Below, piece by piece: positions 1-64,000 of a stretch of DNA of 64,000 bases. The DNA lies in contig NZ_CP062948.1 in assembly GCF_014898175.1 (NCBI RefSeq), forward strand, positions 1,860,001 through 1,924,000. The letters run 5' to 3'. The notes beneath the pieces are model-generated. The model searched no databases, had not been told where the DNA came from, and worked only from the letters and a program-made list of their open reading frames with translations. Both the position numbers and the translations under genes were made by a program. Within the stretch, counting starts at the first letter, position 1. Each line of letters begins with the position of its first letter. Origin of the DNA: Bifidobacterium lemurum (lineage in GTDB: Bacteria > Actinomycetota > Actinomycetes > Actinomycetales > Bifidobacteriaceae).

Positions 1-1196
1 ACGATGATGAACGCGCTCAGCGTGCCGATGTTCACCAGCTCGAACAGGATGTTGATGTTGATGAAGCCGCCCGCGAACGCGGTGAGCAGCCCGAAGAACC
101 ATGTGCCCTTGAACGGCGTGCGGTGCTTGGGATGCACCTCGCCGAAAAGCTTGGGGAACAGGCCGTCGCGGCTCATCGCATAGCAGATGCGGCTCTGGCC
201 GTACAGCTGCACGAGCATCACCGTGGTCATGCCCACCAGCGCGCCGAGGTTCACGATGAACGCCAGCCAGTTGAGGCCGGTGGCGAGGATCACGCCGGCG
301 ACCGGCGCGTCGATGAAGTTCGCGAACTCCTGATAGGGAACGATGCCGGTCATGATCAGCGTCATGATCACATACAGCACGGTGGACACGGCCAGCGAGA
401 GCAGGATGCCGCGCGGCAGCGTCTTGTTCGGATTGACGGTCTCCTCGGCGGAGGAGCTGACCGCGTCGAAGCCGATGAAGCTGAAGAACACTATCGAGGC
501 GGCCGGCACGATGCCCATCGGCTGGGTGGAGCCGGGCTGGAAGGTGTAGATGCCGTAGGGGGAGAAGGGCTTCCAATTGTCGGGATTCACATACCAGACG
601 GTGCACACGATGAACAGCACGATGATCGCGAGCTTGATCAGCACCATAACGTCGTTGGTGCGTTTCGTCTGGTTGATGCCGATGGACAGCACCCAGGTGA
701 TGACCAGCACGATCACGAAGCCCGGCAGGTTGAAGTAGGTGGTCACGCCCTCCGTGGTGCCGTACGCGGCGGTCAGTTCGACCGGCAGATGCAGGCCGAA
801 TCCCTCCAACAGCTTGTTGAAGTACCCGGACCAGCCGGCGGAGACGGTGGCCGCCTGCAGCGCGTATTCCAGGATCAGGTCCCAGCCGATCATAAAGGCG
901 ATGAGTTCGCCGAACGCCAGATAGGCGTAGGAGTAGGCCGAGCCGGAGACGGGTGCCATCGAGGCGAACTCGGCGTAGCACAGGCCGGCGAAGCCGCAGC
1001 AGACGGCCGCCAGCAGGAACGACACCGACAGCGCCGGGCCCGCGGTGAGCGCGCCCTTGCCGGTGAGCACGAAGATGCCGGTGCCGATGATCGCGCCGAT
1101 GCCCAGCATCGTCAGGTCGAAGGTGCGCATGGTGCGCTTGAGCGGCGTGGATTCCGCCGTCAGTTGGTCCACGGTTTTCTTACGAAACAGGTCCAT
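1..1196 (-). CDS. APC-superfamily amino-acid permease, C-terminus cut by window edge
   Basis: The minus-strand frame is open from an ATG at 1196 to the left edge, giving 398 codons with no stop. The product is a polytopic membrane protein. Its first helix carries the GIGAIIGTGIF motif at residues 32-42, typical of the APC superfamily, cationic or YfnA-like branch. Many later hydrophobic segments are visible, so about ten of the usual 12 helices are probably present. An AGAGAAG stretch lies 3 bases before the ATG. The gene is divergent from alanine racemase across about 220 bp. Substrate cannot be read from the sequence. The last roughly 80-100 residues lie outside the window. Confidence 0.9.
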   Translation of the reverse strand, partial: MDLFRKKTVDQLTAESTPLKRTMRTFDLTMLGIGAIIGTGIFVLTGKGALTAGPALSVSFLLAAVCCGFAGLCYAEFASMAPVSGSAYSYAYLAFGELIAFMIGWDLILEYALQAATVSAGWSGYFNKLLEGFGLHLPVELTAAYGTTEGVTTYFNLPGFVIVLVITWVLSIGINQTKRTNDVMVLIKLAIIVLFIVCTVWYVNPDNWKPFSPYGIYTFQPGSTQPMGIVPAASIVFFSFIGFDAVSSSAEETVNPNKTLPRGILLSLAVSTVLYVIMTLIMTGIVPYQEFANFIDAPVAGVILATGLNWLAFIVNLGALVGMTTVMLVQLYGQSRICYAMSRDGLFPKLFGEVHPKHRTPFKGTWFFGLLTAFAGGFININILFELVNIGTLSAFII

Positions 1197-1415
1197 GATC
1201 TTCTCTCATTTGGATTCGTGTGGATTCGGATGCGAACTGCGTGAAGCAGCGACCGAGGCACCATGATAAAAGGTGGGGTGACATGGCCGTGTTTTTGCCC
1301 ACGACATGATACGGTGCCCTATCCGCGCTCCGTTCGGTCTGACGGCGTGGGGAATGTGCCCCGTTGGGGAAACGCCGGTGGGTTCTCCGACGATTCGTCA
1401 CATGCGCGAGACACA

Positions 1416-2783
1416 ATGGCGGGTATGAGTTTGAACGCGGCACCCGAAATCTCGTTCTCGTCCGAGCAGGGCAAGGCCAATTACGAGGCGGCCAAACGTC
1501 GGTATCCGGCGCAGGCCATCGTCGATCTGGCCGCCCTGCGCGACAATATGCGCCATCTGGTGGATGTCGTCGGCGGGGCGCATTCGGGCACCGCGGTGAT
1601 GGGTGTGGTGAAAGCCGACGCCTACGGGCATGGCCTGCTGCCCGCCGCGCTGGCCGCCTTGGCCGGCGGCGCCACCTGGTTGGGCACCGCGCAGGCGCAT
1701 GAGGCGCTGACGCTGCGCAAACTGGGCATCGGCCCCGACCGCTGCCGCATGCTCACCTGGATGTACAACGGCGCGCAGGTGCCCTTCGACGAGCTCATCG
1801 CCAACGACATCGACGTGTCGGTCGGCTCCCTGGCCGGTCTCGACCGGCTGTCCTGCGCCGCTCGCCAAGTCGGCAAACCGGCCCGCGTGCATGTGAAGGT
1901 CGACTCCGGGTTCGGACGCAACGGCTTCACCGAGGAGAATTTCGACGAAGCGCTCGCCCGGCTGGCGCTGCTCGCGCGTGAAGGCGCGCTCGATATCGTG
2001 GGCCAGTGGAGTCATTTGGCCGTGGCCGACGCGCCCGACGTGCCCGAATTCGTGGAGTCCACCGACCGGCAGATCGAGCGGTTCAACGATTTCACCCGGC
2101 GTATGGAAGCCGCCGGACTCGCGCCTCGGATTCGCCATCTGGCGAACACCGCCGCCACGCTCAGCCGCCCGGAGATCCACTTCGAGCTCGTGCGCCCCGG
2201 CATCGGACTGTACGGCTACGAGCCCGACCCGGCCATGGGCACGCCCGCCAAATACGCGCTGCGTCCCGCGATGAGCCTGCAGGCGCAGCTCGGCACCGTC
2301 AAAGACGTGGCCGCCGGGCATGGCATCTCCTACGGGCGCACCTATCTGACCGACGGACGCACATCCACCGCCATCGTCCCTTTGGGATACGCCGACGGCA
2401 TCCACCGTTCCGCCTCCGGATTCGATATGGCCGGCGCGAAGCATATGGATAAGCCGGGCGGCCCGGTGCGGGTGATGACCACGGACGGGCCCAGGCTGTT
2501 CCGCGTTTCGGGGCGCGTGTGCATGGACCAGTTCATCCTCGACCTGCGTGGATCCGCCGCCGAGCTCGGCGTGCATGAGGGCGATACGGTCGAACTGTTC
2601 GGACCGGGGCGCGGCGAGGCCTTCGCCGAACCGACGGCCGACGATTGGGCGCGCGCCGCCGACACCATCAGCTACGAGATCTTCACCTGCCTGCGCAGCC
2701 GCATCCCGCGCCTGTACCTGCACGCCTCCGACGTGTTCGGTCCCGCCGACCTCTCGCGCCTCGACCCCGCCACCCTGCTGTAA
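1416..2783 (+). CDS. alr: Alanine racemase
   Basis: PLP-dependent enzyme that interconverts L- and D-alanine for peptidoglycan synthesis in the cytosol. The frame gives 455 residues from ATG 1416. An in-frame ATG at 1425 is an equally possible start, and the upstream extension of the frame to 1263 is not family-like. The PLP-binding lysine is K66 in VVKADAYGHG. The second catalytic residue is Y306 in GISYGRTYL. The C-terminal beta-domain has the RVCMDQF signature. Length is close to or slightly above the usual 370-450. It is divergent from the permease. A repeat-rich intergenic region follows. Confidence 0.95.
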   Translation: MAGMSLNAAPEISFSSEQGKANYEAAKRRYPAQAIVDLAALRDNMRHLVDVVGGAHSGTAVMGVVKADAYGHGLLPAALAALAGGATWLGTAQAHEALTLRKLGIGPDRCRMLTWMYNGAQVPFDELIANDIDVSVGSLAGLDRLSCAARQVGKPARVHVKVDSGFGRNGFTEENFDEALARLALLAREGALDIVGQWSHLAVADAPDVPEFVESTDRQIERFNDFTRRMEAAGLAPRIRHLANTAATLSRPEIHFELVRPGIGLYGYEPDPAMGTPAKYALRPAMSLQAQLGTVKDVAAGHGISYGRTYLTDGRTSTAIVPLGYADGIHRSASGFDMAGAKHMDKPGGPVRVMTTDGPRLFRVSGRVCMDQFILDLRGSAAELGVHEGDTVELFGPGRGEAFAEPTADDWARAADTISYEIFTCLRSRIPRLYLHASDVFGPADLSRLDPATLL

Positions 2784-2797
2784 CCCATGTGACCCAT

Positions 2798-2944
2798 ACA
2801 TGGTGCGGCACATCGTGCGGTGGTGCCCATGGTGCCGTACTTTCCATGGTGCGGTGCCTTGAAAACGTTGAAATTCCAACCCACCGCACCATGTGACCAC
2901 CGCACCATGGCGCGCGAATGGGCATGGCGCGTTACATGGTGCGG
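2798..2944. repeat. Intergenic inverted word array A (CATGGTGCGG family)
   Basis: The word NCATGGTGCGG occurs at 2798-2808, 2810-2820 (ATCG variant), 2827-2837 (last bases varied), 2844-2854 and 2934-2944. Inverted copies CCGCACCATGN lie at 2884-2894 and 2900-2910. The copy at 2844 pairs with the one at 2884 over 12 of 13 bp (loop about 28 nt) in a hairpin between convergent genes, so it may act as a bidirectional terminator. The last copy overlaps the 3' end of the next gene. Confidence 0.8.
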
Positions 2945-3411
2945 TTGTAATGCGCCGACAACGCGGCGCACAGCAGCATCGTGGCGCACATGGTGATCAG
3001 GCAGGTGCCGCTGATGATTGCAAGCGCGCCCGAAATGTTGGCCAGCGTGGCCGAACCGTCATAGTTGGCGAGGATTCCGCAAACCATGCCGACGAGGGCA
3101 AGTGCGAACTCCATGACACGTATGGCCTTTGCGTAGGTTTTCATCACGATGAGCCGGTCGCGCTCGTCTTCGGCGAGGGCGGGATTCGCGGAGATGGCCG
3201 TTATCGGTGAGCGCGATGCGGCGAGCATGAGGACGCTCGTCATAGCGTATGCCATCATGGGAAAGATGTTTCGCCATGACATGGGGTCGTGCCCCAAGGC
3301 GATCGACAGCGCATCCTGGAGAGCGAGGATGAGGAACACGATGCCGAAGACGCGGTTCTGCCGCTGGCTCTGGAGTAGTTTGTTGCCGTTGCCGTTGCCG
3401 TTGCCGTTCAT
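2932..3411 (-). CDS. Small four-helix membrane protein paired with an HTH regulator
   Basis: A 159-residue protein of unknown function. The start is ATG 3411, preceded by GGGAAG 5 bases upstream. Frame extension to 3456 would overlap the regulator and is rejected. Residues 2-10 are an Asn-Gly run encoded by a hexanucleotide repeat. About four hydrophobic segments follow: near FGIVFLILALQDAL, a WRNIFPMMAYAMTSVLML segment, and two after the charged middle. The gene begins 4 bp after the HTH gene ends, so the two are one operon. Pairs of a small XRE-type regulator and a short multi-helix membrane protein are common in Gram-positives and usually have no assigned function. Confidence 0.75.
   Translation of the reverse strand: MNGNGNGNGNKLLQSQRQNRVFGIVFLILALQDALSIALGHDPMSWRNIFPMMAYAMTSVLMLAASRSPITAISANPALAEDERDRLIVMKTYAKAIRVMEFALALVGMVCGILANYDGSATLANISGALAIISGTCLITMCATMLLCAALSAHYNRTM
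3382..3405 (-). repeat. Four-copy hexanucleotide repeat (GGCAAC)n inside a coding region
   Basis: Four exact GTTGCC units on the plus strand encode (Gly-Asn) units at the N-terminus of the membrane protein. A change of copy number would keep the frame, so this is a length-variable tail and not an on/off switch. Confidence 0.85.
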
Positions 3412-3415
3412 GGTG

Positions 3416-3640
3416 TCACTTCCCTTCGCCGTCTTCGATGAGACGGTTCTCCTCAAGTTGGCAAAGATCTTCGACGCTGACGCCGAACAGCCGCGCCATG
3501 CGGTAGGCGAGCATCAGCGAGGGGCTGTACTGCTCGCGTTCGATGGAGATGATGGTGCGCGACGACACCCCGACGAGCCGCGCCAGCTCCTGCTGGGTCA
3601 TGCCCGCCGCGTTGCGGTATTCGCGGACCTTCGTCTTCAT
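3416..3640 (-). CDS. XRE/Cro-type HTH regulator, small
   Basis: A 74-residue DNA-binding protein consisting almost wholly of one HTH_3 domain: VREYRNAAGMTQQELARLVG is followed by the recognition helix SSRTIISIE and a dimerisation-like tail. This layout matches small autonomous regulators of the YgzD/PBSX type. Start ATG 3640 is chosen because the domain begins there. ATG 3679 would add 13 residues. The operon partner membrane protein follows directly. A palindrome just upstream suggests autoregulation. Confidence 0.85.
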   Translation of the reverse strand: MKTKVREYRNAAGMTQQELARLVGVSSRTIISIEREQYSPSLMLAYRMARLFGVSVEDLCQLEENRLIEDGEGK

Positions 3641-3680
3641 CGCATATCTGCTTTCGTGATGTTCTTTTGTCATCACCATA

Positions 3681-3715
3681 ACATGAAGCTTCCTTCATGT
3701 GAAGTCAGCTTCATG
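3681..3715. promoter_or_regulatory. Candidate operator of the HTH/membrane-protein operon
   Basis: ACATGAA (3681-3687) is a perfect inverted repeat of TTCATGT (3694-3700), with a 6-bp spacer. A further half-site GCTTCATG lies at 3708-3715. The position directly upstream of the HTH start fits an autoregulatory binding site. Confidence 0.6.
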
Positions 3716-3870
3716 ATGGGCGAGTCTGAGGTGAAATCCACTTGAGCAACGAAAAGTCCACCTGTGTGGGCGCGGGGCATCTCCTAAGCTGAGGCTGCGA
3801 GAGCGCGGCATTCCCGACCGAGGGGAGCCGGCGCCATCCACCGGCAACCCGTATTCCGAAGGAGACGATG

Positions 3871-6072
3871 ATGTCCGTCACACCGCAACACAGCACGCCA
3901 TTGAACGTCGCCGACGTCACCGTCGACGACCCCTTCTGGTCCGCCGAGCAGCATCTCGCCCGCACCGCCGTGATCCCCTACCAGTGGGAGGCGTTGAACG
4001 ACCGCGTGCCCGGCGCGGATCCGAGCTACTGCATGCACAACTTCAAGGCCGCCGCCGCGCAGAACGCCAGCAAGCGCACCGCCGAAAGCTCCGGCAAACG
4101 GTTCGTGCCGCCCACCTACACCGACCGCGGCTTCAACGCGCTGCCCGAAGACCCCGCCAACCCCGACGCGGACAAATTCTACGGCTTCGTGTTCCAGGAC
4201 ACCGACTTCTCCAAATGGATCGAAGCCGTGGGCTACACGCTGGCCACCCATCCCGACCCCGAACTCGAGCGCACCGCCGACGAGGCGATCGACATCGTCT
4301 GCGCCGCCCAGCTCGACAACGGCTATCTCGACACCTACTACATCCTCAACGGCATGGACCGTCACTTCACCTACCTGAAGGACCACCACGAGCTGTACTG
4401 CCTGGGGCACCTCGTCGAAGGCGCGGTCGCCTACTATCAAGGCACCGGCAAAGACAAGCTGCTCAAGGCCGCCGCCCGCTTCGCCGACTACGTGGCCTCC
4501 CGCTTCGGCACCGAAGAGGGCAAACTGCGCGGATACCCCGGTCACGAGATCGCCGAGATGGCGCTGATCCGTCTGGCCGAGGCCACGGGCGAGCGCAGAT
4601 ACGCCGATCTGGCCGAATATTTCGTACGCGAGCGCGGCGCATCCCCGCTGTATTTCGAGCAGGAAGACCGGGCGCGCGCCGTCCACGACGGCAACAAGTA
4701 CCAGCCGAACGAGGATATGCCGCTGCCGTACGCCTACTATCAGGCGCACCAGCCGGTGGCCGACCAGCATGAGGCCGTCGGCCATGCCGTGCGCGCCGCC
4801 TACCTCTATTCCGGCGTGGCCGATGTGGCCCGCCTGACCGACGCGCGCGACCTGACCGACGCGGTCGACAAACTCTGGCGCAACATCGTCGACAAGAAGC
4901 TCTACATCACCGGCGGCATCGGCGGCACCCGCCATGGCGAGGCCTTCTCCTACGACTACGATCTGCCCAACGATCTGGCCTATTCGGAGACCTGCGCCGC
5001 GATCGCGCTGGCCTTCTTCGCGCGCCGCATGCTGCAGATCCGCGCCAAAGGCGAGTATGCGGACGTGATGGAGCGCGCGCTCTACAACACCGTGCTGGCC
5101 GGCATGGCCCTCGACGGCAAAAGCTTCTTCTATGTGAACCCGCTGGAGGTGCGTCCCGAGGCCGCGCTCAACCGCGACCGCAACTTCGAACACGTCAAGC
5201 CGGTGCGTCAGAAGTGGTTCGGCTGCGCCTGCTGCCCGCCGAACATCACCCGCATCGTCAGCTCGATCCAGCAGTACGCCTACACGTTGGGCGAGGACGG
5301 CGCCACGCTGTACACGCACCTGTATATGGGCGGCCGCGCGCGGTTCGACTTCGCGGGCGCGGCGATGGAGTTGGGCGTCGAGGCCGCGATGCCGTGGAGC
5401 GGCGAAGGCAAGGCGACCGTCCACCTCGAGCGTGCGGCGAGCGGCACGTTGGCCTTCCGTCTGCCCGCATGGGCCGGCGACGAGACCGGCGCGGCCGCCG
5501 TGGTGACGGCGAGCGGCGAGAACGAGGGACGCGTCAGCCGCGAGATCCGCGACGGCTATCTCTACCTGACCGGCGAATGGCGGGACGGCGACGTGGTCGC
5601 CTTCGATTTCCCCATGCCGGTGGTGCCGGTGGCCGCCAATCCGCGCGTGGGCGAGAACATCGGCAAGGTCGCCTTCGTGCGCGGGCCGATCACCTTCTGT
5701 GCGGAAGGCGTCGATAACGGCGAGGGGCTGGGCCGTCTGCATGTGGACGCGGCCCGTTTGGACGAGGCCACGGCCGAGAAGTTCACGATGCACGCCGGTT
5801 TCGACGAAAGCCGCACCGACGGCAGCGGGCGCACGGGGGTGGTGGATCCGGTGGACTGGGATATGGTCAGGCTGACCGTTCCCGGCTGGCGCGAGCCCGT
5901 CGAGCCCGACACCGCGGACGACGCGCCCGTCGACGCGCCTCGCGTGCCCCTGTACCGCCGTTTCGACCCGGCCTGCGCGCCGGATCGTCAGCCGGTCGAC
6001 ATCACGCTGATCCCGTATTTCGCGTGGGCCAACCGCGGCCTGAGCGAGATGCGCGTGTGGCTGAATCTATAA
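3871..6072 (+). CDS. hypBA1: GH127 beta-L-arabinofuranosidase
   Basis: Glycoside hydrolase that removes beta-L-arabinofuranose units, in bifidobacteria from hydroxyproline-linked arabinooligosaccharides of plant glycoproteins. It has 733 residues, longer than the roughly 658 of characterised HypBA1, and no signal peptide, so the enzyme is cytoplasmic. Counting from ATG 3868, the zinc-site residues appear as E374 and C376 (YSETC) and C455-C456 (FGCACCPP). C455 corresponds to the known cysteine nucleophile, and E358 (HGE) sits at the acid/base spacing. GAAGGAG at 3858-3864 is better spaced for ATG 3871 than for ATG 3868. An AraC-type regulator follows. The gene symbol is by homology. Confidence 0.92.
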   Translation: MSVTPQHSTPLNVADVTVDDPFWSAEQHLARTAVIPYQWEALNDRVPGADPSYCMHNFKAAAAQNASKRTAESSGKRFVPPTYTDRGFNALPEDPANPDADKFYGFVFQDTDFSKWIEAVGYTLATHPDPELERTADEAIDIVCAAQLDNGYLDTYYILNGMDRHFTYLKDHHELYCLGHLVEGAVAYYQGTGKDKLLKAAARFADYVASRFGTEEGKLRGYPGHEIAEMALIRLAEATGERRYADLAEYFVRERGASPLYFEQEDRARAVHDGNKYQPNEDMPLPYAYYQAHQPVADQHEAVGHAVRAAYLYSGVADVARLTDARDLTDAVDKLWRNIVDKKLYITGGIGGTRHGEAFSYDYDLPNDLAYSETCAAIALAFFARRMLQIRAKGEYADVMERALYNTVLAGMALDGKSFFYVNPLEVRPEAALNRDRNFEHVKPVRQKWFGCACCPPNITRIVSSIQQYAYTLGEDGATLYTHLYMGGRARFDFAGAAMELGVEAAMPWSGEGKATVHLERAASGTLAFRLPAWAGDETGAAAVVTASGENEGRVSREIRDGYLYLTGEWRDGDVVAFDFPMPVVPVAANPRVGENIGKVAFVRGPITFCAEGVDNGEGLGRLHVDAARLDEATAEKFTMHAGFDESRTDGSGRTGVVDPVDWDMVRLTVPGWREPVEPDTADDAPVDAPRVPLYRRFDPACAPDRQPVDITLIPYFAWANRGLSEMRVWLNL

Positions 6073-6179
6073 GGTCGTCTTGGACATCCCGAGCGGAGTT
6101 TTCCGTCATTCCGAGCGGATTGTCGCCCACCCGTCATTCCGGGTGGAGTTTTTCGTTCCGAGCGGATTGCCACCCGCCC

Positions 6180-6258
6180 GTCATCCCGAGCGGAGTCGAG
6201 GGATCTCTTATGCATGGGCTGGGATCCCTCGACTCCGCTGCGCTCCGCTCGGGATGAC
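6180..6258. repeat. Dispersed palindromic repeat (REP-like), copy 1
   Basis: A left arm of about 28 bp begins GTCATCCCGAGCGGAG (6180-6207). It is inverted at 6221-6258, ending CTCCGCTCGGGATGAC, around a short loop. Related copies lie near 11.2, 29.0-29.2 and 57.6 kb. No gene is seen in 6073-6432: this element and the tandem repeat after it fill most of the space. Confidence 0.85.
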
Positions 6259-6390
6259 GGGGTGGGGCGGTTCCGTTGGGATGACGGGATGGGATGGTTC
6301 CGTTCGGGATGACGAGGTGGAGATTGCCCGGGATGACGGGTGGGGTGGTTCCGTTGGTATGACGGGGCGGAGACCTGCCCGGGGTGACGG
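6251..6390. repeat. Degenerate tandem GGGATGACGGG repeat
   Basis: Six copies of an ATGACGGG-like word start near 6254, 6281, 6309, 6333, 6359 and 6384. Spacing is about 24-28 bp, with GGTTCCGTT-type filler between several of them. It begins inside the end of the palindromic repeat, as if that arm had been amplified. Confidence 0.7.
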
Positions 6391-6432
6391 GGTGGATGCT
6401 CCGCTCGAGATGGCGAACGCTACCATGGAGGC

Positions 6433-7386
6433 ATGGAATTCGTAACCGCCCGTGTCGAGACCCCGGTGCAGTTTTCGTCGATAGGACATTTTGTGTCGGG
6501 GCCGGGCTGGCGGCATATGCGGCGCACGATGGACGACTTCGAGTTGATCATCGTGCGCCGGGGCGTGTTGCCGATCCGGGTGGGGGAATCCGACCTGCTG
6601 ATTCGCGAAGGCGAGATGGCGTTGGTTCCCGCCGGCGTGGAGCATGTCGGCACCGAGGCCATCACCGCGTCCCTTGAATTCGTGTGGATGCATTTCCGTT
6701 TCGCCGGTGCCGCCGACGGAGGCGGCGGGACTTGGACGACCGCCTCCAGACCGTCGTCCGACGATCGGTGCGTGTCATTGCCGTTGTATGGCGCGGTGGA
6801 CGATGCGGGTCGCCTCGCCGTGATGTCCAACCAGCTGCTCGACCTGTTCGCGGAGGCGGACTCCCGACCCAACGCCTACTGTTCGTATTGCGCCACCGCC
6901 CTGCTGCTGGAGATCACCATGCAGATGCGGCGACGTTGCGCGAACGCGGATGGCGACGGTCCGGGTGCCGCCGGCGGCAGCCGCGGGGGCGGCGCTATTG
7001 CGGCCGCGGAAGGCATGGGAGTCGCGGAGGCTCGCGAACGGCGCGCGCGTGGCTCCTTGCGGTCGGTGCATTCGTGGATACGCGCCAACGCCTTCGACGA
7101 CATCTCCGTGGCCGATGTGGCCGCGCGGTTCCATTACTCGCCGAGCTATCTGACGTCGTTGTACCACCAGGCCTTCGGCATCGGCATCGTGGAGCAGATC
7201 GTCGAATACCGCGTCGATAGGGCACGCGAGCTGCTCTCCACCACCTCGTCGCCGGTCGCGGCCATCGCCGCCGAAGTGGGTTATGAGGACGCCAAATATT
7301 TCATGCGCGTGTTCAAACGCCGCACCGGCCTGACCCCGACGCAATACCGCGCCGCCTTTCCCGCGCGGCTTTACAACACCGTGTAG
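6433..7386 (+). CDS. AraC/XylS-family transcriptional regulator
   Basis: A 317-residue regulator. An N-terminal cupin-like sugar-sensing half (about residues 1-150) includes the VLPIRVGESDLLIREGEMAL strand region. A Gly/Ala-rich linker near residues 170-205 leads to a C-terminal double HTH. The second HTH shows AAIAAEVGYEDAKYFMRVF and the family signature RRTGLTPTQYR. It lies 360 bp downstream of the GH127 gene on the same strand, so it probably senses an arabinose-type sugar and controls the arabinofuranosidase. That link is inference from position. Confidence 0.88.
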   Translation: MEFVTARVETPVQFSSIGHFVSGPGWRHMRRTMDDFELIIVRRGVLPIRVGESDLLIREGEMALVPAGVEHVGTEAITASLEFVWMHFRFAGAADGGGGTWTTASRPSSDDRCVSLPLYGAVDDAGRLAVMSNQLLDLFAEADSRPNAYCSYCATALLLEITMQMRRRCANADGDGPGAAGGSRGGGAIAAAEGMGVAEARERRARGSLRSVHSWIRANAFDDISVADVAARFHYSPSYLTSLYHQAFGIGIVEQIVEYRVDRARELLSTTSSPVAAIAAEVGYEDAKYFMRVFKRRTGLTPTQYRAAFPARLYNTV

Positions 7387-7396
7387 TACGGCGATT

Positions 7397-7588
7397 GCAA
7401 CGCTTTAACCGCCGCGTTGTCGAGGTTGGCGGTATTCCGCCGTTTTGGTGTCGCGGCATGAGCGGAATGGTTAAATCGTTGTTTTTGACGTTTTGTCAGT
7501 TACAACGCTTTAACCACCATGAAATCACGAATGGCGGTATGCCGCCGTTTTGTCATCGCGCCAAGGACGAAATGGTTAAATCGTTGTA
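7397..7588. repeat. Intergenic inverted word array B, two tandem hairpin units
   Basis: Two copies of a roughly 87-bp unit lie 104 bp apart (7397-7482 and 7501-7588). Each has outer arms CAACGCTTTAACC and GGTTAAATCGTTG that are imperfect inverted repeats. Each also has an inner hairpin GGCGGTATNCCGCC. The arms and inner hairpin are conserved between copies; the filler is not. It sits between the AraC gene and dgt. Confidence 0.85.
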
Positions 7589-7640
7589 AGTCGGATGATA
7601 GTCTGAAAGCGGCTTGATTCCGCGGCGAAAGGGGAGGTCC

Positions 7641-8954
7641 ATGAGCGTTGCGTATGAGAATGGCCGCGAACGCCCCGCCAACGAACACGAGACGATGCCG
7701 GTGGGGGAAGGGTATACCGAGGCCGACGAGGAGCGTTGGGCCCACGAGCCGCCGAAATCCAAAAGCCGAACCGCGTTCGAACGCGACCGCGCCCGTCTGA
7801 TCCATTCGTCGGCCCTGCGCCGTCTGGGCGCGAAAAGCCAGGTGCTGGTCGCCGGCACCGACGACTTCGCCCGCACCCGCCTGACCCATACGCTGGAAGT
7901 CGCCCAAATCGGCCGGCAGATCGGCGCGATGCTCGGCTGCGACCCGGACGTGGTCGACACCGCCTGCCTGGCGCACGACCTCGGCCACCCACCCTTCGGA
8001 CACAACGGCGAGAAGGCGCTCGCCGCCATCGCCCGCAATATCGGCGGATTCGAAGGCAACGCGCAGACCCTGCGCATCCTGACCCGGCTGGAACCCAAGG
8101 TCTTCCACGAGGACGGCCGCTCCGCCGGCGTGAACCTCACCCGCGCGGCCCTCGACGCCGCCGTCAAATATCCGTGGACCTACGCCGAAGCCATACGGGA
8201 CGATCCCGGCGGGCGAAGCGTGAAATTCTGCGTCTATCCCGACGACGAGCCCGTGTTCCGCTGGCTGAAAACCGGCGCCCCGCCGCGCGTCAAACCCATG
8301 GAATGCCAGGTGATGGACCTGGCCGACGACATCGCCTATTCGGTGCACGACGTGGAGGACGCCATCGCCACCGGCGCGTTCAACCCGATCGCGCTGACCG
8401 ATCCGCGCGTGCTGGACCGCATCGTCGAGGAAACCCATCAGTGGTACGGCGAGAAGTGGGATGGCGACGAACTGGTCGCGGCTTTCGAACGCCTGCAAAA
8501 GGAACGTATGTTCCCCGAGCATTTCAACGGCTCCCGGTCCGCCCTGGCCCAGCTGAAGAACATCACCAGCGACCTGATCGGCCGTTTCTGCCATTCGGTG
8601 GAGGAGACCACCCGCGAGGTCTACGGCGCGGGGCCGCTCACCCGCTATTCGGCGCATGTGGTGGTCCCCGAGCGGACCGGCTACGAGATCATGGCGCTCA
8701 AAGGCGTCGCCGTGCATTTCGTGATGGCGCCGCGCGAACAGGAGCCGTTCCACCAGCGCGAGCTTGACATCGTGGAGGATCTGGTCGACGTGCTGATGCG
8801 GGACGCCCCGCGAGCCTCGGACGTGCTGGAAAGCCAATTCCTCGCCGACTGGAACGAATCGACCAATGACGACGAGCGTCTGCGTGTCGCCGTGGATCAG
8901 GTGGCTTCGCTGACCGACAGCTCCGCCCTCGCGCTCCATTCGATTCTGTGCTGA
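7641..8954 (+). CDS. dgt: dGTPase-like HD-domain triphosphohydrolase
   Basis: Hydrolyses dNTPs to deoxynucleoside and triphosphate, a dNTP-pool sanitation role. It has 437 residues. ATG 7641 is preceded by AAAGGGGAGG, so the 9-residue frame extension to 7614 is rejected. The HD metal site is visible: the first histidine is in RTRLTHTLEV, and the HD pair is in CLAHDLGHPPFGHNGE. Further conserved blocks are MDLADDIAYSVHDVED and the N-terminal RTAFERDRARLIHSSALRRL. It lies 16 bp before dnaG, so the two are likely co-transcribed, as in other Actinobacteria. Confidence 0.92.
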   Translation: MSVAYENGRERPANEHETMPVGEGYTEADEERWAHEPPKSKSRTAFERDRARLIHSSALRRLGAKSQVLVAGTDDFARTRLTHTLEVAQIGRQIGAMLGCDPDVVDTACLAHDLGHPPFGHNGEKALAAIARNIGGFEGNAQTLRILTRLEPKVFHEDGRSAGVNLTRAALDAAVKYPWTYAEAIRDDPGGRSVKFCVYPDDEPVFRWLKTGAPPRVKPMECQVMDLADDIAYSVHDVEDAIATGAFNPIALTDPRVLDRIVEETHQWYGEKWDGDELVAAFERLQKERMFPEHFNGSRSALAQLKNITSDLIGRFCHSVEETTREVYGAGPLTRYSAHVVVPERTGYEIMALKGVAVHFVMAPREQEPFHQRELDIVEDLVDVLMRDAPRASDVLESQFLADWNESTNDDERLRVAVDQVASLTDSSALALHSILC

Positions 8955-8970
8955 CGGTAGTCTGGACGCC

Positions 8971-11091
8971 ATGGCCGGAATGATTCTGAAAGAGGACGTG
9001 GAGAAGGTGCGCGCGAGCGCGGACCTCTACGACATCGTATCCGCATCCGTCACGCTGCGGCCTTCCGGAACCGGCACCTACGTGGGCCTATGCCCCTTCC
9101 ACGACGAGAAAACCGGCAGCTTCAACGTGCGCCCCAACCTCGGGGTCTGGCATTGCTTCGGCTGCGGACTCGGCGGCGACGTGTTCAAATACGTCGAGAG
9201 GCAGGAGAACGTCGACTTCCGCGGCGCGGTCGAGCTGCTCGCCGACCGCTACCATATCGAACTGCACTACGAGCAGAACGGTCCCGCCCGGCCCGAGCAC
9301 GCCGACTCGAAGCGCACGCGCCTGCTGGAGGCGAACGAGGAGGCTCAGCGCTTCTTCGTCTCGCAGATCATGAGCAAGGAGGCGCTCGCCGCGCGCAAAC
9401 TCCTCGGCGGCCGCAACTTCACCCAAGCCGATTGCGAGCGTTTCGGATGCGGCTACGCTCCCCAAGGATGGGACAATCTCGTGCGCCATCTGGCCGGCAA
9501 AGGCTTCACCCAACAGGAGATGCTCGACGCCGGGCTCGCGCGCCAAGGCCAGCGCGGCATCTACGACTACTTCCGCGGCCGCGTGACCTGGCCGATCCGC
9601 GACTCCACCGGACGCACGCTCGGCTTCGGCGCGCGCAAACTCTACGACGACGACCAGATCTCCGCGAAATACATCAACACCCCCGACACGCAGCTCTACC
9701 GCAAAACGCAGGTGCTGTACGGCATCGATCTGGCCAAAGCCGCGATCGTGAAAAAACGCCAGGTGGTGATCGTCGAAGGCTACACCGATGTGATGGCCAT
9801 GCATCTGGCCGGCATCGACACCGCCGTGGCCACCTGCGGCACCGCGTTCGGCATGGAGCACGCGAAAATCGTGCGTCGTCTGATCGCCGACGACTCGTTG
9901 GGCGGAATCCAGCTCATCGGTCCGCTGAAAGTGGAGGGGCAGGCCCTAAGCTCGCGCATCGTGTTCACCTTCGACGGCGACGCCGCCGGGCAGAAGGCCG
10001 CCCTGCACGCCTTCGGCCTCGATTCGGCGTTCCTTTCGCAGACCTTCGTGGCCGTGGCCGACGACAATCTCGACCCGTGCGATCTGCGCATCGAACGCGG
10101 CAACGAGGCGGTGCGCTCGCTGATCGGCCACGCCAAGCCCCTGTTCGACTTCGTGATCGACGCGGCGATCAACCGTTTCGACACCACCTACGCCACCGGG
10201 CAGATGGGCGCGGTGAAAGCCGCGGCCCCGCTGATCGCGCAGATCCGCGACCGTTCGCTGGTGGACCTCTACACCCGCAAGGCCACGCGGCGCATCGGCG
10301 TGGACCTCGACATCATGCGCCGGGAAGTGAACGCCGCGCGCGCCCGGCTCAACGTGCGCGAGGACGACGCCTACGCCCCCAAACGGCGATTCGGCGCTTC
10401 GGGCGGCGCGAACGGCGCGGGCAACGGCATGGCCGCCGCGGACGGGACGCATCGCGGCGAGCAGGGCCGCAACCCCTACGACGATCCGGCGCGACGCCGG
10501 GCGCTGGAACACCGCGACGCCGCCGAACAGACGTATTTCCGCATCGACGACGCGGTGTTCATCGCCGAACAACAGTTCATGGCCATGCTGATCCAAGTGC
10601 CGCGCGCCATCGATCGGGAGATGTTCGGACGTCTCGCGCTCGCCAGCTTCATGACCCCGGTGTTCCGCACGATGTTCCAAGCGGTCGCCGCGGCCGGCGG
10701 ACTGCCCGGCGACGACACCCCGCAGGGACTGTGGATGCACAATCTCACCAAGGCGGGCGGCCCGATGCTGGAGTCGACGATCAACGAGCTGGCCGTCATG
10801 CCGCTGCCCCTGCCGGAATCCGACAGGCAGGGCGAGCCGCCCGCAGGCGCGCAGTCGGGCGGTGCCGCCGCCGCGCAGCTCAAGCCCGCCAGCAAAGAGG
10901 AGAGGCGCTACGCCGCAGAACTCATCGCCAAACTGCTTGATATGGGACTGATGCGGCGGATCGGCGCGGCCAAACGGAAGATGGCCGCGCTGCCCGACGG
11001 TGGGGAGAAGATCGCCCTGCTCGGCGAGATCACCCGCATGGAGACCGAGCGCAAGGACCTGCAGTCGCAGATCTACAACAGCGGCGTCTGA
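8971..11091 (+). CDS. dnaG: DNA primase
   Basis: Synthesises RNA primers for replication. It has 706 residues, longer than the usual 580-640. The N-terminal zinc-binding domain has CPFHDEKTGSFNV and HCFGCGLGGD at about residues 40-68. The TOPRIM catalytic core has VVIVEGYTDVMAMH and FTFDGDAAGQKAAL. The C-terminal part has a low-complexity Gly/Ala linker followed by a helicase-interaction-type region. A loop between the TOPRIM motifs (SLGGIQLIGPLKVEGQ) is longer than in the E. coli enzyme. ATG 8971 has no strong ribosome-binding site. ATG 8980 is an alternative. Confidence 0.95.
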   Translation: MAGMILKEDVEKVRASADLYDIVSASVTLRPSGTGTYVGLCPFHDEKTGSFNVRPNLGVWHCFGCGLGGDVFKYVERQENVDFRGAVELLADRYHIELHYEQNGPARPEHADSKRTRLLEANEEAQRFFVSQIMSKEALAARKLLGGRNFTQADCERFGCGYAPQGWDNLVRHLAGKGFTQQEMLDAGLARQGQRGIYDYFRGRVTWPIRDSTGRTLGFGARKLYDDDQISAKYINTPDTQLYRKTQVLYGIDLAKAAIVKKRQVVIVEGYTDVMAMHLAGIDTAVATCGTAFGMEHAKIVRRLIADDSLGGIQLIGPLKVEGQALSSRIVFTFDGDAAGQKAALHAFGLDSAFLSQTFVAVADDNLDPCDLRIERGNEAVRSLIGHAKPLFDFVIDAAINRFDTTYATGQMGAVKAAAPLIAQIRDRSLVDLYTRKATRRIGVDLDIMRREVNAARARLNVREDDAYAPKRRFGASGGANGAGNGMAAADGTHRGEQGRNPYDDPARRRALEHRDAAEQTYFRIDDAVFIAEQQFMAMLIQVPRAIDREMFGRLALASFMTPVFRTMFQAVAAAGGLPGDDTPQGLWMHNLTKAGGPMLESTINELAVMPLPLPESDRQGEPPAGAQSGGAAAAQLKPASKEERRYAAELIAKLLDMGLMRRIGAAKRKMAALPDGGEKIALLGEITRMETERKDLQSQIYNSGV

Positions 11092-11150
11092 ATCCTTCGG
11101 TTGCGCCTTCCGCCTGGTCTGATCAACGTCGTTCCAGTCGGGGATGCTTG

Positions 11151-11224
11151 TGCCTCGCTGCACTCCGCTCGGCATGACGTTGATGCGTGATCGATGTCAT
11201 CCCGAGCGGAGTCGAGGGATCTCC
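11151..11224. repeat. Dispersed palindromic repeat (REP-like), copy 2
   Basis: The arms appear in the opposite order to copy 1: CTCCGCTCGGCATGAC ends at 11178, and GTCATCCCGAGCGGAG begins at 11196. It lies between the convergent dnaG and phnX genes. Confidence 0.8.
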
Positions 11225-11252
11225 AAACAGGGCCGCTCCGCCGCTCCGCCGC

Positions 11253-12038
11253 TCAGCCGAGCTGGGAGAGCAGAACGGGAAGTTCCGCCATCGTGTCGAT
11301 GACGGCATCGGCGCCCGCGGCGAGGAACGCGTCACGGGCCGCGTCACGGGCGGACTGACGATCGGCGGGGGAGAGCGCTTCGAATTCGGACTCGCCGAAT
11401 CCCATCTGGGAACTGCCCTCGGTCACGGCTATGGTGAAGCAGCCGGCGGCCTTGCCTTCCCTGACGTCGGAGATCGTGTCGCCCACCTTGGCCACGCGGC
11501 GCACATCGGGCAGCCGCAGCGCGCGCATGTTCGCGAACACCATATACGGGTAGGGGCGGCCGAACCCGTCGGTGGAATCCGGCGTGATCCAGCAGTCGGG
11601 CGCATAGCCCCGCTCGGCGGCCTTCGGTGCCACGATGGCCATCATCGAGTCGGTGAAGCCGGTGGTCGAGCCGATGCGCAGCCCCTGCTCCCGCAGCGAC
11701 GCGACCGCGTCGAGCACGCCCGGCTTGGGGTCGGCGTAGTGGTCGAGGATGGACAGCAGCTTCGGCTCGTACACCGCGTACATGGCGTCCACATCCGCGT
11801 CGGTGGGTGAGGAACCGGCATGCGCCGCCGTCCACTGGTCCGACAGACGTTCGCCGGCGAGCATGGTTTTGATATGGTCCCATTTGAGCATGCCCATCGG
11901 GGCGCGCGTCTCATCCATGGTGGGATCCATGCCGAATTCGCGGAAGGTCTCCTGGAACGCGGCGACGGGGGCGAAACAGCCGTAGTCCACGGTGGTGCCC
12001 GCCCAGTCGAAGATCACGGCGTCGAAACGGGAAATCAT
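11253..12038 (-). CDS. phnX: Phosphonoacetaldehyde hydrolase (phosphonatase)
   Basis: HAD-superfamily enzyme that cleaves the C-P bond of phosphonoacetaldehyde to acetaldehyde and phosphate, the last step of 2-aminoethylphosphonate degradation. It has 261 residues, a typical length. The nucleophile is D11 in FDWAGTT. The family-specific Schiff-base lysine is K52 in MGMLKWDH. The downstream motifs GSTTGFT and KVGDTISDVREG are the HAD threonine and acidic motifs. It follows phnW by 58 bp on the same strand, at the end of the operon. Confidence 0.95.
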   Translation of the reverse strand: MISRFDAVIFDWAGTTVDYGCFAPVAAFQETFREFGMDPTMDETRAPMGMLKWDHIKTMLAGERLSDQWTAAHAGSSPTDADVDAMYAVYEPKLLSILDHYADPKPGVLDAVASLREQGLRIGSTTGFTDSMMAIVAPKAAERGYAPDCWITPDSTDGFGRPYPYMVFANMRALRLPDVRRVAKVGDTISDVREGKAAGCFTIAVTEGSSQMGFGESEFEALSPADRQSARDAARDAFLAAGADAVIDTMAELPVLLSQLG

Positions 12039-12096
12039 AGTGAGGTGTCTCCTTGTCTATTTGTCTATCGAATGAATGATGCGGCCGTACGGCGCG

Positions 12097-13302
12097 TCAG
12101 GCGGCGAGCTTGACGTTGTCGGGGGCCTCGGCCTTGATGTCGGCACCGGCGGCGTCCATGCGGGCCAACGCCTCGGCGAGGTCGGCGGCGCCGCAGGCCG
12201 CCTCGAGCAGGCCGCGCGCGTCCATGTATTCGGCGAACAGCGTGGTGACCCGTTCGATGTCGTCGGCGTAGATCTCGCCGATATTGCCCAGTCGGAACGT
12301 CTCCTCGTCGGTGAGCTTGCCGGGGTAGATCGCGTAGCCGCGTTCCTTGATGAACGCGTACATGTCGGAGAAGTCGAAATCCGTGCCTTCGGGGTAGAGG
12401 AAGGTGGTAATGATCGGTCCCTGATGATCCGTCAGGTACGTGGAGAATCCGAGCTTCGCCATACGGGCGATAAGCAGACGGTTGTTGAGCGCGTAGCGGG
12501 CGGCGCGCGCCGGCAGTCCGCCTTCGGCGCGCATCTCGTCCAAGGCCTTGGCGAAGGCGAGCACCACATGCGTCGGCGAGGTGTAGCGCCACTTGCCCCG
12601 GCCGTCCTCAAGACCGCGCCACTGGTCGTACAGGTCGAGCGACAGGCTGCGGGCCTTGCCCCGGGAGGCCTCGAGCGCGTCGCGGTTGGCGATGATGAAG
12701 CTGAATCCCGGCACGCCTTGGATGCATTTGTTCGCGGAGCTGACCAGAAAATCGATGCCCCACTCCTCGACGGGGATGTCCACGCCGCCGAACGAGCTCA
12801 TCGCGTCCACCATGACGGTCCGGGCGCGCGATTTGGCCACGCGGGCCACGTCTTCGATGTCATTGAGCAGGCCGGAGGTGGTCTCCGAATGGATCATCGA
12901 CACGTGGGTGATGGTGGGGTCGGCGTCCAGCAGTTCGGCCACGCGTGCCGCGCTGGGGATGCGGTCGTAGGGTTCCGCGTAGCGCACGTACCGCACGCCC
13001 GCGTGCTCGCAGATCTTCACCTGACGGTCGCCGTACGCGCCGTTGGTGCACAGCAGCACTTTCTCATCCTTGCCGACCACCGAGGTGATCACGCTTTCCA
13101 CACCGAAGGTGCCGGAGCCCTGCATCAGCACGGCGGTGTAATGCGAGGGGTCGCAGTGGGCGAGCTCGACCAGTTCCGCGCGGATGCGCTGGGTGATGGC
13201 CTTGTAGTCGTCATCCCACGTGCAATGGTCGAACAGCATCCGCTCCTTGACCGTGCGGGTGGTGGTCAGCGGTCCGGGGGTGAGCAGCTTGTAGTCGTTC
13301 AT
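12097..13302 (-). CDS. phnW: 2-aminoethylphosphonate-pyruvate transaminase
   Basis: PLP enzyme that moves the amino group of 2-aminoethylphosphonate to pyruvate, giving phosphonoacetaldehyde and alanine. It has 401 residues, slightly longer than the usual 365-370. The N-terminus KLLTPGPLTTTRTVKERML is a family hallmark. The PLP lysine lies in SSANKCIQGVPGF. Substrate-site motifs such as MQGSGTFGVE and the VDAMSSFGG strand are intact. It lies between the transporter gene and phnX, so transport and catabolism are in one operon. Confidence 0.95.
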   Translation of the reverse strand: MNDYKLLTPGPLTTTRTVKERMLFDHCTWDDDYKAITQRIRAELVELAHCDPSHYTAVLMQGSGTFGVESVITSVVGKDEKVLLCTNGAYGDRQVKICEHAGVRYVRYAEPYDRIPSAARVAELLDADPTITHVSMIHSETTSGLLNDIEDVARVAKSRARTVMVDAMSSFGGVDIPVEEWGIDFLVSSANKCIQGVPGFSFIIANRDALEASRGKARSLSLDLYDQWRGLEDGRGKWRYTSPTHVVLAFAKALDEMRAEGGLPARAARYALNNRLLIARMAKLGFSTYLTDHQGPIITTFLYPEGTDFDFSDMYAFIKERGYAIYPGKLTDEETFRLGNIGEIYADDIERVTTLFAEYMDARGLLEAACGAADLAEALARMDAAGADIKAEAPDNVKLAA

Positions 13303-13386
13303 GGGGTTCTCCTTATGGTTGGTCCAGAGGTGGATTGATGGATTGAGGGTTGATGGATGCGCGGATCGGCGGATGCGATGGTTCGC

Positions 13387-16200
13387 CTATTGTTCGGCGG
13401 CGCGTTTGCATGCGGCCGAGAAGTCCTGGTGCCGTTGCAGCAGGTCGACGCTCAATGACTCGGGGAAGGTCCTCGGATTGGCTGATCCGCCGGCCGGCGC
13501 CTGTTCTCCCACGTACAGCGGCGTCGGATACGTCTCCAACAGTTCGCCGCGCGCTTGGTCGACCATGACCGCGGCCATGGCCTGCGCTTTGGGATTGGTG
13601 TCGTCGCCCTTGTCGAGCACCGCCACCGATTCGGTGATCGCGTAGTTGCCCTCGCTGGGATCGACCACCTCGATCGGCAATCCGTCGCGCTGGTCGGCCA
13701 CAGCCTGATGGCGCAGTCCGAAGCCGATGACCGCCTCGCCGGCGCGCACGGATTTCAACGGGCCGGATCCCGATTGTTCCAGATGAGGGCCCGCGTTGCG
13801 GTAGATCGCGGCGAGGATGCGCTTGCCTTCGTCGCCGGTGCCGTAGGCGTCGGCGATCGCCTGCACCATCAGCCAGCCGGTTGAGGAGCCTTCCATATCG
13901 GGCACGGCGATCAATCCCTCGTATTGCGGATCGGCCAGATCGGCCAGACTGGTCGGCGCGTCGACTCCGGCTTCCGCCAGCGCGGTGGTGTTGACGAAGA
14001 TCGCTCCCTCCTGCGCGGTGGTCGGACGCCTCCAATCAGGGGCCTTCGAATTCTCGCTGTCGCCGAGCGGCTTGCTGGTGACCTCGGTCAGGTCGGCGAA
14101 CATGTGGTTGCGTTTCTGCGCCGAATCGATGTAGTAGGAGCTCATCGTGACCACATCGGCCTCCAGCGCCCTGCCTTCGGCCAGCATCTTGCCGCCGAGT
14201 TCGGAGGTGCCGAAGGACTGGATGATGTACTGGTCCTTATAGCCGTTGCCATCCAACGCATGCTGGAAGGCTTCCACCGCCTCGTCGTCGGCGTTCGTGT
14301 AGATCACCACCTGACCGTCCGCGGTGGCCGTGCCGGAGAAGGCGCCGCATCCGAACGCGACGAGCAGCACGGCGAGCGTGCCCGCCAGCGCTCCGGTGGC
14401 GCCGCGGCGGATGCGGCCGCCGGCCGCCGCCATCCGTGTTCGCAATCCCGCCGACATGTCGGCGCGGGCCGCCGATGCGACCGTGATCGCGGACGCGGCC
14501 GTGACGCGGCGTTTGCGGGTGAGCAGCGCGACCAGGCCTTTGACGGCCAGATTGGCGGCGAGGATGAGCAGCGACAGCGTGAAGATCTCATCGAACTGCG
14601 CCAGATGCTGCAAGGCGGAGATCTTCGTGGTGATGACCTGCGTATGCGCGCCGGTCAGGAACACGACCGCGGAGATCGTGACCATCGCGTTGACGAAGTA
14701 GTAGCCGAACGCCTGCAGAATCGTCGGCGCCGCGTTCGGCGTGACCACGCGCACGATCGTCTTGGCCCAGTTGTCGCCCATCAGACGGGCGGTGGTCTCC
14801 CACGAGCCGTTCATTTTGGACAGGGAATCCTTGATCATCTGATAGGGCGTGGCGAAGTAGTGCACCACATTCGCGATGATGAGGATCCAGAACGTGTTCT
14901 GCAGTCCGGTGCCGGAGAAGGCGAACAGGAACGCGATGCCGAGCACCATGCCGGGCACGGTGTTGATCACCGCCGAGACGGAGTCCACGGCGCGTTTCGC
15001 CCAGACGGGCAGTTTCGAACGCGAGGAGACCAAGGCGGCCGCGTAGGCGAACAGGCATCCGATAAGCGCGGTCATGACCGCGACATACAGCGAGTTGACG
15101 AACACCTGCGTGAGTTCGGAGTCCCCGAACAACGCGGTGATGCGGCCAAGCGTGAACCCGGTGTCGAAGGGCCATTCGTTGACGAAGGGGATAAGCGCGA
15201 TCACGACGAACAGGCTCAGCATGGCGGCCAGCGTCGCCACCGAGGCCAGGGCGCACGCCCAGTCGCGACGGCGACCTTTGGGAGGGTCGACCGGTGAGAC
15301 CTTCGTATAGCGGATCGAGAAACGTTCGAGCACGGCCATCAACGTGATGGAGATGATCGAGGGGACGAGCATGAACACGGCGATGACCGCGCCGCGGTTG
15401 AAGTTCGGGATGGAGCCGAGCATCTGGTTGAACAGGGTCATGGCGAGCACGTCATAGGTGCCTCCGACCGAGGTGGGGATGCCGTAGTCGGTGAAGCTCA
15501 GGAAGAACGCCTGGATGAACGCGGTCGCCAGCGTGCCGATCAGCGGGCGCACGATGGTGTTCAGGAACGTCGTCACGGGAGGGTCGCCCATGATATGCGA
15601 GACGATGACGAACCTCTTGTCCACGAATCGGAAACCGTTGTGGATGAGCAGGAAGCAGGTCGGCAGCGTGTAGACCACATAGCCGATCAGCAGTCCGTTG
15701 AATCCGTAGATGTCGAATGGCTGCCATCCCAGAAGACGGGTGATGAGGCCCTGCTTGCCGAACGAGTAGATGATGGCGAAGCCGTAGGTGATGGTCGGCA
15801 GCAGCATCGGCACCTGCGTGAGCAGCGTGATGGCCCGTTTGAGCCAGCCGGGCACGTTGGTGCAGTTGACCGTGTAGGCCAGCAGGAACGCGAGCAGCAC
15901 GGCCAGTGCGGCCGATGCGGCGGACACCTTCAGCGAGTTGAGCGTCGACGTGGCGAATTCGGGTTGGGAGACCACCGACGTCCAATTCGCCAACGTGGCC
16001 GCTCCCTCGCCGTTTTGGAACGAGGTGATGGCGACCAGCGCCATCGGCGCGATGAGGAAGCAGCCGAAGGCGATGGCGACGATCGCGAACAGCGTCCACA
16101 GCTCGGTCTGTTTGGGAGCGTGGGGGCGGCGTTCGTAATTGACGACGTCGGGGCGGATGTTGGACAGCTGCCTGCCGGCCCGGATGGATTCGACGGACAT
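13387..16200 (-). CDS. AEP-type ABC importer: two permease domains fused to a substrate-binding protein
   Basis: One uninterrupted 937-residue frame holds three proteins that are normally separate or paired. Residues about 30-310 and 340-590 are two binding-protein-dependent permease domains, each with an EAA-type loop (near SHIMGDPPVTTFLNTIVRP and ARLMGDNWAKTIVRVVTP). After a basic linker comes one hydrophobic segment (GALAGTLAVLLVAFGCG). A periplasmic-binding-protein domain follows from about residue 627 (VVIYTNADDEAVEAFQ). Twelve helices plus one extra would put the binding domain outside the cell. ATG 16200 has GGAGG 8 bases upstream, inside the end of the ATPase gene, so translation is coupled. 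The family is the PhnU2/PhnS2 type. Confidence 0.9.
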   Translation of the reverse strand: MSVESIRAGRQLSNIRPDVVNYERRPHAPKQTELWTLFAIVAIAFGCFLIAPMALVAITSFQNGEGAATLANWTSVVSQPEFATSTLNSLKVSAASAALAVLLAFLLAYTVNCTNVPGWLKRAITLLTQVPMLLPTITYGFAIIYSFGKQGLITRLLGWQPFDIYGFNGLLIGYVVYTLPTCFLLIHNGFRFVDKRFVIVSHIMGDPPVTTFLNTIVRPLIGTLATAFIQAFFLSFTDYGIPTSVGGTYDVLAMTLFNQMLGSIPNFNRGAVIAVFMLVPSIISITLMAVLERFSIRYTKVSPVDPPKGRRRDWACALASVATLAAMLSLFVVIALIPFVNEWPFDTGFTLGRITALFGDSELTQVFVNSLYVAVMTALIGCLFAYAAALVSSRSKLPVWAKRAVDSVSAVINTVPGMVLGIAFLFAFSGTGLQNTFWILIIANVVHYFATPYQMIKDSLSKMNGSWETTARLMGDNWAKTIVRVVTPNAAPTILQAFGYYFVNAMVTISAVVFLTGAHTQVITTKISALQHLAQFDEIFTLSLLILAANLAVKGLVALLTRKRRVTAASAITVASAARADMSAGLRTRMAAAGGRIRRGATGALAGTLAVLLVAFGCGAFSGTATADGQVVIYTNADDEAVEAFQHALDGNGYKDQYIIQSFGTSELGGKMLAEGRALEADVVTMSSYYIDSAQKRNHMFADLTEVTSKPLGDSENSKAPDWRRPTTAQEGAIFVNTTALAEAGVDAPTSLADLADPQYEGLIAVPDMEGSSTGWLMVQAIADAYGTGDEGKRILAAIYRNAGPHLEQSGSGPLKSVRAGEAVIGFGLRHQAVADQRDGLPIEVVDPSEGNYAITESVAVLDKGDDTNPKAQAMAAVMVDQARGELLETYPTPLYVGEQAPAGGSANPRTFPESLSVDLLQRHQDFSAACKRAAEQ

Positions 16201-16201
16201 C

Positions 16202-16987
16202 TCACGCCTCCTGCGCCGCGGCGTCAAGGGGCCGCGCGCCGTCGTCGTCGCTGAACAGCGAGTAGATGTTGTTGCGTTTGACCTCCAGCTGGCGCAGGAT
16301 GAACGAGCGGACGAAATCGCTCGCCGGATGTTCGAGGATGTTCTCCGGGGTGTCGTATTGCGCGATGTGGCCTCCGTTGAGGATGAGCACGCGGTCGCTC
16401 ATCGTGCACGCCTCCTCCGGATCATGCGTGACCATGATCGTCGTGAGCCGGTATTGCTCGACGATCTGCGCGATCTTGGCTTTGATCGACTCCTTGATCA
16501 CGCCGTCGAGGGCGGCGAGCGGCTCGTCGAGCAGCAGCAGCCGGGGCTTCATCACCAGCGTGCGGGCCAACGCCACGCGCTGCTTCTGTCCGCCCGACAA
16601 TTCGTCGATCCGCTTGTCCAGATGCTCTTCGAGACCGAGCAGTCCGATCAGTTCGCGGATCTCGTCCGCGGTCGAGACGCCCGGATGGTTGCGCAGGCCG
16701 TAGGTGATGTTCTCATAGGCGTTGAGGTTGGGAAACAGCGCGTAGTCCTGGAACACGATGTTGAAACCGCGCTTCTCCATCGGCACGTCGGTCAGATCCT
16801 CGTCGTCGAGCAGGAGGCGGCCGGAGGTCGCGTCGGTGATGCCGAGCACGATGTTGAGCAGGGTGGTTTTGCCGCCGCCCGAGGGGCCGAGGATCGACAT
16901 GATCTGGCCGTCATCCAGCGTCAGGCTGATGTCGTCGAGCACGCGTGCGTCCCCAAACGACTTGGAGATGTTCTTCAGTTCGAGCAT
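16202..16987 (-). CDS. ABC transporter ATP-binding protein (AEP/PotA type)
   Basis: Energises uptake through the adjacent permease. It has 261 residues. Walker A is GPSGGGKTT, the Q-loop lies in VFQDYALFPNL, the signature is LSGGQKQRVALA, Walker B is LLLLDEPLAALD, and the switch histidine is in MVTHDPEEA. It lacks the long C-terminal regulatory domain of PotA. The start is ATG 16987, where the domain begins; ATG 16996 is possible. Its stop lies one base from the fused permease start. It is the first transport gene of the phosphonate operon. Confidence 0.92.
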   Translation of the reverse strand: MLELKNISKSFGDARVLDDISLTLDDGQIMSILGPSGGGKTTLLNIVLGITDATSGRLLLDDEDLTDVPMEKRGFNIVFQDYALFPNLNAYENITYGLRNHPGVSTADEIRELIGLLGLEEHLDKRIDELSGGQKQRVALARTLVMKPRLLLLDEPLAALDGVIKESIKAKIAQIVEQYRLTTIMVTHDPEEACTMSDRVLILNGGHIAQYDTPENILEHPASDFVRSFILRQLEVKRNNIYSLFSDDDGARPLDAAAQEA

Positions 16988-17145
16988 GGTTCTCATTTCT
17001 TGACGATGCGCCACGTCTTCCCGACGTGGAGGACAGGTGTCGCCGGACGGTCCGGCGTGGGCGTCGGCCCGATACCATCGTCGCCCCGCGGACTGGCGTA
17101 TGGCGTCGGATTGGGGGAAAGCCATGGGAAATGAATGTGAACAGC

Positions 17146-17185
17146 AAGCGAAACTACGTCGCTTTGATGAAGTTTTGTAGTTTTC
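17146..17185. promoter_or_regulatory. Candidate operator upstream of the phosphonate operon
   Basis: Two overlapping inverted repeats lie in the 273-bp gap between the RpiR gene and the ATPase gene. AAGCGA (17146-17151) mirrors TCGCTT (17159-17164). GAAACTAC (17150-17157) mirrors GTAGTTTTC (17177-17185). A near copy of the stretch at 17149-17166 lies before the transporter at 21 kb. The rest of the gap shows no gene. Confidence 0.5.
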
Positions 17186-17260
17186 CCTCGTCGAACGCAT
17201 CCGTCGGGCCGGCGGATGCGTCGGTGATTCCGGATGCGTTGCCGCGGGCGGATGCGCTGC

Positions 17261-18130
17261 CTAGAGGCTGACCGCGCGGTCGCGGATCATGCGGCCCGAC
17301 TCGTCGAGCGCGGTGGAGAAACGGCCGTAGTCGCTGAGCAGCACGCCCATGTACAGCATGTCGACCAAAGCCACATCGGCCACGCGCGAGAAGATCGCGT
17401 TGCCGTGGATCGTATGTTCGTTGGTGCCGGTGAGCAGCGTGATGTCGGCCGTCGCCGCAAGCGGGGAGGAAGGGGTGTTCGTCACGGCGATGGTTTTCGC
17501 TCCCGCCGACTTCGCCAGACGCAGCGCCGCGACCGTGTCCGCCGAGGTTCCCGAATGCGAGATCGCGACCGCCACCGCGTCCTGTGTCAGATGCCCCGCG
17601 CCGATATGCTGCAAGTAGGCGTCCGTGTTGAGACGGCAGGGCAATCCCAGATAGGACAGTTTGGTGAACAGGTCGGTGGCGGGCGTCAGCGAATTCTCCA
17701 CCGCATATACGTCGATGAGACTGGCCGCCCGCAACGCGGCGCATGTTTTGCGAAAGGCCGTGATGTCAAGCGCCCGGCGCAGCTCGTCGATCACGGCGGA
17801 GATGCCGGCCATGGCCTTGGCCGGCACCTCGTCTGGACTGTCCCATGGATTGAGGTCGAACCCCGCCAGCGGGTCGAAGGCCACGCGATGCTCGGCCTCC
17901 GGATGGCGCAGCGCGTAGCGCAGCTCACGGTATCCTCCGAATCCGAGTTTGCGGGCGAACCGGATCACCGTCGGCTGGCTCACATGCGCGGCGTCGGCCA
18001 GCTGCCCCACCGTCAGTTCCGCCGCCTGCGCGATATGGTTCCGCACGTAGGAGGCGGCCGCCCGTTCCGCGGGACGCAGATTCGGGTACACATGGTCGAT
18101 GCGTTCGCGAATGCCCGTCAGGGTGTGCAT
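17261..18130 (-). CDS. RpiR/MurR-family transcriptional regulator
   Basis: A 289-residue regulator with an N-terminal HTH_6 domain (residues about 1-75, with LTVGQLADAAHVSQPTVIRF as the HTH) and a C-terminal SIS sugar-phosphate-binding domain (about 120-280, with ISHSGTSADTVAALRLAKSAGA as the phospho-binding loop; given here as a description of the loop region only). It is upstream of the phosphonate operon on the same strand and divergent from the GH51 gene, so either could be its target. RpiR regulators usually sense phosphorylated sugars. Phosphonoacetaldehyde or AEP would be an unusual ligand. Confidence 0.88.
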   Translation of the reverse strand: MHTLTGIRERIDHVYPNLRPAERAAASYVRNHIAQAAELTVGQLADAAHVSQPTVIRFARKLGFGGYRELRYALRHPEAEHRVAFDPLAGFDLNPWDSPDEVPAKAMAGISAVIDELRRALDITAFRKTCAALRAASLIDVYAVENSLTPATDLFTKLSYLGLPCRLNTDAYLQHIGAGHLTQDAVAVAISHSGTSADTVAALRLAKSAGAKTIAVTNTPSSPLAATADITLLTGTNEHTIHGNAIFSRVADVALVDMLYMGVLLSDYGRFSTALDESGRMIRDRAVSL

Positions 18131-18287
18131 GATGCCGACTCCTCAGCCACGATCTATGGAACGGACGGCCTTATCCGCGCCGTTGTGCCCACCAGCGTAG
18201 AGTCCTCAGGTATGCGCGGGAAGGACGATGGGCGACGTGCGGGTGACACGCACATGAACGCCTCGTGAATTTGCCTCCCGTCGTCCC

Positions 18288-18293
18288 TACAAT
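18288..18293 (+). promoter_or_regulatory. Candidate -10 box of a leaderless GH51 transcript
   Basis: TACAAT ends 6 bp before the ATG at 18300, which is the usual distance to a transcription start. No ribosome-binding site precedes the ATG. No good -35 box is seen. Confidence 0.35.
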
Positions 18294-18299
18294 GGGCGC

Positions 18300-20732
18300 A
18301 TGGTGAGGATTTCCGTGGGCGCACCGACGCATCCGGTCAGCGATCGACTCTATGGCGTGTTCTTCGAGGACATCAACCTGTCCGCGGACGGCGGACTCAA
18401 CGCCAATATGGTGAACAACTACAGCTTCGACGGCGTGTATCTCGACCATCACACGATGCGTCCGTCCGGCGGCGACCGGTGGCGCACCCAGGCCGATCCG
18501 CTGCGTTTCTGGCGGTTCGAAGGATGCGCGGCGACCAGTTGCGGCAGCGAGATCCGCGGCGAACACGGCCAACGCGTGGCCACCGACTGTCCGGCGCCGC
18601 CCCTGCACCGCCACAGCCGGTACGCGCGGGTGAGCGTGCCGGCCGGCGCCAACGCGGCGACGGCCGCCCGCATCGAGAACCTCGGATACAACGGCGGCGG
18701 CGTGTATGCCGGTCGCTGCGCGATGGCGGTTCGGCCCGGCCGGCTCTACGAATTCGCGGCATGGGTGCGCCCCGTGTCGGGAGAGGCGACGCTGCATGCA
18801 TGCGTGGTCGACCGATACGGACTGCCGCTGACGGACGTGGGGGACATCCGTTGCGACGCGGGATCCGGACGGGGCGCGGGCGCGTGCGTGGACGCGCGTT
18901 CCGCGGTCGACGCCCGCGTGACGAAAGGCGGCGACGGCTGGCGGCATGTGCGGTTCACGTTGCGCGGAGTGGGCGGCGATTACGGCAAGCTGCGCGTCGA
19001 TATCACGAACGGCGCGGCCTGCGTGTTCGACTTCGACTGCGTCGAACTGATGGACGCGGAGTATTGGGGCGCGGGCGACCCCAAATGGCGTCACGGCAAG
19101 CTCAGGCGCGATATGGTCGAATCGATCGCCGCGTTGAAGCCGGCGTTCCTGAGATTCCCCGGAGGATGCATCGTCGAAGGCGTGACTCCGGGCAACGAAT
19201 ACCGGTGGAAGGACACCGTGGGCGCGCTGGCCGCCCGACGCCAGCAGTACTCCATCTGGGCGTTCAAAACGCCGGACGGCTCCAGCTATTCGCAAAGCTA
19301 TCAGATCGGCTTCTACGAATACTTCTGCCTCTGCGAGGATCTGGGCGCCAAGCCATTGCCCACCCTGTTCGCCGGCATCGCCTGCCAGTCGCCCGGCCGC
19401 GACCCCAGACACATGCCCACTGACGCGCTGGCCTTCCGGAGCAACGTGGTGCAGGACTACCTCGACCTGATCGAATTCGCCAACGGCGATCCCGACACCG
19501 GCGCATGGGCCGCGGTAAGACGCGATATGGGGCATCCCGAACCGTTCGGCCTGGATATGGTGGGCGTGGGCAACGAGAACTTCGGTCCGGACTATCTGGA
19601 GAAATTCGACATCATCTCGCGGGCCATCCACGAACGGTATCCCGATATGCTGTGCGTGATGAGCGCCGGCCTGTTCCCCTTCAAACCCACGATGCGTCGC
19701 AGCTGGGAGCACGCGCGGCGGATCGCCGACCAGCCGACCGGCCCCGCGGCGAACGGGACGGACCGGAGGATCGGGACGGCGCGGAACGCACTCACGCAAG
19801 AGGGACTCGCCGACGGCGTCGCCCCGCGCGACGGACGCAGGGGATGCGACGGCGATCCGTTGCCCGCCGTCGGCTCGGCCACCGGCGACGCGGTGATCGT
19901 GGACGAGCACTCCTACCATTCCCCGGAATGGTTCATCGCACAAGCCACACGCTTCGACAGATATCCGCGCGACGGAGCGGGCGTCTACTTCGGCGAATAC
20001 TCGGCCAACGGCTACTTCGCCGGGCAGCCGCAGAAGCCCGAAACGGCGAACATCTGGCGGACCGCGCTCGCCGAGGCCGCCTTCCTCACCGGTTGCGAAC
20101 GCAATTCGGATGTGGTGCGCATGACCTCCTACGCGCCGCTGTTCGCCCATGCCACCGCCAAAGGATGGGAGCAGAACCTCATCGAATTCAATGCGGCGCA
20201 CGTGATGCCGTCGGTGAATTACGAGGTGGCGCGGCTGTTCGCCGAGCGTCTGGGCGGCACCGCCTATGCGTGCGAGGTCGGCGATGCCGTCGGGCGTCCG
20301 GCCAATCCGGCGGATACGGCGCGGCCCCGACGCGACCTGTTCGTCTCGGCCACCGGCGACGACCCCTCGGCGCGGGAGGACACGACGTTCGTGCGGTACA
20401 TCAAAATGGTGAACACCGGCGCGCGGAGCGTCAACGTGACACTGGATATATCCCGTGGATTGCGCGCGTTGGGCGCGACGGGCGCGAAGCACGCGACGGC
20501 GGAGGGCGACGATGCGGAACGGAACGCGGCCGCCGGCCCGACGCACGGAACCGTACTGGAGATCGATGCGCTCCACGCCGATTCGGACGAGCGCAACACC
20601 TTGGGCTACGAGGGCGAAGGTCACGGCGTGCTGTCCCATACGCATCATGAGTCGCATCTGGCGGCGAACGCCGGGGAACTCGCGGTGACCCTGCGTCCCC
20701 ATAGCGTCACCGTCGTCACATTGCGCGGCTGA
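18300..20732 (+). CDS. GH51-type alpha-L-arabinofuranosidase
   Basis: Retaining glycoside hydrolase that releases alpha-L-arabinofuranose from arabinan or arabinoxylan fragments. It has 810 residues and no signal peptide, so it is likely cytoplasmic. An N-terminal segment with YGVFFEDINLSADGG opens the fold. A CBM4-like beta-sandwich insert lies at about residues 110-250. The (beta/alpha)8 core has acid/base E426 in GVGNEN and nucleophile E566 in VYFGEYSANG. A C-terminal beta-domain closes it. Residues about 480-520 are a charged, low-complexity insertion between the catalytic motifs. It is divergent from the RpiR gene by 169 bp. The family member's exact linkage preference cannot be read. 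Confidence 0.88.
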   Translation: MVRISVGAPTHPVSDRLYGVFFEDINLSADGGLNANMVNNYSFDGVYLDHHTMRPSGGDRWRTQADPLRFWRFEGCAATSCGSEIRGEHGQRVATDCPAPPLHRHSRYARVSVPAGANAATAARIENLGYNGGGVYAGRCAMAVRPGRLYEFAAWVRPVSGEATLHACVVDRYGLPLTDVGDIRCDAGSGRGAGACVDARSAVDARVTKGGDGWRHVRFTLRGVGGDYGKLRVDITNGAACVFDFDCVELMDAEYWGAGDPKWRHGKLRRDMVESIAALKPAFLRFPGGCIVEGVTPGNEYRWKDTVGALAARRQQYSIWAFKTPDGSSYSQSYQIGFYEYFCLCEDLGAKPLPTLFAGIACQSPGRDPRHMPTDALAFRSNVVQDYLDLIEFANGDPDTGAWAAVRRDMGHPEPFGLDMVGVGNENFGPDYLEKFDIISRAIHERYPDMLCVMSAGLFPFKPTMRRSWEHARRIADQPTGPAANGTDRRIGTARNALTQEGLADGVAPRDGRRGCDGDPLPAVGSATGDAVIVDEHSYHSPEWFIAQATRFDRYPRDGAGVYFGEYSANGYFAGQPQKPETANIWRTALAEAAFLTGCERNSDVVRMTSYAPLFAHATAKGWEQNLIEFNAAHVMPSVNYEVARLFAERLGGTAYACEVGDAVGRPANPADTARPRRDLFVSATGDDPSAREDTTFVRYIKMVNTGARSVNVTLDISRGLRALGATGAKHATAEGDDAERNAAAGPTHGTVLEIDALHADSDERNTLGYEGEGHGVLSHTHHESHLAANAGELAVTLRPHSVTVVTLRG

Positions 20733-20910
20733 GACGACGCTCGCGCGGGTGGGACGGTGCCTTGCGCCGGCATCGTCGAGCCGCCGAACCGACGGGGCCG
20801 CCGACGGAACGTATGATGCCGCGAACGACGGCGCGGCATCGACTGTCGGCGGTGAATGTCAGTGGATAGAAGGGATAAGACGCTGTTTTTATACGGAACG
20901 TCGGAAAACA

Positions 20911-20939
20911 GCACGCCGAAACTACGTAGCTTGGCGTGC
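20911..20939. promoter_or_regulatory. Candidate operator: inverted repeat around a CTACGTAG palindrome
   Basis: GCACGCC (20911-20917) and GGCGTGC (20933-20939) form a perfect 7-bp inverted repeat. They flank GAAACTACGTAGCTT, which is nearly the same as the stretch at 17149 upstream of the phosphonate operon. A second inverted repeat, GCTGTTTT/AAAACAGC, lies just upstream (20882-20912). Confidence 0.5.
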
Positions 20940-20952
20940 GAACCCGTAAGAT

Positions 20953-20977
20953 ATGGAGTGCTTTACAGGCACTCCAT
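20953..20977 (+). promoter_or_regulatory. Hairpin touching the ribosome-binding site of the transporter gene
   Basis: ATGGAGTGC (20953-20961) pairs perfectly with GCACTCCAT (20969-20977) around a 7-nt loop. The GGAGGG ribosome-binding site starts at the next base (20978-20983), and the ATG is at 20987. The hairpin could gate translation or be a protein-binding palindrome. Confidence 0.5.
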
Positions 20978-20986
20978 GGAGGGTTC

Positions 20987-22180
20987 ATGCGCCAGCTGCT
21001 GATCAAAGTGGTCAAGAACGAGACCATCCTCATTATCGCCGCCATCCTCGCGTTGATCTCATGCTTCATCGTGCCTCCGGACGCCGAATACGCCGACTAC
21101 GTGCATGCCAGCACCATCCTGCAGCTTGTCTGCCTGATGCTGGTGGTGTGCGGTCTGCAGCGCATCGGCGTGTTCCGCATCATCGGCTCGCGTCTGCTGC
21201 ACAGGGTCAGCACCGCCCGCGGGCTGATCATCACGCTGGTCTCGCTCACCTTCTTCTCCGCGATGCTGATCACCAACGACGTGGCGCTGGTCACGTTCAT
21301 ACCGTTCGCCATCGCCGTGCTCACCATGGCCGACATGGAGGACCGTGTGGTCCTCGTGGCCACGCTGATGACCATCGGCGCGAACGTGGGCAGCATGCTC
21401 ACCCCGATCGGCAACGCGCACAACCTGTATCTCAAGGCCCTCACCGGCATGCCCTCGCTGGAGATGATCGGCATCATGGCGCCGTATTCCGCCACCGCGG
21501 CGGCGCTGCTGCTCGTCGTGATCTTCTTCGCCTTCGGCCGCCAGCCGGTCGACGAGTTCCGGTCCCTCGACGGCGCGGGCATCGAGCAGGGCGTGCTCGC
21601 CCCCGAGCACGCCTTGCCCCAGCCCGATGAGATCCGCATCACCGGCTACGGCGCGGGCTACGGCGGATGGCGCACCATCGTCTACGCGGCGCTGTTCCTC
21701 GTCTGCCTGTTGGCCGTCAGCGACATCATCCCGCTGTGGGTGATGTGCGTGATCGTGATCGCCACCTTCCTGTTCACCGACCGGCGCGCCTTCCGCCACG
21801 TCGACTGGGGGCTGCCGCTCACCTTCGTCATGTTCTTCATCTTCATCGGCAATATGAAGCGCGTTCCCGAGTTCTACACGCTCGCCGCCTCCCTGGTCAA
21901 CGACCATCCGCTCGAGGTGGCCGTCGGCAGCAGCCAGATCATCAGCAACGTGCCGACCACGCTGCTGCTCTCCGGGTTCTGCGACCAATGGCGCGAGCTC
22001 ATCATCGGCACGAACCTCGGCGGCATGGGCACGCTGATCGCGTCCATGGCCTCGCTGGTCTCCTACAAGAACGTCACCAAGAGGTATCCGGACCGCAAGG
22101 GCCGGTATCTCGCCGTGTATTCGGCGGTGAACGTGCTGTTCCTCGTGGTGCTCGTGGGGCTGAGCTGGATCATCGAATAG
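20987..22180 (+). CDS. Ion-transporter-superfamily permease (SLC13/ArsB/NhaD-like)
   Basis: A 397-residue membrane protein with about ten hydrophobic segments. Two motifs are typical of the IT superfamily: LITNDVALVTFIPFAIAVL in the first half, and QIISNVPTTLLLSGF in the second. Both carry the asparagine-containing re-entrant hairpins of SLC13, ArsB and NhaD proteins. ATG 20987 has GGAGGG 4 bases upstream; frame extension to 20936 is rejected. The substrate could be an anion, a dicarboxylate or Na+/H+. A sequence motif shared with the phosphonate operon raises the possibility of common control. Confidence 0.85.
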   Translation: MRQLLIKVVKNETILIIAAILALISCFIVPPDAEYADYVHASTILQLVCLMLVVCGLQRIGVFRIIGSRLLHRVSTARGLIITLVSLTFFSAMLITNDVALVTFIPFAIAVLTMADMEDRVVLVATLMTIGANVGSMLTPIGNAHNLYLKALTGMPSLEMIGIMAPYSATAAALLLVVIFFAFGRQPVDEFRSLDGAGIEQGVLAPEHALPQPDEIRITGYGAGYGGWRTIVYAALFLVCLLAVSDIIPLWVMCVIVIATFLFTDRRAFRHVDWGLPLTFVMFFIFIGNMKRVPEFYTLAASLVNDHPLEVAVGSSQIISNVPTTLLLSGFCDQWRELIIGTNLGGMGTLIASMASLVSYKNVTKRYPDRKGRYLAVYSAVNVLFLVVLVGLSWIIE

Positions 22181-22280
22181 ATGTGATTTGCGTCACTGCC
22201 GCGTGCCGTGCCTCAGAGCCGCCGGCCGTTTCCGCATATGATGGTGCCACAAAACGGGGAAGTCACGGTGGTGATAGGTC

Positions 22281-23408
22281 ATGGAACATCAGCTGGTCGG
22301 TCGGCTGGAGCGTACGGGAGACGATGGCGGTTCGTCTCCGCGTCACCCTGATGATGGGGCCACCTGCACCTGTGGTTCCGACGCGGGCGCGGACGCCATC
22401 TCGACCGCTCCGCTACGCTACGTCGAGAAGATGACCCGACAGGTCATGCACGATTACCATCTGCGCGGCGACACCTCCCTGTGGGATTCGCTGCTCTGCC
22501 CGCAAACCGCCTGGTTGGGATCCGGCGCGTCGATGATGTTCGGCGGCGATTCCATCAGGAACCATTTCCGCGAATTCGTCCACTTCGCGAAAGCCGACAT
22601 TCTGATCGAGGAATACCATACGCTGCGTCACAGCAAGGAAACCGCGCTGGTGTTCGGCGACCTCATCACCTGCCTGAAAGAGGGGACGAACGCCGGCCGC
22701 AGCTTCCGCACCATGTTCTCCATCACCTATGGTGTGGTGGGAGGCGCCGCGAAAATCCTCATGCAGCACTATTCGTTCGAATGGCAGGGCGAGGGACTGG
22801 GCGCCACCATGATGGGGTTGGAGCGGGCCGACGGACGGTCGGACGCCGAACGTCCGGGACGCGGCGGGAACGTCATGCGCGGCAATGATCGCAATGGCGC
22901 CAACCCGTATAGGTCCGAAGACTCCGCTCGCCTGCGGGATCTGGTCATGGACTCCGACGACGGGTGGGAGCTGGAATGCTCCCCGACTCTTCGTGGACGC
23001 AAACCGTTGTGGCAGTCCCCGCAGATGAAGGCGGCCGCGTTCCTCATCGCACGCAAACTTTCGGTGGGGGACGCGGAGTCGCAGCGCGTGGGCATATCCA
23101 GCGGCGGGCGGATGCTGTACGTCGATCCGCGCACCCTGATCTACGTGGAAAGCCGCAACCACGGATGCGAGGTGGTGACCCTGACCAAAGCGTTCTTCTG
23201 CAATGTGTCGCTTGGCGAGCTTTCGGAACGGCTGCCGGGTTATTGCTGCCGCGTGCACCGCGGATATCTGGTCAACGCGCATTACGTCACCTCCATCCGC
23301 CGAGGCGAACTGGAACTGGCCTCCGGCGTGGTGGTGCCGATTCCACTGGCGAAATACGTGAGGACGCGCCGAATGCTGACCGACATCATCGAACGCTGCC
23401 ATCGTTGA
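22281..23408 (+). CDS. NTF2-like sensor domain fused to LytTR DNA-binding domain
   Basis: A 375-residue protein with an unusual architecture. Residues about 45-170 resemble a SnoaL/NTF2-like fold (start VEKMTRQVMHDYHLRGDTSL, then GGDSIRNHFREF). Residues about 175-265 are a variable linker. Residues about 272-372 are a LytTR domain (YVDPRTLIYVESRNHGCEVV, then CRVHRGYLVNAHYVTSIRRG). LytTR domains are usually joined to response-regulator receivers or membrane segments; neither is present. A small-molecule-sensing cytoplasmic regulator is inferred. A perfect 14-bp palindrome (23403-23416) overlaps its stop codon. Confidence 0.75.
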   Translation: MEHQLVGRLERTGDDGGSSPRHPDDGATCTCGSDAGADAISTAPLRYVEKMTRQVMHDYHLRGDTSLWDSLLCPQTAWLGSGASMMFGGDSIRNHFREFVHFAKADILIEEYHTLRHSKETALVFGDLITCLKEGTNAGRSFRTMFSITYGVVGGAAKILMQHYSFEWQGEGLGATMMGLERADGRSDAERPGRGGNVMRGNDRNGANPYRSEDSARLRDLVMDSDDGWELECSPTLRGRKPLWQSPQMKAAAFLIARKLSVGDAESQRVGISSGGRMLYVDPRTLIYVESRNHGCEVVTLTKAFFCNVSLGELSERLPGYCCRVHRGYLVNAHYVTSIRRGELELASGVVVPIPLAKYVRTRRMLTDIIERCHR

Positions 23409-23645
23409 ATTCAACGGTCATGGCGGGCTCTCCCGGTCGAACGCGGCTTGTCGCGTCTCGGAGCGCCCCGTTCGCTGGACGCGCGGGAGCCGCGGATCGC
23501 GAATAATGCCCTTTTTGGGGTAGTCGACGCGTGGTTTGCCGGGCGTTCGCGGTCTTGGGAGGCGTGCTGGGCGGGCGTGTGCTGACATAATGGCCACAGG
23601 CCGCTCCCGTCGGCCTCCGCATAATGAGCAAGAAAGAAGGGTTCC

Positions 23646-24191
23646 ATGACCGCGCCTGAATATTCGACTCCTCCCACCGCCGCCCCCGTGACGACGCCGG
23701 GCGAGCCCGCGTTGGACAAGCCGTATTACGGCATCGGCTTCGGCGGTGCCGTGGTGCGATACTTCAAGAAGTACGCCACGTTCTCCGGCCGCGCCTCCCG
23801 TTCCGAATACTGGTGGGCGTACCTGTTCTGCGCCCTTGTCAACGCCGCCCTCAACATGCTGGGCCAGGTGCTTTCCGTGGCCATGGTCGTCGGCGTGGTG
23901 AGCGTGGTGTGGACACTGGGCACGATCATCCCCAGCCTGTCCGTGGCCGTGCGCCGTCTGCATGACAGGAACCGCTCCGGCTGGTTCGTGCTGCTGCCGT
24001 CCGTGTTCGGCTACGTCGGCCAGGCGCTGAGCCTCAACGCACTGAGCCAGTATGGCGCCTCGTCCCTCGGCGACGATGCCGCCTTCGGGCTCGTCGTGGG
24101 AGGCATCGTGCTGATTCTGGTGGGATTCGTCCTCGCCCTCGCGCTGTACGTGGGTGCCAGCAAACCCGAAGGCGCCCGCTTCGACAAGTAA
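23646..24191 (+). CDS. DUF805 membrane protein
   Basis: A 181-residue inner-membrane protein of the DUF805 (YhaH) family. The family signature FSGRASRSEYWWAYLFC is at about residues 44-60, and the second motif VRRLHDRNRSGWF follows at about 102-114. Four hydrophobic helices are visible. The start is ATG 23646, preceded by AAGAAGGG. The molecular function of the family is unknown. It is followed convergently by a TetR gene. Confidence 0.9.
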   Translation: MTAPEYSTPPTAAPVTTPGEPALDKPYYGIGFGGAVVRYFKKYATFSGRASRSEYWWAYLFCALVNAALNMLGQVLSVAMVVGVVSVVWTLGTIIPSLSVAVRRLHDRNRSGWFVLLPSVFGYVGQALSLNALSQYGASSLGDDAAFGLVVGGIVLILVGFVLALALYVGASKPEGARFDK

Positions 24192-24223
24192 AGCGGCGAT
24201 CCGATCGGACCGCAGGCCGCGCG

Positions 24224-24928
24224 TCACCAGATATCGTCGATGTCGACGATCAGACGCGCGACCAGATCATCGATTTCGGCCGGCTCCACCTGATCGGGGT
24301 GGGCCAGCCAGAACGTGAAGGCGCCGACGACGGCGCTGGCGATCATCTCCAGCATAAGCGCCCGGTTCAGTGTGGCGGGGCCGCGACGCCGGCGTGCGAA
24401 CCGCGCGTCGGCGGAATCGCCGATTCCTCCGGCATCGTCGCCGGCATCGCGGGAAGCCCCGACGACCGCGGCCGCATCATCGGCCGGAGCGAACAACCTT
24501 CGCCAGAAATGATGGGATATCGCTTTTTTCCATTTGCCGACGAACCGGGGGTCGGGCACATCAAGCAGCAGCGTGCGAAACACCGGCTCCCGTTCGCGGA
24601 TCAACGCGAACACATTGGCGCAGGAGGCCACGGCCGATTCCGGACCGGCCTTGAGGTCGACCATGGACGCGCTGCGATCGAGAATGGCGCGCACCAGACG
24701 GTTCTCGATGGTCTCCAATACCTCATCGACATTGCGGTAGTTCGCGTAGAACGTGCTGCGCGCCACGAACGCGCGTCGGCAGATCTCCGTGACGGATACG
24801 GCCGCCGCGGGTTTACCTGTGTCACGCATGTAGGCGAGCAGCGCGGACTCTATGGATTCGCGGGCGGGGGTCGGTTCCGGCGCGGGATAATCATCAGGCG
24901 TGGCCGCATAGGGGTGGATGGCGCTCAT
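24224..24928 (-). CDS. TetR-type transcriptional regulator
   Basis: A 234-residue regulator. The HTH is at about residues 45-68 (VSVTEICRRAFVARSTFYAN, then YRNVDEVLETIE), close to the TetR/DhaS type that includes a FYxxFxxxxEL-like segment. The C-terminal ligand-binding half includes HHFWRRLF and ends in FWLAHPDQVEPAEIDDL. Start ATG 24928 has an AGG 4 bases upstream; frame extension upstream reads through the divergent promoter. It is divergent from the metallo-hydrolase gene at 25095, its most likely target. Confidence 0.85.
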   Translation of the reverse strand: MSAIHPYAATPDDYPAPEPTPARESIESALLAYMRDTGKPAAAVSVTEICRRAFVARSTFYANYRNVDEVLETIENRLVRAILDRSASMVDLKAGPESAVASCANVFALIREREPVFRTLLLDVPDPRFVGKWKKAISHHFWRRLFAPADDAAAVVGASRDAGDDAGGIGDSADARFARRRRGPATLNRALMLEMIASAVVGAFTFWLAHPDQVEPAEIDDLVARLIVDIDDIW

Positions 24929-25094
24929 GCCGCCTAAGCATAGTGGACACTTCGCGCGTTTGTGTAGCGCTGGAATCGGCCTTCCACTGTGCCTTGCCGT
25001 GTTCAATGGAATCCATGGCGTGGATACCGGCGATTTCCGACGTTCCGGTCTCCACGCGACGGCGAAACAGGCGACCGGCGGAAGGAGCGGGATC

Positions 25095-25994
25095 ATGATT
25101 TATACGACTGATGGCGCATATCACGGCGACGGCACGGACACGGGTTTTTCGGTGCGGGTGTTCCAATGCGGACGTGTGCGCGTCTCGCCGAATCTGCCGT
25201 TCGGCGGCGACCATTGCGGCATCGTCAAAGGCTCCGGCGTGTTCGTGCCGCCAAGCAAACGCCTGTGGCTGCCGGTGTGCGCGTTCCTCGTCACCACACC
25301 CAAAGGCCGTGTGCTTGTGGACACCGGCTGGCATCGCGATATGAGCCCCGACGGCGTGTACGACAAACGCGCGCAGATCAAATCGCTTGGCTCATGGGCG
25401 TTGTACAAGGTCAACCAAGGCGAGGTGGCCGCGGGCCAGACCATCGACGAGCAGCTCGCCGCCGAAGGCCTGAGACCAAGCGATCTGGATTATGTGGTCG
25501 TCTCCCACCTCGACTGCGACCACGCGAACGGGCTGAAACTCGTCGCCGACGCCAAACGCATCATGATCGCGCGCGACGAGATGGACGGCGCGAACGAGCC
25601 GGGATTCGTCAACAGGATCCGGTTCTGCCCCCGATGGTGGGCCGGATTGGACAACATCGACCTGTACGACTGGAACGACGACCAAGGTCCATGCCGGCGG
25701 TCGTTCGACCTATTCGGCGACGGCAGCGTGCGGCTGGTGAACATCCCCGGACATACCCGCGGTCAGGTGGCCGTGAAAATCACCAACCCGAGCGGCAAAT
25801 ACGTGCTGCTGTTCGCGGACGGCGGCTATGCCACCCGGTCGTGGCGGGACATGGTCACCTCCGGCATCTCGCTCGACAAATCCGAGCAGCGGCGTTCCCT
25901 CGCCTGGATCCGCGAACAGAGCATAAGCCCCGACTGCATCGCGTCCATGGCCTGCCACGACCCGGACAACACGCCTCGCGTCATCGAATTCTGA
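25095..25994 (+). CDS. Metallo-beta-lactamase-fold hydrolase (AHL-lactonase-like family)
   Basis: A 299-residue cytoplasmic protein. The first metal motif is SHLDCDHANG (H138, D140, D142, H143). The canonical HxHxDH is therefore HxDxDH. Further metal-ligand motifs are GHTRGQVAV and LFADGGY, followed by a late MACHDPDNTPRV histidine. The arrangement matches the N-acyl-homoserine-lactonase-like branch (AttM/AiiB relatives), but quorum-quenching activity must not be assumed. ATG 25095 has GGAGCGGG 4 bases upstream. It is divergent from a TetR regulator. Confidence 0.82.
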   Translation: MIYTTDGAYHGDGTDTGFSVRVFQCGRVRVSPNLPFGGDHCGIVKGSGVFVPPSKRLWLPVCAFLVTTPKGRVLVDTGWHRDMSPDGVYDKRAQIKSLGSWALYKVNQGEVAAGQTIDEQLAAEGLRPSDLDYVVVSHLDCDHANGLKLVADAKRIMIARDEMDGANEPGFVNRIRFCPRWWAGLDNIDLYDWNDDQGPCRRSFDLFGDGSVRLVNIPGHTRGQVAVKITNPSGKYVLLFADGGYATRSWRDMVTSGISLDKSEQRRSLAWIREQSISPDCIASMACHDPDNTPRVIEF

Positions 25995-26099
25995 AGAAGG
26001 CGTCCGTCTCGTGCGGGCGCGTGTGCGGAACGCAGGACGAATCGGCGTCGATGACGGAAGAAGAATAAGCGAATATCGAAGATGAAGGAGATAACGGTT

Positions 26100-26936
26100 A
26101 TGGCGTATGCGTTGGTCACCGGCGCGTCGAGCGGCATCGGCCGCGAACTCGCGGTGCTGTTCGCCGCGGACGGATACGATCTGATCCTCGCGGCGCGCGA
26201 CGAGGCGCGGCTGGACCAGGTCCGTTCGGTGTTGGAGTCGCGCTATGGCGTTCGCGTCGTGGTGTTTCCGGTCGATCTGAGCGAGGCCGATGCGCCCCGA
26301 AGACTGCACGACTTCACGAACTCGCATGGTTTGACGGTCGAAGCGTTGGTCAACAACGCGGGATTCGCGGACTGGACCGGCTTCCTCGACGCCGACTGGA
26401 ACCGTCAGCATGCGATGATGGAACTGAATATGGTCGCGCTCGCGGAGCTCACCTACCGATATGGGCGTGATATGCGCGAGACCGGGCATGGACGCATCCT
26501 CAACATCGCGTCGGTCTCATCGATGATGGCGGGGCCTTGGATGGCGATGTACTTCGCATCCAAAGCGTTCGTGCGCTCCTTTTCGGAGGCGGTGGCCCAC
26601 GAACTGCGCGGCACCGGCGTGAGCGTGACCTGCGTGTGTCCCGGTCCGACCTCGACCGGGTTCGCCAAGGCGGCTTCGATGGGTGGCCGTAATTTCTTCA
26701 CGATGGGTCGGCCGGCCAACGCCCGCCGCCTCGCCGAATTCGCCTATCGTCGGATGATGCGTGGCGACGTCCTCGCCTACCATGGCCATCTCACCAGAGC
26801 CGGGGCGGCCGGCGAACGTCTTCTGCCGCGCGCCGTCACCCGCCGCCTCGCAGCCGTTGCGAACGGTGGCGATCCCTCGCGCCGGCAGCGTCGCCGACGT
26901 GCGCGAAACGGAAGCCTGAAATCCCAAAATCGTTGA
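26100..26936 (+). CDS. Short-chain dehydrogenase/reductase
   Basis: A 278-residue NAD(P)-binding oxidoreductase. The nucleotide motif TGASSGIG is at residues 8-15, NNAG is at about 84-87, catalytic serine lies in NIASVSSMM, and Y-x3-K is in MYFASK. The C-terminal tail is rich in arginine and looks unstructured. Start ATG 26100 is preceded by GAAGGAGATAACGGTT, so ATG 26082 is less likely. It follows the metallo-hydrolase on the same strand by 105 bp. The family matches DltE/YqjQ-type reductases. Substrate unknown. Confidence 0.88.
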   Translation: MAYALVTGASSGIGRELAVLFAADGYDLILAARDEARLDQVRSVLESRYGVRVVVFPVDLSEADAPRRLHDFTNSHGLTVEALVNNAGFADWTGFLDADWNRQHAMMELNMVALAELTYRYGRDMRETGHGRILNIASVSSMMAGPWMAMYFASKAFVRSFSEAVAHELRGTGVSVTCVCPGPTSTGFAKAASMGGRNFFTMGRPANARRLAEFAYRRMMRGDVLAYHGHLTRAGAAGERLLPRAVTRRLAAVANGGDPSRRQRRRRARNGSLKSQNR

Positions 26937-26952
26937 GATTCGAGTGTTTTCG

Positions 26953-27026
26953 TGACCCCGGCCGGGCTCGAACCGGCGACCTTGAGATTAGAAGTCACAT
27001 GCTCTATCCAGCTGAGCTACGGGGCC
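26953..27026 (-). tRNA. tRNA-Arg, anticodon TCT
   Basis: A 74-nt cloverleaf. The 7-bp acceptor stem GGCCCCG pairs with CGGGGTC (one G-T pair). The D-stem is GCTC/GAGC, the anticodon loop CTTCTAA, and the T-arm GCCGG-TTCGAGC-CCGGC. The discriminator is A, and CCA is not encoded. The anticodon stem TGTGA/TCTCA contains one T-T mismatch (positions 29-41). Confidence 0.95.
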
Positions 27027-27142
27027 GAACAACAGTCATCCACTGTAGCAACACCGGTACCCTTCCGGCGACACCTGGATTCGGCCAAGCCCGCCGGCCT
27101 GTCGCCTTGATGAAGACGCAGGCTGGGCGGGAATCGTACTGT

Positions 27143-28171
27143 CTACAGGAGTTTGGATAGCACGGCGGCGATGTCGTCCTGGATTTCGAAGCCTTGGCTC
27201 ACATCCGCGGCGTCGATGCGGGCGTCGTCGTAGTTGATGCGGATCAGCGGAATGTCGAACATCGCGGCGATCGCCTCGAAGGGGAAACGGATGATGCTGG
27301 GCGTGTTCCAGCCCACGCCGAGCTCAAGCAGCACGGTCGGCACGTCAGGGCGCTCCTGCAGCCGTTGGATGAAACGGTTATAGCGGCGCTGCGCCTCATA
27401 CCACGCCTCGTCCTGCACGAAATACTGGTCGCAGCGCAGATGCACCATCATCTGCCCGCCGCACACCGGGCAGTGCGGCACCAGGTCGCTGGGAATCGCG
27501 CAGTCCACGGTGCGCTCGAGCATCCGCGGCACCAAGTCGTCCAGCGGGTAGACGCGCTGATGGCAGCCGCGCATGCACTGCATGAAGCCGTAGTCGCCCT
27601 GCGTGGCGAAGATCTGGAACGGGTCGAAGCCCGCCTTGGCGAACTGCGCGTCCACATTCGTGGTGAGCACGAAGTAGTCCTTGTCGTGCACGCCGTCCAA
27701 CAGCTGTCGGTACAGCGGCATCGCCGGCGGCTCGTAGCGGCTCAGATCCACATGCTTCGCCCAATACGCCCAGCGCTCCTCGTCGGTGGGGTAGGGGTAG
27801 AACGATGAGGAGTACAGGTCGGATATGCCGTACTTGTCGATCCATGGGCCGAAGTTGCGGGTGAAACGTTCGCCGGAATACGTCAATCCCGCCGCTGTGG
27901 ACAGTCCCGAGCCCGCGCCGATGAGCACGCGTTCGCTGCCCGTGATCAGCTCGCGCGCCTCGGCGAGGATATCGTCCGCGTCGGCTTCGTCGTCGACTCC
28001 GAGTCGTAGGTCGATGCCGACGTGATCGGCGTCCGCCCATACGTCCTCGCTCCCGCCGAAAGCGGAGTCGTCGCTGCCGGTCTCCGAAGGTTCCGGCGCG
28101 GCCAGCAGGTCCGTTGCGTCGAGGAGCTCGCCGGACTGTGCGGATTGTCTCTTATGCGTCCAGAAGGGCAT
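27143..28171 (-). CDS. SirTM-class (class M) sirtuin, probable protein ADP-ribosyltransferase
   Basis: A 342-residue sirtuin-fold enzyme. The NAD motif GAGSGLSTAAGLTYSG is followed by TTNVDAQFAKAG and then IFATQGDYG. In canonical sirtuins the last motif has the catalytic histidine (HG). Here N172 and Q191 keep the 19-residue spacing of the Asn-Gln pair known in SirTM enzymes, which ADP-ribosylate proteins instead of deacetylating them. Cysteines in QCMRGC and HCPVCGG suggest a zinc site. The first 70 residues are an acidic extension not needed for the fold. ATG 28171 has AAAGGA upstream and overlaps the macrodomain gene by 20 bp. The family's known partners are a macrodomain protein and a lipoylated GcvH-like carrier. 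Confidence 0.85.
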   Translation of the reverse strand: MPFWTHKRQSAQSGELLDATDLLAAPEPSETGSDDSAFGGSEDVWADADHVGIDLRLGVDDEADADDILAEARELITGSERVLIGAGSGLSTAAGLTYSGERFTRNFGPWIDKYGISDLYSSSFYPYPTDEERWAYWAKHVDLSRYEPPAMPLYRQLLDGVHDKDYFVLTTNVDAQFAKAGFDPFQIFATQGDYGFMQCMRGCHQRVYPLDDLVPRMLERTVDCAIPSDLVPHCPVCGGQMMVHLRCDQYFVQDEAWYEAQRRYNRFIQRLQERPDVPTVLLELGVGWNTPSIIRFPFEAIAAMFDIPLIRINYDDARIDAADVSQGFEIQDDIAAVLSKLL

Positions 28172-28955
28172 GGTAGATCCTTTCGTCCTCTTCGCCGAAC
28201 ACGTTGAACACCACATGGGTGACGCCCGCGTCGGCATGCCCGTCGAGCCATGCGCGCGTCTCGCGCACGGCGATGGCGGCGGCCTCGCGTTGTGGAAAGC
28301 CGAACACGCCGGTGCTGATGCAGCAGAATGCGAGGCTCGCGCAGCCCAACCGCGCCGCCTCGTCCAAACAGTGGCGGTACGAGGAGGCGAGCTGCGCGCG
28401 ATGTTCGTCGGTGGGGGCGCCGTTCGCGATCGGTCCCACGGTGTGGATGACATGCTTCGCCGGCAGATTGTATGCGGCGGTGGATTTCGCGAGTCCTGTG
28501 GGTTCCGAATGGCCCTGGGATTCCATCAGCCGCGCGCATTCCAGACGCAGCTGCACGCCGGCGAAAGTGTGGATCGCGTTGTCGATGCAATGGTGGTTCG
28601 GCGACCAGCAGCCGGTCATGCCGGCGTTGGCCGCGTTCACGATGGCGTCCGCGCGCAATGTCGTGATGTCGCCGCGCCAGACGGACAGGCGCGCGTCGGC
28701 TTTGGTGCGGGGAAGTTCGTCGGCCTCGGTGACGCCGGCGCGCGCGATGACCTCGCGCAGCACCCGGTCCTGTGGTTCCAGAAACGCAGGAGACGCCTCC
28801 ATCGGCGCGCGGGTGTTCGCCAACGCGCGGAAGGTGGACCACAACTGGTCGAAATCCCGCTCGTCCAAAGCGTGGTCGGCCGCCGTCATGCCGCACTCCT
28901 CGAGCATAAGGCGGATGAGGCCGCGCAAGGCCTCAGTGAGTTCGGAATCGGTCAT
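28152..28955 (-). CDS. Zinc-containing macrodomain ADP-ribosylhydrolase
   Basis: A 267-residue protein. An N-terminal helical region (about 1-90) leads to a macrodomain with the ADP-ribose motifs DAIVNAANAGMTGCWSPNHH, CIDNAIHTFAG and STGVFGFP. The cysteine-histidine-cysteine cluster in GCWSPNHHCID matches the zinc site of Zn-macrodomains described in Staphylococcus and Streptococcus. These remove ADP-ribose added by SirTM. ATG 28955 has AAGGAG 6 bases upstream; the frame start at 28973 is rejected. It is the first gene of a two-gene operon with SirTM. Confidence 0.88.
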   Translation of the reverse strand: MTDSELTEALRGLIRLMLEECGMTAADHALDERDFDQLWSTFRALANTRAPMEASPAFLEPQDRVLREVIARAGVTEADELPRTKADARLSVWRGDITTLRADAIVNAANAGMTGCWSPNHHCIDNAIHTFAGVQLRLECARLMESQGHSEPTGLAKSTAAYNLPAKHVIHTVGPIANGAPTDEHRAQLASSYRHCLDEAARLGCASLAFCCISTGVFGFPQREAAAIAVRETRAWLDGHADAGVTHVVFNVFGEEDERIYHALLDA

Positions 28956-29004
28956 GACTGCTCCTTGCTGCACGGCCCCCGGATGGAGGGGCTGCCACTT
29001 TATG

Positions 29005-29168
29005 CGTCATCCCATGGGGATGCTTCGGCTTCGTTGTGCTCCGCTCAGTATGACGAATGGTCATTATCAATGTCATCCCGAGCGGAGCGCGAAGCGCGTA
29101 GTCGAGGGATCTAGTTTGGTGCAATGCTAGGAGATCCTTCGACTACGCTTCGCTCCGCTCAGGATGAC
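29005..29168. repeat. Dispersed palindromic repeats (REP-like), copies 3 and 4
   Basis: One unit lies at 29005-29053 (GTCATCCC to CTCAGTATGAC). A second, larger hairpin lies at 29072-29168 (GTCATCCCGAGCGGAG, inverted as CTCCGCTCAGGATGAC). They fill the 311-bp gap between the macrodomain gene and the NAD(P)-binding protein gene. Two shorter related words follow to about 29240. Confidence 0.85.
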
Positions 29169-29266
29169 GGGAAGGTGGAGGGTTCTCCGCCTTGGATGAC
29201 AGGGAGGGGTTCTCCGTTTTCCTTAGGATGACGGAGAAGGGAGAGCGCTCTCCGCTTGAGGGTGGA

Positions 29267-29893
29267 TTAGTAGCGCACGGAGATGCGCTCGCGCACGTGG
29301 CCGCCGTTGACGGCGAGGTCCACCATGGCGACGGCGTAGTCCGCATAGCTCAGCGCGCTCACGCCGTTGGCATCGGCGGTGTATTCCTCGCCGGCGAGCA
29401 CATACTCGCCCTTGCGCTCGCCTTCGGCCTGGAAGTCGGCGGCCGGGCTCACGTAGGTCCAGTTCACGTCATCGCGCTTGCGCAGCTCGACGAGCTGGTT
29501 GCCCATCGCGTTGGCGAGCGGCTTGAAGACCTCCGGGAAGGATTCGAGATCCTGGACCTGGGCGGTGTGGGTGGCGTCGAGGAAGAGGCTGCCGGCGCCG
29601 CCGACCACCAGCAGGCGGGTGTCGGTGCCGGAGAGGATGTCGGCCAGATGCATCAGCGAGGTGGTGTGCTGCGGCAGGGTCTCCGGGGTCCAGGCGCCGA
29701 AGGCGTCCACGACCACGTCGAAGCCGGCGAGGTCGGCGGCGGTCAGGTCGAACAGATCCTTGACCAGCACGTTCTCGGCCACGGTTTTGTTCTCGCCGCG
29801 CACCACCGCGGTGACGTCGAGACCGCGATCCACGGCCTCCTTGACGATAAGCTGGCCGGCCTTGCCGTTCGCTGCGACGACTGCGATCTTCAT
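29267..29893 (-). CDS. NAD(P)-binding protein (NmrA/atypical SDR, YwnB type)
   Basis: A 208-residue single-domain Rossmann protein. The dinucleotide motif AANGKAGQLIVKEA is at residues 7-20, followed by VTAVVR, VVDAFGAW and VVGGAGSLFLD. This pattern matches atypical SDRs such as YwnB/YhfK-like NAD(P)H-binding proteins. Start ATG 29893 is preceded by AAGGAGCAACTT. It is divergent from an HxlR regulator across a 145-bp intergenic region with a clear palindrome. Such pairs are typically thiol or quinone-stress modules. The substrate is not known. Confidence 0.88.
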   Translation of the reverse strand: MKIAVVAANGKAGQLIVKEAVDRGLDVTAVVRGENKTVAENVLVKDLFDLTAADLAGFDVVVDAFGAWTPETLPQHTTSLMHLADILSGTDTRLLVVGGAGSLFLDATHTAQVQDLESFPEVFKPLANAMGNQLVELRKRDDVNWTYVSPAADFQAEGERKGEYVLAGEEYTADANGVSALSYADYAVAMVDLAVNGGHVRERISVRY

Positions 29894-29963
29894 AAGTTGC
29901 TCCTTGATGATGAAGTGTTTTCGTTGACAATGATTACTTTAAGACAAGTACGGATATTTTGGG

Positions 29964-29990
29964 AAGTAGGCACTATAAAGTGCTATACTT
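29964..29990. promoter_or_regulatory. Candidate HxlR operator overlapping TATACT -10 box
   Basis: The 27-bp stretch has nested arms: AAGTA..TACTT outside and GCACT..AGTGC inside, around ATAA. TATACT at 29984-29989 is a good -10 for the HxlR gene. The operator lies in the divergent promoter, so the regulator could control both genes. Confidence 0.65.
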
Positions 29991-30038
29991 ACCAAAAGGG
30001 AAGCATTGTGAGTTTCCAACGAAAAGAAAAGGTAGAAA

Positions 30039-30371
30039 ATGACCCAAGAAACCAATCTCCCGGCGTGTCCTGTGGAGACCACCCTGATGCTGATCAGCGA
30101 CCGCTGGAAGGTGCTGATCCTTCGCGACCTGATGGGCGGCGCGAGGCGTTTCGGCGAGCTGCAGCGTTCCGTCGGCAAGATCTCGCAGAAGGTGCTCACC
30201 TCGAACCTGCGCGCCATGGAGCAGGACGGTCTGGTGAAACGCAAGGTGTACGCCGAGGTGCCGCCGCGCGTCGAATACTCGCTGACCGCGACCGGCAAAA
30301 GCCTGCAGCCCATCGTCGACGCGATGAAGGCGTGGGGCGAGCAATACCAGAAGGACCACGGCGCGCGCTGA
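30039..30371 (+). CDS. HxlR-family winged-helix regulator
   Basis: A 110-residue protein. The family signature runs from C10 (ACPVE), a conserved redox-type cysteine, through LISDRWKVLILRDLM and FGELQRSVGKISQKVLTSNL (the winged helix) to LTATGKSL. A single cysteine is typical of thiol- or quinone-sensing members (YodB, QorR, HypR). It is divergent from the NAD(P)-binding protein, which is its likely target. Start ATG 30039; upstream AAAAGGTAGAAA provides a ribosome-binding site. Confidence 0.93.
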   Translation: MTQETNLPACPVETTLMLISDRWKVLILRDLMGGARRFGELQRSVGKISQKVLTSNLRAMEQDGLVKRKVYAEVPPRVEYSLTATGKSLQPIVDAMKAWGEQYQKDHGAR

Positions 30372-30528
30372 GCGATGGAAGGTAGGCGGCCGATGTGGCC
30401 GGACGCCGTCGAGGCTTGTCGACGCATGGCTACATGCCCATCGGGGAAAGCCCCTAAGGGTGCGCCGCCGCGCGAGGTTGCCTATACTGATGCGTAGCGG
30501 GTAGAAGAGAGCGTGAGAAAGGCCTCAT

Positions 30529-31344
30529 ATGGCGACGGTTGAGCATAGGCGCGGCGACGCGCGCGATGGCGGCGCTTCCCCCGCGACCGTAAGCAACGCA
30601 GGCGGCGCGCCCGGCCAAGGCTCCGCTCGCCGCCCGATCATCGAAGTCAGGAACCTGCGCAAGGAATATCCTGTGGACGACGAGACCGTCGTGGCGCTGG
30701 ACCGCATCAACCTGAGCATCCCGCGCGGCCAGATCTGCTGCATCTTCGGCGAGTCGGGCTCGGGCAAATCCACACTGCTCAACCAGCTGGCCGGCATGGA
30801 GAAACCCACGCGCGGCGGCGTGCGCATCGGCGGCGTGGTCGTCTCCGCTCTCGACGAGCGCGAGCTGGCCGCCTTCCGCCAGCGGCACCTCGGCTTCGTG
30901 TTCCAGTCCTACAATCTGCTGCCCAACCTCACCGCCGTCGAGAACGTGGCCATGCCGCTGATGTTCCGGGGCATGCCCAAAGCCAAACGCGAGGCGATCG
31001 CCCGCGGCGCGCTCAAACGCGTCGGACTGGGGCATCGGCTCGGCCACTATCCCAAGCAGATGTCAGGCGGACAGCAGCAACGCGTCGGCATCGCGCGCGC
31101 CTTCGTGGCCCGGCCCGAGGTGGTGTTCGCCGACGAGCCCACCGGCAATCTCGACTCCAAAACCAAAAACGACGTGATGGAGATGATCTGCTCCTTCGCC
31201 CGCGACTTCAACCAAACCATCGTGCTGGTCACGCATGACGCGCAGATGGCCGACTACGCCGACCGCATCGTCACCATCCTCGACGGGCGCATCGTCGGCG
31301 ATCGAATGAACGGCGAGCGCCCGGCCGCGCCGTCGGACCGCTGA
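30529..31344 (+). CDS. ABC transporter ATP-binding protein (MacB/LolD type)
   Basis: A 271-residue ATPase. Walker A is GESGSGKST, Q-loop VFQSYNLLPNL, signature MSGGQQQRVGIARA, Walker B VVFADEPTGNLD, and switch histidine VTHDAQMADYADR. The FADEPTGNLDS motif is diagnostic of the MacB/LolD/FtsE group, whose partners are type VII (mechanotransmission) permeases. The first 40 residues are low complexity. A TATACT -10 is at about 30484. It is followed by the exported CARDB-like protein and the permease. Confidence 0.92.
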   Translation: MATVEHRRGDARDGGASPATVSNAGGAPGQGSARRPIIEVRNLRKEYPVDDETVVALDRINLSIPRGQICCIFGESGSGKSTLLNQLAGMEKPTRGGVRIGGVVVSALDERELAAFRQRHLGFVFQSYNLLPNLTAVENVAMPLMFRGMPKAKREAIARGALKRVGLGHRLGHYPKQMSGGQQQRVGIARAFVARPEVVFADEPTGNLDSKTKNDVMEMICSFARDFNQTIVLVTHDAQMADYADRIVTILDGRIVGDRMNGERPAAPSDR

Positions 31345-31401
31345 ACACGACCTCGACGCCGGTCTCCAAGAGAACCACCACAAGAAGAAGGGACAACCGC
31401 C

Positions 31402-32703
31402 ATGCCGAATATCCGACACCGCAAGGCGATCGCGCCGCTGTGCGCGTTGCTGGCTTTGCTGCTGATGATGGTCGCATGCCTCGCCGCGCCCGCCACCGCG
31501 TTCGCCGAGGCCGGTTCCGACGCCTCCGGCCGCGCTGGCGCCGCCGTGCTGACCACCACCGACGGGGGCGCAGGTGCCGTCGTGCCCGTGGTGGACGGGG
31601 CCGACGGCTCCGTCACCGACGGTTCGGGTTCCGATTCCATCGCGGGGCCGGTGCCGAACGTCATCATCACCAACTTCTCCTATGGCGACGGCTCGGTGCC
31701 GGTCGGAGGCTCGTTCACCCTCGGATTCACCTTCCAGAACATGGGGCAGGTGGCCGTTTCCAACATGGTGGTGACCGTGGACGGCGGCGAAAGCTTCGCC
31801 ATCGCCGGTGGTACGAACACCTTCTACGTCGACTCGCTGTGGGCCGGATACACGATGACGCAAAGCCTGCCGATGCAGGCCGTTTCCAGCGCGCAAAGCG
31901 GCGCCCAGCCCATCACCGTGAGCTTCCGCTACGAGTATGTGGATGGAGGCATGCGCTCCTCGAACTCCTCCGACATCAAGATCTCCGTGCCGGTGAGCCA
32001 GCCCGACCGCTTCCAGGTCAACGATCCGGTGGTGCCGGATGTCGTCAACGCCGGTGAGGAGACCACCGTCACGATGGAATACGTGAACAAGGGCAAAGGC
32101 GATATCTCCAACGTCGAGGCCGCCATCGAGGGCGACGGCGTCGACGCGGCGGTGCGTACCCAGTATCTCGGCAATGTGGCCTCCGGAGCCACCGGCCAGA
32201 TCGGATTCGCCTTCACGCCGCTGTCCGTCGGGAGCACCGAGGTGAAGCTGCGCGTCTCCTACGAGGATTCCGACGGGCAGTCCCAGAGCAAGGAGTTCCC
32301 GCTCACACTCGACGTGCAGGAAGCCATGCCCATCGACGACGGCATGATCGACGACGGTATGATCGACGACGGTATGATCGACGAGCCGCGGCAGGGGCCT
32401 GCCTGGTGGGTGTGGGCGATCGTCGCCGTTGCGGTGGCCGCTGCGGTCGTGTTGGTGGTGATGCTGGCGCGCCGCAGGAAGCGTAAGGCCGGCAAGCATG
32501 CCGACATCGACGAGGAGTGGGATGACTGGGCGAACGGCGACGCCGCCTCCGGTTCCGCAGTCCCCGTGGGAACCGTCGGCGAGCCGGGCGCGGCGGACAG
32601 TGCGGATGGGACGACGACGCAGGTCATCGCCGACCTGCCTTCCGCGGTCGCGCCGCGCTCCGCCGGCGAGCCATCCTCCGCCGGCGAGTCGGGCCGGGGC
32701 TGA
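31402..32703 (+). CDS. Exported CARDB-like protein with C-terminal membrane anchor, ABC-locus partner
   Basis: A 433-residue protein. A signal peptide (about 1-37, LCALLALLLMMVACLAAPAT, then AFAEA) precedes a Ser/Thr/Gly-rich stretch. Two adhesion-type beta domains of the CARDB/S-layer class follow at about 85-300 (YGDGSVPVGGSFTLGFTFQN in the first, VVNAGEETTVTMEYVNKG in the second). After a DDGMI tandem repeat comes one transmembrane helix (about 333-355) with a basic stop sequence (RRRKRK), then a cytoplasmic tail. It sits between the ATPase and the permease, with a 2-bp gap to the permease. A role as the external subunit of the transporter is inferred. Confidence 0.8.
   Translation: MPNIRHRKAIAPLCALLALLLMMVACLAAPATAFAEAGSDASGRAGAAVLTTTDGGAGAVVPVVDGADGSVTDGSGSDSIAGPVPNVIITNFSYGDGSVPVGGSFTLGFTFQNMGQVAVSNMVVTVDGGESFAIAGGTNTFYVDSLWAGYTMTQSLPMQAVSSAQSGAQPITVSFRYEYVDGGMRSSNSSDIKISVPVSQPDRFQVNDPVVPDVVNAGEETTVTMEYVNKGKGDISNVEAAIEGDGVDAAVRTQYLGNVASGATGQIGFAFTPLSVGSTEVKLRVSYEDSDGQSQSKEFPLTLDVQEAMPIDDGMIDDGMIDDGMIDEPRQGPAWWVWAIVAVAVAAAVVLVVMLARRRKRKAGKHADIDEEWDDWANGDAASGSAVPVGTVGEPGAADSADGTTTQVIADLPSAVAPRSAGEPSSAGESGRG
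32332..32385 (+). repeat. 15-bp tandem repeat coding for DDGMI units
   Basis: About 3.5 copies of a 15-bp unit (GACGACGGTATGATC and one variant). It encodes a short acidic, flexible linker just before the transmembrane helix of the CARDB-like protein. In-frame length variation is possible. Confidence 0.85.
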
Positions 32704-32704
32704 C

Positions 32705-34153
32705 ATGCGGTTCGGCGATATCCTGCGCCTGTGCCGGCAGAACCTCTTCCGCCGCAAGTCGCGCACCATCCTCACCGTGCTCGGCGTGGTCGTCGGCTGC
32801 TGTTCGATCGTGCTGATGGTCTCCATCGGCCAAGGCATCAACGAGCAGAACGAACGAATGCTCGAATCCATGGGCGACCTGAGCATCATCACCGTATACA
32901 CCGGCGGAGGCTCGTCGGGCGGATCATCCGATTCGGGCGGGACGGGGGAGCCCGCCAAACTCGACGATAAGGCCGTGGAATCCTTCCGATCCATCGCCGG
33001 TGTCTCCGGCGCGACGCCGATGGCGGACTTCTTCTACAGCGCCAGCGCCTCCGCCGGCGCGGGTGGACGCTACATGCAGCAGTACATCTCCGTGATGGGC
33101 ATCGACACCACCCAGCTCGACCAGATGGGCTACGAACTGCTCGACGGGCGCGCGCCGCTGAAATCCGGAGAAGTGCTGGTGGGCGAATACACCGCCTACG
33201 GCTTCATCGACCGCTTCGCCTCCGAAATGAACAACATGCGCAACCCTCCGGGCGAATACATATGCGACGAGAACGGCTGCCAGGAGAACGAGGGCGACGA
33301 TCCCTTCTTCGACCCGCTGGCGACCACGTTCCAGCTCACCACCGGCGTGGACTACGACGGCGGCATGAGCGGCACTATGAACGGTATGGGCGTCGGCGCG
33401 ACGGGCGGATCCTCCGGCGCGTCGGCCACGCAAACCGTCGAATACACTCCGGTGGGCGTGCTCAAGGGGGACTACAACAAGGGATACGCCACCTCGTCCG
33501 GCATCATCATGAGCCTTGACGACCTCAAGAAACTGACGGCCAAGATCGACCCGTCGAGCGCGGAGAAATCCACGACCTACAACCAGGTGCTGGTCAAAAC
33601 CGCCGACCTGTCCGACGTGCCCGAGGTGGAGGCGCAGATCAAGGCGATGGGCTTCAACACCTCATCGTACGAGGAGATGCGCAAAAGCATCGAGGAGCAG
33701 TCCCGCGGCGTGCAGTTGGCGCTGGGCGGCATCGGCGCGGTGTCGTTCCTCGTGGCCGCCATCGGCATCGCGAACACGATGATCATGTCGGTGGCCGAAC
33801 GCACGCGTGAGATCGGCATCATGAAGGCGCTCGGCTGCTATGTGCGCGACATCCGCGTGATGTTCCTCGGCGAGGCCGGCGCGATCGGCCTGTTCGGCGG
33901 ATTGGTCGGCTGCGTGATCTCCGGACTGGTCTCATGGGGCATCAACATCTTCGCGTTGGGTGGGCCGAGCCCCGACAATCTGTGGCATGCGATCGTCGGC
34001 GGCGAGGACGTGACCCGCGTGTCGGTGATCCCATGGTGGCTGTTCCTCGCGGCGGTGCTGTTCTCGATGCTGGTCGGTGTGATCGCAGGATTCGGACCGG
34101 CCAACAAGGCCGTGCGCATCCCCGCGTTGGACGCCATCAAAAACAGCGAATGA
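32705..34153 (+). CDS. MacB/FtsX-type ABC transporter permease
   Basis: A 482-residue type VII ABC permease. The first helix begins after FRRKSRTILTVLGVVVGCCS. A large extracellular domain (about residues 50-345) contains a Gly/Ser-rich stretch near residue 65-80. Three C-terminal helices follow (start VQLALGGIGAVSFLVAAIGI; the conserved coupling ERTREIGIMKALG; ending in PANKAVRIPALDAIK). The start ATG 32705 is 2 bp after the previous stop, so the frame extension to 32498 is rejected. With the ATPase and the exported protein it forms one transporter locus. Confidence 0.9.
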   Translation: MRFGDILRLCRQNLFRRKSRTILTVLGVVVGCCSIVLMVSIGQGINEQNERMLESMGDLSIITVYTGGGSSGGSSDSGGTGEPAKLDDKAVESFRSIAGVSGATPMADFFYSASASAGAGGRYMQQYISVMGIDTTQLDQMGYELLDGRAPLKSGEVLVGEYTAYGFIDRFASEMNNMRNPPGEYICDENGCQENEGDDPFFDPLATTFQLTTGVDYDGGMSGTMNGMGVGATGGSSGASATQTVEYTPVGVLKGDYNKGYATSSGIIMSLDDLKKLTAKIDPSSAEKSTTYNQVLVKTADLSDVPEVEAQIKAMGFNTSSYEEMRKSIEEQSRGVQLALGGIGAVSFLVAAIGIANTMIMSVAERTREIGIMKALGCYVRDIRVMFLGEAGAIGLFGGLVGCVISGLVSWGINIFALGGPSPDNLWHAIVGGEDVTRVSVIPWWLFLAAVLFSMLVGVIAGFGPANKAVRIPALDAIKNSE

Positions 34154-34169
34154 CGCGCGGTCGCACCCT

Positions 34170-36119
34170 TCAGAGCGCGTCAAGCACGGCCGCGACGATG
34201 CCGTCCTCGGTCAGCCCATAGCGGGCGTCGAGCTCCGCCAGCGGCACGCGGTCGGTGAACTCCTTGGCCGCGCCGAAGTTGAGCGCGCGCATCGCGGCGT
34301 CTCCGGCGCGCGTGGACGTGCGCGAGTCCGCATTCGCGTAATAGGCGGTGATCTTCTCGCCCCAACCGCCCTCAAGCTGGCCGTCCTCCAACGTGACGAC
34401 CAACCGATGGGAACCGCGCAGGCCCTCCAGCGTGCGCGTGTCCAGCGTCGAGCACTGCCGCGGGTTGACCACCGTCGCGTCGATGCCGTGCCGCTCCCGT
34501 AGCGTGGCCGCGACCCGCTCTGCCAGCGGATACGTGTTGCCCAAGCCCAGAACCGCGACGTCGCCGCCGGCGTGCGTGATGCGATAGCCGGTGTAATCGT
34601 CCGCCGCGGACGCGTCGGGTTCGGCCGTGAACAGTGGATAGGAACCCGCCCGTTCGGCCGCGAGAATCGGCTCGCCGGGAACGCGGATCACCACCGGACC
34701 GGTGCTCGCCGGACCGGTGGACCATGCGAGCATATCGAGGAACTCCCGCTCGCCGGTGGGTGCCAGACAGGTCAATCCCGGAATATTGGCGAACATGGCG
34801 ATGTCGAACGCCCCGGAATGCGTGTTGTCGGAACCGGACAGCCCGCCGAGGAAGTCCAGCAGCGTCACGCGTGTGCCGTTCAACGCCAGCTCCTGCTGCA
34901 GCTGGTCGTAGGCGCGTTGGAAGAACGACGCCGTGGTGGCCAGCACCGGAACGCCGCCCGCCTTGGCGATGCCGGAGGCGAACGCCACCGCATGGCTTTC
35001 GGTGATGCCCGTATCCACGTAATGTCGGCCCGCGCGCTCACGGAACGCGTGGGTGATGCCGTTCGAACCCGGGGTGGCGGGGGAGATGACCACCAGTCCC
35101 GGCTCTCGCTCGAACCGGGCCTCCAGCGCGGCCATGGCGAGTTTGCCGTAATGCTTGCGGGGGTCATCCGGACGGTCCGCCGCGGCGTCAGGCGACTGCC
35201 AATGCGAGGCCTCGCATTGGCCCGCGTGCAGGTCGCGGTCGGACAGGTCGCATAGATCGGAATGCCAGGGCGCGTCTTCGTGCGGCGGCGTCGAAGGCCG
35301 GCGGGCGGCGGTATCCCCGGCGGGAGCCAATCCCAGCCCCTTCAACGTATGGATGTGCAGCACGATGGGATGGTCGATATTCTTGACCCCCTCGAAGGCG
35401 TCGACCAGCGCGGCCACATCGTTGCCGTCCTCGACGTAACGGTAGTCCAGTCCGAACGCCTGGAAGATATTGGGTTGGGCGGTGCCTCCCGAAGCGCGCA
35501 GGCGCGCCAGCGGTCCGTACATGCCGCCGAAATCGCCCGCGATGGACATCTCGTTGTCGTTGACGATGACGATCAGATTGCCGCCCTGCTCGGCCGCGTT
35601 GTTCAATCCCTCGAAGGCGATGCCGGAGCTGAGCGAACCGTCGCCGATCACGGCGATCACATTGCCGATCGGGGGGACTTCGGCCTCTTCCGCTTCGGCC
35701 GATGCCGTCTGCGCCGACATATCGCGAGTTTTCGCCAGACCACAGGCCAGCGAGATGGACGTGCCGGTATGTCCCAGCACGAAATGGTCGTGCTCGCTTT
35801 CGAGCGGATTGGTGAATCCCGTCACCTCGTCGTAGCGCTCCGCGTCGAGGTAGGCGGCGGCGCGTCCGGTGAGCATCTTATGCACATAGCTTTGGTGCGA
35901 CACGTCGAAGACGATGCGGTCGCGGGGAGAGTCGAACACGCGGTGCAGGGCGACCGTCGCCTCGACCATGCCGAGATTCGATCCGATATGGCCGCCATGC
36001 GCTTTGCCGTAGTCAAGCAGCGTCCGGCGGATCTCCGCGCATAATTGGGGCAGCTGGTCGGCCGAAAGCGCCTTCACGTCGGCTGGGCCGGTGATGTTCC
36101 CCAACAATGCGCCACTCAT
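34170..36119 (-). CDS. dxs: 1-deoxy-D-xylulose-5-phosphate synthase family enzyme
   Basis: ThDP enzyme family making DXP for isoprenoid, thiamine and pyridoxal synthesis. It has 649 residues, in the family range. The substrate histidine is in HGGHIGSN (H41, H44). ThDP motif GDGSLSSGIAFEGLNN with NDNEMSIAGDFGGMYG follows. The pyrimidine domain shows RYVDTGITESHAVAFASG. The normally strict GHQAYPHK motif reads SHQSYVHKMLTGR, so it may be a paralogue with a changed role. Start ATG 36119 has AAAGGAG 9 bases upstream; the frame extension to 36284 is rejected. Confidence 0.78.
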   Translation of the reverse strand: MSGALLGNITGPADVKALSADQLPQLCAEIRRTLLDYGKAHGGHIGSNLGMVEATVALHRVFDSPRDRIVFDVSHQSYVHKMLTGRAAAYLDAERYDEVTGFTNPLESEHDHFVLGHTGTSISLACGLAKTRDMSAQTASAEAEEAEVPPIGNVIAVIGDGSLSSGIAFEGLNNAAEQGGNLIVIVNDNEMSIAGDFGGMYGPLARLRASGGTAQPNIFQAFGLDYRYVEDGNDVAALVDAFEGVKNIDHPIVLHIHTLKGLGLAPAGDTAARRPSTPPHEDAPWHSDLCDLSDRDLHAGQCEASHWQSPDAAADRPDDPRKHYGKLAMAALEARFEREPGLVVISPATPGSNGITHAFRERAGRHYVDTGITESHAVAFASGIAKAGGVPVLATTASFFQRAYDQLQQELALNGTRVTLLDFLGGLSGSDNTHSGAFDIAMFANIPGLTCLAPTGEREFLDMLAWSTGPASTGPVVIRVPGEPILAAERAGSYPLFTAEPDASAADDYTGYRITHAGGDVAVLGLGNTYPLAERVAATLRERHGIDATVVNPRQCSTLDTRTLEGLRGSHRLVVTLEDGQLEGGWGEKITAYYANADSRTSTRAGDAAMRALNFGAAKEFTDRVPLAELDARYGLTEDGIVAAVLDAL

Positions 36120-36455
36120 ACCCGAGGCTCCTTTCCGTTCGCTGTGCCGAAAGTGCATGATATGACCGTGGGTGGCCGAAAGGAGGCGTTTTGGGTGAAT
36201 GCCCCCAACATCTCCTAATGTCCCGGCGCACGAACCGCCGCTCCAATCGCGTCCGTGCGACCCTCCCGCGCTTCGAAAACGCACATGAAACCGTTAGGAA
36301 TCCCGGAATTCCGCCATAATAGGTGATGTTAGATTGTTTGAATCATGTGCGCTAAAGTCGCACGGGCGTCTGGATGATGGAACCGCGTGCGACCCCGGTC
36401 GTAATATGGTCAGACGGACGGCCATGGGGGCCGGCCTGGATCGCAAGGAGCGCAC
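36120..36455. other. Divergent intergenic region, 336 bp
   Basis: No gene, RNA or known riboswitch pattern was found. GTCGCACG (36357-36364) and CGTGCGAC (36386-36393) form an 8-bp inverted repeat upstream of the oxidoreductase gene, a candidate operator. Two promoters should lie here since the neighbours are divergent. Confidence 0.5.
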
Positions 36456-37451
36456 ATGAAGGCCGTATACGCGTCAGGAGTCGACTACGACAACCCGCTG
36501 GACATGCTCGAAGTGGGCGAGCAGCCCGAACCCGAACCCCGCCCGTACTGGTCCACCATCTCCGTCAAGGCGGCCACCGTCAACCACCACGACGTGTGGA
36601 GTCTCAAAGGCGTGGGCCTTGCCGCCGCACAGACGCCGATGATCCTCGGCACCGACGCCGCCGGCGTCCTCGACGAGGACATCCCCGTGCGCAAAGGTCT
36701 CAAGGCCGGCGATGAGGTCGTGCTTTACACCTTCGTGGGCAACGACGGCAACGGCGTGCTGCCCGGCGAACGCCGCACCATCCTGTCCGAATGCTATCCC
36801 GGCACCATAGCCGAGAAAACCTCGGTGCCCAGCGCCAACGTGTTCGCCAAACCGAAGAACCTGAGCCTGGTCGAGGCCGCCGCGCTCGGCACCAGCTGGC
36901 TGACCGCCTATTCGCTGGTGTTCACCGCCGCGAACGTGAAGCCCGGCGACACGATCCTCGTCCAAGGCGCGGGCGGCGGCGTCTCCACCGCAGCCATCCA
37001 ACTCGCCCATGCGGCCGGACTCGAGGTGTTCGTCACCTCGCGCGACGAGGCCAAACGCGTCAAGGCTTTGGAGCTCGGCGCGGACGCCGTGTTCGAGGCC
37101 GGCGCGCGGCTGCCGAAAAAGGTCGACGCGGTGATTGAATCGGTGGGTGCGGCCACCTGGAGCCATTCCGTCAAATCGGTGCGACCCGGCGGCACCATCG
37201 CCATCTGCGGCGCCACCACCGGCGACCAGCCCGGAGCGGAACTCACCCGCGTGTTCTTCCAAGACATCCGCGTGCAGGGCAACACCATGGGCTCGCGCGA
37301 GGACTTCGGCCGCCTGCTGCGTTTCGTCGAGCACGCCGACCTGCATCCCGTGATCGACTCGACCTATGCGCTCGCCGACGCGCCTTCCGCATTCAAGAAG
37401 GTCATCGACGGCGGCGTGTTCGGCAAGGTCGCCATCGCGATCGCGGACTGA
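36456..37451 (+). CDS. Zinc-independent MDR-family oxidoreductase (quinone-oxidoreductase-like)
   Basis: A 331-residue medium-chain dehydrogenase/reductase. The N-terminal GroES-like fold (NHHDVWSLKG, GTDAAGVL) precedes a Rossmann domain with QGAGGGVSTAAIQLAHAAG. The structural-zinc cysteine cluster of true alcohol dehydrogenases is absent, so it resembles NADPH:quinone or enoyl reductases. The start ATG 36456 is preceded by AAGGAGCGCAC. It is divergent from the DXS-family gene. Confidence 0.87.
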   Translation: MKAVYASGVDYDNPLDMLEVGEQPEPEPRPYWSTISVKAATVNHHDVWSLKGVGLAAAQTPMILGTDAAGVLDEDIPVRKGLKAGDEVVLYTFVGNDGNGVLPGERRTILSECYPGTIAEKTSVPSANVFAKPKNLSLVEAAALGTSWLTAYSLVFTAANVKPGDTILVQGAGGGVSTAAIQLAHAAGLEVFVTSRDEAKRVKALELGADAVFEAGARLPKKVDAVIESVGAATWSHSVKSVRPGGTIAICGATTGDQPGAELTRVFFQDIRVQGNTMGSREDFGRLLRFVEHADLHPVIDSTYALADAPSAFKKVIDGGVFGKVAIAIAD

Positions 37452-37480
37452 TCGGCCTGTCGCGCTGTCGGCGGCAAAAA

Positions 37481-37642
37481 CCAGTTGGCACCCGTCGCGA
37501 CCAGTTGGCACTTGGGCCCTCCGGTTGGCACCCGCCCCGTATGACGTTTTCGCGTCGTTACGGCATCGCAAGGATTAGGCGTTTCAGATGGGTGCCAACT
37601 GGAGCCGTCAAATGCCAACTGGGTGTGACGGGTGCCAACTGG
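37481..37642. repeat. Intergenic inverted word array C with exact 20-bp period
   Basis: CCAGTTGGCACC lies at 37481, 37501 (ends CT) and 37521 (CCGG variant). Its reverse complement lies at 37591, 37611 (starts AA) and 37631. Spacing is exactly 20 bp in both arms. The copies pair first with last, second with fifth and third with fourth, making a 162-bp interrupted hairpin with a 58-nt loop. It lies between the oxidoreductase gene and purE. Confidence 0.9.
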
Positions 37643-37727
37643 ATGCGGGAACCGCGGAGTGGCTATGAATCTTCGCCCTTGCGGCGTACAGTGGAGTCGG
37701 ATTCTCAATAACCGGAGGTAAATGATA

Positions 37728-38231
37728 ATGGCGGACAATGCAACCACGCCCGAAGTGGCGGTGATTATGGGCTCGTCCAGCGACTGGGAGACCATGAAGC
37801 GCGCCTGCGACGTGCTCGACCAGTTCGAGGTTCCCTACCACAAGCAGGTCATCTCCGCGCACCGCACGCCTGAGCTGATGGGGCAGTTCGCGCATGAGGC
37901 CCGCGCCAAGGGATTCAAGGTCATCATCGCCGGCGCCGGCGGCGCCGCCCATCTGCCCGGCATGGTCGCCGCGCAGACCACGCTGCCGGTGATCGGCGTT
38001 CCGGTGCGTTCCCACGCGCTTTCCGGCTGGGACTCGCTGCTGTCCATCGTGCAGATGCCAGGCGGCATCCCCGTGGCCACCACCGCGGTCGGCAATTCGG
38101 GCGCGACCAATGCCGGCCTGCTGGCGGTGAGCATCCTGTCGACCACCGACGAGCGTCTGGCCGAAGCCTTGCAGGAATACCGCGACGGATTGAAGGACAA
38201 GGTGGAGGAATCCAATGCCCAGCTTGTCTGA
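37728..38231 (+). CDS. purE: N5-carboxyaminoimidazole ribonucleotide mutase
   Basis: Converts N5-CAIR to CAIR in purine synthesis. It has 167 residues. Motifs: [17 protein letters not shown] and [14 protein letters not shown] 37728 is 9 bases after GGAGG (37714-37718). ATG 37722 has only a 3-base gap and is less likely. The purK start lies inside the end of this gene. Confidence 0.95.
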
Positions 38232-39372
38232 GGAAACCAAAGGACGCGTGTCCACATTGATGCCCGGATCCACCATCGGCATCGTCGGCGGCGGCCAGCT
38301 TGGCCGCATGATGGCCCTAAGCGCCCGCTATATGGGTTTCAAGGTCGGCGTGCTCGACCCCACGGAGAACTGTCCGACCGCGCAGGTCGCCGATTTTCAG
38401 GTGACCGCCGCCTACGACGACACCGCCGCCATCCGCGAGCTGGCGGAACGCTGCGACGTGCTCACCTACGAATTCGAGAACGTGGACGCCGACGCCATCG
38501 ACGAGGTGCGCCATCTGGCCGCCGCGCCGCAGGGCACCGACCTGCTGCGCGTGACGCAGGACCGCGTCAACGAAAAACGGTTCATCAACGACCACGGCAC
38601 CGACACCGCGCCTTGGCGCGCGGTGAACTCCATCGCCGAACTCGAATCGGCGCTCGGCGAGATCGGCTACCCTGCGGTGCTCAAAACCCGCTCCGGCGGC
38701 TATGACGGCCACGGACAGACCGTGCTGCGTTCCGAGGCCGATCTGGACGAGGTGCGCGGTTTTGGGGATTTCGCGCCGAGCATCCTCGAGGGCTTCGTCG
38801 ATTTCGCGTTCGAGGCGAGCATCCTCGTGGCCGGAAACGGCAAGGATTTCGTCACGTTCCCCATCGTGCGCAACGAGCACCGCAACAACATCCTGCACAT
38901 GACCGTCGCCCCGGCCGAGGTGAGCGAGGATGTGGCCCAGGCTGCCCATGAACTGGCCCTGCGGTTGGCGGACGGCTTCGCGCTCGCGGGCACGCTCGCC
39001 ATCGAGCTGTTCGTGACCGAAGACGGCCGTGTGATCGTCAACGAGCTCGCCCCGCGCCCCCACAATTCGGGGCATTACACGATCGAGGCGTGCTCCATCG
39101 ACCAGTTCGACGCGCACGTGCGCGGCATCGCCGGTTGGCCCATGCCGCAGCCGAAGCTGCTCAGTCCGGCCGTGATGGTCAACGTGCTCGGCCAGCACGT
39201 CGAACCGACCCGCGCGCTGATCGGAGAGCATCCCGAGTGGAACGTGCATGATTACGGCAAGGCGGAAGGCCGCCACGACCGCAAGATGGGCCATATCACC
39301 GTGCTCACCGACGACACCGCCGCGACCGTGGCGGCGATCGAGGGCACCGGCTGCTGGAACGATCTGCGATAG
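38215..39372 (+). CDS. purK: N5-carboxyaminoimidazole ribonucleotide synthetase
   Basis: ATP-grasp ligase making N5-CAIR from AIR, bicarbonate and ATP. It has 385 residues. The N-terminus [13 protein letters not shown] is a family signature, followed by TYEFENVD and the ATP-grasp loop [11 protein letters not shown]. Late motifs [12 protein letters not shown] and MVNVLG are intact. It overlaps purE by 17 bp. ATG 38215 has GGAGG 6 bases upstream, within purE. Confidence 0.95.
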
Positions 39373-39439
39373 CGACGATGGCGGGCGGGCCGGGGCATGA
39401 CGCATCCGCTCGTCCGCCGGATAAGAGGACCGAGATTTC

Positions 39440-39826
39440 ATGGTCGAACGTATGGAACGTAATACCAAACAGAAGGACGCCATCCACGCGGCGTTGCAGG
39501 AGTGCGACGAGTTCATGTCGGCGCAGGAGCTGCACCGCAAACTGGAGGATGACGGGCTGAAGGTGGGGCTCGCCACCGTGTACCGCCAACTCAACGCCCT
39601 GGCGGATGCCGGCGTGGCCGATACCGTTCGGTTGGATGGCCAGCAGTTGTTCCGCTTATGCGGCGATGACGGACATCACCACCATCTGGTGTGCAAGAAG
39701 TGCGGCAAAACCGTTCAGGTGGATCCGCCCAGTGAAAGCTGGCTGCGTAAGGTGGCTTCGGCGCATGGGTTCACCGTGGAGTCGCACACCTTGGAGGTGT
39801 TCGGTTTGTGCCCGGACTGCCAGTGA
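39440..39826 (+). CDS. Fur-family metalloregulator, probably Zur
   Basis: A 128-residue protein with an N-terminal winged helix (TVYRQLNALADAGVADTVRL) and a C-terminal dimerisation domain with HHHHLVCKKCGK and CPDCQ, the structural zinc cysteine pairs. A zinc role is inferred because the next gene is a zinc-type binding lipoprotein with a palindromic site in front of it. Other Fur-family members cannot be excluded. It starts 67 bp after purK; an internal ATG at 39452 is possible. Confidence 0.88.
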   Translation: MVERMERNTKQKDAIHAALQECDEFMSAQELHRKLEDDGLKVGLATVYRQLNALADAGVADTVRLDGQQLFRLCGDDGHHHHLVCKKCGKTVQVDPPSESWLRKVASAHGFTVESHTLEVFGLCPDCQ

Positions 39827-39918
39827 TGGGATCGGTGATGGGGCTGCGGCGGGATCGCCGTCGGCCGCGTTGAAACCGTCGCATGGATGGCTGCGGCTGG
39901 GTTGCGTATGGAATATGG

Positions 39919-39946
39919 AAACCGCTCGGGACACTCGGGCGGTTTT
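39919..39946 (+). terminator. Rho-independent terminator after the Fur-family gene
   Basis: AACCGCTCG (39920-39928) pairs with CGGGCGGTT (39936-39944) around a 7-nt loop, with one G-T pair. TT follows. It sits between the Fur-family gene and the operator of the next gene. Confidence 0.7.
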
Positions 39947-39970
39947 CGCATATCCGGGGATAGTGTATGG

Positions 39971-39999
39971 TTGTTAATGAAAATGAATCTCATTAACAA
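39971..39999. promoter_or_regulatory. Zur/Fur-type operator
   Basis: A perfect 10-bp inverted repeat TTGTTAATGA / TCATTAACAA with a 9-bp centre (AAATGAATC). It directly precedes the zinc-binding lipoprotein gene and is next to the Fur-family gene, as expected for zinc-responsive control. Confidence 0.85.
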
Positions 40000-40013
40000 T
40001 GGAGAGGTTAAAG

Positions 40014-40919
40014 ATGATGCGTGAGAACCTATGGAAGCGGACGCTGGCGGGTGTGACGGCGATTTCGATGATGGCGGCATTGGCGGCCTGCGGTTCGGAC
40101 GGAAGCGGCTCGACGGCAGGCGACGGCGATGGGATCGCCGTGGTCGCCTCGATCAACCAGTGGGGTTCGGTGGCCCGCGAACTCGGCGGCGACCTGGTCG
40201 ATGTGACCACCATCATGAGCAACACCGGCGTGGAGGCCCACGACTACGAGCCGACCAGCCAAGACGTGGGACGGTTCGCTTCGGCGCAGGTCGTCGTGGT
40301 GAACGGCGCCGACTACGACTCCTGGGCCGTCAAAGCCGCCGAATCCACGCAGGCAACACTGGTGGATGCCGCCGAAGCCGCGGGCAAGACCTCCGGCGAC
40401 AATCCGCATGTGTGGTTTTCCGCGGATGTCCGCTCCGCCACGGCCGATGCGATCACCGAGGCCTATGTCGAGGCCGACCCCGAAAACCAGGCCACGTTCG
40501 AACAGCTCAACGAAGCTTGGCATGAGCGTGAGGCCGCTCTGGAATCGGCGATCGAGACGGCCGCCGCCACGACGGGCGGGCTGAATTACGCCGCCACCGA
40601 ATCCGTCGCCGCGTATCTGGCCGACGACCTGCAGCTCGACGACACCACCCCCACCGGGTACGCGCAGGCCACGGCCAACGACAGCGAACCCACCCCATCC
40701 GACCTGAAGGAGTTCATCGACGCGTTCGCCGGCGGCGACATCGCCCTGCTGGTGGTGAACACGCAGGAATCGAACGCCACCACCGACCAGATCGTCCAGT
40801 CCGCCGAACAGGCCGACGTGCCGACCGTCGGGATCACCGAACAGATGCCGGCCGAATACGACGACCTCATCGCATGGATGGAGGCGCTGGTGGGAGAATT
40901 CACGCAGGCGGTCGAGTAA
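40014..40919 (+). CDS. Zinc/manganese-type ABC substrate-binding lipoprotein
   Basis: A 301-residue lipoprotein of the ZnuA/TroA class. The signal peptide ends in the lipobox LAAC (about residue 22-25). The metal-ligand regions EAHDYEPT and NPHVWF carry histidines of the cluster A-I fold, with EQADVPTVGI typical of the second lobe. Start ATG 40014 is 6 bases after GGAGAGG. No permease or ATPase gene follows: the next gene is an unrelated protease. It may use a transporter encoded elsewhere. The operator in front suggests expression in zinc shortage. Confidence 0.9.
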   Translation: MMRENLWKRTLAGVTAISMMAALAACGSDGSGSTAGDGDGIAVVASINQWGSVARELGGDLVDVTTIMSNTGVEAHDYEPTSQDVGRFASAQVVVVNGADYDSWAVKAAESTQATLVDAAEAAGKTSGDNPHVWFSADVRSATADAITEAYVEADPENQATFEQLNEAWHEREAALESAIETAAATTGGLNYAATESVAAYLADDLQLDDTTPTGYAQATANDSEPTPSDLKEFIDAFAGGDIALLVVNTQESNATTDQIVQSAEQADVPTVGITEQMPAEYDDLIAWMEALVGEFTQAVE

Positions 40920-41005
40920 GGGCGCGACGCGGGCGATGTCGGTTTTCTTGGGTGCGATGCTACGCTTGGGGCTTTTCGCCCATATGACGAACACAAGGAG
41001 ACTGC

Positions 41006-44000
41006 ATGCGCGCGAAAGTCATTGCCGCACTCGCAACAGCGGCGATACTGGCTTCCACGTACGTTCCCGCGGCCGCCGCGGCCGACATCCAACAGTGGGA
41101 TGAGCGGCAGGCGCCCGTCCTCTACGGCACCAAGGAAATGACATTGAAGGTGGGCGACCCGTACGCGCCGAACGAGGCCGCCTACCGCGTATACGCCAAG
41201 GACATCGAGGACGGCGACCTGACGCGCGCCGTCGAAACCACGGGCGATGAGATTCCCCTCACTGACGGCGCGGTGGACGCGGAGGCGGCCGGCAACACGT
41301 ACACGCTGACCTCGTCCGCGACGGATTCGGACGGCAACACCGCAAGCATGACGACCACGGTGCGTGTGTTGCCCGCCGATTCGACCGAGCGCCGTTCCAT
41401 CGTGCGCAAGGTCTACAACAACGCAAGCGCCTGGAACACACAGCTGCAGGGCATCCTGCGTATGGACGCCCACGACCGCCAGACCGTCGGACTGAGCGTG
41501 CCCGCGGGAGGCAGCGTCGAGGTGGAGGTCCTCACCGGCGACACCGACGTCAAATTCACCTGGCCGACGAACGACACGCACACCGACGGCGAAACCGTCA
41601 CCGTGAAACCGGGGCGGAGCGCCACCCTGACCGGCTCGACCGCCGGCGCGTCCCCGCTGACCGTATACACGCCCATGAACTCGCGCGGCGAAGGCTCCAC
41701 CGACAAAGACATCACCGTGCGCTTCACCTACGGCGACGATGCCCGCCTGACCCCCTACTACTATCTGGGCGACGACCAAGGCGAATTCTTCTCCCGATGG
41801 GACGAGGCCTACGCCGAAGACGGCGACCCGTACGCGCTGGTCGAAAGCGGCCGGTCGATGACGCTGATGCGCAACGACATCGACAAAGCCAATCTGTTCC
41901 GTCTCTTCCCGACGCTTGACAAAGCGCTTACCTACTTCGACGACATCATCCAGCGGGACGACGAGCTCATCGGTCTCGACGCCCGCGCCATCGACCCCCT
42001 CGACCAGCAGGTGCGCAGCAAGGAGTTCTTCCGCGCCAACATCCACGGAGCCGGCGGCGCCTACTACAGCGGCGACCACGTCGGCGTGAACGCGGAATAC
42101 GTATGGTCCCTCTTCGATAAAGGATGGGGACTGCTGCATGAGATCGCGCACGGCTACCAAGGAACGCTGGGGCGCAACAGCGGCAGCTTCGACGGCGGCG
42201 AGACGAGCAACAACGTGCTGGCCTACTATGTTCAGCACAATACCGACATCCTTGATGTGAAAGCCGTCGGCTGGGACTACTGGTGGGACCGGCAAAGCGG
42301 GGAGCTCTCAGTGAACCGCGACTACCGGCTGACGCCGGACTCGCCAAACTTCGAATGGAACCATCCGCTGCTCAATGCCTACGTCAGCATGCTGGACGCC
42401 GTGGGCCAGTCGGCTTACCGAGACCAGTCCGCCAAAGACGCCAACGGCCGCGAACCGCTCGGCGTGGTCAACCACTGGTATCGCGCCTACCTGAACGCCG
42501 GCGGATCGATCACCAACGAATCCGCGTGGCTGTTGGCGCTTGCGGACAACTATGGTGTGGATTTCGCGCCGTTCCTCGACGCGTGGGGCGTCGAGATCCC
42601 GTCCGACACCCGACGCCAGTTGCAGGAGCGTCCCGATCTCGATCGGATGGTGATTCTCGCGGACGCGATCGGCGTCGACGAGTTCGGCGTCAGCGCGGAT
42701 CCGGATTTGGAGTCCGCGGTGATGGCCTCGTTGGGCACGACATACCGGTTCCAGGTCGTCAAAACCAGTCTGCTTGCGCAAAGTTTGCATGAGGCGGGCG
42801 CGAATCCCTCCGGCACCGTGGAAGTCTCCGTCTCCGGCGCCGATTTGGACGGACGCAACATCCACGTCGTCAACAACGGAACGACCGTCGCCGTGCTGCC
42901 GATCGCGGACGGCAAGGCGAGCGGAACGCTGCCGACCGGCTCCTACCAGCTGCAGGCTCCGCTGGCCGACGGATATTCGCAGCCGATTCTCTCCGATATC
43001 ACGGTTCTTCCGGGAGCGACCACGCGGGCGACCGCGCGCTACCGGTCCGACGGCCTGCTGACCGGCGGCGGATTCCGTCTGCTCGGCCAGTGGTATGGCA
43101 CGCTCGCCTTCCAAGCGACATTGGATGTCGACGACCATGTGCTGAAGGTCACGTTGGGACAGAGCAACACCGGATGCGGCGGCTACACGGGCGCGGGCGA
43201 CTGCGCGGCCGTCACCGTCACCGACGATGCGGGCACCGTCAAAACCACCACGGCGGGCAAAGTCGCGCAATGGGTGCTGCCCGGCGGCACGGCGCATTTC
43301 TCCGATATCAGCGGTGGTGACGACAATCCGAACGTGCCGCTCGCCATCGGCGACAGAATCGTTGTCCGTTGGCATTTGTGGAACCGTAACGACCGCACCC
43401 AATTCACCGATGAGAACGGCGCCGAACAGACCGCCAACCGTATGACGGCCATGGAGGAGACCTATGAGGTGACGGCGGCCGGACTCGTTCGCGCCGGCAT
43501 GGATGACGCCGAGCGCGACGCGATGATCGGCGACATGGCGAAGCGTCGGCTGGATGAGGCACGCGATGACTGGGACGAGTCCCGACTGGCCAATCGCCGG
43601 TACGACGTCGGTCGCCGAGCCAGCGTCGCCTTATGGTACGCCTTACTGCCCGAAAGCGAGCGGGATGAGTACGCGCAGTTCATGGATATGGTACTGCACG
43701 GTTCCAAGCCGGTGATTCAGCTGACGGACGCCGAAGTGACCGTCAGCGAAGGCGACGCGTTCGATCCGAGCGAGTATCTGGCCTCCGCCACCGATGTGGA
43801 GGATGGAGATATCTCCGGTCGGGTGATGGCGGATGTGCCGCACGATATCGGCGAGGTCGGTGAGCATACCGTCACCTACGCGGTGACCGACAGCGACGGC
43901 AATGCCACCGCGGTTCGGCTGGACGTCACTGTGGAGGCCGGGGAGGATCCCGATCCGGATCCAACACCCGACCCGGATCCCGCTCCCGATCCGGATCCCG

Positions 44001-44254
44001 CTCCCGATCCGGATCCAACACCCGACCCCGATCCGGAACCGGAGCCCGAAACCCCGGACGACGGTGCCGGCGGTTCCTCTGACGATGGGAATGGCGGACA
44101 GGACGATGAGAATGGCGGACAAGACGACGCGAGCCAGGACGAGGGCCGCGCCCTGGCCAGCAGCGGCGTCTCCGTGTGGTGGCCGGCCGTCATCGCATTG
44201 ATGGCGGGACTATGCGCCGTGACGGCGGCGGCGCTGCGCCTGAGGCGACGGTAA
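41006..44254 (+). CDS. Secreted M60-family metallopeptidase with mucin-binding domain and surface anchor
   Basis: A 1082-residue exported protein. Signal peptide about 1-27 (TAAILASTYVPAAAAAD). Ig-like (DUF5011) domain about 30-125. M60/enhancin-like catalytic domain with zinc motif HEIAH (H378, E379, H382) and third ligand E399. A mucin/carbohydrate-binding module (FRLLGQWYGTLAFQA, about residue 690). A second Ig-like domain near 905-980. Then a Pro-Asp repeat tail, a Gly-Asp stretch, and a C-terminal LASSG-helix-RLRRR anchor that resembles, but does not match exactly, the actinobacterial LAxTG sortase signal. M60 proteases cut mucin-type O-glycoproteins. A role at host mucus is likely. Confidence 0.88.
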   Translation: MRAKVIAALATAAILASTYVPAAAAADIQQWDERQAPVLYGTKEMTLKVGDPYAPNEAAYRVYAKDIEDGDLTRAVETTGDEIPLTDGAVDAEAAGNTYTLTSSATDSDGNTASMTTTVRVLPADSTERRSIVRKVYNNASAWNTQLQGILRMDAHDRQTVGLSVPAGGSVEVEVLTGDTDVKFTWPTNDTHTDGETVTVKPGRSATLTGSTAGASPLTVYTPMNSRGEGSTDKDITVRFTYGDDARLTPYYYLGDDQGEFFSRWDEAYAEDGDPYALVESGRSMTLMRNDIDKANLFRLFPTLDKALTYFDDIIQRDDELIGLDARAIDPLDQQVRSKEFFRANIHGAGGAYYSGDHVGVNAEYVWSLFDKGWGLLHEIAHGYQGTLGRNSGSFDGGETSNNVLAYYVQHNTDILDVKAVGWDYWWDRQSGELSVNRDYRLTPDSPNFEWNHPLLNAYVSMLDAVGQSAYRDQSAKDANGREPLGVVNHWYRAYLNAGGSITNESAWLLALADNYGVDFAPFLDAWGVEIPSDTRRQLQERPDLDRMVILADAIGVDEFGVSADPDLESAVMASLGTTYRFQVVKTSLLAQSLHEAGANPSGTVEVSVSGADLDGRNIHVVNNGTTVAVLPIADGKASGTLPTGSYQLQAPLADGYSQPILSDITVLPGATTRATARYRSDGLLTGGGFRLLGQWYGTLAFQATLDVDDHVLKVTLGQSNTGCGGYTGAGDCAAVTVTDDAGTVKTTTAGKVAQWVLPGGTAHFSDISGGDDNPNVPLAIGDRIVVRWHLWNRNDRTQFTDENGAEQTANRMTAMEETYEVTAAGLVRAGMDDAERDAMIGDMAKRRLDEARDDWDESRLANRRYDVGRRASVALWYALLPESERDEYAQFMDMVLHGSKPVIQLTDAEVTVSEGDAFDPSEYLASATDVEDGDISGRVMADVPHDIGEVGEHTVTYAVTDSDGNATAVRLDVTVEAGEDPDPDPTPDPDPAPDPDPAPDPDPTPDPDPEPEPETPDDGAGGSSDDGNGGQDDENGGQDDASQDEGRALASSGVSVWWPAVIALMAGLCAVTAAALRLRRR

Positions 44255-44282
44255 GGGGAAAGACAGGGAACGTTCAGGGAAA

Positions 44283-44338
44283 GTCAGGGAAGCGTCGAGC
44301 ATATCGTGCGGATAGGCTGGCAATCGTCAGGGAAGCGT
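44283..44338. repeat. 13-bp direct repeat between the M60 protease and LtaS-like genes
   Basis: GTCAGGGAAGCGT occurs at 44283-44295 and 44326-44338, 43 bp apart. Weaker TCAGGGAA words lie just upstream. Confidence 0.6.
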
Positions 44339-44396
44339 GACGATACACGGATTCTCATTGCGTTTGTCAGTGATGGCGGCGAGAATGAAGATTTGT

Positions 44397-46628
44397 ATGT
44401 CTGAACAGAACGAACGAACCAACCAACGAAACGCGAGCCGTGAAGTGCAGGCCATGAACAACGAGAACACCTCCGAACAGACGCAACAGCCGGACGATAT
44501 CGAGGAGCTGACCATCGTCCGTGCCGGCGACGCCGGCGATGGATCACGCCCCCGAAAGTCGGGTGTGTTCGGGAGATTCGGCAAAGGCCGTGCCGGACGC
44601 GACCGGTCCGACCGTGGCGAAACCGCGCGCAAGCCCTTCCCCGGATGGCTGTACGCCGTGCTGTTCCTCGTGTTCGACGCCGTCGGCGTGGCCGCGCTGG
44701 AGATCGGCGTGAGCCAGACCTCGGCGCGCGTCCAACTGTCGAACAACATGAACGTCACCGGCTGGGGCTTCGTGACCAAGATGTGGACCGACCTCAACTT
44801 CGTGGCCGTGCTCAACCTCATCCTGGCCGGCGTCATCTACCTCATCCTGCTGATGCTCTTCAACCGCTTCTGGATCGCGACCCCGGTGTTCCTCGCGTTG
44901 GCGATCATCGTCGCGGTTATCGAGTATTTCAAGATCTCGATTCGTTACGAGGCGATCCTGCCCTCCGACCTGAGCTTCCTCGGGTCCAACACCGGCAATC
45001 TCATGAGCTTCATGCCCTCCGGCGCGCATGTGACCGTCCTCATCGCGATCGGCGTGTTCGCGGTCTTCGTGGCGATGTGCGTCGCGCTCAACCGCATCGA
45101 CGGACGTCACGGCCGTCTGTTCCGCGGGTCGGATGCGAAAAGCCGCTCGTTCAACGCCGTCGCCCGTCTGCTGCTCATCCTCGTGCCGGGTCTGTTCTTC
45201 GGTTTGTACGCCATGCAGGTGAGCACGGTCGGCTCGTGGGCCAAGAACTTCTCCTCGGCGATGGGCGACAAGCCCTCGATGTGGGATTCCGTCTACGACG
45301 CGCAGCGCAACGGCCCGCTGGTCGCCTTCGTCCGCCAGCTCAACCCCAAGGTGATGGAGGAACCGGAGGAATACTCCGAGGAGACCATGCAGGAGGTGCT
45401 CGCGCGCTACACGCAGGCCGCCGAGGAGATCAACGAGACCCGCTCCGCGAATATGACCGACAGCACCGTGGTCTACATCCTCTCCGAATCCTTCTCCGAC
45501 CCCGAGCGCGTGCCCGGACTGAAGGTGAACAAGGACTCGATGCCGAACATCCGCGAAATCAAGGCGAACACCACCTCCGGCCTGATGCTTTCGTCCGGCT
45601 ATGGCGGCGGCACCGCGAACCTCGAATACATGGGACTGACCGGTCTGTCGATGGCGAATTTCGACTCGTCGCTGACCAGCCCGTACCAGCAGCTCGTGCC
45701 GACCCAGCATTGGACTCCGACCATCAACCAGATGTGGGGCGCGCCCGCCAATTCGTTGGGCTTCCATCCATACGAGTCGTCCATGTACTCGCGCGCCACG
45801 AACTATGAGAAGTTCGGCTTCTCGCATTTCTACACGTTGACCGGCGACGACCAGATCAAGTATCAGGACACGATCGACGATTCGCCGTACGTCTCCGACG
45901 AGGCGACCTACAAAAGCGCGCTGGAGAAGATCGCCGAGAACGACGGCGACCAGTTCATCCAGATCATCACCATGCAGAACCACATGCCCTACCACGATTG
46001 GTATGCGGACAACGACTTCACGGCCGAATCCACCGACCCCTCCCAGCCGTTGGACGAGGACGAGCAGGAGTCCATCGAGACGTACCAGAAGGGCGCGTCG
46101 ATCACCGACGAGGCCACGCAGGAGTTCCTCGACCAGCTCGACGAGCTCGACAAGCCGGTGACGGTCGTGTTCTACGGCGACCACCTGCCGGGCATCTACT
46201 CCACGGCCAGCGAGGACGAGAACAATTCGCTCGCCCTGCATCTGACCGACTACTTCATCTGGTCGAACAAGGCGTCCGGCACCCAAGGCAACGACATCGA
46301 CAACGACGAGTACTCGTCGCCGAACTACTTCGTGGCTCAGGCCGCCGAACACATGGATGCGAAGGTCTCGCCGTATCTGGCGTTCCTGACGTTGATGCAC
46401 GAGAAGATCTCCGCGATGGAGCCGCCGGTGGTCAACAGCATTCAAGGCTGGGACCGCATTCCCGAAGGCCAGAACATCTATCTGGACGCCGACGGCAATC
46501 CGATGGCGGAAAGCGACTTCGACGAGGAGACGCAGCAGCTGCTGGAGGACTACCGACTCATCCAATACGACATCACCGCCGGCGCGGGCTATCTGGAGGA
46601 CACCGATTTCATGACGCTGCCCAGATAG
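44397..46628 (+). CDS. LtaS-like phosphoglycerol transferase (alkaline phosphatase superfamily)
   Basis: A 743-residue membrane enzyme. A hydrophilic N-terminal tail (about 75 residues) precedes five hydrophobic helices (about 80-275) and an extracellular sulfatase-fold domain. Catalytic threonine T406 is in SGYGGGTANLEY, with metal ligands in YILSESFSDPERV and FYGDHLPG. It matches the lipoteichoic acid synthase / MdoB group, which transfers glycerol phosphate. The acceptor is not known for bifidobacteria. The start is uncertain: ATG 44397, 44385 or 44454. A GTG at 44337 overlaps a direct repeat and is rejected. Confidence 0.87.
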   Translation: MSEQNERTNQRNASREVQAMNNENTSEQTQQPDDIEELTIVRAGDAGDGSRPRKSGVFGRFGKGRAGRDRSDRGETARKPFPGWLYAVLFLVFDAVGVAALEIGVSQTSARVQLSNNMNVTGWGFVTKMWTDLNFVAVLNLILAGVIYLILLMLFNRFWIATPVFLALAIIVAVIEYFKISIRYEAILPSDLSFLGSNTGNLMSFMPSGAHVTVLIAIGVFAVFVAMCVALNRIDGRHGRLFRGSDAKSRSFNAVARLLLILVPGLFFGLYAMQVSTVGSWAKNFSSAMGDKPSMWDSVYDAQRNGPLVAFVRQLNPKVMEEPEEYSEETMQEVLARYTQAAEEINETRSANMTDSTVVYILSESFSDPERVPGLKVNKDSMPNIREIKANTTSGLMLSSGYGGGTANLEYMGLTGLSMANFDSSLTSPYQQLVPTQHWTPTINQMWGAPANSLGFHPYESSMYSRATNYEKFGFSHFYTLTGDDQIKYQDTIDDSPYVSDEATYKSALEKIAENDGDQFIQIITMQNHMPYHDWYADNDFTAESTDPSQPLDEDEQESIETYQKGASITDEATQEFLDQLDELDKPVTVVFYGDHLPGIYSTASEDENNSLALHLTDYFIWSNKASGTQGNDIDNDEYSSPNYFVAQAAEHMDAKVSPYLAFLTLMHEKISAMEPPVVNSIQGWDRIPEGQNIYLDADGNPMAESDFDEETQQLLEDYRLIQYDITAGAGYLEDTDFMTLPR

Positions 46629-46809
46629 CGCGGCGCGATCGCGCGGACATGGCGGGACCCGCGGCCGAATGGTTCGCGGGTCCCGCCATATGCGTCGCGT
46701 GCGTTCCGTATCGTACGCTGCGCGCCGATATGGTTGACGAAGCAAACACACCCGTCAATATTCTCGTGTGGCGGCATTACACTGGAACGCACGGCGAAAG
46801 GAGCGTTCC

Positions 46810-47658
46810 ATGTCCACGCATCAGTATTACGAAGGCGCAAGTGTGGTGGTCACCGGGGCCGGTTCAGGCATCGGCCGTCTGATGGCGCTGAAAATCGTTC
46901 AGGAGGGCGGTCGCGTCGCGGTGTGGGACATCAACGCCGCCGCGGCTGAGGAGACCGTGCGCTTGGCGGAGGAGCGCGCGTCGGCGCTCGGGCCGAAAAC
47001 GGGCGCGTGGCCGCGCGCCGCGGCGTTCGCCGTGGACGTCACCGATTCGGCGGCCGTGCGTCGCGCCGCCGCCGCGACCATCGACACGCTCGGCAAGGTG
47101 AACGTGCTGATCAACAACGCCGGCATCGTGTCCGGCGCGCCGTTCGAGGAGCTTTCCGAAGCGCAGGTCCGACGCACCTTCGAGGTCAACACGCTGAGCC
47201 TGTTCTGGACGACCAAGGCCTTCCTTCCCGAGCTCAAACGCCACCGCCGCGCCGCGGTCGTCACCGTGGCCTCCGCCGCCGGCATCGTCGCGGTGGCGAA
47301 GCAGACCGACTACGCGGCCAGCAAGTTCGCCGCGGTCGGCTTCACCAACTCGCTGCGCAGCGAACTGAAAAAGGCCGGTTCGCATATCAAAACGCTTACC
47401 GTCTGCCCGTATTACATCGACACCGGCATGTTCGACGGCGTGACCACCAAATTCCCGCTGCTGCTGCCGATCCTCAAGGAACAGGCGGTGTCCGACCGCA
47501 TCGTCGAGGCCGTGGCCAAGGGACGCGAACGCCTCATCATGCCGCCGTTCGCCGCCGTGGCCGGCGTGGTGGCCGCGCTGCCGCCGAAAATCGCTGATCC
47601 GATCTACGGGTTCTTCGGACTCAACGAAGGTATGGACCACTTCACCGGCCGTCGTTAG
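46810..47658 (+). CDS. Short-chain dehydrogenase/reductase (SDR16C-like)
   Basis: A 282-residue NAD(P)-dependent oxidoreductase. TGAGSGIG at about residues 15-22, NNAGIV at about 101, and catalytic SAAGIVAV-x-YAASK. The C-terminal hydrophobic stretch (MPPFAAVAGVVAALPPK) suggests membrane association, as in SDR16C/RDH-type enzymes. ATG 46810 has AAAGGAGCG upstream; frame extension to 46768 is rejected. It precedes an aldehyde dehydrogenase by 33 bp, suggesting an alcohol-aldehyde-acid pathway. Confidence 0.9.
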   Translation: MSTHQYYEGASVVVTGAGSGIGRLMALKIVQEGGRVAVWDINAAAAEETVRLAEERASALGPKTGAWPRAAAFAVDVTDSAAVRRAAAATIDTLGKVNVLINNAGIVSGAPFEELSEAQVRRTFEVNTLSLFWTTKAFLPELKRHRRAAVVTVASAAGIVAVAKQTDYAASKFAAVGFTNSLRSELKKAGSHIKTLTVCPYYIDTGMFDGVTTKFPLLLPILKEQAVSDRIVEAVAKGRERLIMPPFAAVAGVVAALPPKIADPIYGFFGLNEGMDHFTGRR

Positions 47659-47691
47659 AACGCGCAATCGGCCAGCCAGCAAAGGAGCATC

Positions 47692-49071
47692 ATGACCAGC
47701 GACATCTTCTCCCGTCTCCAGCGCACGTTCCGGTCCGGCCGCACCAAGCCGTTGTCGTGGCGGCGGTCCCAGCTCGACGCGATGCGCCGCATGCTCGCCG
47801 AGAACAAGCAGGCGATCATCGAGGCGGTGCGTGCCGACCTCGGCAAACCGGCGTCCGAAACGCTGCTGATGGAGATCGATCTGGTGATGGATGAGGCGCG
47901 TTTCGTGCGCCGCCGCATGGGCATGTGGTCCTCCCGCCATCCCAAGCCCATACATTGGCTGCTGCAGCCGGCGTTCGGTTGGACGCTCGCCGAACCGAAA
48001 GGCGTGGCGCTGGTCATCTCCCCGTGGAACTATCCGGTGCTGCTGAGCCTGGAGCCGATGGTCGACGCGATCGCGGCCGGCAACGCCGTATGCCTCAAGC
48101 CTTCGGAACTCTCACCCACCATCTCGCATCTGTTGGCGGAGCTGGTCGCCCGCTATCTCGATCCCGACGCCTTCGCCGTGGTGGAGGGCAGTCCGGAGGA
48201 GACGACCGCGCTGCTGGAGAAGCCCTTCGACCATATCTTCTACACCGGCGGCGGCCGCGTCGGCAGGATCGTCATGGAGGCCGCGGCGAAGCATCTGACG
48301 CCGGTCACACTGGAGTTGGGCGGCAAGTCGCCGTGTTTCGTGGACCATACGGTGAATCTCAACACCGCCGCGCGCCGCATCGCCTGGGGCAAGTTCACCA
48401 ATGCGGGGCAGACCTGCGTGGCCCCGGACTATGTGCTGGCCACGCCGGACATCGCCCAGATGCTCGCCGACCGCATCGCCCTCGCCGTCACGGAGTTCTA
48501 CGGCGACGACCCGCGCCAATCCTCCGATTTCGCGCGCATCGTCAACGAGCGTCACTTCGACCGTCTGACCGGACTGCTGGCGGATGGCGGACGACTGGTC
48601 TGCGGAGGCCAGACCGACCGCGCCGACCGGTATATCGCGCCCACGGTGCTGTTCGGCACCTCGCCCGACGCGCCGGTGATGCGTGAGGAGATCTTCGGTC
48701 CGATTCTGCCGATTCTTGTGGTGCGCGACGCCGACGCCGCCATCGATTTCATCAACGAGCGCAGCCGTCCTCTGGCGGCCTACGTGTTCTCCCGTGACGC
48801 CGAGACGCGGAAGCGGTTCGAACGCGACACCAGCTCGGGCGCGTTGGGATACGCGATTCCGCTCGGCCATCTCATCTCCAGTCGTCTGCCCTTCGGCGGC
48901 GTGGGCGGCTCCGGCATAGGCGCCTATCACGGCAAGGAGGGATTCAAGGTGTTCAGCCACGTCAAAACCGTGGTCGACAAGCCGCAGTTCCCCGACACCC
49001 TGCAGGTGGTCTATCCGCCGTTCACCACGCTGCGTCAGGCGTTGATCCGCATCGTCGCCAAGCTCAGCTAG
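47692..49071 (+). CDS. Aldehyde dehydrogenase (ALDH3-like)
   Basis: A 459-residue NAD(P)-dependent enzyme. The Rossmann motif VISPWNYPVLLSL, the general base in LELGGKSP and the catalytic cysteine in NAGQTCVAPDY are all present. The length and C-terminal membrane-type tail resemble the ALDH3 group that oxidises fatty or aromatic aldehydes. It follows the SDR closely on the same strand, so the two probably act in series. AAAGGAGCATC precedes the ATG. Confidence 0.92.
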   Translation: MTSDIFSRLQRTFRSGRTKPLSWRRSQLDAMRRMLAENKQAIIEAVRADLGKPASETLLMEIDLVMDEARFVRRRMGMWSSRHPKPIHWLLQPAFGWTLAEPKGVALVISPWNYPVLLSLEPMVDAIAAGNAVCLKPSELSPTISHLLAELVARYLDPDAFAVVEGSPEETTALLEKPFDHIFYTGGGRVGRIVMEAAAKHLTPVTLELGGKSPCFVDHTVNLNTAARRIAWGKFTNAGQTCVAPDYVLATPDIAQMLADRIALAVTEFYGDDPRQSSDFARIVNERHFDRLTGLLADGGRLVCGGQTDRADRYIAPTVLFGTSPDAPVMREEIFGPILPILVVRDADAAIDFINERSRPLAAYVFSRDAETRKRFERDTSSGALGYAIPLGHLISSRLPFGGVGGSGIGAYHGKEGFKVFSHVKTVVDKPQFPDTLQVVYPPFTTLRQALIRIVAKLS

Positions 49072-49202
49072 CGGCCGGTCCTCTCCGCCGACGCGTTCGG
49101 ACCATACTTGGGAACCAACCGCTGCGGCCGTCACGACCATCGTGACTGCGACGCATGGCGAGGATGGGGGAGTGAGGGGAGAGAAAACCGTCGGCATCGA
49201 AA

Positions 49203-49246
49203 ATCCCCCGTTGTCCGCACGCGCACGCTTGCGGACAACGGGGGAT
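49203..49246. terminator. Strong bidirectional hairpin between aldehyde dehydrogenase and purD
   Basis: A perfect 17-bp stem, ATCCCCCGTTGTCCGCA (49203-49219) with its complement (49230-49246), around a 10-nt loop. It lies between convergent genes. There is no clear T-tract, so its efficiency is uncertain. Confidence 0.8.
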
Positions 49247-49264
49247 AGGCCAGTAGGCAGGACG

Positions 49265-50527
49265 TCAGGCGCTCAGCGCTTTGGCTCCGATGTCGTGGCG
49301 GTAGAACATGCCGTCGGTGACCAGCGGATCGATGATCGCGTAGACCTTGTCCTGCGCCGCCTTGATGTCGTCGGCGGTGGTCTCCACCAGCAGCACGCGG
49401 CCGGAAGAGGCGACCAGGCCGTCCGGACTGTTGGCCACGCCCGCGTAGTACACGTGGGAATCCTCGTCCACGGCGATTTCGGGGATGGACGCGCCCTTGA
49501 CCACATTCACCGGATAGCCCTCGGCGGCGAGCACCACGCCCAACGTCGCACGCTGGTCGTCCCACGTGAATTCGGGGGTGCCTCCGTTGAGCAGCGTCCA
49601 GATGCCCGCGCCCAGATCTGAGGTGAGCTTCGGCAGCACGACCTCGGTTTCGGGGTCGCCGAAGCGGGCGTTGAACTCGATCACCTTCGGGCCGTCGGCG
49701 GTGGCGATCAGACCGGCGTAGAGGATGCCGGTGAACGGCGTGCCCTCGTCGGCCATGGCCTGGACGGTGGGGCGCACGATGGTCTCGATTGCCGCGTCGA
49801 CCACATCCTGTCCGATCTGCGGCACCGGGCTGTACGCGCCCATGCCGCCCGTGTTCGGGCCCTCGTCATTGTCGTAGGCGCGCTTGTGGTCCTGCGAGAT
49901 CGGCATGGGCCAGAAGTCGGTGCCGTTCACAAAGCTCATCAGCGAGAATTCCTGACCCTCCAGGAACTCCTCGATCACCACCTTCGCCCCAGCGGCGCCG
50001 AAGCGGTGGTCCACGAAGATATCCTCCAACGCGGCGTTCGCGGTGTCGATATCCATGGCCACGGTCACGCCCTTGCCGGCGGCCAGACCGTCGGCCTTGA
50101 TCACGATCGGCGCGCCCTGCTCGGCCACGTAGCGCTTGGCGGGCTCCAACTCGTCGAAGGTGCGGTACTGCGCGGTCGGAATGTTGTGCCGGGCCATCAG
50201 CTTTTTGGCGAAGTCCTTCGACCCTTCGATCTGGGCGGCGGCCTTGCTCGGACCGAACGCCCTGATGCCGGCTTCGGCGAACGCGTCGACGATGCCCTCG
50301 ATCAGCGGCACCTCAGGGCCGACGAACACCCAGTCGTAATCGTTCTTCTGTACGAAGTCGATCAGCGCCGCATGGTTGGAGGCGCTCAGCGAGGTGGTGT
50401 TGATGCCGTCGAGTTCCATGCCCGGATTGCCGGGGGCGACGGTCACCTCGTCGACGGATCCGCCGCGCAGCAGCGTGTGGGCGATGGCGTGCTCACGCGC
50501 GCCGGAACCAATGACCAGAACCTTCAT
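49265..50527 (-). CDS. purD: Phosphoribosylamine-glycine ligase
   Basis: ATP-grasp enzyme making GAR from phosphoribosylamine, glycine and ATP. It has 420 residues. N-terminal VLVIGSGAREHAIAHTL is the family signature. The ATP-grasp region IVIKADGLAAGKGV is followed by GGMGAYSPVP and EFNARFGDPETEVVLP. It is the last gene of purF-purM-purD, 24 bp after purM. AAAGGAAACACAGCT precedes the ATG. Confidence 0.97.
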   Translation of the reverse strand: MKVLVIGSGAREHAIAHTLLRGGSVDEVTVAPGNPGMELDGINTTSLSASNHAALIDFVQKNDYDWVFVGPEVPLIEGIVDAFAEAGIRAFGPSKAAAQIEGSKDFAKKLMARHNIPTAQYRTFDELEPAKRYVAEQGAPIVIKADGLAAGKGVTVAMDIDTANAALEDIFVDHRFGAAGAKVVIEEFLEGQEFSLMSFVNGTDFWPMPISQDHKRAYDNDEGPNTGGMGAYSPVPQIGQDVVDAAIETIVRPTVQAMADEGTPFTGILYAGLIATADGPKVIEFNARFGDPETEVVLPKLTSDLGAGIWTLLNGGTPEFTWDDQRATLGVVLAAEGYPVNVVKGASIPEIAVDEDSHVYYAGVANSPDGLVASSGRVLLVETTADDIKAAQDKVYAIIDPLVTDGMFYRHDIGAKALSA

Positions 50528-50551
50528 AGCTGTGTTTCCTTTCAGGGGATA

Positions 50552-51586
50552 TCAGACGAGTTCCACGTCGTCGTTGGCTTTGGCGACGATCTCGCCGATC
50601 CTATAGGCCGCCTCGCCGTTGGCCTCAAGCAGGGCGAGCGTCTCGTCGGCGCGGGCCGCGTCCACGGCCAGCACCATGCCCACACCCATATTGAAGATAT
50701 TGAACATCTCCATATGGTCGATTTCGCCGGCCTGTTCCAGCACGTCGAAAATCGGCAGCACGGGCCACGAGCCGAGCTGGATGCGCGCGGTGAGACCATC
50801 GGGGATCATACGCGGGATGTTCTCGATGAAACCGCCGCCGGTGATATGCGCGACGCCCTTGACCACACCCGCGGCGAACAGGGGCTTCAACGCCTTGACA
50901 TAGATCGTGGTGGGGGTGAGCAGCACGTCGCCGAGCTTGGCGCCGCCAAGCGCCTCCAGCTCGGTGTCCACGGTGTAGCCGGCCTGCTCGAACAGGGCCT
51001 TGCGCACCAAGGAGAATCCGTTGGAATGCACGCCGGATGAGGGCAGCCCGATCAGCACATCGCCCTGGGCGATGGCCGATCCGTCCACGATGGCGGATTT
51101 CTCGGCCACGCCGACCGCGAAGCCGGCCAGATCGTATTCGTCCTCGTCGTACATGCCCGGCATTTCGGCGGTCTCGCCGCCGATCAGACCGGAGCCGGCC
51201 TGAACGCAGCCGTCGGCCACACCGGCCACCACCTGCTCCAGCAGCGCCGGATCGTTCTTGCCGCAGGCGATGTAATCGAGGAAGAACAGCGGTTCCGCGC
51301 CCTGCGCGGCGATGTCGTTGACGCACATGGCCACGCAGTCGATGCCGATGGTGTCGTGCTTGCCCGCCATCTTGGCCACCATCAGTTTGGTGCCCACGCC
51401 GTCGGTGCCGGAGATCAGCACCGGCTCCTTATAGCCGAGCGAGGCGAGGTCGAACAGGCCGCCGAAGCCGCCGATGCCGCCCACCACGCCCGGGCGGTCG
51501 GTGCGGGCCACATGCGACTTGATTCGTTTGACGACTTCGTAACCGGCTTCGACGCTGACTCCAGCGTTCTCATATGCTTTGGGCAT
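50552..51586 (-). CDS. purM: Phosphoribosylformylglycinamidine cyclo-ligase
   Basis: Makes AIR from FGAM and ATP. It has 344 residues. Signature motifs are [35 protein letters not shown], and [14 protein letters not shown], followed by [13 protein letters not shown]. It lies between purF and purD, 54 and 24 bp away, on one transcript. AAAGGTCCGCCA precedes the ATG. Confidence 0.97.
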
Positions 51587-51640
51587 TGGCGGACCTTTCT
51601 TGGTGCTTCTTCATATGGATTTGGACGGATGTGATGTCGG

Positions 51641-53173
51641 TTAGAGTTTCGGCTGCCATTCGCCGGGCTTGAGACCCTTCTGGCAGGAGTATTCGTTGCC
51701 TTCGTACTCGCTGTCGTCGAGCGCGAATCGGGGCAGTCGCACGCGGTCCTCCGGGGTGATCGAGGCGAGGAAATCCTGTTCGTAGTCGTCCAGCGCGGTG
51801 GGGTAGTCGCCGTTGAAGTAGGCGACGCACAATCCGCCGTAGGGGGCGGCCGCGTTCAGACCGATCGATTCGACCAGTCCGTCGAGCGAGAGGAAGGCGA
51901 GCGAGTCGGCGCCGATGAAGTCGCGGATCTCCTCCACGCTCTGCTTGCTGGCGATCAGCTCCTTGGTGGTGGAGATGTCGATGCCGTAGAAGCAGGGGTA
52001 TTTGAGCGGCGGGGAGCTGATGCGCATATGCACCTCGGCCGCGCCCGCCTCCTTGAGCAGCTGCACGATGCGGCGTGAGGTGGTGCCGCGCACGATGGAA
52101 TCGTCGATCACGATCACGCGCTTGCCTTTGACCACGCCGCGCACGGCGGAGAGCTTCATGCGCACGCCCTGCTCGCGCAGCTCCTGCGTGGGCTGGATGA
52201 AGGTGCGGGCCACATATTGGTTCTTGATCAGGCCCATCTCATTGGGCAGGCCGGACGCCTCCGAATAGCCGGATGCGGCGGAGAGGGAGGAGTTCGGCAC
52301 GCCGACCACCATATCGGCTTCGACCGGCGACTCGGCGGCGAGGCGGGCGCCCATGCGCTTGCGGGCGGAATGCACGTTGACGCCGTAGATGTTCGAGTCG
52401 GGGCGGGCGAAGTAGATGAACTCCATCGAGCAGATCGCCAGCTGGGTCTCGTTCGTGTACTGCACGATCTTGTATCCGTGCTCGTTGACCACCACGATCT
52501 CGCCGGGGCGGATGTCTCGCACGAGCTCGGCGCCGACCACGTCGAGCGCGCAGGTCTCGGAGGCGAGCACGTAGGCGCCGTTCTTCATCTTGCCCAGGCT
52601 CAATGGGCGGAAGCCGTTCGGGTCGAGCGCGCCGATCATCGCGTCGTTGGTCATCAGCAGGTAGGCGAAGCCGCCGTGCACGGTGTTGAGCGCCTCCTTG
52701 AGCTTGTCCATGAAGGTCGGCTTGTCGGAGCGGCGGATGAGATGCATCAGCACCTCGGTGTCGGAATTCGAGTGGAAGATCGCGCCCTCATCCTCCAGCT
52801 TGCGGCGCAGCGACGGGCAGTTGGTGAGGTTGCCGTTGTGGCACAGGGCCACATCGCCGTCATGGAAGCGGAAGATGAACGGCTGGATGTTGTCGGTGGT
52901 GCCGGAGCCGGCGGTGGCGTAGCGCACATGGCCGATGGCCTTGTCGCCTTTGAGACGCTGGATCTGGCGTTCATCGGCGAACACCTGGGTCAGCAGTCCC
53001 AGGCCGCGGTGGCCGATCAGCGTGCCGTTGTCGTTGGAGACGATGCCCGCGCCCTCCTGGCCGCGGTGCTGCAGCGCGTGCAGGCCGAAATAGGTGAGAC
53101 GGGACGCGTCCGGGTGCCCCCAGACGCCGAAAATGCCGCATTCCTCGTGGATATCTTCGAGCTCAGCAGACAT
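51641..53173 (-). CDS. purF: Amidophosphoribosyltransferase
   Basis: First committed step of purine synthesis, making phosphoribosylamine from PRPP and glutamine. It has 510 residues. The short propeptide ends at the catalytic cysteine of [10 protein letters not shown] (C12). The PRPP-binding motif is [18 protein letters not shown]. Scattered cysteines are present, but a Fe-S cluster could not be confirmed by eye. It is the first gene of the purF-purM-purD operon. The 232 bp upstream show no riboswitch pattern. Confidence 0.97.
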
Positions 53174-53405
53174 GCCCAGCGACTTCCTTCCGTGTGGTGA
53201 AAGTTGTAAGAAGTACCGCCTGTTCGATACCCCATCACCTTACCAATCGGGGCTAACAACGGCCTTTGCCGTGCGGGTCACGTCTGAGGGCGCTGTCGGC
53301 GGCGGTGCGACGGGGGTGTGGGGTGAGGAGATGGGGTGGTCCGGCGTTGACATAGCGCCAAGCGACATCAGGCTCCGTATGGTATCCTCGCGCAAAGGAG
53401 GCGAT

Positions 53406-53489
53406 ATGTCGCTGGCGGTCCGTCCACAATGGTTGCGGGAACGGGCGCGCCCGAATCCTTCGGTCGGGTTTTCTTTGAGAGAGGTGTGA
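53406..53489 (+). CDS. 27-codon small ORF coupled to a surface-protein gene
   Basis: A complete 27-residue frame (MSLAVRPQWLRER...SLREV). A near-perfect ribosome-binding site AAAGGAGG (53394-53401) lies 4 bases before its ATG. The stop (53487-53489) is 5 bases before the next ATG, and the ribosome-binding site of that gene (GAGAGG, about 53479-53484) lies inside the small frame. This layout suggests translational coupling or a leader peptide. TTGACA at 53347-53352 is a possible -35 without a well-spaced -10. Confidence 0.5.
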   Translation: MSLAVRPQWLRERARPNPSVGFSLREV

Positions 53490-53494
53490 TTGCT

Positions 53495-54541
53495 ATGGGG
53501 GTATGCCCACAGAGACGATATGACGATTCCGCGCGCGCGTCCGGTCCGCGTGGCGGTTGTTGCGGCCGTGTCGCTGGTCGGTTGTGGATGAAAACGATGG
53601 CATGGGTTCTTTCCGTCGTGATGCTGGCGGCGCTGGCCGGTTGGGCCGTTCCGGCCGCCTCGGCCGATGAGCCGGCCGCTTCCGCCGAAGTGACGGTTGA
53701 CTTCGACGCCGACGGCGGTTCCGCCGTCGAATCGCAGAGGGTCGCCGCCGGCGGGCTTGTCGCGGCCCCGGACGATCCCACGCGGGACGGCTATGTGTTC
53801 GACGGATGGTGGACGTCCGCCGGCGACGATGGGCGTCTGTGGGATTTCGATGCCGATACCGCATCCGATTCGATGACGTTGACCGCGCGTTGGCTGGAGA
53901 CCGACTTCGTGGTGAACATCGAAGACGGCTGGGTGTGGGTATGGACCGACAATGAGGATGCGCAGGTGATCTGCGCCGGTGACGGTTGTTCCACGCACGA
54001 ATGGTTCGACATCGGAGAGGATGGCATATGGATAGCTCCGACGAACGGCGATGAGCGCACTCTGGTCGTGCGCCGCGGCTCCGGCCCCGAGCACACCTTG
54101 GTCACGTGGACTCCTGCGGATTACGAGGATTGGCTGACGGCCGAGGTGTCGGGAACCTCGGTGGAGTTCTCCGCCGAGTCGGCGGACGGCGAGGCCCCCG
54201 TGGTCTATCGCGTCTACGACGAGACGTTGGGGTTCATCCGTGAATCGGAGGAAACCGGACGTTTCGACGATCTGTATCCCGACAGCTATGTCGGGTACGC
54301 ATACTGGCCCGCGACCGACATCGAGTTGGGTGTGCTTCAGGTCTCCGCCACTTGCGAATTCGAGACCGTGGAGACCTCCCAGTCCGACTCCGACGACGCT
54401 TCCGACGGTACGGCGGCGGACGTCGCCGACGTGGATATCCCCGATGCGGGCGTCATCGCGGTCGCCGTCGCGGGTGCCGTTGTGGCGCTCGGCGTCCTCG
54501 TCGGAGCGGCGTTGGTGGCGCGTCGTCGCCGCAACCGATGA
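53495..54541 (+). CDS. Cell-surface protein with InlB B-type repeat (Flg_new) and C-terminal anchor
   Basis: A 348-residue exported protein. A basic, Cys-Gly-rich n-region (about 30 residues) precedes a signal peptide core (MKTMAWVLSVVMLAALAGWA, cleaved near ASADEP). A Flg_new / InlB-type beta domain (about 65-130: VDFDADGGSAVES, GYVFDGWWT, then LTARW) is followed by an acidic unknown domain. A C-terminal transmembrane helix with a RRRR tail ends the protein. ATG 53495 is preferred over ATG 53588 because the coupled small ORF ends at it. It is likely an adhesin-like or wall-associated protein. Function unknown. Confidence 0.72.
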   Translation: MGVCPQRRYDDSARASGPRGGCCGRVAGRLWMKTMAWVLSVVMLAALAGWAVPAASADEPAASAEVTVDFDADGGSAVESQRVAAGGLVAAPDDPTRDGYVFDGWWTSAGDDGRLWDFDADTASDSMTLTARWLETDFVVNIEDGWVWVWTDNEDAQVICAGDGCSTHEWFDIGEDGIWIAPTNGDERTLVVRRGSGPEHTLVTWTPADYEDWLTAEVSGTSVEFSAESADGEAPVVYRVYDETLGFIRESEETGRFDDLYPDSYVGYAYWPATDIELGVLQVSATCEFETVETSQSDSDDASDGTAADVADVDIPDAGVIAVAVAGAVVALGVLVGAALVARRRRNR

Positions 54542-54672
54542 TGCCGCTGCCATAACGTGCGATATCGCATCGCGAACCAGACCCGCGCCATATGACGCGG
54601 GTCTTTGCATGGGACGGATTTTTCGTGAGGCGGGGAGGCGTTGGCCGGAGCGCGAACACCCGACATGTGAAA

Positions 54673-54688
54673 TCGAACATTTGTTCGA
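54673..54688. promoter_or_regulatory. LexA (SOS) box
   Basis: TCGAACATTTGTTCGA matches the Gram-positive CGAAC-N4-GTTCG consensus exactly. A TAGTAT -10 lies at 54698-54703, so the box covers the -35 region of the Y-family polymerase gene. Confidence 0.9.
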
Positions 54689-54744
54689 TGGGTTGGGTAG
54701 TATGGACGGTGTACCGATGGTCGTGCGGATGATCGGAGGGGAGT

Positions 54745-56475
54745 GTGGAGGAGCGGACGAACACCACAGGCGGAGCGGCTTTGCGCGGGCGGGGAGGGCC
54801 CTGTGGCCGCGTCTATATCGCCGTCGACCTCAAATCCTTCTATGCCTCTGTGGAGTGCCAGGATCTTGGACGTGACCCGCTGACCACGCATCTGGTGGTG
54901 GCGGATCGGGAGCGCACATCGAAAACCATCTGTCTGGCCGTCTCGCCGTCGCTGAAGGAGTATGGTCTGCCGGGACGCGCGCGGCTGTTCGAGGTCGAGC
55001 AGAGGATCCGCGAGGTCAACGCGGAGCGTCGGTTGCGCGCGCCGGGGCGTCACTTTGTGGGCTCGTCCACCGATGCCGGCGAACTGGCCTCACATCCCGA
55101 ACTTGCGGTGGAGTTCATCGCCGCCAAGCCACGTATGGCGCGTTATCTCGACCACAGCGCGCGTATCTACGGTGTGTATCTCAAATACGCGGCGCCCGAA
55201 CATATCCATGTGTATTCGATCGACGAGGTGTTCATCGACGCGACGCCGTATCTACACGCATTGGGGATGACCCCGCATGAGCTGGCCACCGTGATCGTGC
55301 GCGACATCGCCGAAACCACCGGCATCACCGCCACCGCGGGCATCGGCACGAATCTGTACTTGGCGAAGGTCGCCATGGATATCGTGGCCAAGCATGTGGC
55401 GGCCGACGAGCAGGGTGTGCGCGTGGCCGAACTCGACGAGATGTCGTACCGGCGGCTGCTGTGGGAGCACCGCCCGATCACCGACTTTTGGCGGGTTGGG
55501 CGTGGATACGCGAAAAAACTCGCCGCGCACGGACTCGACACCATGGGCGATATCGCACGATGTTCGCTCGGCCGCGCCTCCGACTATCACAACGAGGATC
55601 TGCTGTACCGGCTGTTCGGCGTGAACGCGGAGCTGCTGATCGACCACGCGTGGGGCTGGGAGCCGTGCACGATGGCCGATATCAAGGCATACAAGCCCGA
55701 GGGGCACTCCATCAGCTCCGGACAGGTGCTGCAGGGGCCGGCGGATTTCGATACGGCGCGGCTGATCGTGCGCGAGATGGCCGATGCTGTTTCGTTGGAT
55801 CTGGTTGACAAAGGATTGCTGGCCCGTCATCTGGGATTGATGGTGGGGTACGACATCAGCAGTCTCGATCCGGCCAAAGCCGAATGCGGGCCGGTCAAAC
55901 CGAAAGCGCCGGCCAGCGAATACCGCGGGCCGGTCGCCGTGGACCATTACGGGCGGCGCGTGCCCAAACCGGCGAACAGCTCGTGCGATCTGGGAGAGCA
56001 CACAGCCTCGTCCACGCGCATCCGCGAGGCGATGATGGCGCTCTACGACCGCATCGTCGACCCATCGCTGCTGGTGCGGCGCGTCACCGTGGTGGCCGCC
56101 GGATTGGCGACGCGGGCCGAGGCGGAAGCCGCCGCGGCAAGTTCCTACGAACAGCCGGATCTTTTCGACGCGAGTGATGATACGGCTGTGAATTCCGAAT
56201 ATGGTCGTGCGGTGAGCGGTATGGTATCCGATGGTGTCGCATCGAAGTTTGGTCTGGAGCCGGAGTCAAGTCGGCGTATGGCGCAGGCGGGAAGCGACTC
56301 GTCGCGTCGGATATATGACGCGACCGAGCGCAATGAAGCCGAAGCGGAGGTGCAGCGCGCCATCGTTGATATCACGCACAAATTCGGGCGCGGCTCCGTC
56401 ATCAAAGGCATGAATCTCGAGCCCGGCGCGACCGGGCTGCAACGCAACCGCCAGATAGGAGGCCATGCCGCATGA
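54745..56475 (+). CDS. Y-family DNA polymerase (UmuC/DinB-like), SOS-controlled
   Basis: Translesion polymerase of 576 residues. The metal-binding motifs are IAVDLKSFYASVEC (about 27-40) and the SIDE motif in HIHVYSIDEVFID. Little-finger and helix-hairpin regions follow (GIGTNLYLAKVAMDIVAKH, then FWRVGRGYAKKL). The C-terminal tail is long and low complexity. A LexA box precedes it. Its stop overlaps the next gene by 4 bp (ATGA). The family is that of Gram-positive UmuC-like polymerases with a YolD-like partner. Confidence 0.92.
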   Translation: MEERTNTTGGAALRGRGGPCGRVYIAVDLKSFYASVECQDLGRDPLTTHLVVADRERTSKTICLAVSPSLKEYGLPGRARLFEVEQRIREVNAERRLRAPGRHFVGSSTDAGELASHPELAVEFIAAKPRMARYLDHSARIYGVYLKYAAPEHIHVYSIDEVFIDATPYLHALGMTPHELATVIVRDIAETTGITATAGIGTNLYLAKVAMDIVAKHVAADEQGVRVAELDEMSYRRLLWEHRPITDFWRVGRGYAKKLAAHGLDTMGDIARCSLGRASDYHNEDLLYRLFGVNAELLIDHAWGWEPCTMADIKAYKPEGHSISSGQVLQGPADFDTARLIVREMADAVSLDLVDKGLLARHLGLMVGYDISSLDPAKAECGPVKPKAPASEYRGPVAVDHYGRRVPKPANSSCDLGEHTASSTRIREAMMALYDRIVDPSLLVRRVTVVAAGLATRAEAEAAAASSYEQPDLFDASDDTAVNSEYGRAVSGMVSDGVASKFGLEPESSRRMAQAGSDSSRRIYDATERNEAEAEVQRAIVDITHKFGRGSVIKGMNLEPGATGLQRNRQIGGHAA

Positions 56476-56690
56476 GCTTGAAGGAAACCCACCGCTACGA
56501 CGACATCATCGACCTGCCGCACCACGTTTCGCCGCGCCGTCCGCGGATGCCGCGGCAAAACCGCGCCGCCCAATTCATGCCCTTCGCCGCGCTCGCCGGC
56601 TATGAGGACGTCATCGCCGAAGCCGGCCGCCGCAACGCCGAAGCCGTCGCCCAAGCTGACGCCCCCGCCGACCTCATCGACGGAGCATAA
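56472..56690 (+). CDS. Small YolD-like partner of the Y-family polymerase
   Basis: A 72-residue protein with the conserved block MPRQNRAAQFMPFAALAGYE at about residues 26-45. It resembles YolD-like proteins encoded next to UmuC-type polymerases in Gram-positive bacteria. ATG overlaps the polymerase stop by 4 bp, so both are made from the SOS transcript. Its biochemical role is not established. Confidence 0.75.
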   Translation: MSLKETHRYDDIIDLPHHVSPRRPRMPRQNRAAQFMPFAALAGYEDVIAEAGRRNAEAVAQADAPADLIDGA

Positions 56691-56722
56691 CGGCTTTTGG
56701 CGCGGCAGACGTAAGGGTTGTA

Positions 56723-56795
56723 CGCGAAGTTTTCAAAGTATAGTTGGAAAACTTCGCGTTGGAACCAGAGTTTGCCAACTATACTTCGAAAACTT
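56723..56795. repeat. Intergenic inverted word array D with two competing hairpins
   Basis: CGCGAAGTTTTC (56723-56734) pairs perfectly with GAAAACTTCGCG (56747-56758). The overlapping arm at 56727-56747 (AAGTTTTC, then AGTATAGTTGG) also pairs over 20 of 21 bp with 56775-56795. The two structures exclude each other. The array lies between convergent genes. Confidence 0.85.
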
Positions 56796-56842
56796 TGGCG
56801 ACGGTTTCGCCATTGCCGCGACAAGCTGATTGAGTTGTTTGG

Positions 56843-57277
56843 CTATGCGGCGGTCTCCCATGGGTTGACGAGGGGAACGCCGGTGTGCTGGAAATCCTTG
56901 GTGTTGCGTGTGGCCAAGGTGCAGTCGTTGGCTTGGGCGATGGCGGCGATCTGCGCATCGGCCAAGCCAACGGGGTGTCCGTGCGCATCAAGGTCGGCTC
57001 GGATAAGGGAGCATCGTATGCCGGCGTCGCGGTCAAAAGTCAGAATACGGTTCTCATAGTTTCGCATGGTTCTTTTAATGGTTTCGGCCATGACGGAACG
57101 TCTTGCGCCTTGCGGCATGCGCCATAGTCCGTACATCATTTCCATAATGGTGATGGATGATATGTAGGCCCCATCGTTCTGCTTCAACCAGGCGATCACC
57201 GTTGGGTTGGGGGTTGGCTTGTAGAACTCCGAGATAACGTTCGTGTCGACCAGAATAGGTCGTGATTTGTTGTTCAT
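56843..57277 (-). CDS. PIN-domain toxin (FitB/VapC type)
   Basis: A 144-residue Mg-dependent RNase-type toxin. PIN acidic residues are in LVDTNVISEF, TIMEMMYGL, and the LADAQIAAIA helix. The overall length and NTKDF tail fit FitB. The gene overlaps the antitoxin stop by 4 bp (ATGA), a standard toxin-antitoxin layout. RNA target unknown. Confidence 0.9.
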   Translation of the reverse strand: MNNKSRPILVDTNVISEFYKPTPNPTVIAWLKQNDGAYISSITIMEMMYGLWRMPQGARRSVMAETIKRTMRNYENRILTFDRDAGIRCSLIRADLDAHGHPVGLADAQIAAIAQANDCTLATRNTKDFQHTGVPLVNPWETAA

Positions 57278-57543
57278 TCGAAATCCACCGGTCTTGGTTG
57301 TTCGTTCTTGTCTCGAGGCATGGGTTGGAATTCGTCCTCGTCGATGCCGCCATCAAGTAGTTCAGTGCGGATGCGTTCGAAGAATTCCCAATCCGAAGCC
57401 TTGTGGGCCACCCATGAGGCGGCGAACTCCTCAAGCACGGAGCGCGCCTGCGCCTCGGTGGAACGGCCGTTGGCCTTTGCCGCCTTGGCCAGAGTCTCTT
57501 TAACGTCTTCGGGAAGCTTGCGAATCAACAGTGATGTGGTCAT
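57274..57543 (-). CDS. Ribbon-helix-helix antitoxin (FitA type)
   Basis: An 89-residue antitoxin. The RHH domain (SLLIRKLPEDVKETLAKAA, then SVLEEFAA) is at residues 4-42. The C-terminal arm is acidic and proline-rich, as expected for toxin wrapping. Start ATG 57543 has AAGGAGGGG 5 bases upstream; the frame start at 57570 would disrupt the operator. Confidence 0.9.
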   Translation of the reverse strand: MTTSLLIRKLPEDVKETLAKAAKANGRSTEAQARSVLEEFAASWVAHKASDWEFFERIRTELLDGGIDEDEFQPMPRDKNEQPRPVDFE

Positions 57544-57559
57544 AATGCCCCTCCTTAGG

Positions 57560-57582
57560 TTTGATATCACAATGATATCAAA
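57560..57582. promoter_or_regulatory. Operator of the FitAB-type toxin-antitoxin operon
   Basis: TTTGATATCA and TGATATCAAA form a perfect 10-bp inverted repeat around CAA, directly upstream of the antitoxin ribosome-binding site. It is the expected site for RHH antitoxin autoregulation. Confidence 0.85.
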
Positions 57583-57605
57583 AGGTGGGATTCTTCGACA
57601 TCAAC

Positions 57606-57679
57606 GTCATTCTGAGCGGAGGCGAGGCCGGAGTCGAAGAATCTCGGACTTGAGATGCCTCGACTACGCTCGGCATGAC
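57606..57679. repeat. Dispersed palindromic repeat (REP-like), copy 5
   Basis: GTCATTCTGAGCGGAGG begins at 57606. The inverted arm CTCGACTACGCTCGGCATGAC ends at 57679, written here as CTCGACTACGC then TCGGCATGAC. It lies between the toxin-antitoxin promoter and the purL terminator. Two shorter GGCATGAC words follow. Confidence 0.75.
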
Positions 57680-57756
57680 AGATGTGGCGCACGGCATGAC
57701 AGGTGAGGCGCTTGGCGTGCCGAATGAGCAACGCCGCGATGTGACGGCGCGATATG

Positions 57757-57788
57757 AAAATGTCCGGCATCGTGGGTGATGCCGGACA
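57757..57788 (-). terminator. Rho-independent terminator after purL
   Basis: TGTCCGGCATC and GATGCCGGACA form an 11-bp perfect stem with a 6-nt loop. On the minus strand TTTT follows. It lies 28 bp after the purL stop. Confidence 0.93.
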
Positions 57789-57815
57789 CTTGACATAGGT
57801 GGTTGACGCGACGCG

Positions 57816-60800
57816 TCAGGCGGCGAAATACTCCACGCCGGCCTCGAACAGCGGCTGGTACTTGTTGCCGGGCACGTTCACGTACAGGCCGTTGCCGGAA
57901 CGCTCCGAATGGCCCATCTTGCCGAACACGCGGCCGTCGGGGCTGGTGATGCCCTCGATGGCGAGCAGCGAGCCGTTCGGATTCACGTCGAGATCCATGC
58001 CGGGCACGCCCGCCTCGTCCACGTACTGCGTGGCGATCTGGCCGTTGGCCTTCAGATCGGCAAGCACATCGTCGGAGGCCACGAAACGGCCCTCGCCATG
58101 GGAAATCGCCACCGTGTGCACATCGCCCACAGCGGTTTTCGCCAGCCACGGCGACAGGTTCGACGCCACGCGGGTGCGCACCAGACGGGACTGGTGACGG
58201 CCGATGGTGTTGAACGTCAGCGTCGGGCATTCGTCGGTCATCGGCACGATGTCGCCATACGGCACGAGACCCAGCTTGATCAACGCCTGGAAGCCGTTGC
58301 AGATACCGAGCATCAGACCGTCGCGGTTGCGCAGAAGATCACGCACGGCCTCGGTCACCTCGGGGGCGCGGAAGAACGCGGTGATGAACTTCGCGGAGCC
58401 GTCAGGCTCGTCGCCGCCGGAGAAGCCGCCGGGGATCATGACGATCTGGCTGGAGCGGATCGCCTCGGCCAGCGCATGCGTGGACTCGACGACGTCAGCA
58501 GGGGAGAGGTTGTTGATCACCAGCGTGCTCGCCTCGGCACCCGCGCGCTCGAACGCGGCCGCCGTGTCGTATTCGCAGTTGTTGCCGGGGAACACGGGGA
58601 TGATCACGCGAGGCTTGGCCACGCCCGCCCCCGTGTACACGGTTTTCTTCTCCGCCTCGAACGAGACGGCCTCCACCACGGCGTCCTTGTCCGCGCCATG
58701 CGAACGGTAGGGGAACACGGATTCGATGCCGGACTCCCACGCCTCCTGCACTTGGGCCAGGTCCAGCGTCTCGCCGGCGGCCGCGAACTCGTAGGCCTCG
58801 GTCGTCACGCCGACCTCGCCGATCTCGACGAGATTCGAGGCGGCCGGCACCTTCGCGTCGTCGGCCAGCTCTACGAAGAACGAACCGTACGCCGGGGCGA
58901 ACAGATCATCCACGGTCACGGACGTGACAAGCGCGACGCCGATCTGGTTGCCGAGCGTCATCTTGAACAGCGCCTCGGCCGCGGCGCCATACCCGCAGGT
59001 GGACACGGCCAGCGCGTCGCCGAAGTCGGTGAGCTCCTCGACCACGGAGAACGCCTCGAGCAGACCATCCTTGTCCGGAGTGAGCCCGTCGGCCTGGTAT
59101 CGTGGCGCGATACGCACCACGCGATGGCCGGCACCCTTGAACTCAGGAGAGGTGGCGCGCTTCATATTGCCCACAGCCACGGCGAAGGAGACCAGCGTCG
59201 GCGGCACGTCGAGGTCCTCGAACGAGCCGGACATGGAATCCTTGCCGCCGATCGCGCCCGCGCCGAGGTCGACCTGCGCCATCAGCGCGCCGAGCACGGC
59301 GGCCATCGGCTTGCCCCAACGGGTCGGCTCGTCGCGCAGCTTCTCGAAATACTCCTGGAAGCTCAGGTACGCCTTCTCATGCTCGAAACCGGCCGCGACC
59401 AGCTTGGAGAGCGACTCGACCACCGACAGGTACGCGCCGGTGAACTGGTTCCTCTCCATGATGTACGGGTTGAAGCCCCACGCCATGGCCGAGGCGGTGG
59501 TGGTTTCGCCGAACACCGGCAATTTCGCGACCATGGCCATATTCGGGGTGAGCTGCTTGCGCCCGCCGAAAGGCATAAGCACGGTGCCCGCGCCGATGGT
59601 GGAATCGAAACGCTCGGACAGGCCCTTGTTGGAGGCCACGTTGATGTCGGTGACCATGGCGTTCATGCGCTCGGCCAGCGAGCCGTCGGTCCACGGCGTC
59701 TCATACGTGCCCTGCGCCTCGACGTGCGCGGCCTGCGTCTTCGGCGCGCCGTTGGAGGCGAGGAACTCGCGGGTGAGGTTCACGATCTCGTCGCCGTCCC
59801 ACGTCATCACCATGCGCGGATCCTCGGTGACGGTGCCCACCACCACGGCCTCGAGATTCTCCTCGCGGGCGTAGGCGAGGAACTCGTCCACATCCTCGGC
59901 GGCCACGTCCACGGCCATGCGCTCCTGCGATTCGGAGATCGCCAGTTCGGTGCCGTCCAGACCCTCGTACTTCTTGGGCACGGTGTTCAGGTCGATGGTC
60001 AGGCCATCTGCGATCTCGCCGCATGCCACGGACACGCCGCCCGCGCCGAAGTCGTTGCAGCGCTTGATCAGACGGCAGGCGTCGCCGCGGCGGAACAGAC
60101 GCTGCAGCTTGCGCTCCACGGGCGCGTTGCCCTTCTGCACTTCCGCGCCGTCGAGTTCCAGCGACTCCACGTTATGCGCCTTGGACGAGCCGGTGGCGCC
60201 GCCGATGCCGTCGCGGCCGGTGCGTCCGCCCAGCAGGATGAGCTTGTCGCCGGGGGCCGGGGTTTCGCGGCGCACATGGTCGGCCGGGGTGGCGGCCACG
60301 ACCGCGCCCACCTCCATACGCTTGGCCACATAGCCCGGATGGTAGATCTCGTCGACCTGACCGGTCGCCAGACCGATCTGGTTGCCGTAGGAGCTGTAGC
60401 CCGCGGCCGCGGTGGTGACGAGCTTGCGCTGGGGGAGCTTGCCCTTAAGGGTTTCGCCCACCGGCACGGTCGGGTCGCCGGCGCTGGTCACGCGCATCGC
60501 CTGATACACGTAGGAGCGGCCCGACAGGGGGTCGCGGATGCAGCCGCCGATGCAGGTGGCTGCGCCGCCGAAGGGTTCGATTTCGGTGGGATGGTTGTGG
60601 GTTTCGTTCTTGAAGAGGAACAGCCAGTCCTCATCCTCGCCGTTGACGTCCACCCTCACCTTGACGGTGCAGGCGTTGATCTCCTCGGATTCGTCGAGGT
60701 TGGTCAGAATGCCGTGCTTCTTAAGCCATTTGGCGCCGATGGTGCCCATATCCATCAGACACACGGGTTTGCCGTCGCGGCCCAGCTCGTGGCGCATGGC

Positions 60801-61553
60801 CAGATATTTCTCGAACGCGGCCTTGACGGCGGGTTCGTCGATTTCGATGTCGGTCAGCTCGGTGCCGAAGGTGGTGTGGCGGCAGTGGTCGGACCAGTAG
60901 GTGTCGATCACCTTGATCTCGGTGATCGTGGGGTCGCGCCGCTGTTCGGTGAAGTAGCGCTGGCAGAACTTGAGGTCGGCCAGATCCATCGCCAGACCGC
61001 GCGAGGCGATGAACTGGGCGGCTGCGGCCTCGTCCATCTCGCGGAAGCCCGCGATGGTCTCCACCTTGGACGGCGTGGGCACGGCGGTGCGCAGCGTCTC
61101 CTTGGTTTCGAGCCCGGCCTCGCGCGCTTCGACCGGGTTGATCACGTAGCGCTTGATGGCGGCCACATCCTCGTCGGTCAGGTTCGCGCCGGCCAGCGCA
61201 TACACTTTGGCGGAACGCACGGTGGGGCGTTCGCCCTGCGAGATGAGCTGGATGCATTCGGAGGCGGAGTCGGCGCGCTGGTCGAACTGGCCGGGCAGGA
61301 ACTCCGTGGCGAACACCTTGGCATCGCCGAAGTCCGGCATGTCGGTCGAGGCGTTGTCCACCGGAGGCTCGCTGAACACGACCGGCACGGTCTGCTCGAA
61401 CAGTTCGGCGGAGATGCCCTCCACATCGTAACGGTTGACGATGCGCACGCCTTCAAGCGCCTCGATGCCGAGAATCGTCTTCAATTCGGTGCCGAGCTGC
61501 TGCGCTTCGACGTCAAAGCCCGGCTTCTTCTCCACATATACGCGATAGACCAC
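57816..61553 (-). CDS. purL: Phosphoribosylformylglycinamidine synthase, long form (synthase + glutaminase)
   Basis: Converts FGAR to FGAM using glutamine and ATP. It has 1245 residues. The synthase half (SDHCRHTTFG, NETHNHPTEIEPFGGAATCIGG) precedes a second ATP-grasp-like repeat. A C-terminal class-I glutaminase domain follows, with nucleophile cysteine in LGICNGFQ. This single polypeptide replaces PurL, PurQ and PurS. GTG 61553 is the best start: AGGAG lies 7 bases upstream, and the usual sequence VYRVYVEKKPGFD begins there. The TTG start at 61610 lacks a ribosome-binding site. It follows purC. Confidence 0.95.
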   Translation of the reverse strand: MVYRVYVEKKPGFDVEAQQLGTELKTILGIEALEGVRIVNRYDVEGISAELFEQTVPVVFSEPPVDNASTDMPDFGDAKVFATEFLPGQFDQRADSASECIQLISQGERPTVRSAKVYALAGANLTDEDVAAIKRYVINPVEAREAGLETKETLRTAVPTPSKVETIAGFREMDEAAAAQFIASRGLAMDLADLKFCQRYFTEQRRDPTITEIKVIDTYWSDHCRHTTFGTELTDIEIDEPAVKAAFEKYLAMRHELGRDGKPVCLMDMGTIGAKWLKKHGILTNLDESEEINACTVKVRVDVNGEDEDWLFLFKNETHNHPTEIEPFGGAATCIGGCIRDPLSGRSYVYQAMRVTSAGDPTVPVGETLKGKLPQRKLVTTAAAGYSSYGNQIGLATGQVDEIYHPGYVAKRMEVGAVVAATPADHVRRETPAPGDKLILLGGRTGRDGIGGATGSSKAHNVESLELDGAEVQKGNAPVERKLQRLFRRGDACRLIKRCNDFGAGGVSVACGEIADGLTIDLNTVPKKYEGLDGTELAISESQERMAVDVAAEDVDEFLAYAREENLEAVVVGTVTEDPRMVMTWDGDEIVNLTREFLASNGAPKTQAAHVEAQGTYETPWTDGSLAERMNAMVTDINVASNKGLSERFDSTIGAGTVLMPFGGRKQLTPNMAMVAKLPVFGETTTASAMAWGFNPYIMERNQFTGAYLSVVESLSKLVAAGFEHEKAYLSFQEYFEKLRDEPTRWGKPMAAVLGALMAQVDLGAGAIGGKDSMSGSFEDLDVPPTLVSFAVAVGNMKRATSPEFKGAGHRVVRIAPRYQADGLTPDKDGLLEAFSVVEELTDFGDALAVSTCGYGAAAEALFKMTLGNQIGVALVTSVTVDDLFAPAYGSFFVELADDAKVPAASNLVEIGEVGVTTEAYEFAAAGETLDLAQVQEAWESGIESVFPYRSHGADKDAVVEAVSFEAEKKTVYTGAGVAKPRVIIPVFPGNNCEYDTAAAFERAGAEASTLVINNLSPADVVESTHALAEAIRSSQIVMIPGGFSGGDEPDGSAKFITAFFRAPEVTEAVRDLLRNRDGLMLGICNGFQALIKLGLVPYGDIVPMTDECPTLTFNTIGRHQSRLVRTRVASNLSPWLAKTAVGDVHTVAISHGEGRFVASDDVLADLKANGQIATQYVDEAGVPGMDLDVNPNGSLLAIEGITSPDGRVFGKMGHSERSGNGLYVNVPGNKYQPLFEAGVEYFAA

Positions 61554-61616
61554 TGATTGCTCCTGTAGTTCCAAGTGAGTGGTGGTGTTGTGTTTTATGA
61601 TCTCCCGCAAGGGGAG

Positions 61617-61649
61617 GAAAAGCCCGCATCCGATTTTCGGGTGCGGGCT
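61617..61649 (-). terminator. Hairpin with T-tract between purC and purL
   Basis: AGCCCGCA pairs with TGCGGGCT, and CCG with CGG inside, with one mismatch. On the minus strand TTTT follows. It could reduce readthrough from purC into purL. A promoter for purL would then be needed in the 105-bp gap. Confidence 0.75.
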
Positions 61650-61658
61650 GGGTACGGA

Positions 61659-62411
61659 TCAGTCGTCGACTGCGATGCCTTCGGATTCGGCCAGGGACTT
61701 GAGACGGCCGTAGATCTCCTCGTAGGCGGGGATGATGTTGCCCAGGTCGCGGCGGAACAGATCCTTGTCGAGATGCTCGATCTTGCCGGACTCGTCCTTG
61801 GTGTCCCACAGGCGGCAGGTGTCGGGGGTGATCTCGTCGGCGAGCAGAATCGCGCCGTCGGAGGTCTTGCCTTCCTCGATCTTGAAGTCCACGAGCTTGA
61901 CGTCGATCTTCGAGAAGATGTCGAGCAGGGCGGCGTTCACGGCGCGCGCCTGCTTGGAGATTTCGGCCATCTCCTCCTCGGAGGCCAGACCCAGCGCCAC
62001 CACGCCGTCCTCGGTGATGAACGGGTCTCCCAGCGCGTCTGACTTCACGCAGAATTCGAGGATCGGCTTCTTGAGCGGGGTGCCCTCCTCAACGCCGTAA
62101 CGCTTGGCGAAGGAGCCGGCGGCCGTGTTGCGCATGATGATCTCAAGCGGGAACATGTCCATCTTCCGCACCAGCTGCTCGGTGTCGGAGAGTTTCTCGA
62201 CGAAGTGGGAGTCCACGCCGCGGGCCTTGAGCAGGTCGAAGATCACGGAGGTGATGTGGTTGTTCAGGCTGCCCTTGCCTTCGATCTGGGCCTTCTTCTC
62301 GCCGTTTCCGGCGGTGGCCTGGTTCATGTAGTCGACCCACAGAATGTCCGGGTCGTCCGTCGCGTACAGTTTCTTGGCCTTGCCCTCGTAGAGCTTCTCC
62401 AACTTCTCCAT
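61659..62411 (-). CDS. purC: Phosphoribosylaminoimidazole-succinocarboxamide synthase
   Basis: Makes SAICAR from CAIR, aspartate and ATP. It has 250 residues. The N-terminus [19 protein letters not shown] is the family signature, followed by [19 protein letters not shown] and [26 protein letters not shown] precedes the ATG. It is divergent from zwf across 153 bp. purL lies downstream after a hairpin. Confidence 0.97.
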
Positions 62412-62564
62412 GATCCGCCTTCCTGATGCGTCAAATAGGAGTGGAAATACGGTGAACTAACGGAGAACAGGTTAGCAAGCGCCGGCTACATTGATGATGC
62501 GATGAACGGCAACATCGTGCAACGATTAGGCTGTGGGATGATTGCGGCGGTTTAGACTGGATTC

Positions 62565-64000
62565 ATGAGTCAATCCACAACCAATACGGCCGCGATGGCC
62601 GAAGAGTGGTCCAACCCGTTGCGCGATCCGCGCGATCTGCGCCTGCCACGTATCGCGGGCCCCTGCGGCATCGTGATCTTCGGCGTGACCGGCGATCTGT
62701 CGCGCAAGAAGCTGCTGCCCGCCATCTACGATCTGGCCAACCGGGGTCTTCTGCCGCCGAGCTTCGGCCTGACCGGCTTCGCCCGCCGCGACTGGAGCGA
62801 GGACGAGTTCCGCGCCTTCGTGCGTGAGAACGTCGAATCGCATTGCCGCACGCCGTTCCGCGAAAGCACGTGGAAGCAGCTGGCCGCGGGCATCCGCTTC
62901 GTGCAGGGCACCTTCGACGATCCGGAGGCGTTCGCGCGCCTGTCCGACACCGTCTCCCAGCTCGACCGCGAACGCGGCACACGCGGCAACCACGCCTTCT
63001 ACATGTCGGTGCCGCCGCGCGCTTTCCCCATCGTCTCCCGCCAGCTGGCCGACTGCGGTCTGGCGAAGTCCGAAGACGACGCGTGGCGTCGCGTGATCAT
63101 CGAGAAACCCTTCGGCCATGACCTCGACAGCGCGCGCGAGCTCGACCGCGTCGTCTCCGAGGTGTTCGACCCCTCCAGCGTGTTCCGCATCGACCATTAT
63201 CTGGGCAAGGAGACCGTGCAGAACCTGCTGGCCCTGCGTTTCGCCAACGCGATGTACGAGCCGATCTGGAACGCCAACTATGTGGACCATGTGCAGATCA
63301 CCATGGCCGAGGACATCGGCGTGGCCGGTCGCGCGGGCTATTACGACGGCATCGGCGCCGCCCGCGACGTGATCCAGAACCATCTGCTGCAGCTGCTCGC
63401 GCTCACCGCCATGGAGGAGCCGGTGAGCTTCTCCGCCGCCGACCTGACCGCGGAGAAAACCAAGGTTCTGTCCGCCGTCAAACTGCCCAAGGATCTCGCG
63501 GCGCACACGGCCCGCGGACAGTACGCCGCCGGCTGGCAGGGCTCGCATGAGGTGGTGGGCTATCTCGACGAGAAGGGCATCGACCCGAACTCCACCACCG
63601 AAACCTATGCGGCGATCCGTCTCGACGTCGACACCCGACGCTGGGCCGGTGTGCCGTTCTACCTGCGTTGCGGCAAACGCTTGGGCAAGCGCGTCACCGA
63701 AATCGCGGTGGTGTTCAAACGCGCCCCGCATCTGCCGTTCGAATCGACCGCCACACGCGAACTGGGCAAGAACGCGATCGTGATCCGCGTGCAGCCCGAC
63801 GAGGGCGTGACCATCCGCTTCGGCGCGAAGGTGCCCGGCGGCACCTCGATGGAGGTGCGCGACGTGTCGATGGACTTCAGCTACGGCCGCTCCTTCACCG
63901 AAAGCTCGCCCGAAGCCTACGAGAGGCTGATCCTCGACGTGCTGCTCGGCGATCCGCCGCTGTTCCCGACCACCCGTGAGGTGGAACTCTCTTGGGAGAT
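62565..64000 (+). CDS. zwf: Glucose-6-phosphate 1-dehydrogenase, C-terminus cut by window edge
   Basis: NADP-dependent oxidation of glucose 6-phosphate. 478 codons are visible, without a stop; typical length is about 490-520. The Rossmann motif IFGVTGDLSRKKLLPAIYDL is at residues about 38-57. The catalytic RIDHYLGKE and substrate-binding EKPFG are intact, and RWAGVPFYLRCGKR follows. The ribosome-binding site is weak. It is divergent from purC. Confidence 0.97.
   Translation, partial: MSQSTTNTAAMAEEWSNPLRDPRDLRLPRIAGPCGIVIFGVTGDLSRKKLLPAIYDLANRGLLPPSFGLTGFARRDWSEDEFRAFVRENVESHCRTPFRESTWKQLAAGIRFVQGTFDDPEAFARLSDTVSQLDRERGTRGNHAFYMSVPPRAFPIVSRQLADCGLAKSEDDAWRRVIIEKPFGHDLDSARELDRVVSEVFDPSSVFRIDHYLGKETVQNLLALRFANAMYEPIWNANYVDHVQITMAEDIGVAGRAGYYDGIGAARDVIQNHLLQLLALTAMEEPVSFSAADLTAEKTKVLSAVKLPKDLAAHTARGQYAAGWQGSHEVVGYLDEKGIDPNSTTETYAAIRLDVDTRRWAGVPFYLRCGKRLGKRVTEIAVVFKRAPHLPFESTATRELGKNAIVIRVQPDEGVTIRFGAKVPGGTSMEVRDVSMDFSYGRSFTESSPEAYERLILDVLLGDPPLFPTTREVELSWE

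Follow-up and report, generated by a model that had tools for sequence, protein, structure and literature searches.

A minimal-operon SirTM and Zn-Macro pair beside a putative quinone reductase and a candidate thiol-based sensor in a bifidobacterium

Introduction

Bacterial pairs of a class M sirtuin (SirTM) and a Zn-Macro occur in independent or in extended operons (PMC4518038), and the sections of PMC4518038 and PMC11490716 that deal with their organisation distinguish three layouts: the lone pair, the extended operon with GcvH-L and LplA2, and a fungal fusion. SirTM, Zn-Macro and their lone pairs are thus already known. The only known target of a SirTM is GcvH-L, and the account of targets in PMC11490716 calls those of other SirTM/Zn-Macro systems, together with the role of this signalling, elusive. 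According to the same account, the minimal-operon Zn-Macro MorMacro leaves GcvH-L modified, and no hydrolases other than Zn-Macros are known to cleave ADP-ribose linked to cysteine. As far as these papers describe the hosts, the pairs belong predominantly to pathogens, whereas the pair is common in the commensal gut bacteria considered here. Among openly licensed PMC papers, our literature search found no description of a SirTM in Bifidobacterium and none that connects lone pairs with sensors of the DUF24 or Rrf2 family and with YwnB-type reductases.

Results and discussion

An overlapping SirTM and Zn-Macro gene pair

The window, the 64-kb stretch C1:1860001-1924000 of the genome to which the positions below refer, carries on its minus strand a gene for a putative protein ADP-ribosyltransferase of the SirTM class (27143..28171, 342 aa) and, immediately upstream, one for a Zn-Macro, a putative ADP-ribosyl hydrolase (28152..28955, 267 aa). 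Both frames lie where the first-pass annotation, which had proposed a SirTM and Zn-Macro module in a bifidobacterium, placed them, and the 20-bp overlap that it reported is found at 28152-28171, the SirTM gene starting with an ATG at 28171 that is preceded by GAAAGGA. The pair is a lone pair, or minimal operon, a layout that has already been described. A tRNA-Arg gene (tct, 26952-27026) lies directly downstream of the SirTM gene and is a possible integration point.

The 19 residues that separate N172 from Q191 in the sirtuin, a spacing already picked out by the annotation, equal the distance between N118 and Q137 of SpySirTM, and the third catalytic residue of that enzyme, Arg192, is also kept, as R246; all three are invariant in two alignments (32/32 and 18/18 rows). 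The Q191-G192 dipeptide, which replaces the HG that holds the catalytic His, is invariant in 32/32 rows, the class M motif GVGx[NT]TP is present as GVGWNTP, with N313 as the adenine-ribose Asn, and two Cys pairs are found in CMRGC and CPVC. The protein matches 5a3a in a PDB sequence comparison (E 6.6e-47) and NCBIfam NF003163 at 302 bits (cut-off 272), and it is absent from the matches of the Pfam SIR2 model at E ≤ 0.001, which fits a divergent class of sirtuin.

In the Zn-Macro, the zinc-type cysteine-histidine cluster that had been noticed upstream of the sirtuin reads C116-WSPN-H-H-C123 and fits Cx4HxC; NAAN stands at residues 107-110 and Dx3H is found as D125-NAI-H129. Helices at 3-20, 35-48 and 56-73 of the structure model form a predicted three-helix N-terminal bundle, and the model matches 8rsi, 8rsl and 5kiv over its whole length, with MorMacro (8rsi) and 8rsl sharing first place among the structural matches. 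In comparisons with two related species, the SirTM core gave dN/dS values of about 0.07 and 0.06, and Zn-Macro 0.08 and 0.14. Family, catalytic residues and fold are supported by these data and the enzyme identity of both proteins is well supported; on sequence grounds, we infer an activity in which the pair very probably attaches ADP-ribose to proteins and removes it again.

The first-pass annotation also drew attention to an acidic N-terminal extension of SirTM, which exists as residues 1-66 (27974..28171, minus strand; 17 Asp or Glu, 3 Lys or Arg) but is weak ground for the different substrate that it was held to suggest. Structure prediction, which the annotation had recommended, gave AlphaFold2 pLDDT < 50 for residues 1-60, and the extension is predicted to be disordered. 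Its dN/dS is 0.43 and 0.51 (two related species); it is unalignable in relatives, lacks 23 residues in one close relative (G031), is a short, unlike tail in another (G053) and has no counterpart in other SirTMs. On the low pLDDT, high dN/dS and failure to align in relatives, we rejected the extension as a domain.

A quinone reductase homologue and a candidate sensor upstream

What the annotation overlooked was the context next door, which recurs with the pair elsewhere. At 311 bp upstream of the Zn-Macro gene lies that of a YwnB-type NAD(P)H quinone reductase homologue (29267..29893, minus strand, 208 aa, PF13460), whose best PDB match is 4r01_A (phmmer E 1.9e-73, residues 1-206 of 208). As PMC9218516 describes it in the part on this protein, 4r01 is Streptococcus pneumoniae YwnB, whose NAD(P)H quinone reductase activity has been assayed and which is under the control of SifR, a quinone sensor of the Rrf2 family. 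This likeness suggests that the PF13460 protein of the window is a putative NAD(P)H quinone reductase. Divergent from its gene is that of a DUF24/HxlR transcriptional regulator with an N-terminal Cys10 (30039..30371, plus strand; PF01638, 123 bits), nearest in the PDB to Bacillus subtilis YybR (4a5m, E 1.8e-26), which we take to be HypR, and also matching YodB (5hs7, E 9.2e-19). Cys10 is kept in 38/40 HxlR homologues at SirTM loci, and a conserved N-terminal Cys is what allows DUF24 regulators to respond to quinones, diamide and HOCl, according to the sections of PMC6943732 and PMC8063818 on this family. Conservation of the residue suggests a candidate thiol-based sensor of the YodB or HypR type. 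The HxlR and Rrf2 families both include proven thiol-based quinone sensors. PADLOC gave the HxlR protein a weak match to Csa3 (E 2.5e-4), which we attributed to a helix-turn-helix common to both and set aside.

A candidate operator, ATACTTACCAAAAGGGAAGCAT, lies at 29985..30006 (no strand assigned) in the divergent HxlR-YwnB intergenic region. Of 20 bifidobacterial stretches between HxlR and YwnB genes (6,096 bp), 13 contain the core ACCAAAAGGGAA with at most two mismatches, against 12 matches in the other 232,922 bp, figures that come from a pattern chosen by eye after looking, from related genomes and from a set in which 3 of the 20 stretches, at under 100 bp, were hardly tested. The best dyad found in the HxlR-YwnB intergenic region was equalled by 77 (window) and 76 (G031) of 100 shuffles, and promoter and terminator scans returned no more than in shuffles. 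The 311-bp gap before Zn-Macro is rich in inverted repeats, and a motif search found no operator-like site in it; with the gap so filled and such a site missing, co-transcription of the YwnB gene with the pair is something that we infer from strand and order. Dense REP-like inverted repeats span 29000-29240, between the YwnB and Zn-Macro genes.

Recurrence of the gene order at other SirTM loci

A scan of named genomes gave 585 confirmed relatives of SirTM, and the counts in this paragraph refer to the loci, all in other genomes, of the best 80 of these 585, from Bacillota, Bacteroidota, Actinomycetota, Methanobacteriota, Pseudomonadota and Myxococcota; the loci are interrelated and many contigs are short, so that the counts are descriptive, with the downstream side as an internal control. 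A Zn-Macro frame was found at 65/80. An HxlR or Rrf2 gene lay within 4 kb upstream at 45/80 and downstream at 3/80 (28 against 1 for HxlR, 18 against 2 for Rrf2), and at the 46 loci with 4 kb on both sides the figures were 27 upstream and 3 downstream. The upstream HxlR gene was divergent in 25/28 cases, and a single Cys in a CxVG context is common to 23/23 Rrf2 rows. PNPOx-like proteins were similarly placed (23 upstream, 3 downstream), as were YwnB-type proteins (9 and 2), and Rrf2 and YwnB-type genes stood together at L038, L046, L074, L081 and L093. Neither regulator was seen within 4 kb upstream at 35/80, where many contigs end early. Both the gene order and its recurrence are supported by these counts. 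FMN reductases (4 upstream, 4 downstream), LysR proteins (4 and 6) and flavodoxins (0 and 5) were rejected as linked neighbours, having no upstream bias.

Several loci depart from this layout. At 15 of the best 80 of 585, e.g. L036 and L040, a SirTM stands without a Zn-Macro frame in the stretch covered, in some cases well inside a contig and in some on a contig that ends early. Two SirTM-like genes share one locus at L074 and at L109, and two bacterial proteins, P0047 (583 aa) and P0048 (598 aa), are SirTM-Zn-Macro fusions that begin with the sirtuin, opposite to the domain order of fungal Mfs1.

Distribution and phylogeny in Bifidobacterium

Across 112 Bifidobacterium genomes, SirTM matches were obtained in 39 at E ≤ 0.001 and in 17 below 1e-20, the latter being counted as SirTM genomes; the other 22 (E between 3.7e-5 and 8.9e-4) look like ordinary sirtuins by sequence. 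The YwnB gene (E < 1e-50) is present in 48/112, namely in 13 of the 17 SirTM genomes and in 35 of the 95 others (Fisher p 0.003, uncorrected for kinship). It adjoins the pair in 10/17 SirTM genomes, with a divergent HxlR gene in 9/17, and among the seven in which adjacency was not seen, a contig end interrupts the locus in one, the gene lies elsewhere in two and four lack it. Since the YwnB gene occurs in 35 of the 95 genomes without SirTM, and an HxlR gene lies near it in 12 of 15 loci sampled from such genomes, the unit of sensor and reductase also exists independently of the pair.

In a tree that included 13 of the 18 bifidobacterial SirTM loci (five fragments or near-copies were left out), a single clade of bifidobacterial SirTMs was rejected (p-AU 4e-11, with two long outgroup branches in the tree), and at least three changes are needed, which could include losses or transfers out. 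The window SirTM clusters with Coriobacteriia-like sequences, its nearest named relative being that of B. eulemuris. For the bifidobacterial YwnB genes, 90% of bootstraps recovered a branch that separates them from the rest of the tree (support 89/70), and their monophyly, as judged from these sequences, is not firm. The window trio, G027 and the set of G030, G051, G008 and G101 stand apart on the SirTM tree and all have an adjacent YwnB gene; the simplest reading is that foreign pairs were repeatedly joined to one resident module, with in-place replacement of the pair at that module as a further possibility.

The genus also holds altered copies. A SirTM subgroup (L029, L031 and L028, from G008, G101 and G014) has lost most of the four zinc-finger Cys, QSSRTG replacing QCxxxC and YCPDDG replacing CPxC, with the catalytic residues kept; G014 has two SirTM loci. 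Broken SirTM copies with a frameshift or stop in G038 (L032) and G064 (L033) are signs of loss in the genus. In G056 (L117) Zn-Macro runs into a degraded SirTM-like stretch, and in G044 (L116), where no SirTM was found, HxlR, YwnB and a shortened Zn-Macro precede a restriction-specificity-like frame.

The target of the pair and alternative explanations

A genome-wide profile search, which the first-pass annotation had advised for GcvH-L and LplA2, found no GcvH or lipoate-ligase gene in the 64-kb window; the annotation was right that none adjoins the pair, but the absence is not odd, being normal for a minimal operon as PMC4518038 outlines that layout. The sole GcvH match in the genome lies at C1:464014-464367, 1.4 Mb from the pair, and two PF03099 matches lie at C1:457428 and C1:647716. 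With E 1.8e-26 to Escherichia coli GcvH and 7.4e-6 to GcvH-L 5a35, this GcvH is by sequence of the canonical type, and a frame about 6 kb from it has motifs that we take to be LplA-like. GcvP was above cut-off in none of the 112 genus genomes (three weak matches fell below it, one in this genome) and GcvH in 99/112, leaving GcvH an orphan in the genus; because GcvH is present in 16/17 genomes with SirTM and in 83/95 without, it does not follow the pair. A phmmer search with the genome's own GcvH, a query that reaches 5a35 in the PDB and so is not blind to the GcvH-L type, found a GcvH-like frame at 0/80 SirTM loci (best 80 of 585). R175 and R176 of SauMacro, part of a surface linked to GcvH-L binding, correspond to N178 and G179 in the window Zn-Macro, and 0/17 aligned Zn-Macros have an Arg at either place. 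Since a minimal-operon Zn-Macro does not demodify GcvH-L, the different substrate that the annotation had raised is likely, and the target of the window pair is probably a protein other than GcvH-L. As Zn-Macros alone are known to cleave cysteine-linked ADP-ribose, a thiol target would, speculatively, fit the redox setting of the pair.

We consider it unlikely, though deserving of some weight, that SirTM works as its counterpart in the extended operon does, but in trans, on the lipoylated GcvH that this genome encodes elsewhere. One GcvH and a presumably LplA-like frame are at hand, and GcvH has no visible job in glycine cleavage in a genus where GcvP is above cut-off in 0/112 genomes and GcvH in 99/112. 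S. pyogenes likewise has GcvH-L without a cleavage system in the description given by PMC4518038, but the GcvH of this genome is canonical, does not follow the pair, being found in 83/95 genomes that lack SirTM, and faces a Zn-Macro without the Arg patch linked to GcvH-L binding, and MorMacro, itself from a minimal operon, spares GcvH-L in the assays that PMC11490716 reports.

A toxin-antitoxin or anti-phage pair like DarTG, in which SirTM would harm the cell and the macrodomain protect it, could be read from the pairing of writer with eraser and from their patchy spread (17/112 genomes), but is improbable: neither of the two proteins, nor the reductase, has a PADLOC family, 15 of the best 80 of 585 SirTM loci have no Zn-Macro seen (some contigs end early), a Zn-Macro frame persists in one genome (G044) where no SirTM was found, and the neighbours are redox genes. 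Slightly less probable still is self-modification, with the disordered SirTM tail and its 17 acidic residues in the first 66 as the enzyme's own acceptor, reset by Zn-Macro; the passages of PMC11490716 on linkage have Zn-Macros removing Glu- and Asp-linked ADP-ribose, but close relatives have lost part of the tail (G031) or carry an unlike one in its place (G053), and other SirTMs do without one. We give almost no weight to the reading of the sirtuin as a normal deacylase in which one catalytic residue has been exchanged, despite the sirtuin fold and a weak NCBIfam deacylase match (18.8 bits against a cut-off of 243): Gln replaces the catalytic His, all class M residues are kept, the same genome encodes a separate canonical sirtuin with TQN...HG, and in the enzymology presented by PMC4518038 a Gln-to-His change abolishes SirTM activity and SirTMs are without deacylation.

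A possible electrophile-responsive ADP-ribosylation switch

With moderate confidence, we favour a minimal-operon SirTM/Zn-Macro pair set in a redox module, where the two enzymes would reversibly ADP-ribosylate a protein other than GcvH-L as a switch coupled to electrophile stress. The module would run from a DUF24/HxlR repressor-type sensor through the divergent YwnB-type reductase to Zn-Macro and SirTM. Quinones or other electrophiles would modify Cys10, upon which the regulator would leave its operator and the module be induced; the YwnB-type reductase would clear the electrophile by reducing quinones, SirTM would use NAD+ to ADP-ribosylate an acceptor side chain of the target protein, and Zn-Macro would strip the ADP-ribose off again, the two enzymes thereby setting a reversible mark on a protein of the electrophile response.

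More tentatively, and as a proposal that we hold to be possible but somewhat doubtful, lone pairs across gut bacteria could form a quinone and electrophile-stress ADP-ribosylation system, upstream of which unrelated one-Cys sensors (DUF24, Rrf2) were repeatedly recruited, and whose target would be a redox enzyme or a protein of the response that carries cysteine. If true, the quinone and electrophile-stress reading would give the minimal operon its first physiological role. The link to a sensor and a quinone reductase provides lone pairs with a testable setting, with quinones, diamide and HOCl as candidate inducers, and suggests the YwnB-type reductase, the PNPOx-like protein and the regulator as candidate targets.

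Comparison with known systems

The closest known systems are the minimal-operon pairs of PMC11490716, those of Methanobrevibacter oralis (MorMacro) and the lone pairs of Enterococcus and Treponema, which, as far as that paper details them, have in common with the window the overlapping genes, fold, zinc loop and catalytic residues, and equally lack an adjacent GcvH-L or LplA2; in contrast, the DUF24 regulator and YwnB-type reductase upstream of the window pair have no equivalent in the descriptions of those loci. The extended operon of Staphylococcus aureus and S. pyogenes has the same two enzyme families and, in the account of PMC4518038, has ties to oxidative stress and to the oxidoreductases LLM and OYE, whereas the window is without GcvH-L, LplA2, OYE and LLM and has N and G at the positions of R175 and R176 of SauMacro. 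Fungal Mfs1 (8rsn), a macrodomain-SirTM fusion, is the second-best match of the window SirTM in both sequence and structure, but joins in one chain what the window encodes in two separate genes. Finally, the SifR-YwnB regulon of S. pneumoniae places a YwnB-type quinone reductase under a one-Cys sensor (PMC9218516), as the window may do, although the candidate sensor of the window is of the DUF24/HxlR and not the Rrf2 family, and the regulon as set out in that paper includes no reported SirTM, which in the window stands with its Zn-Macro beside the reductase.
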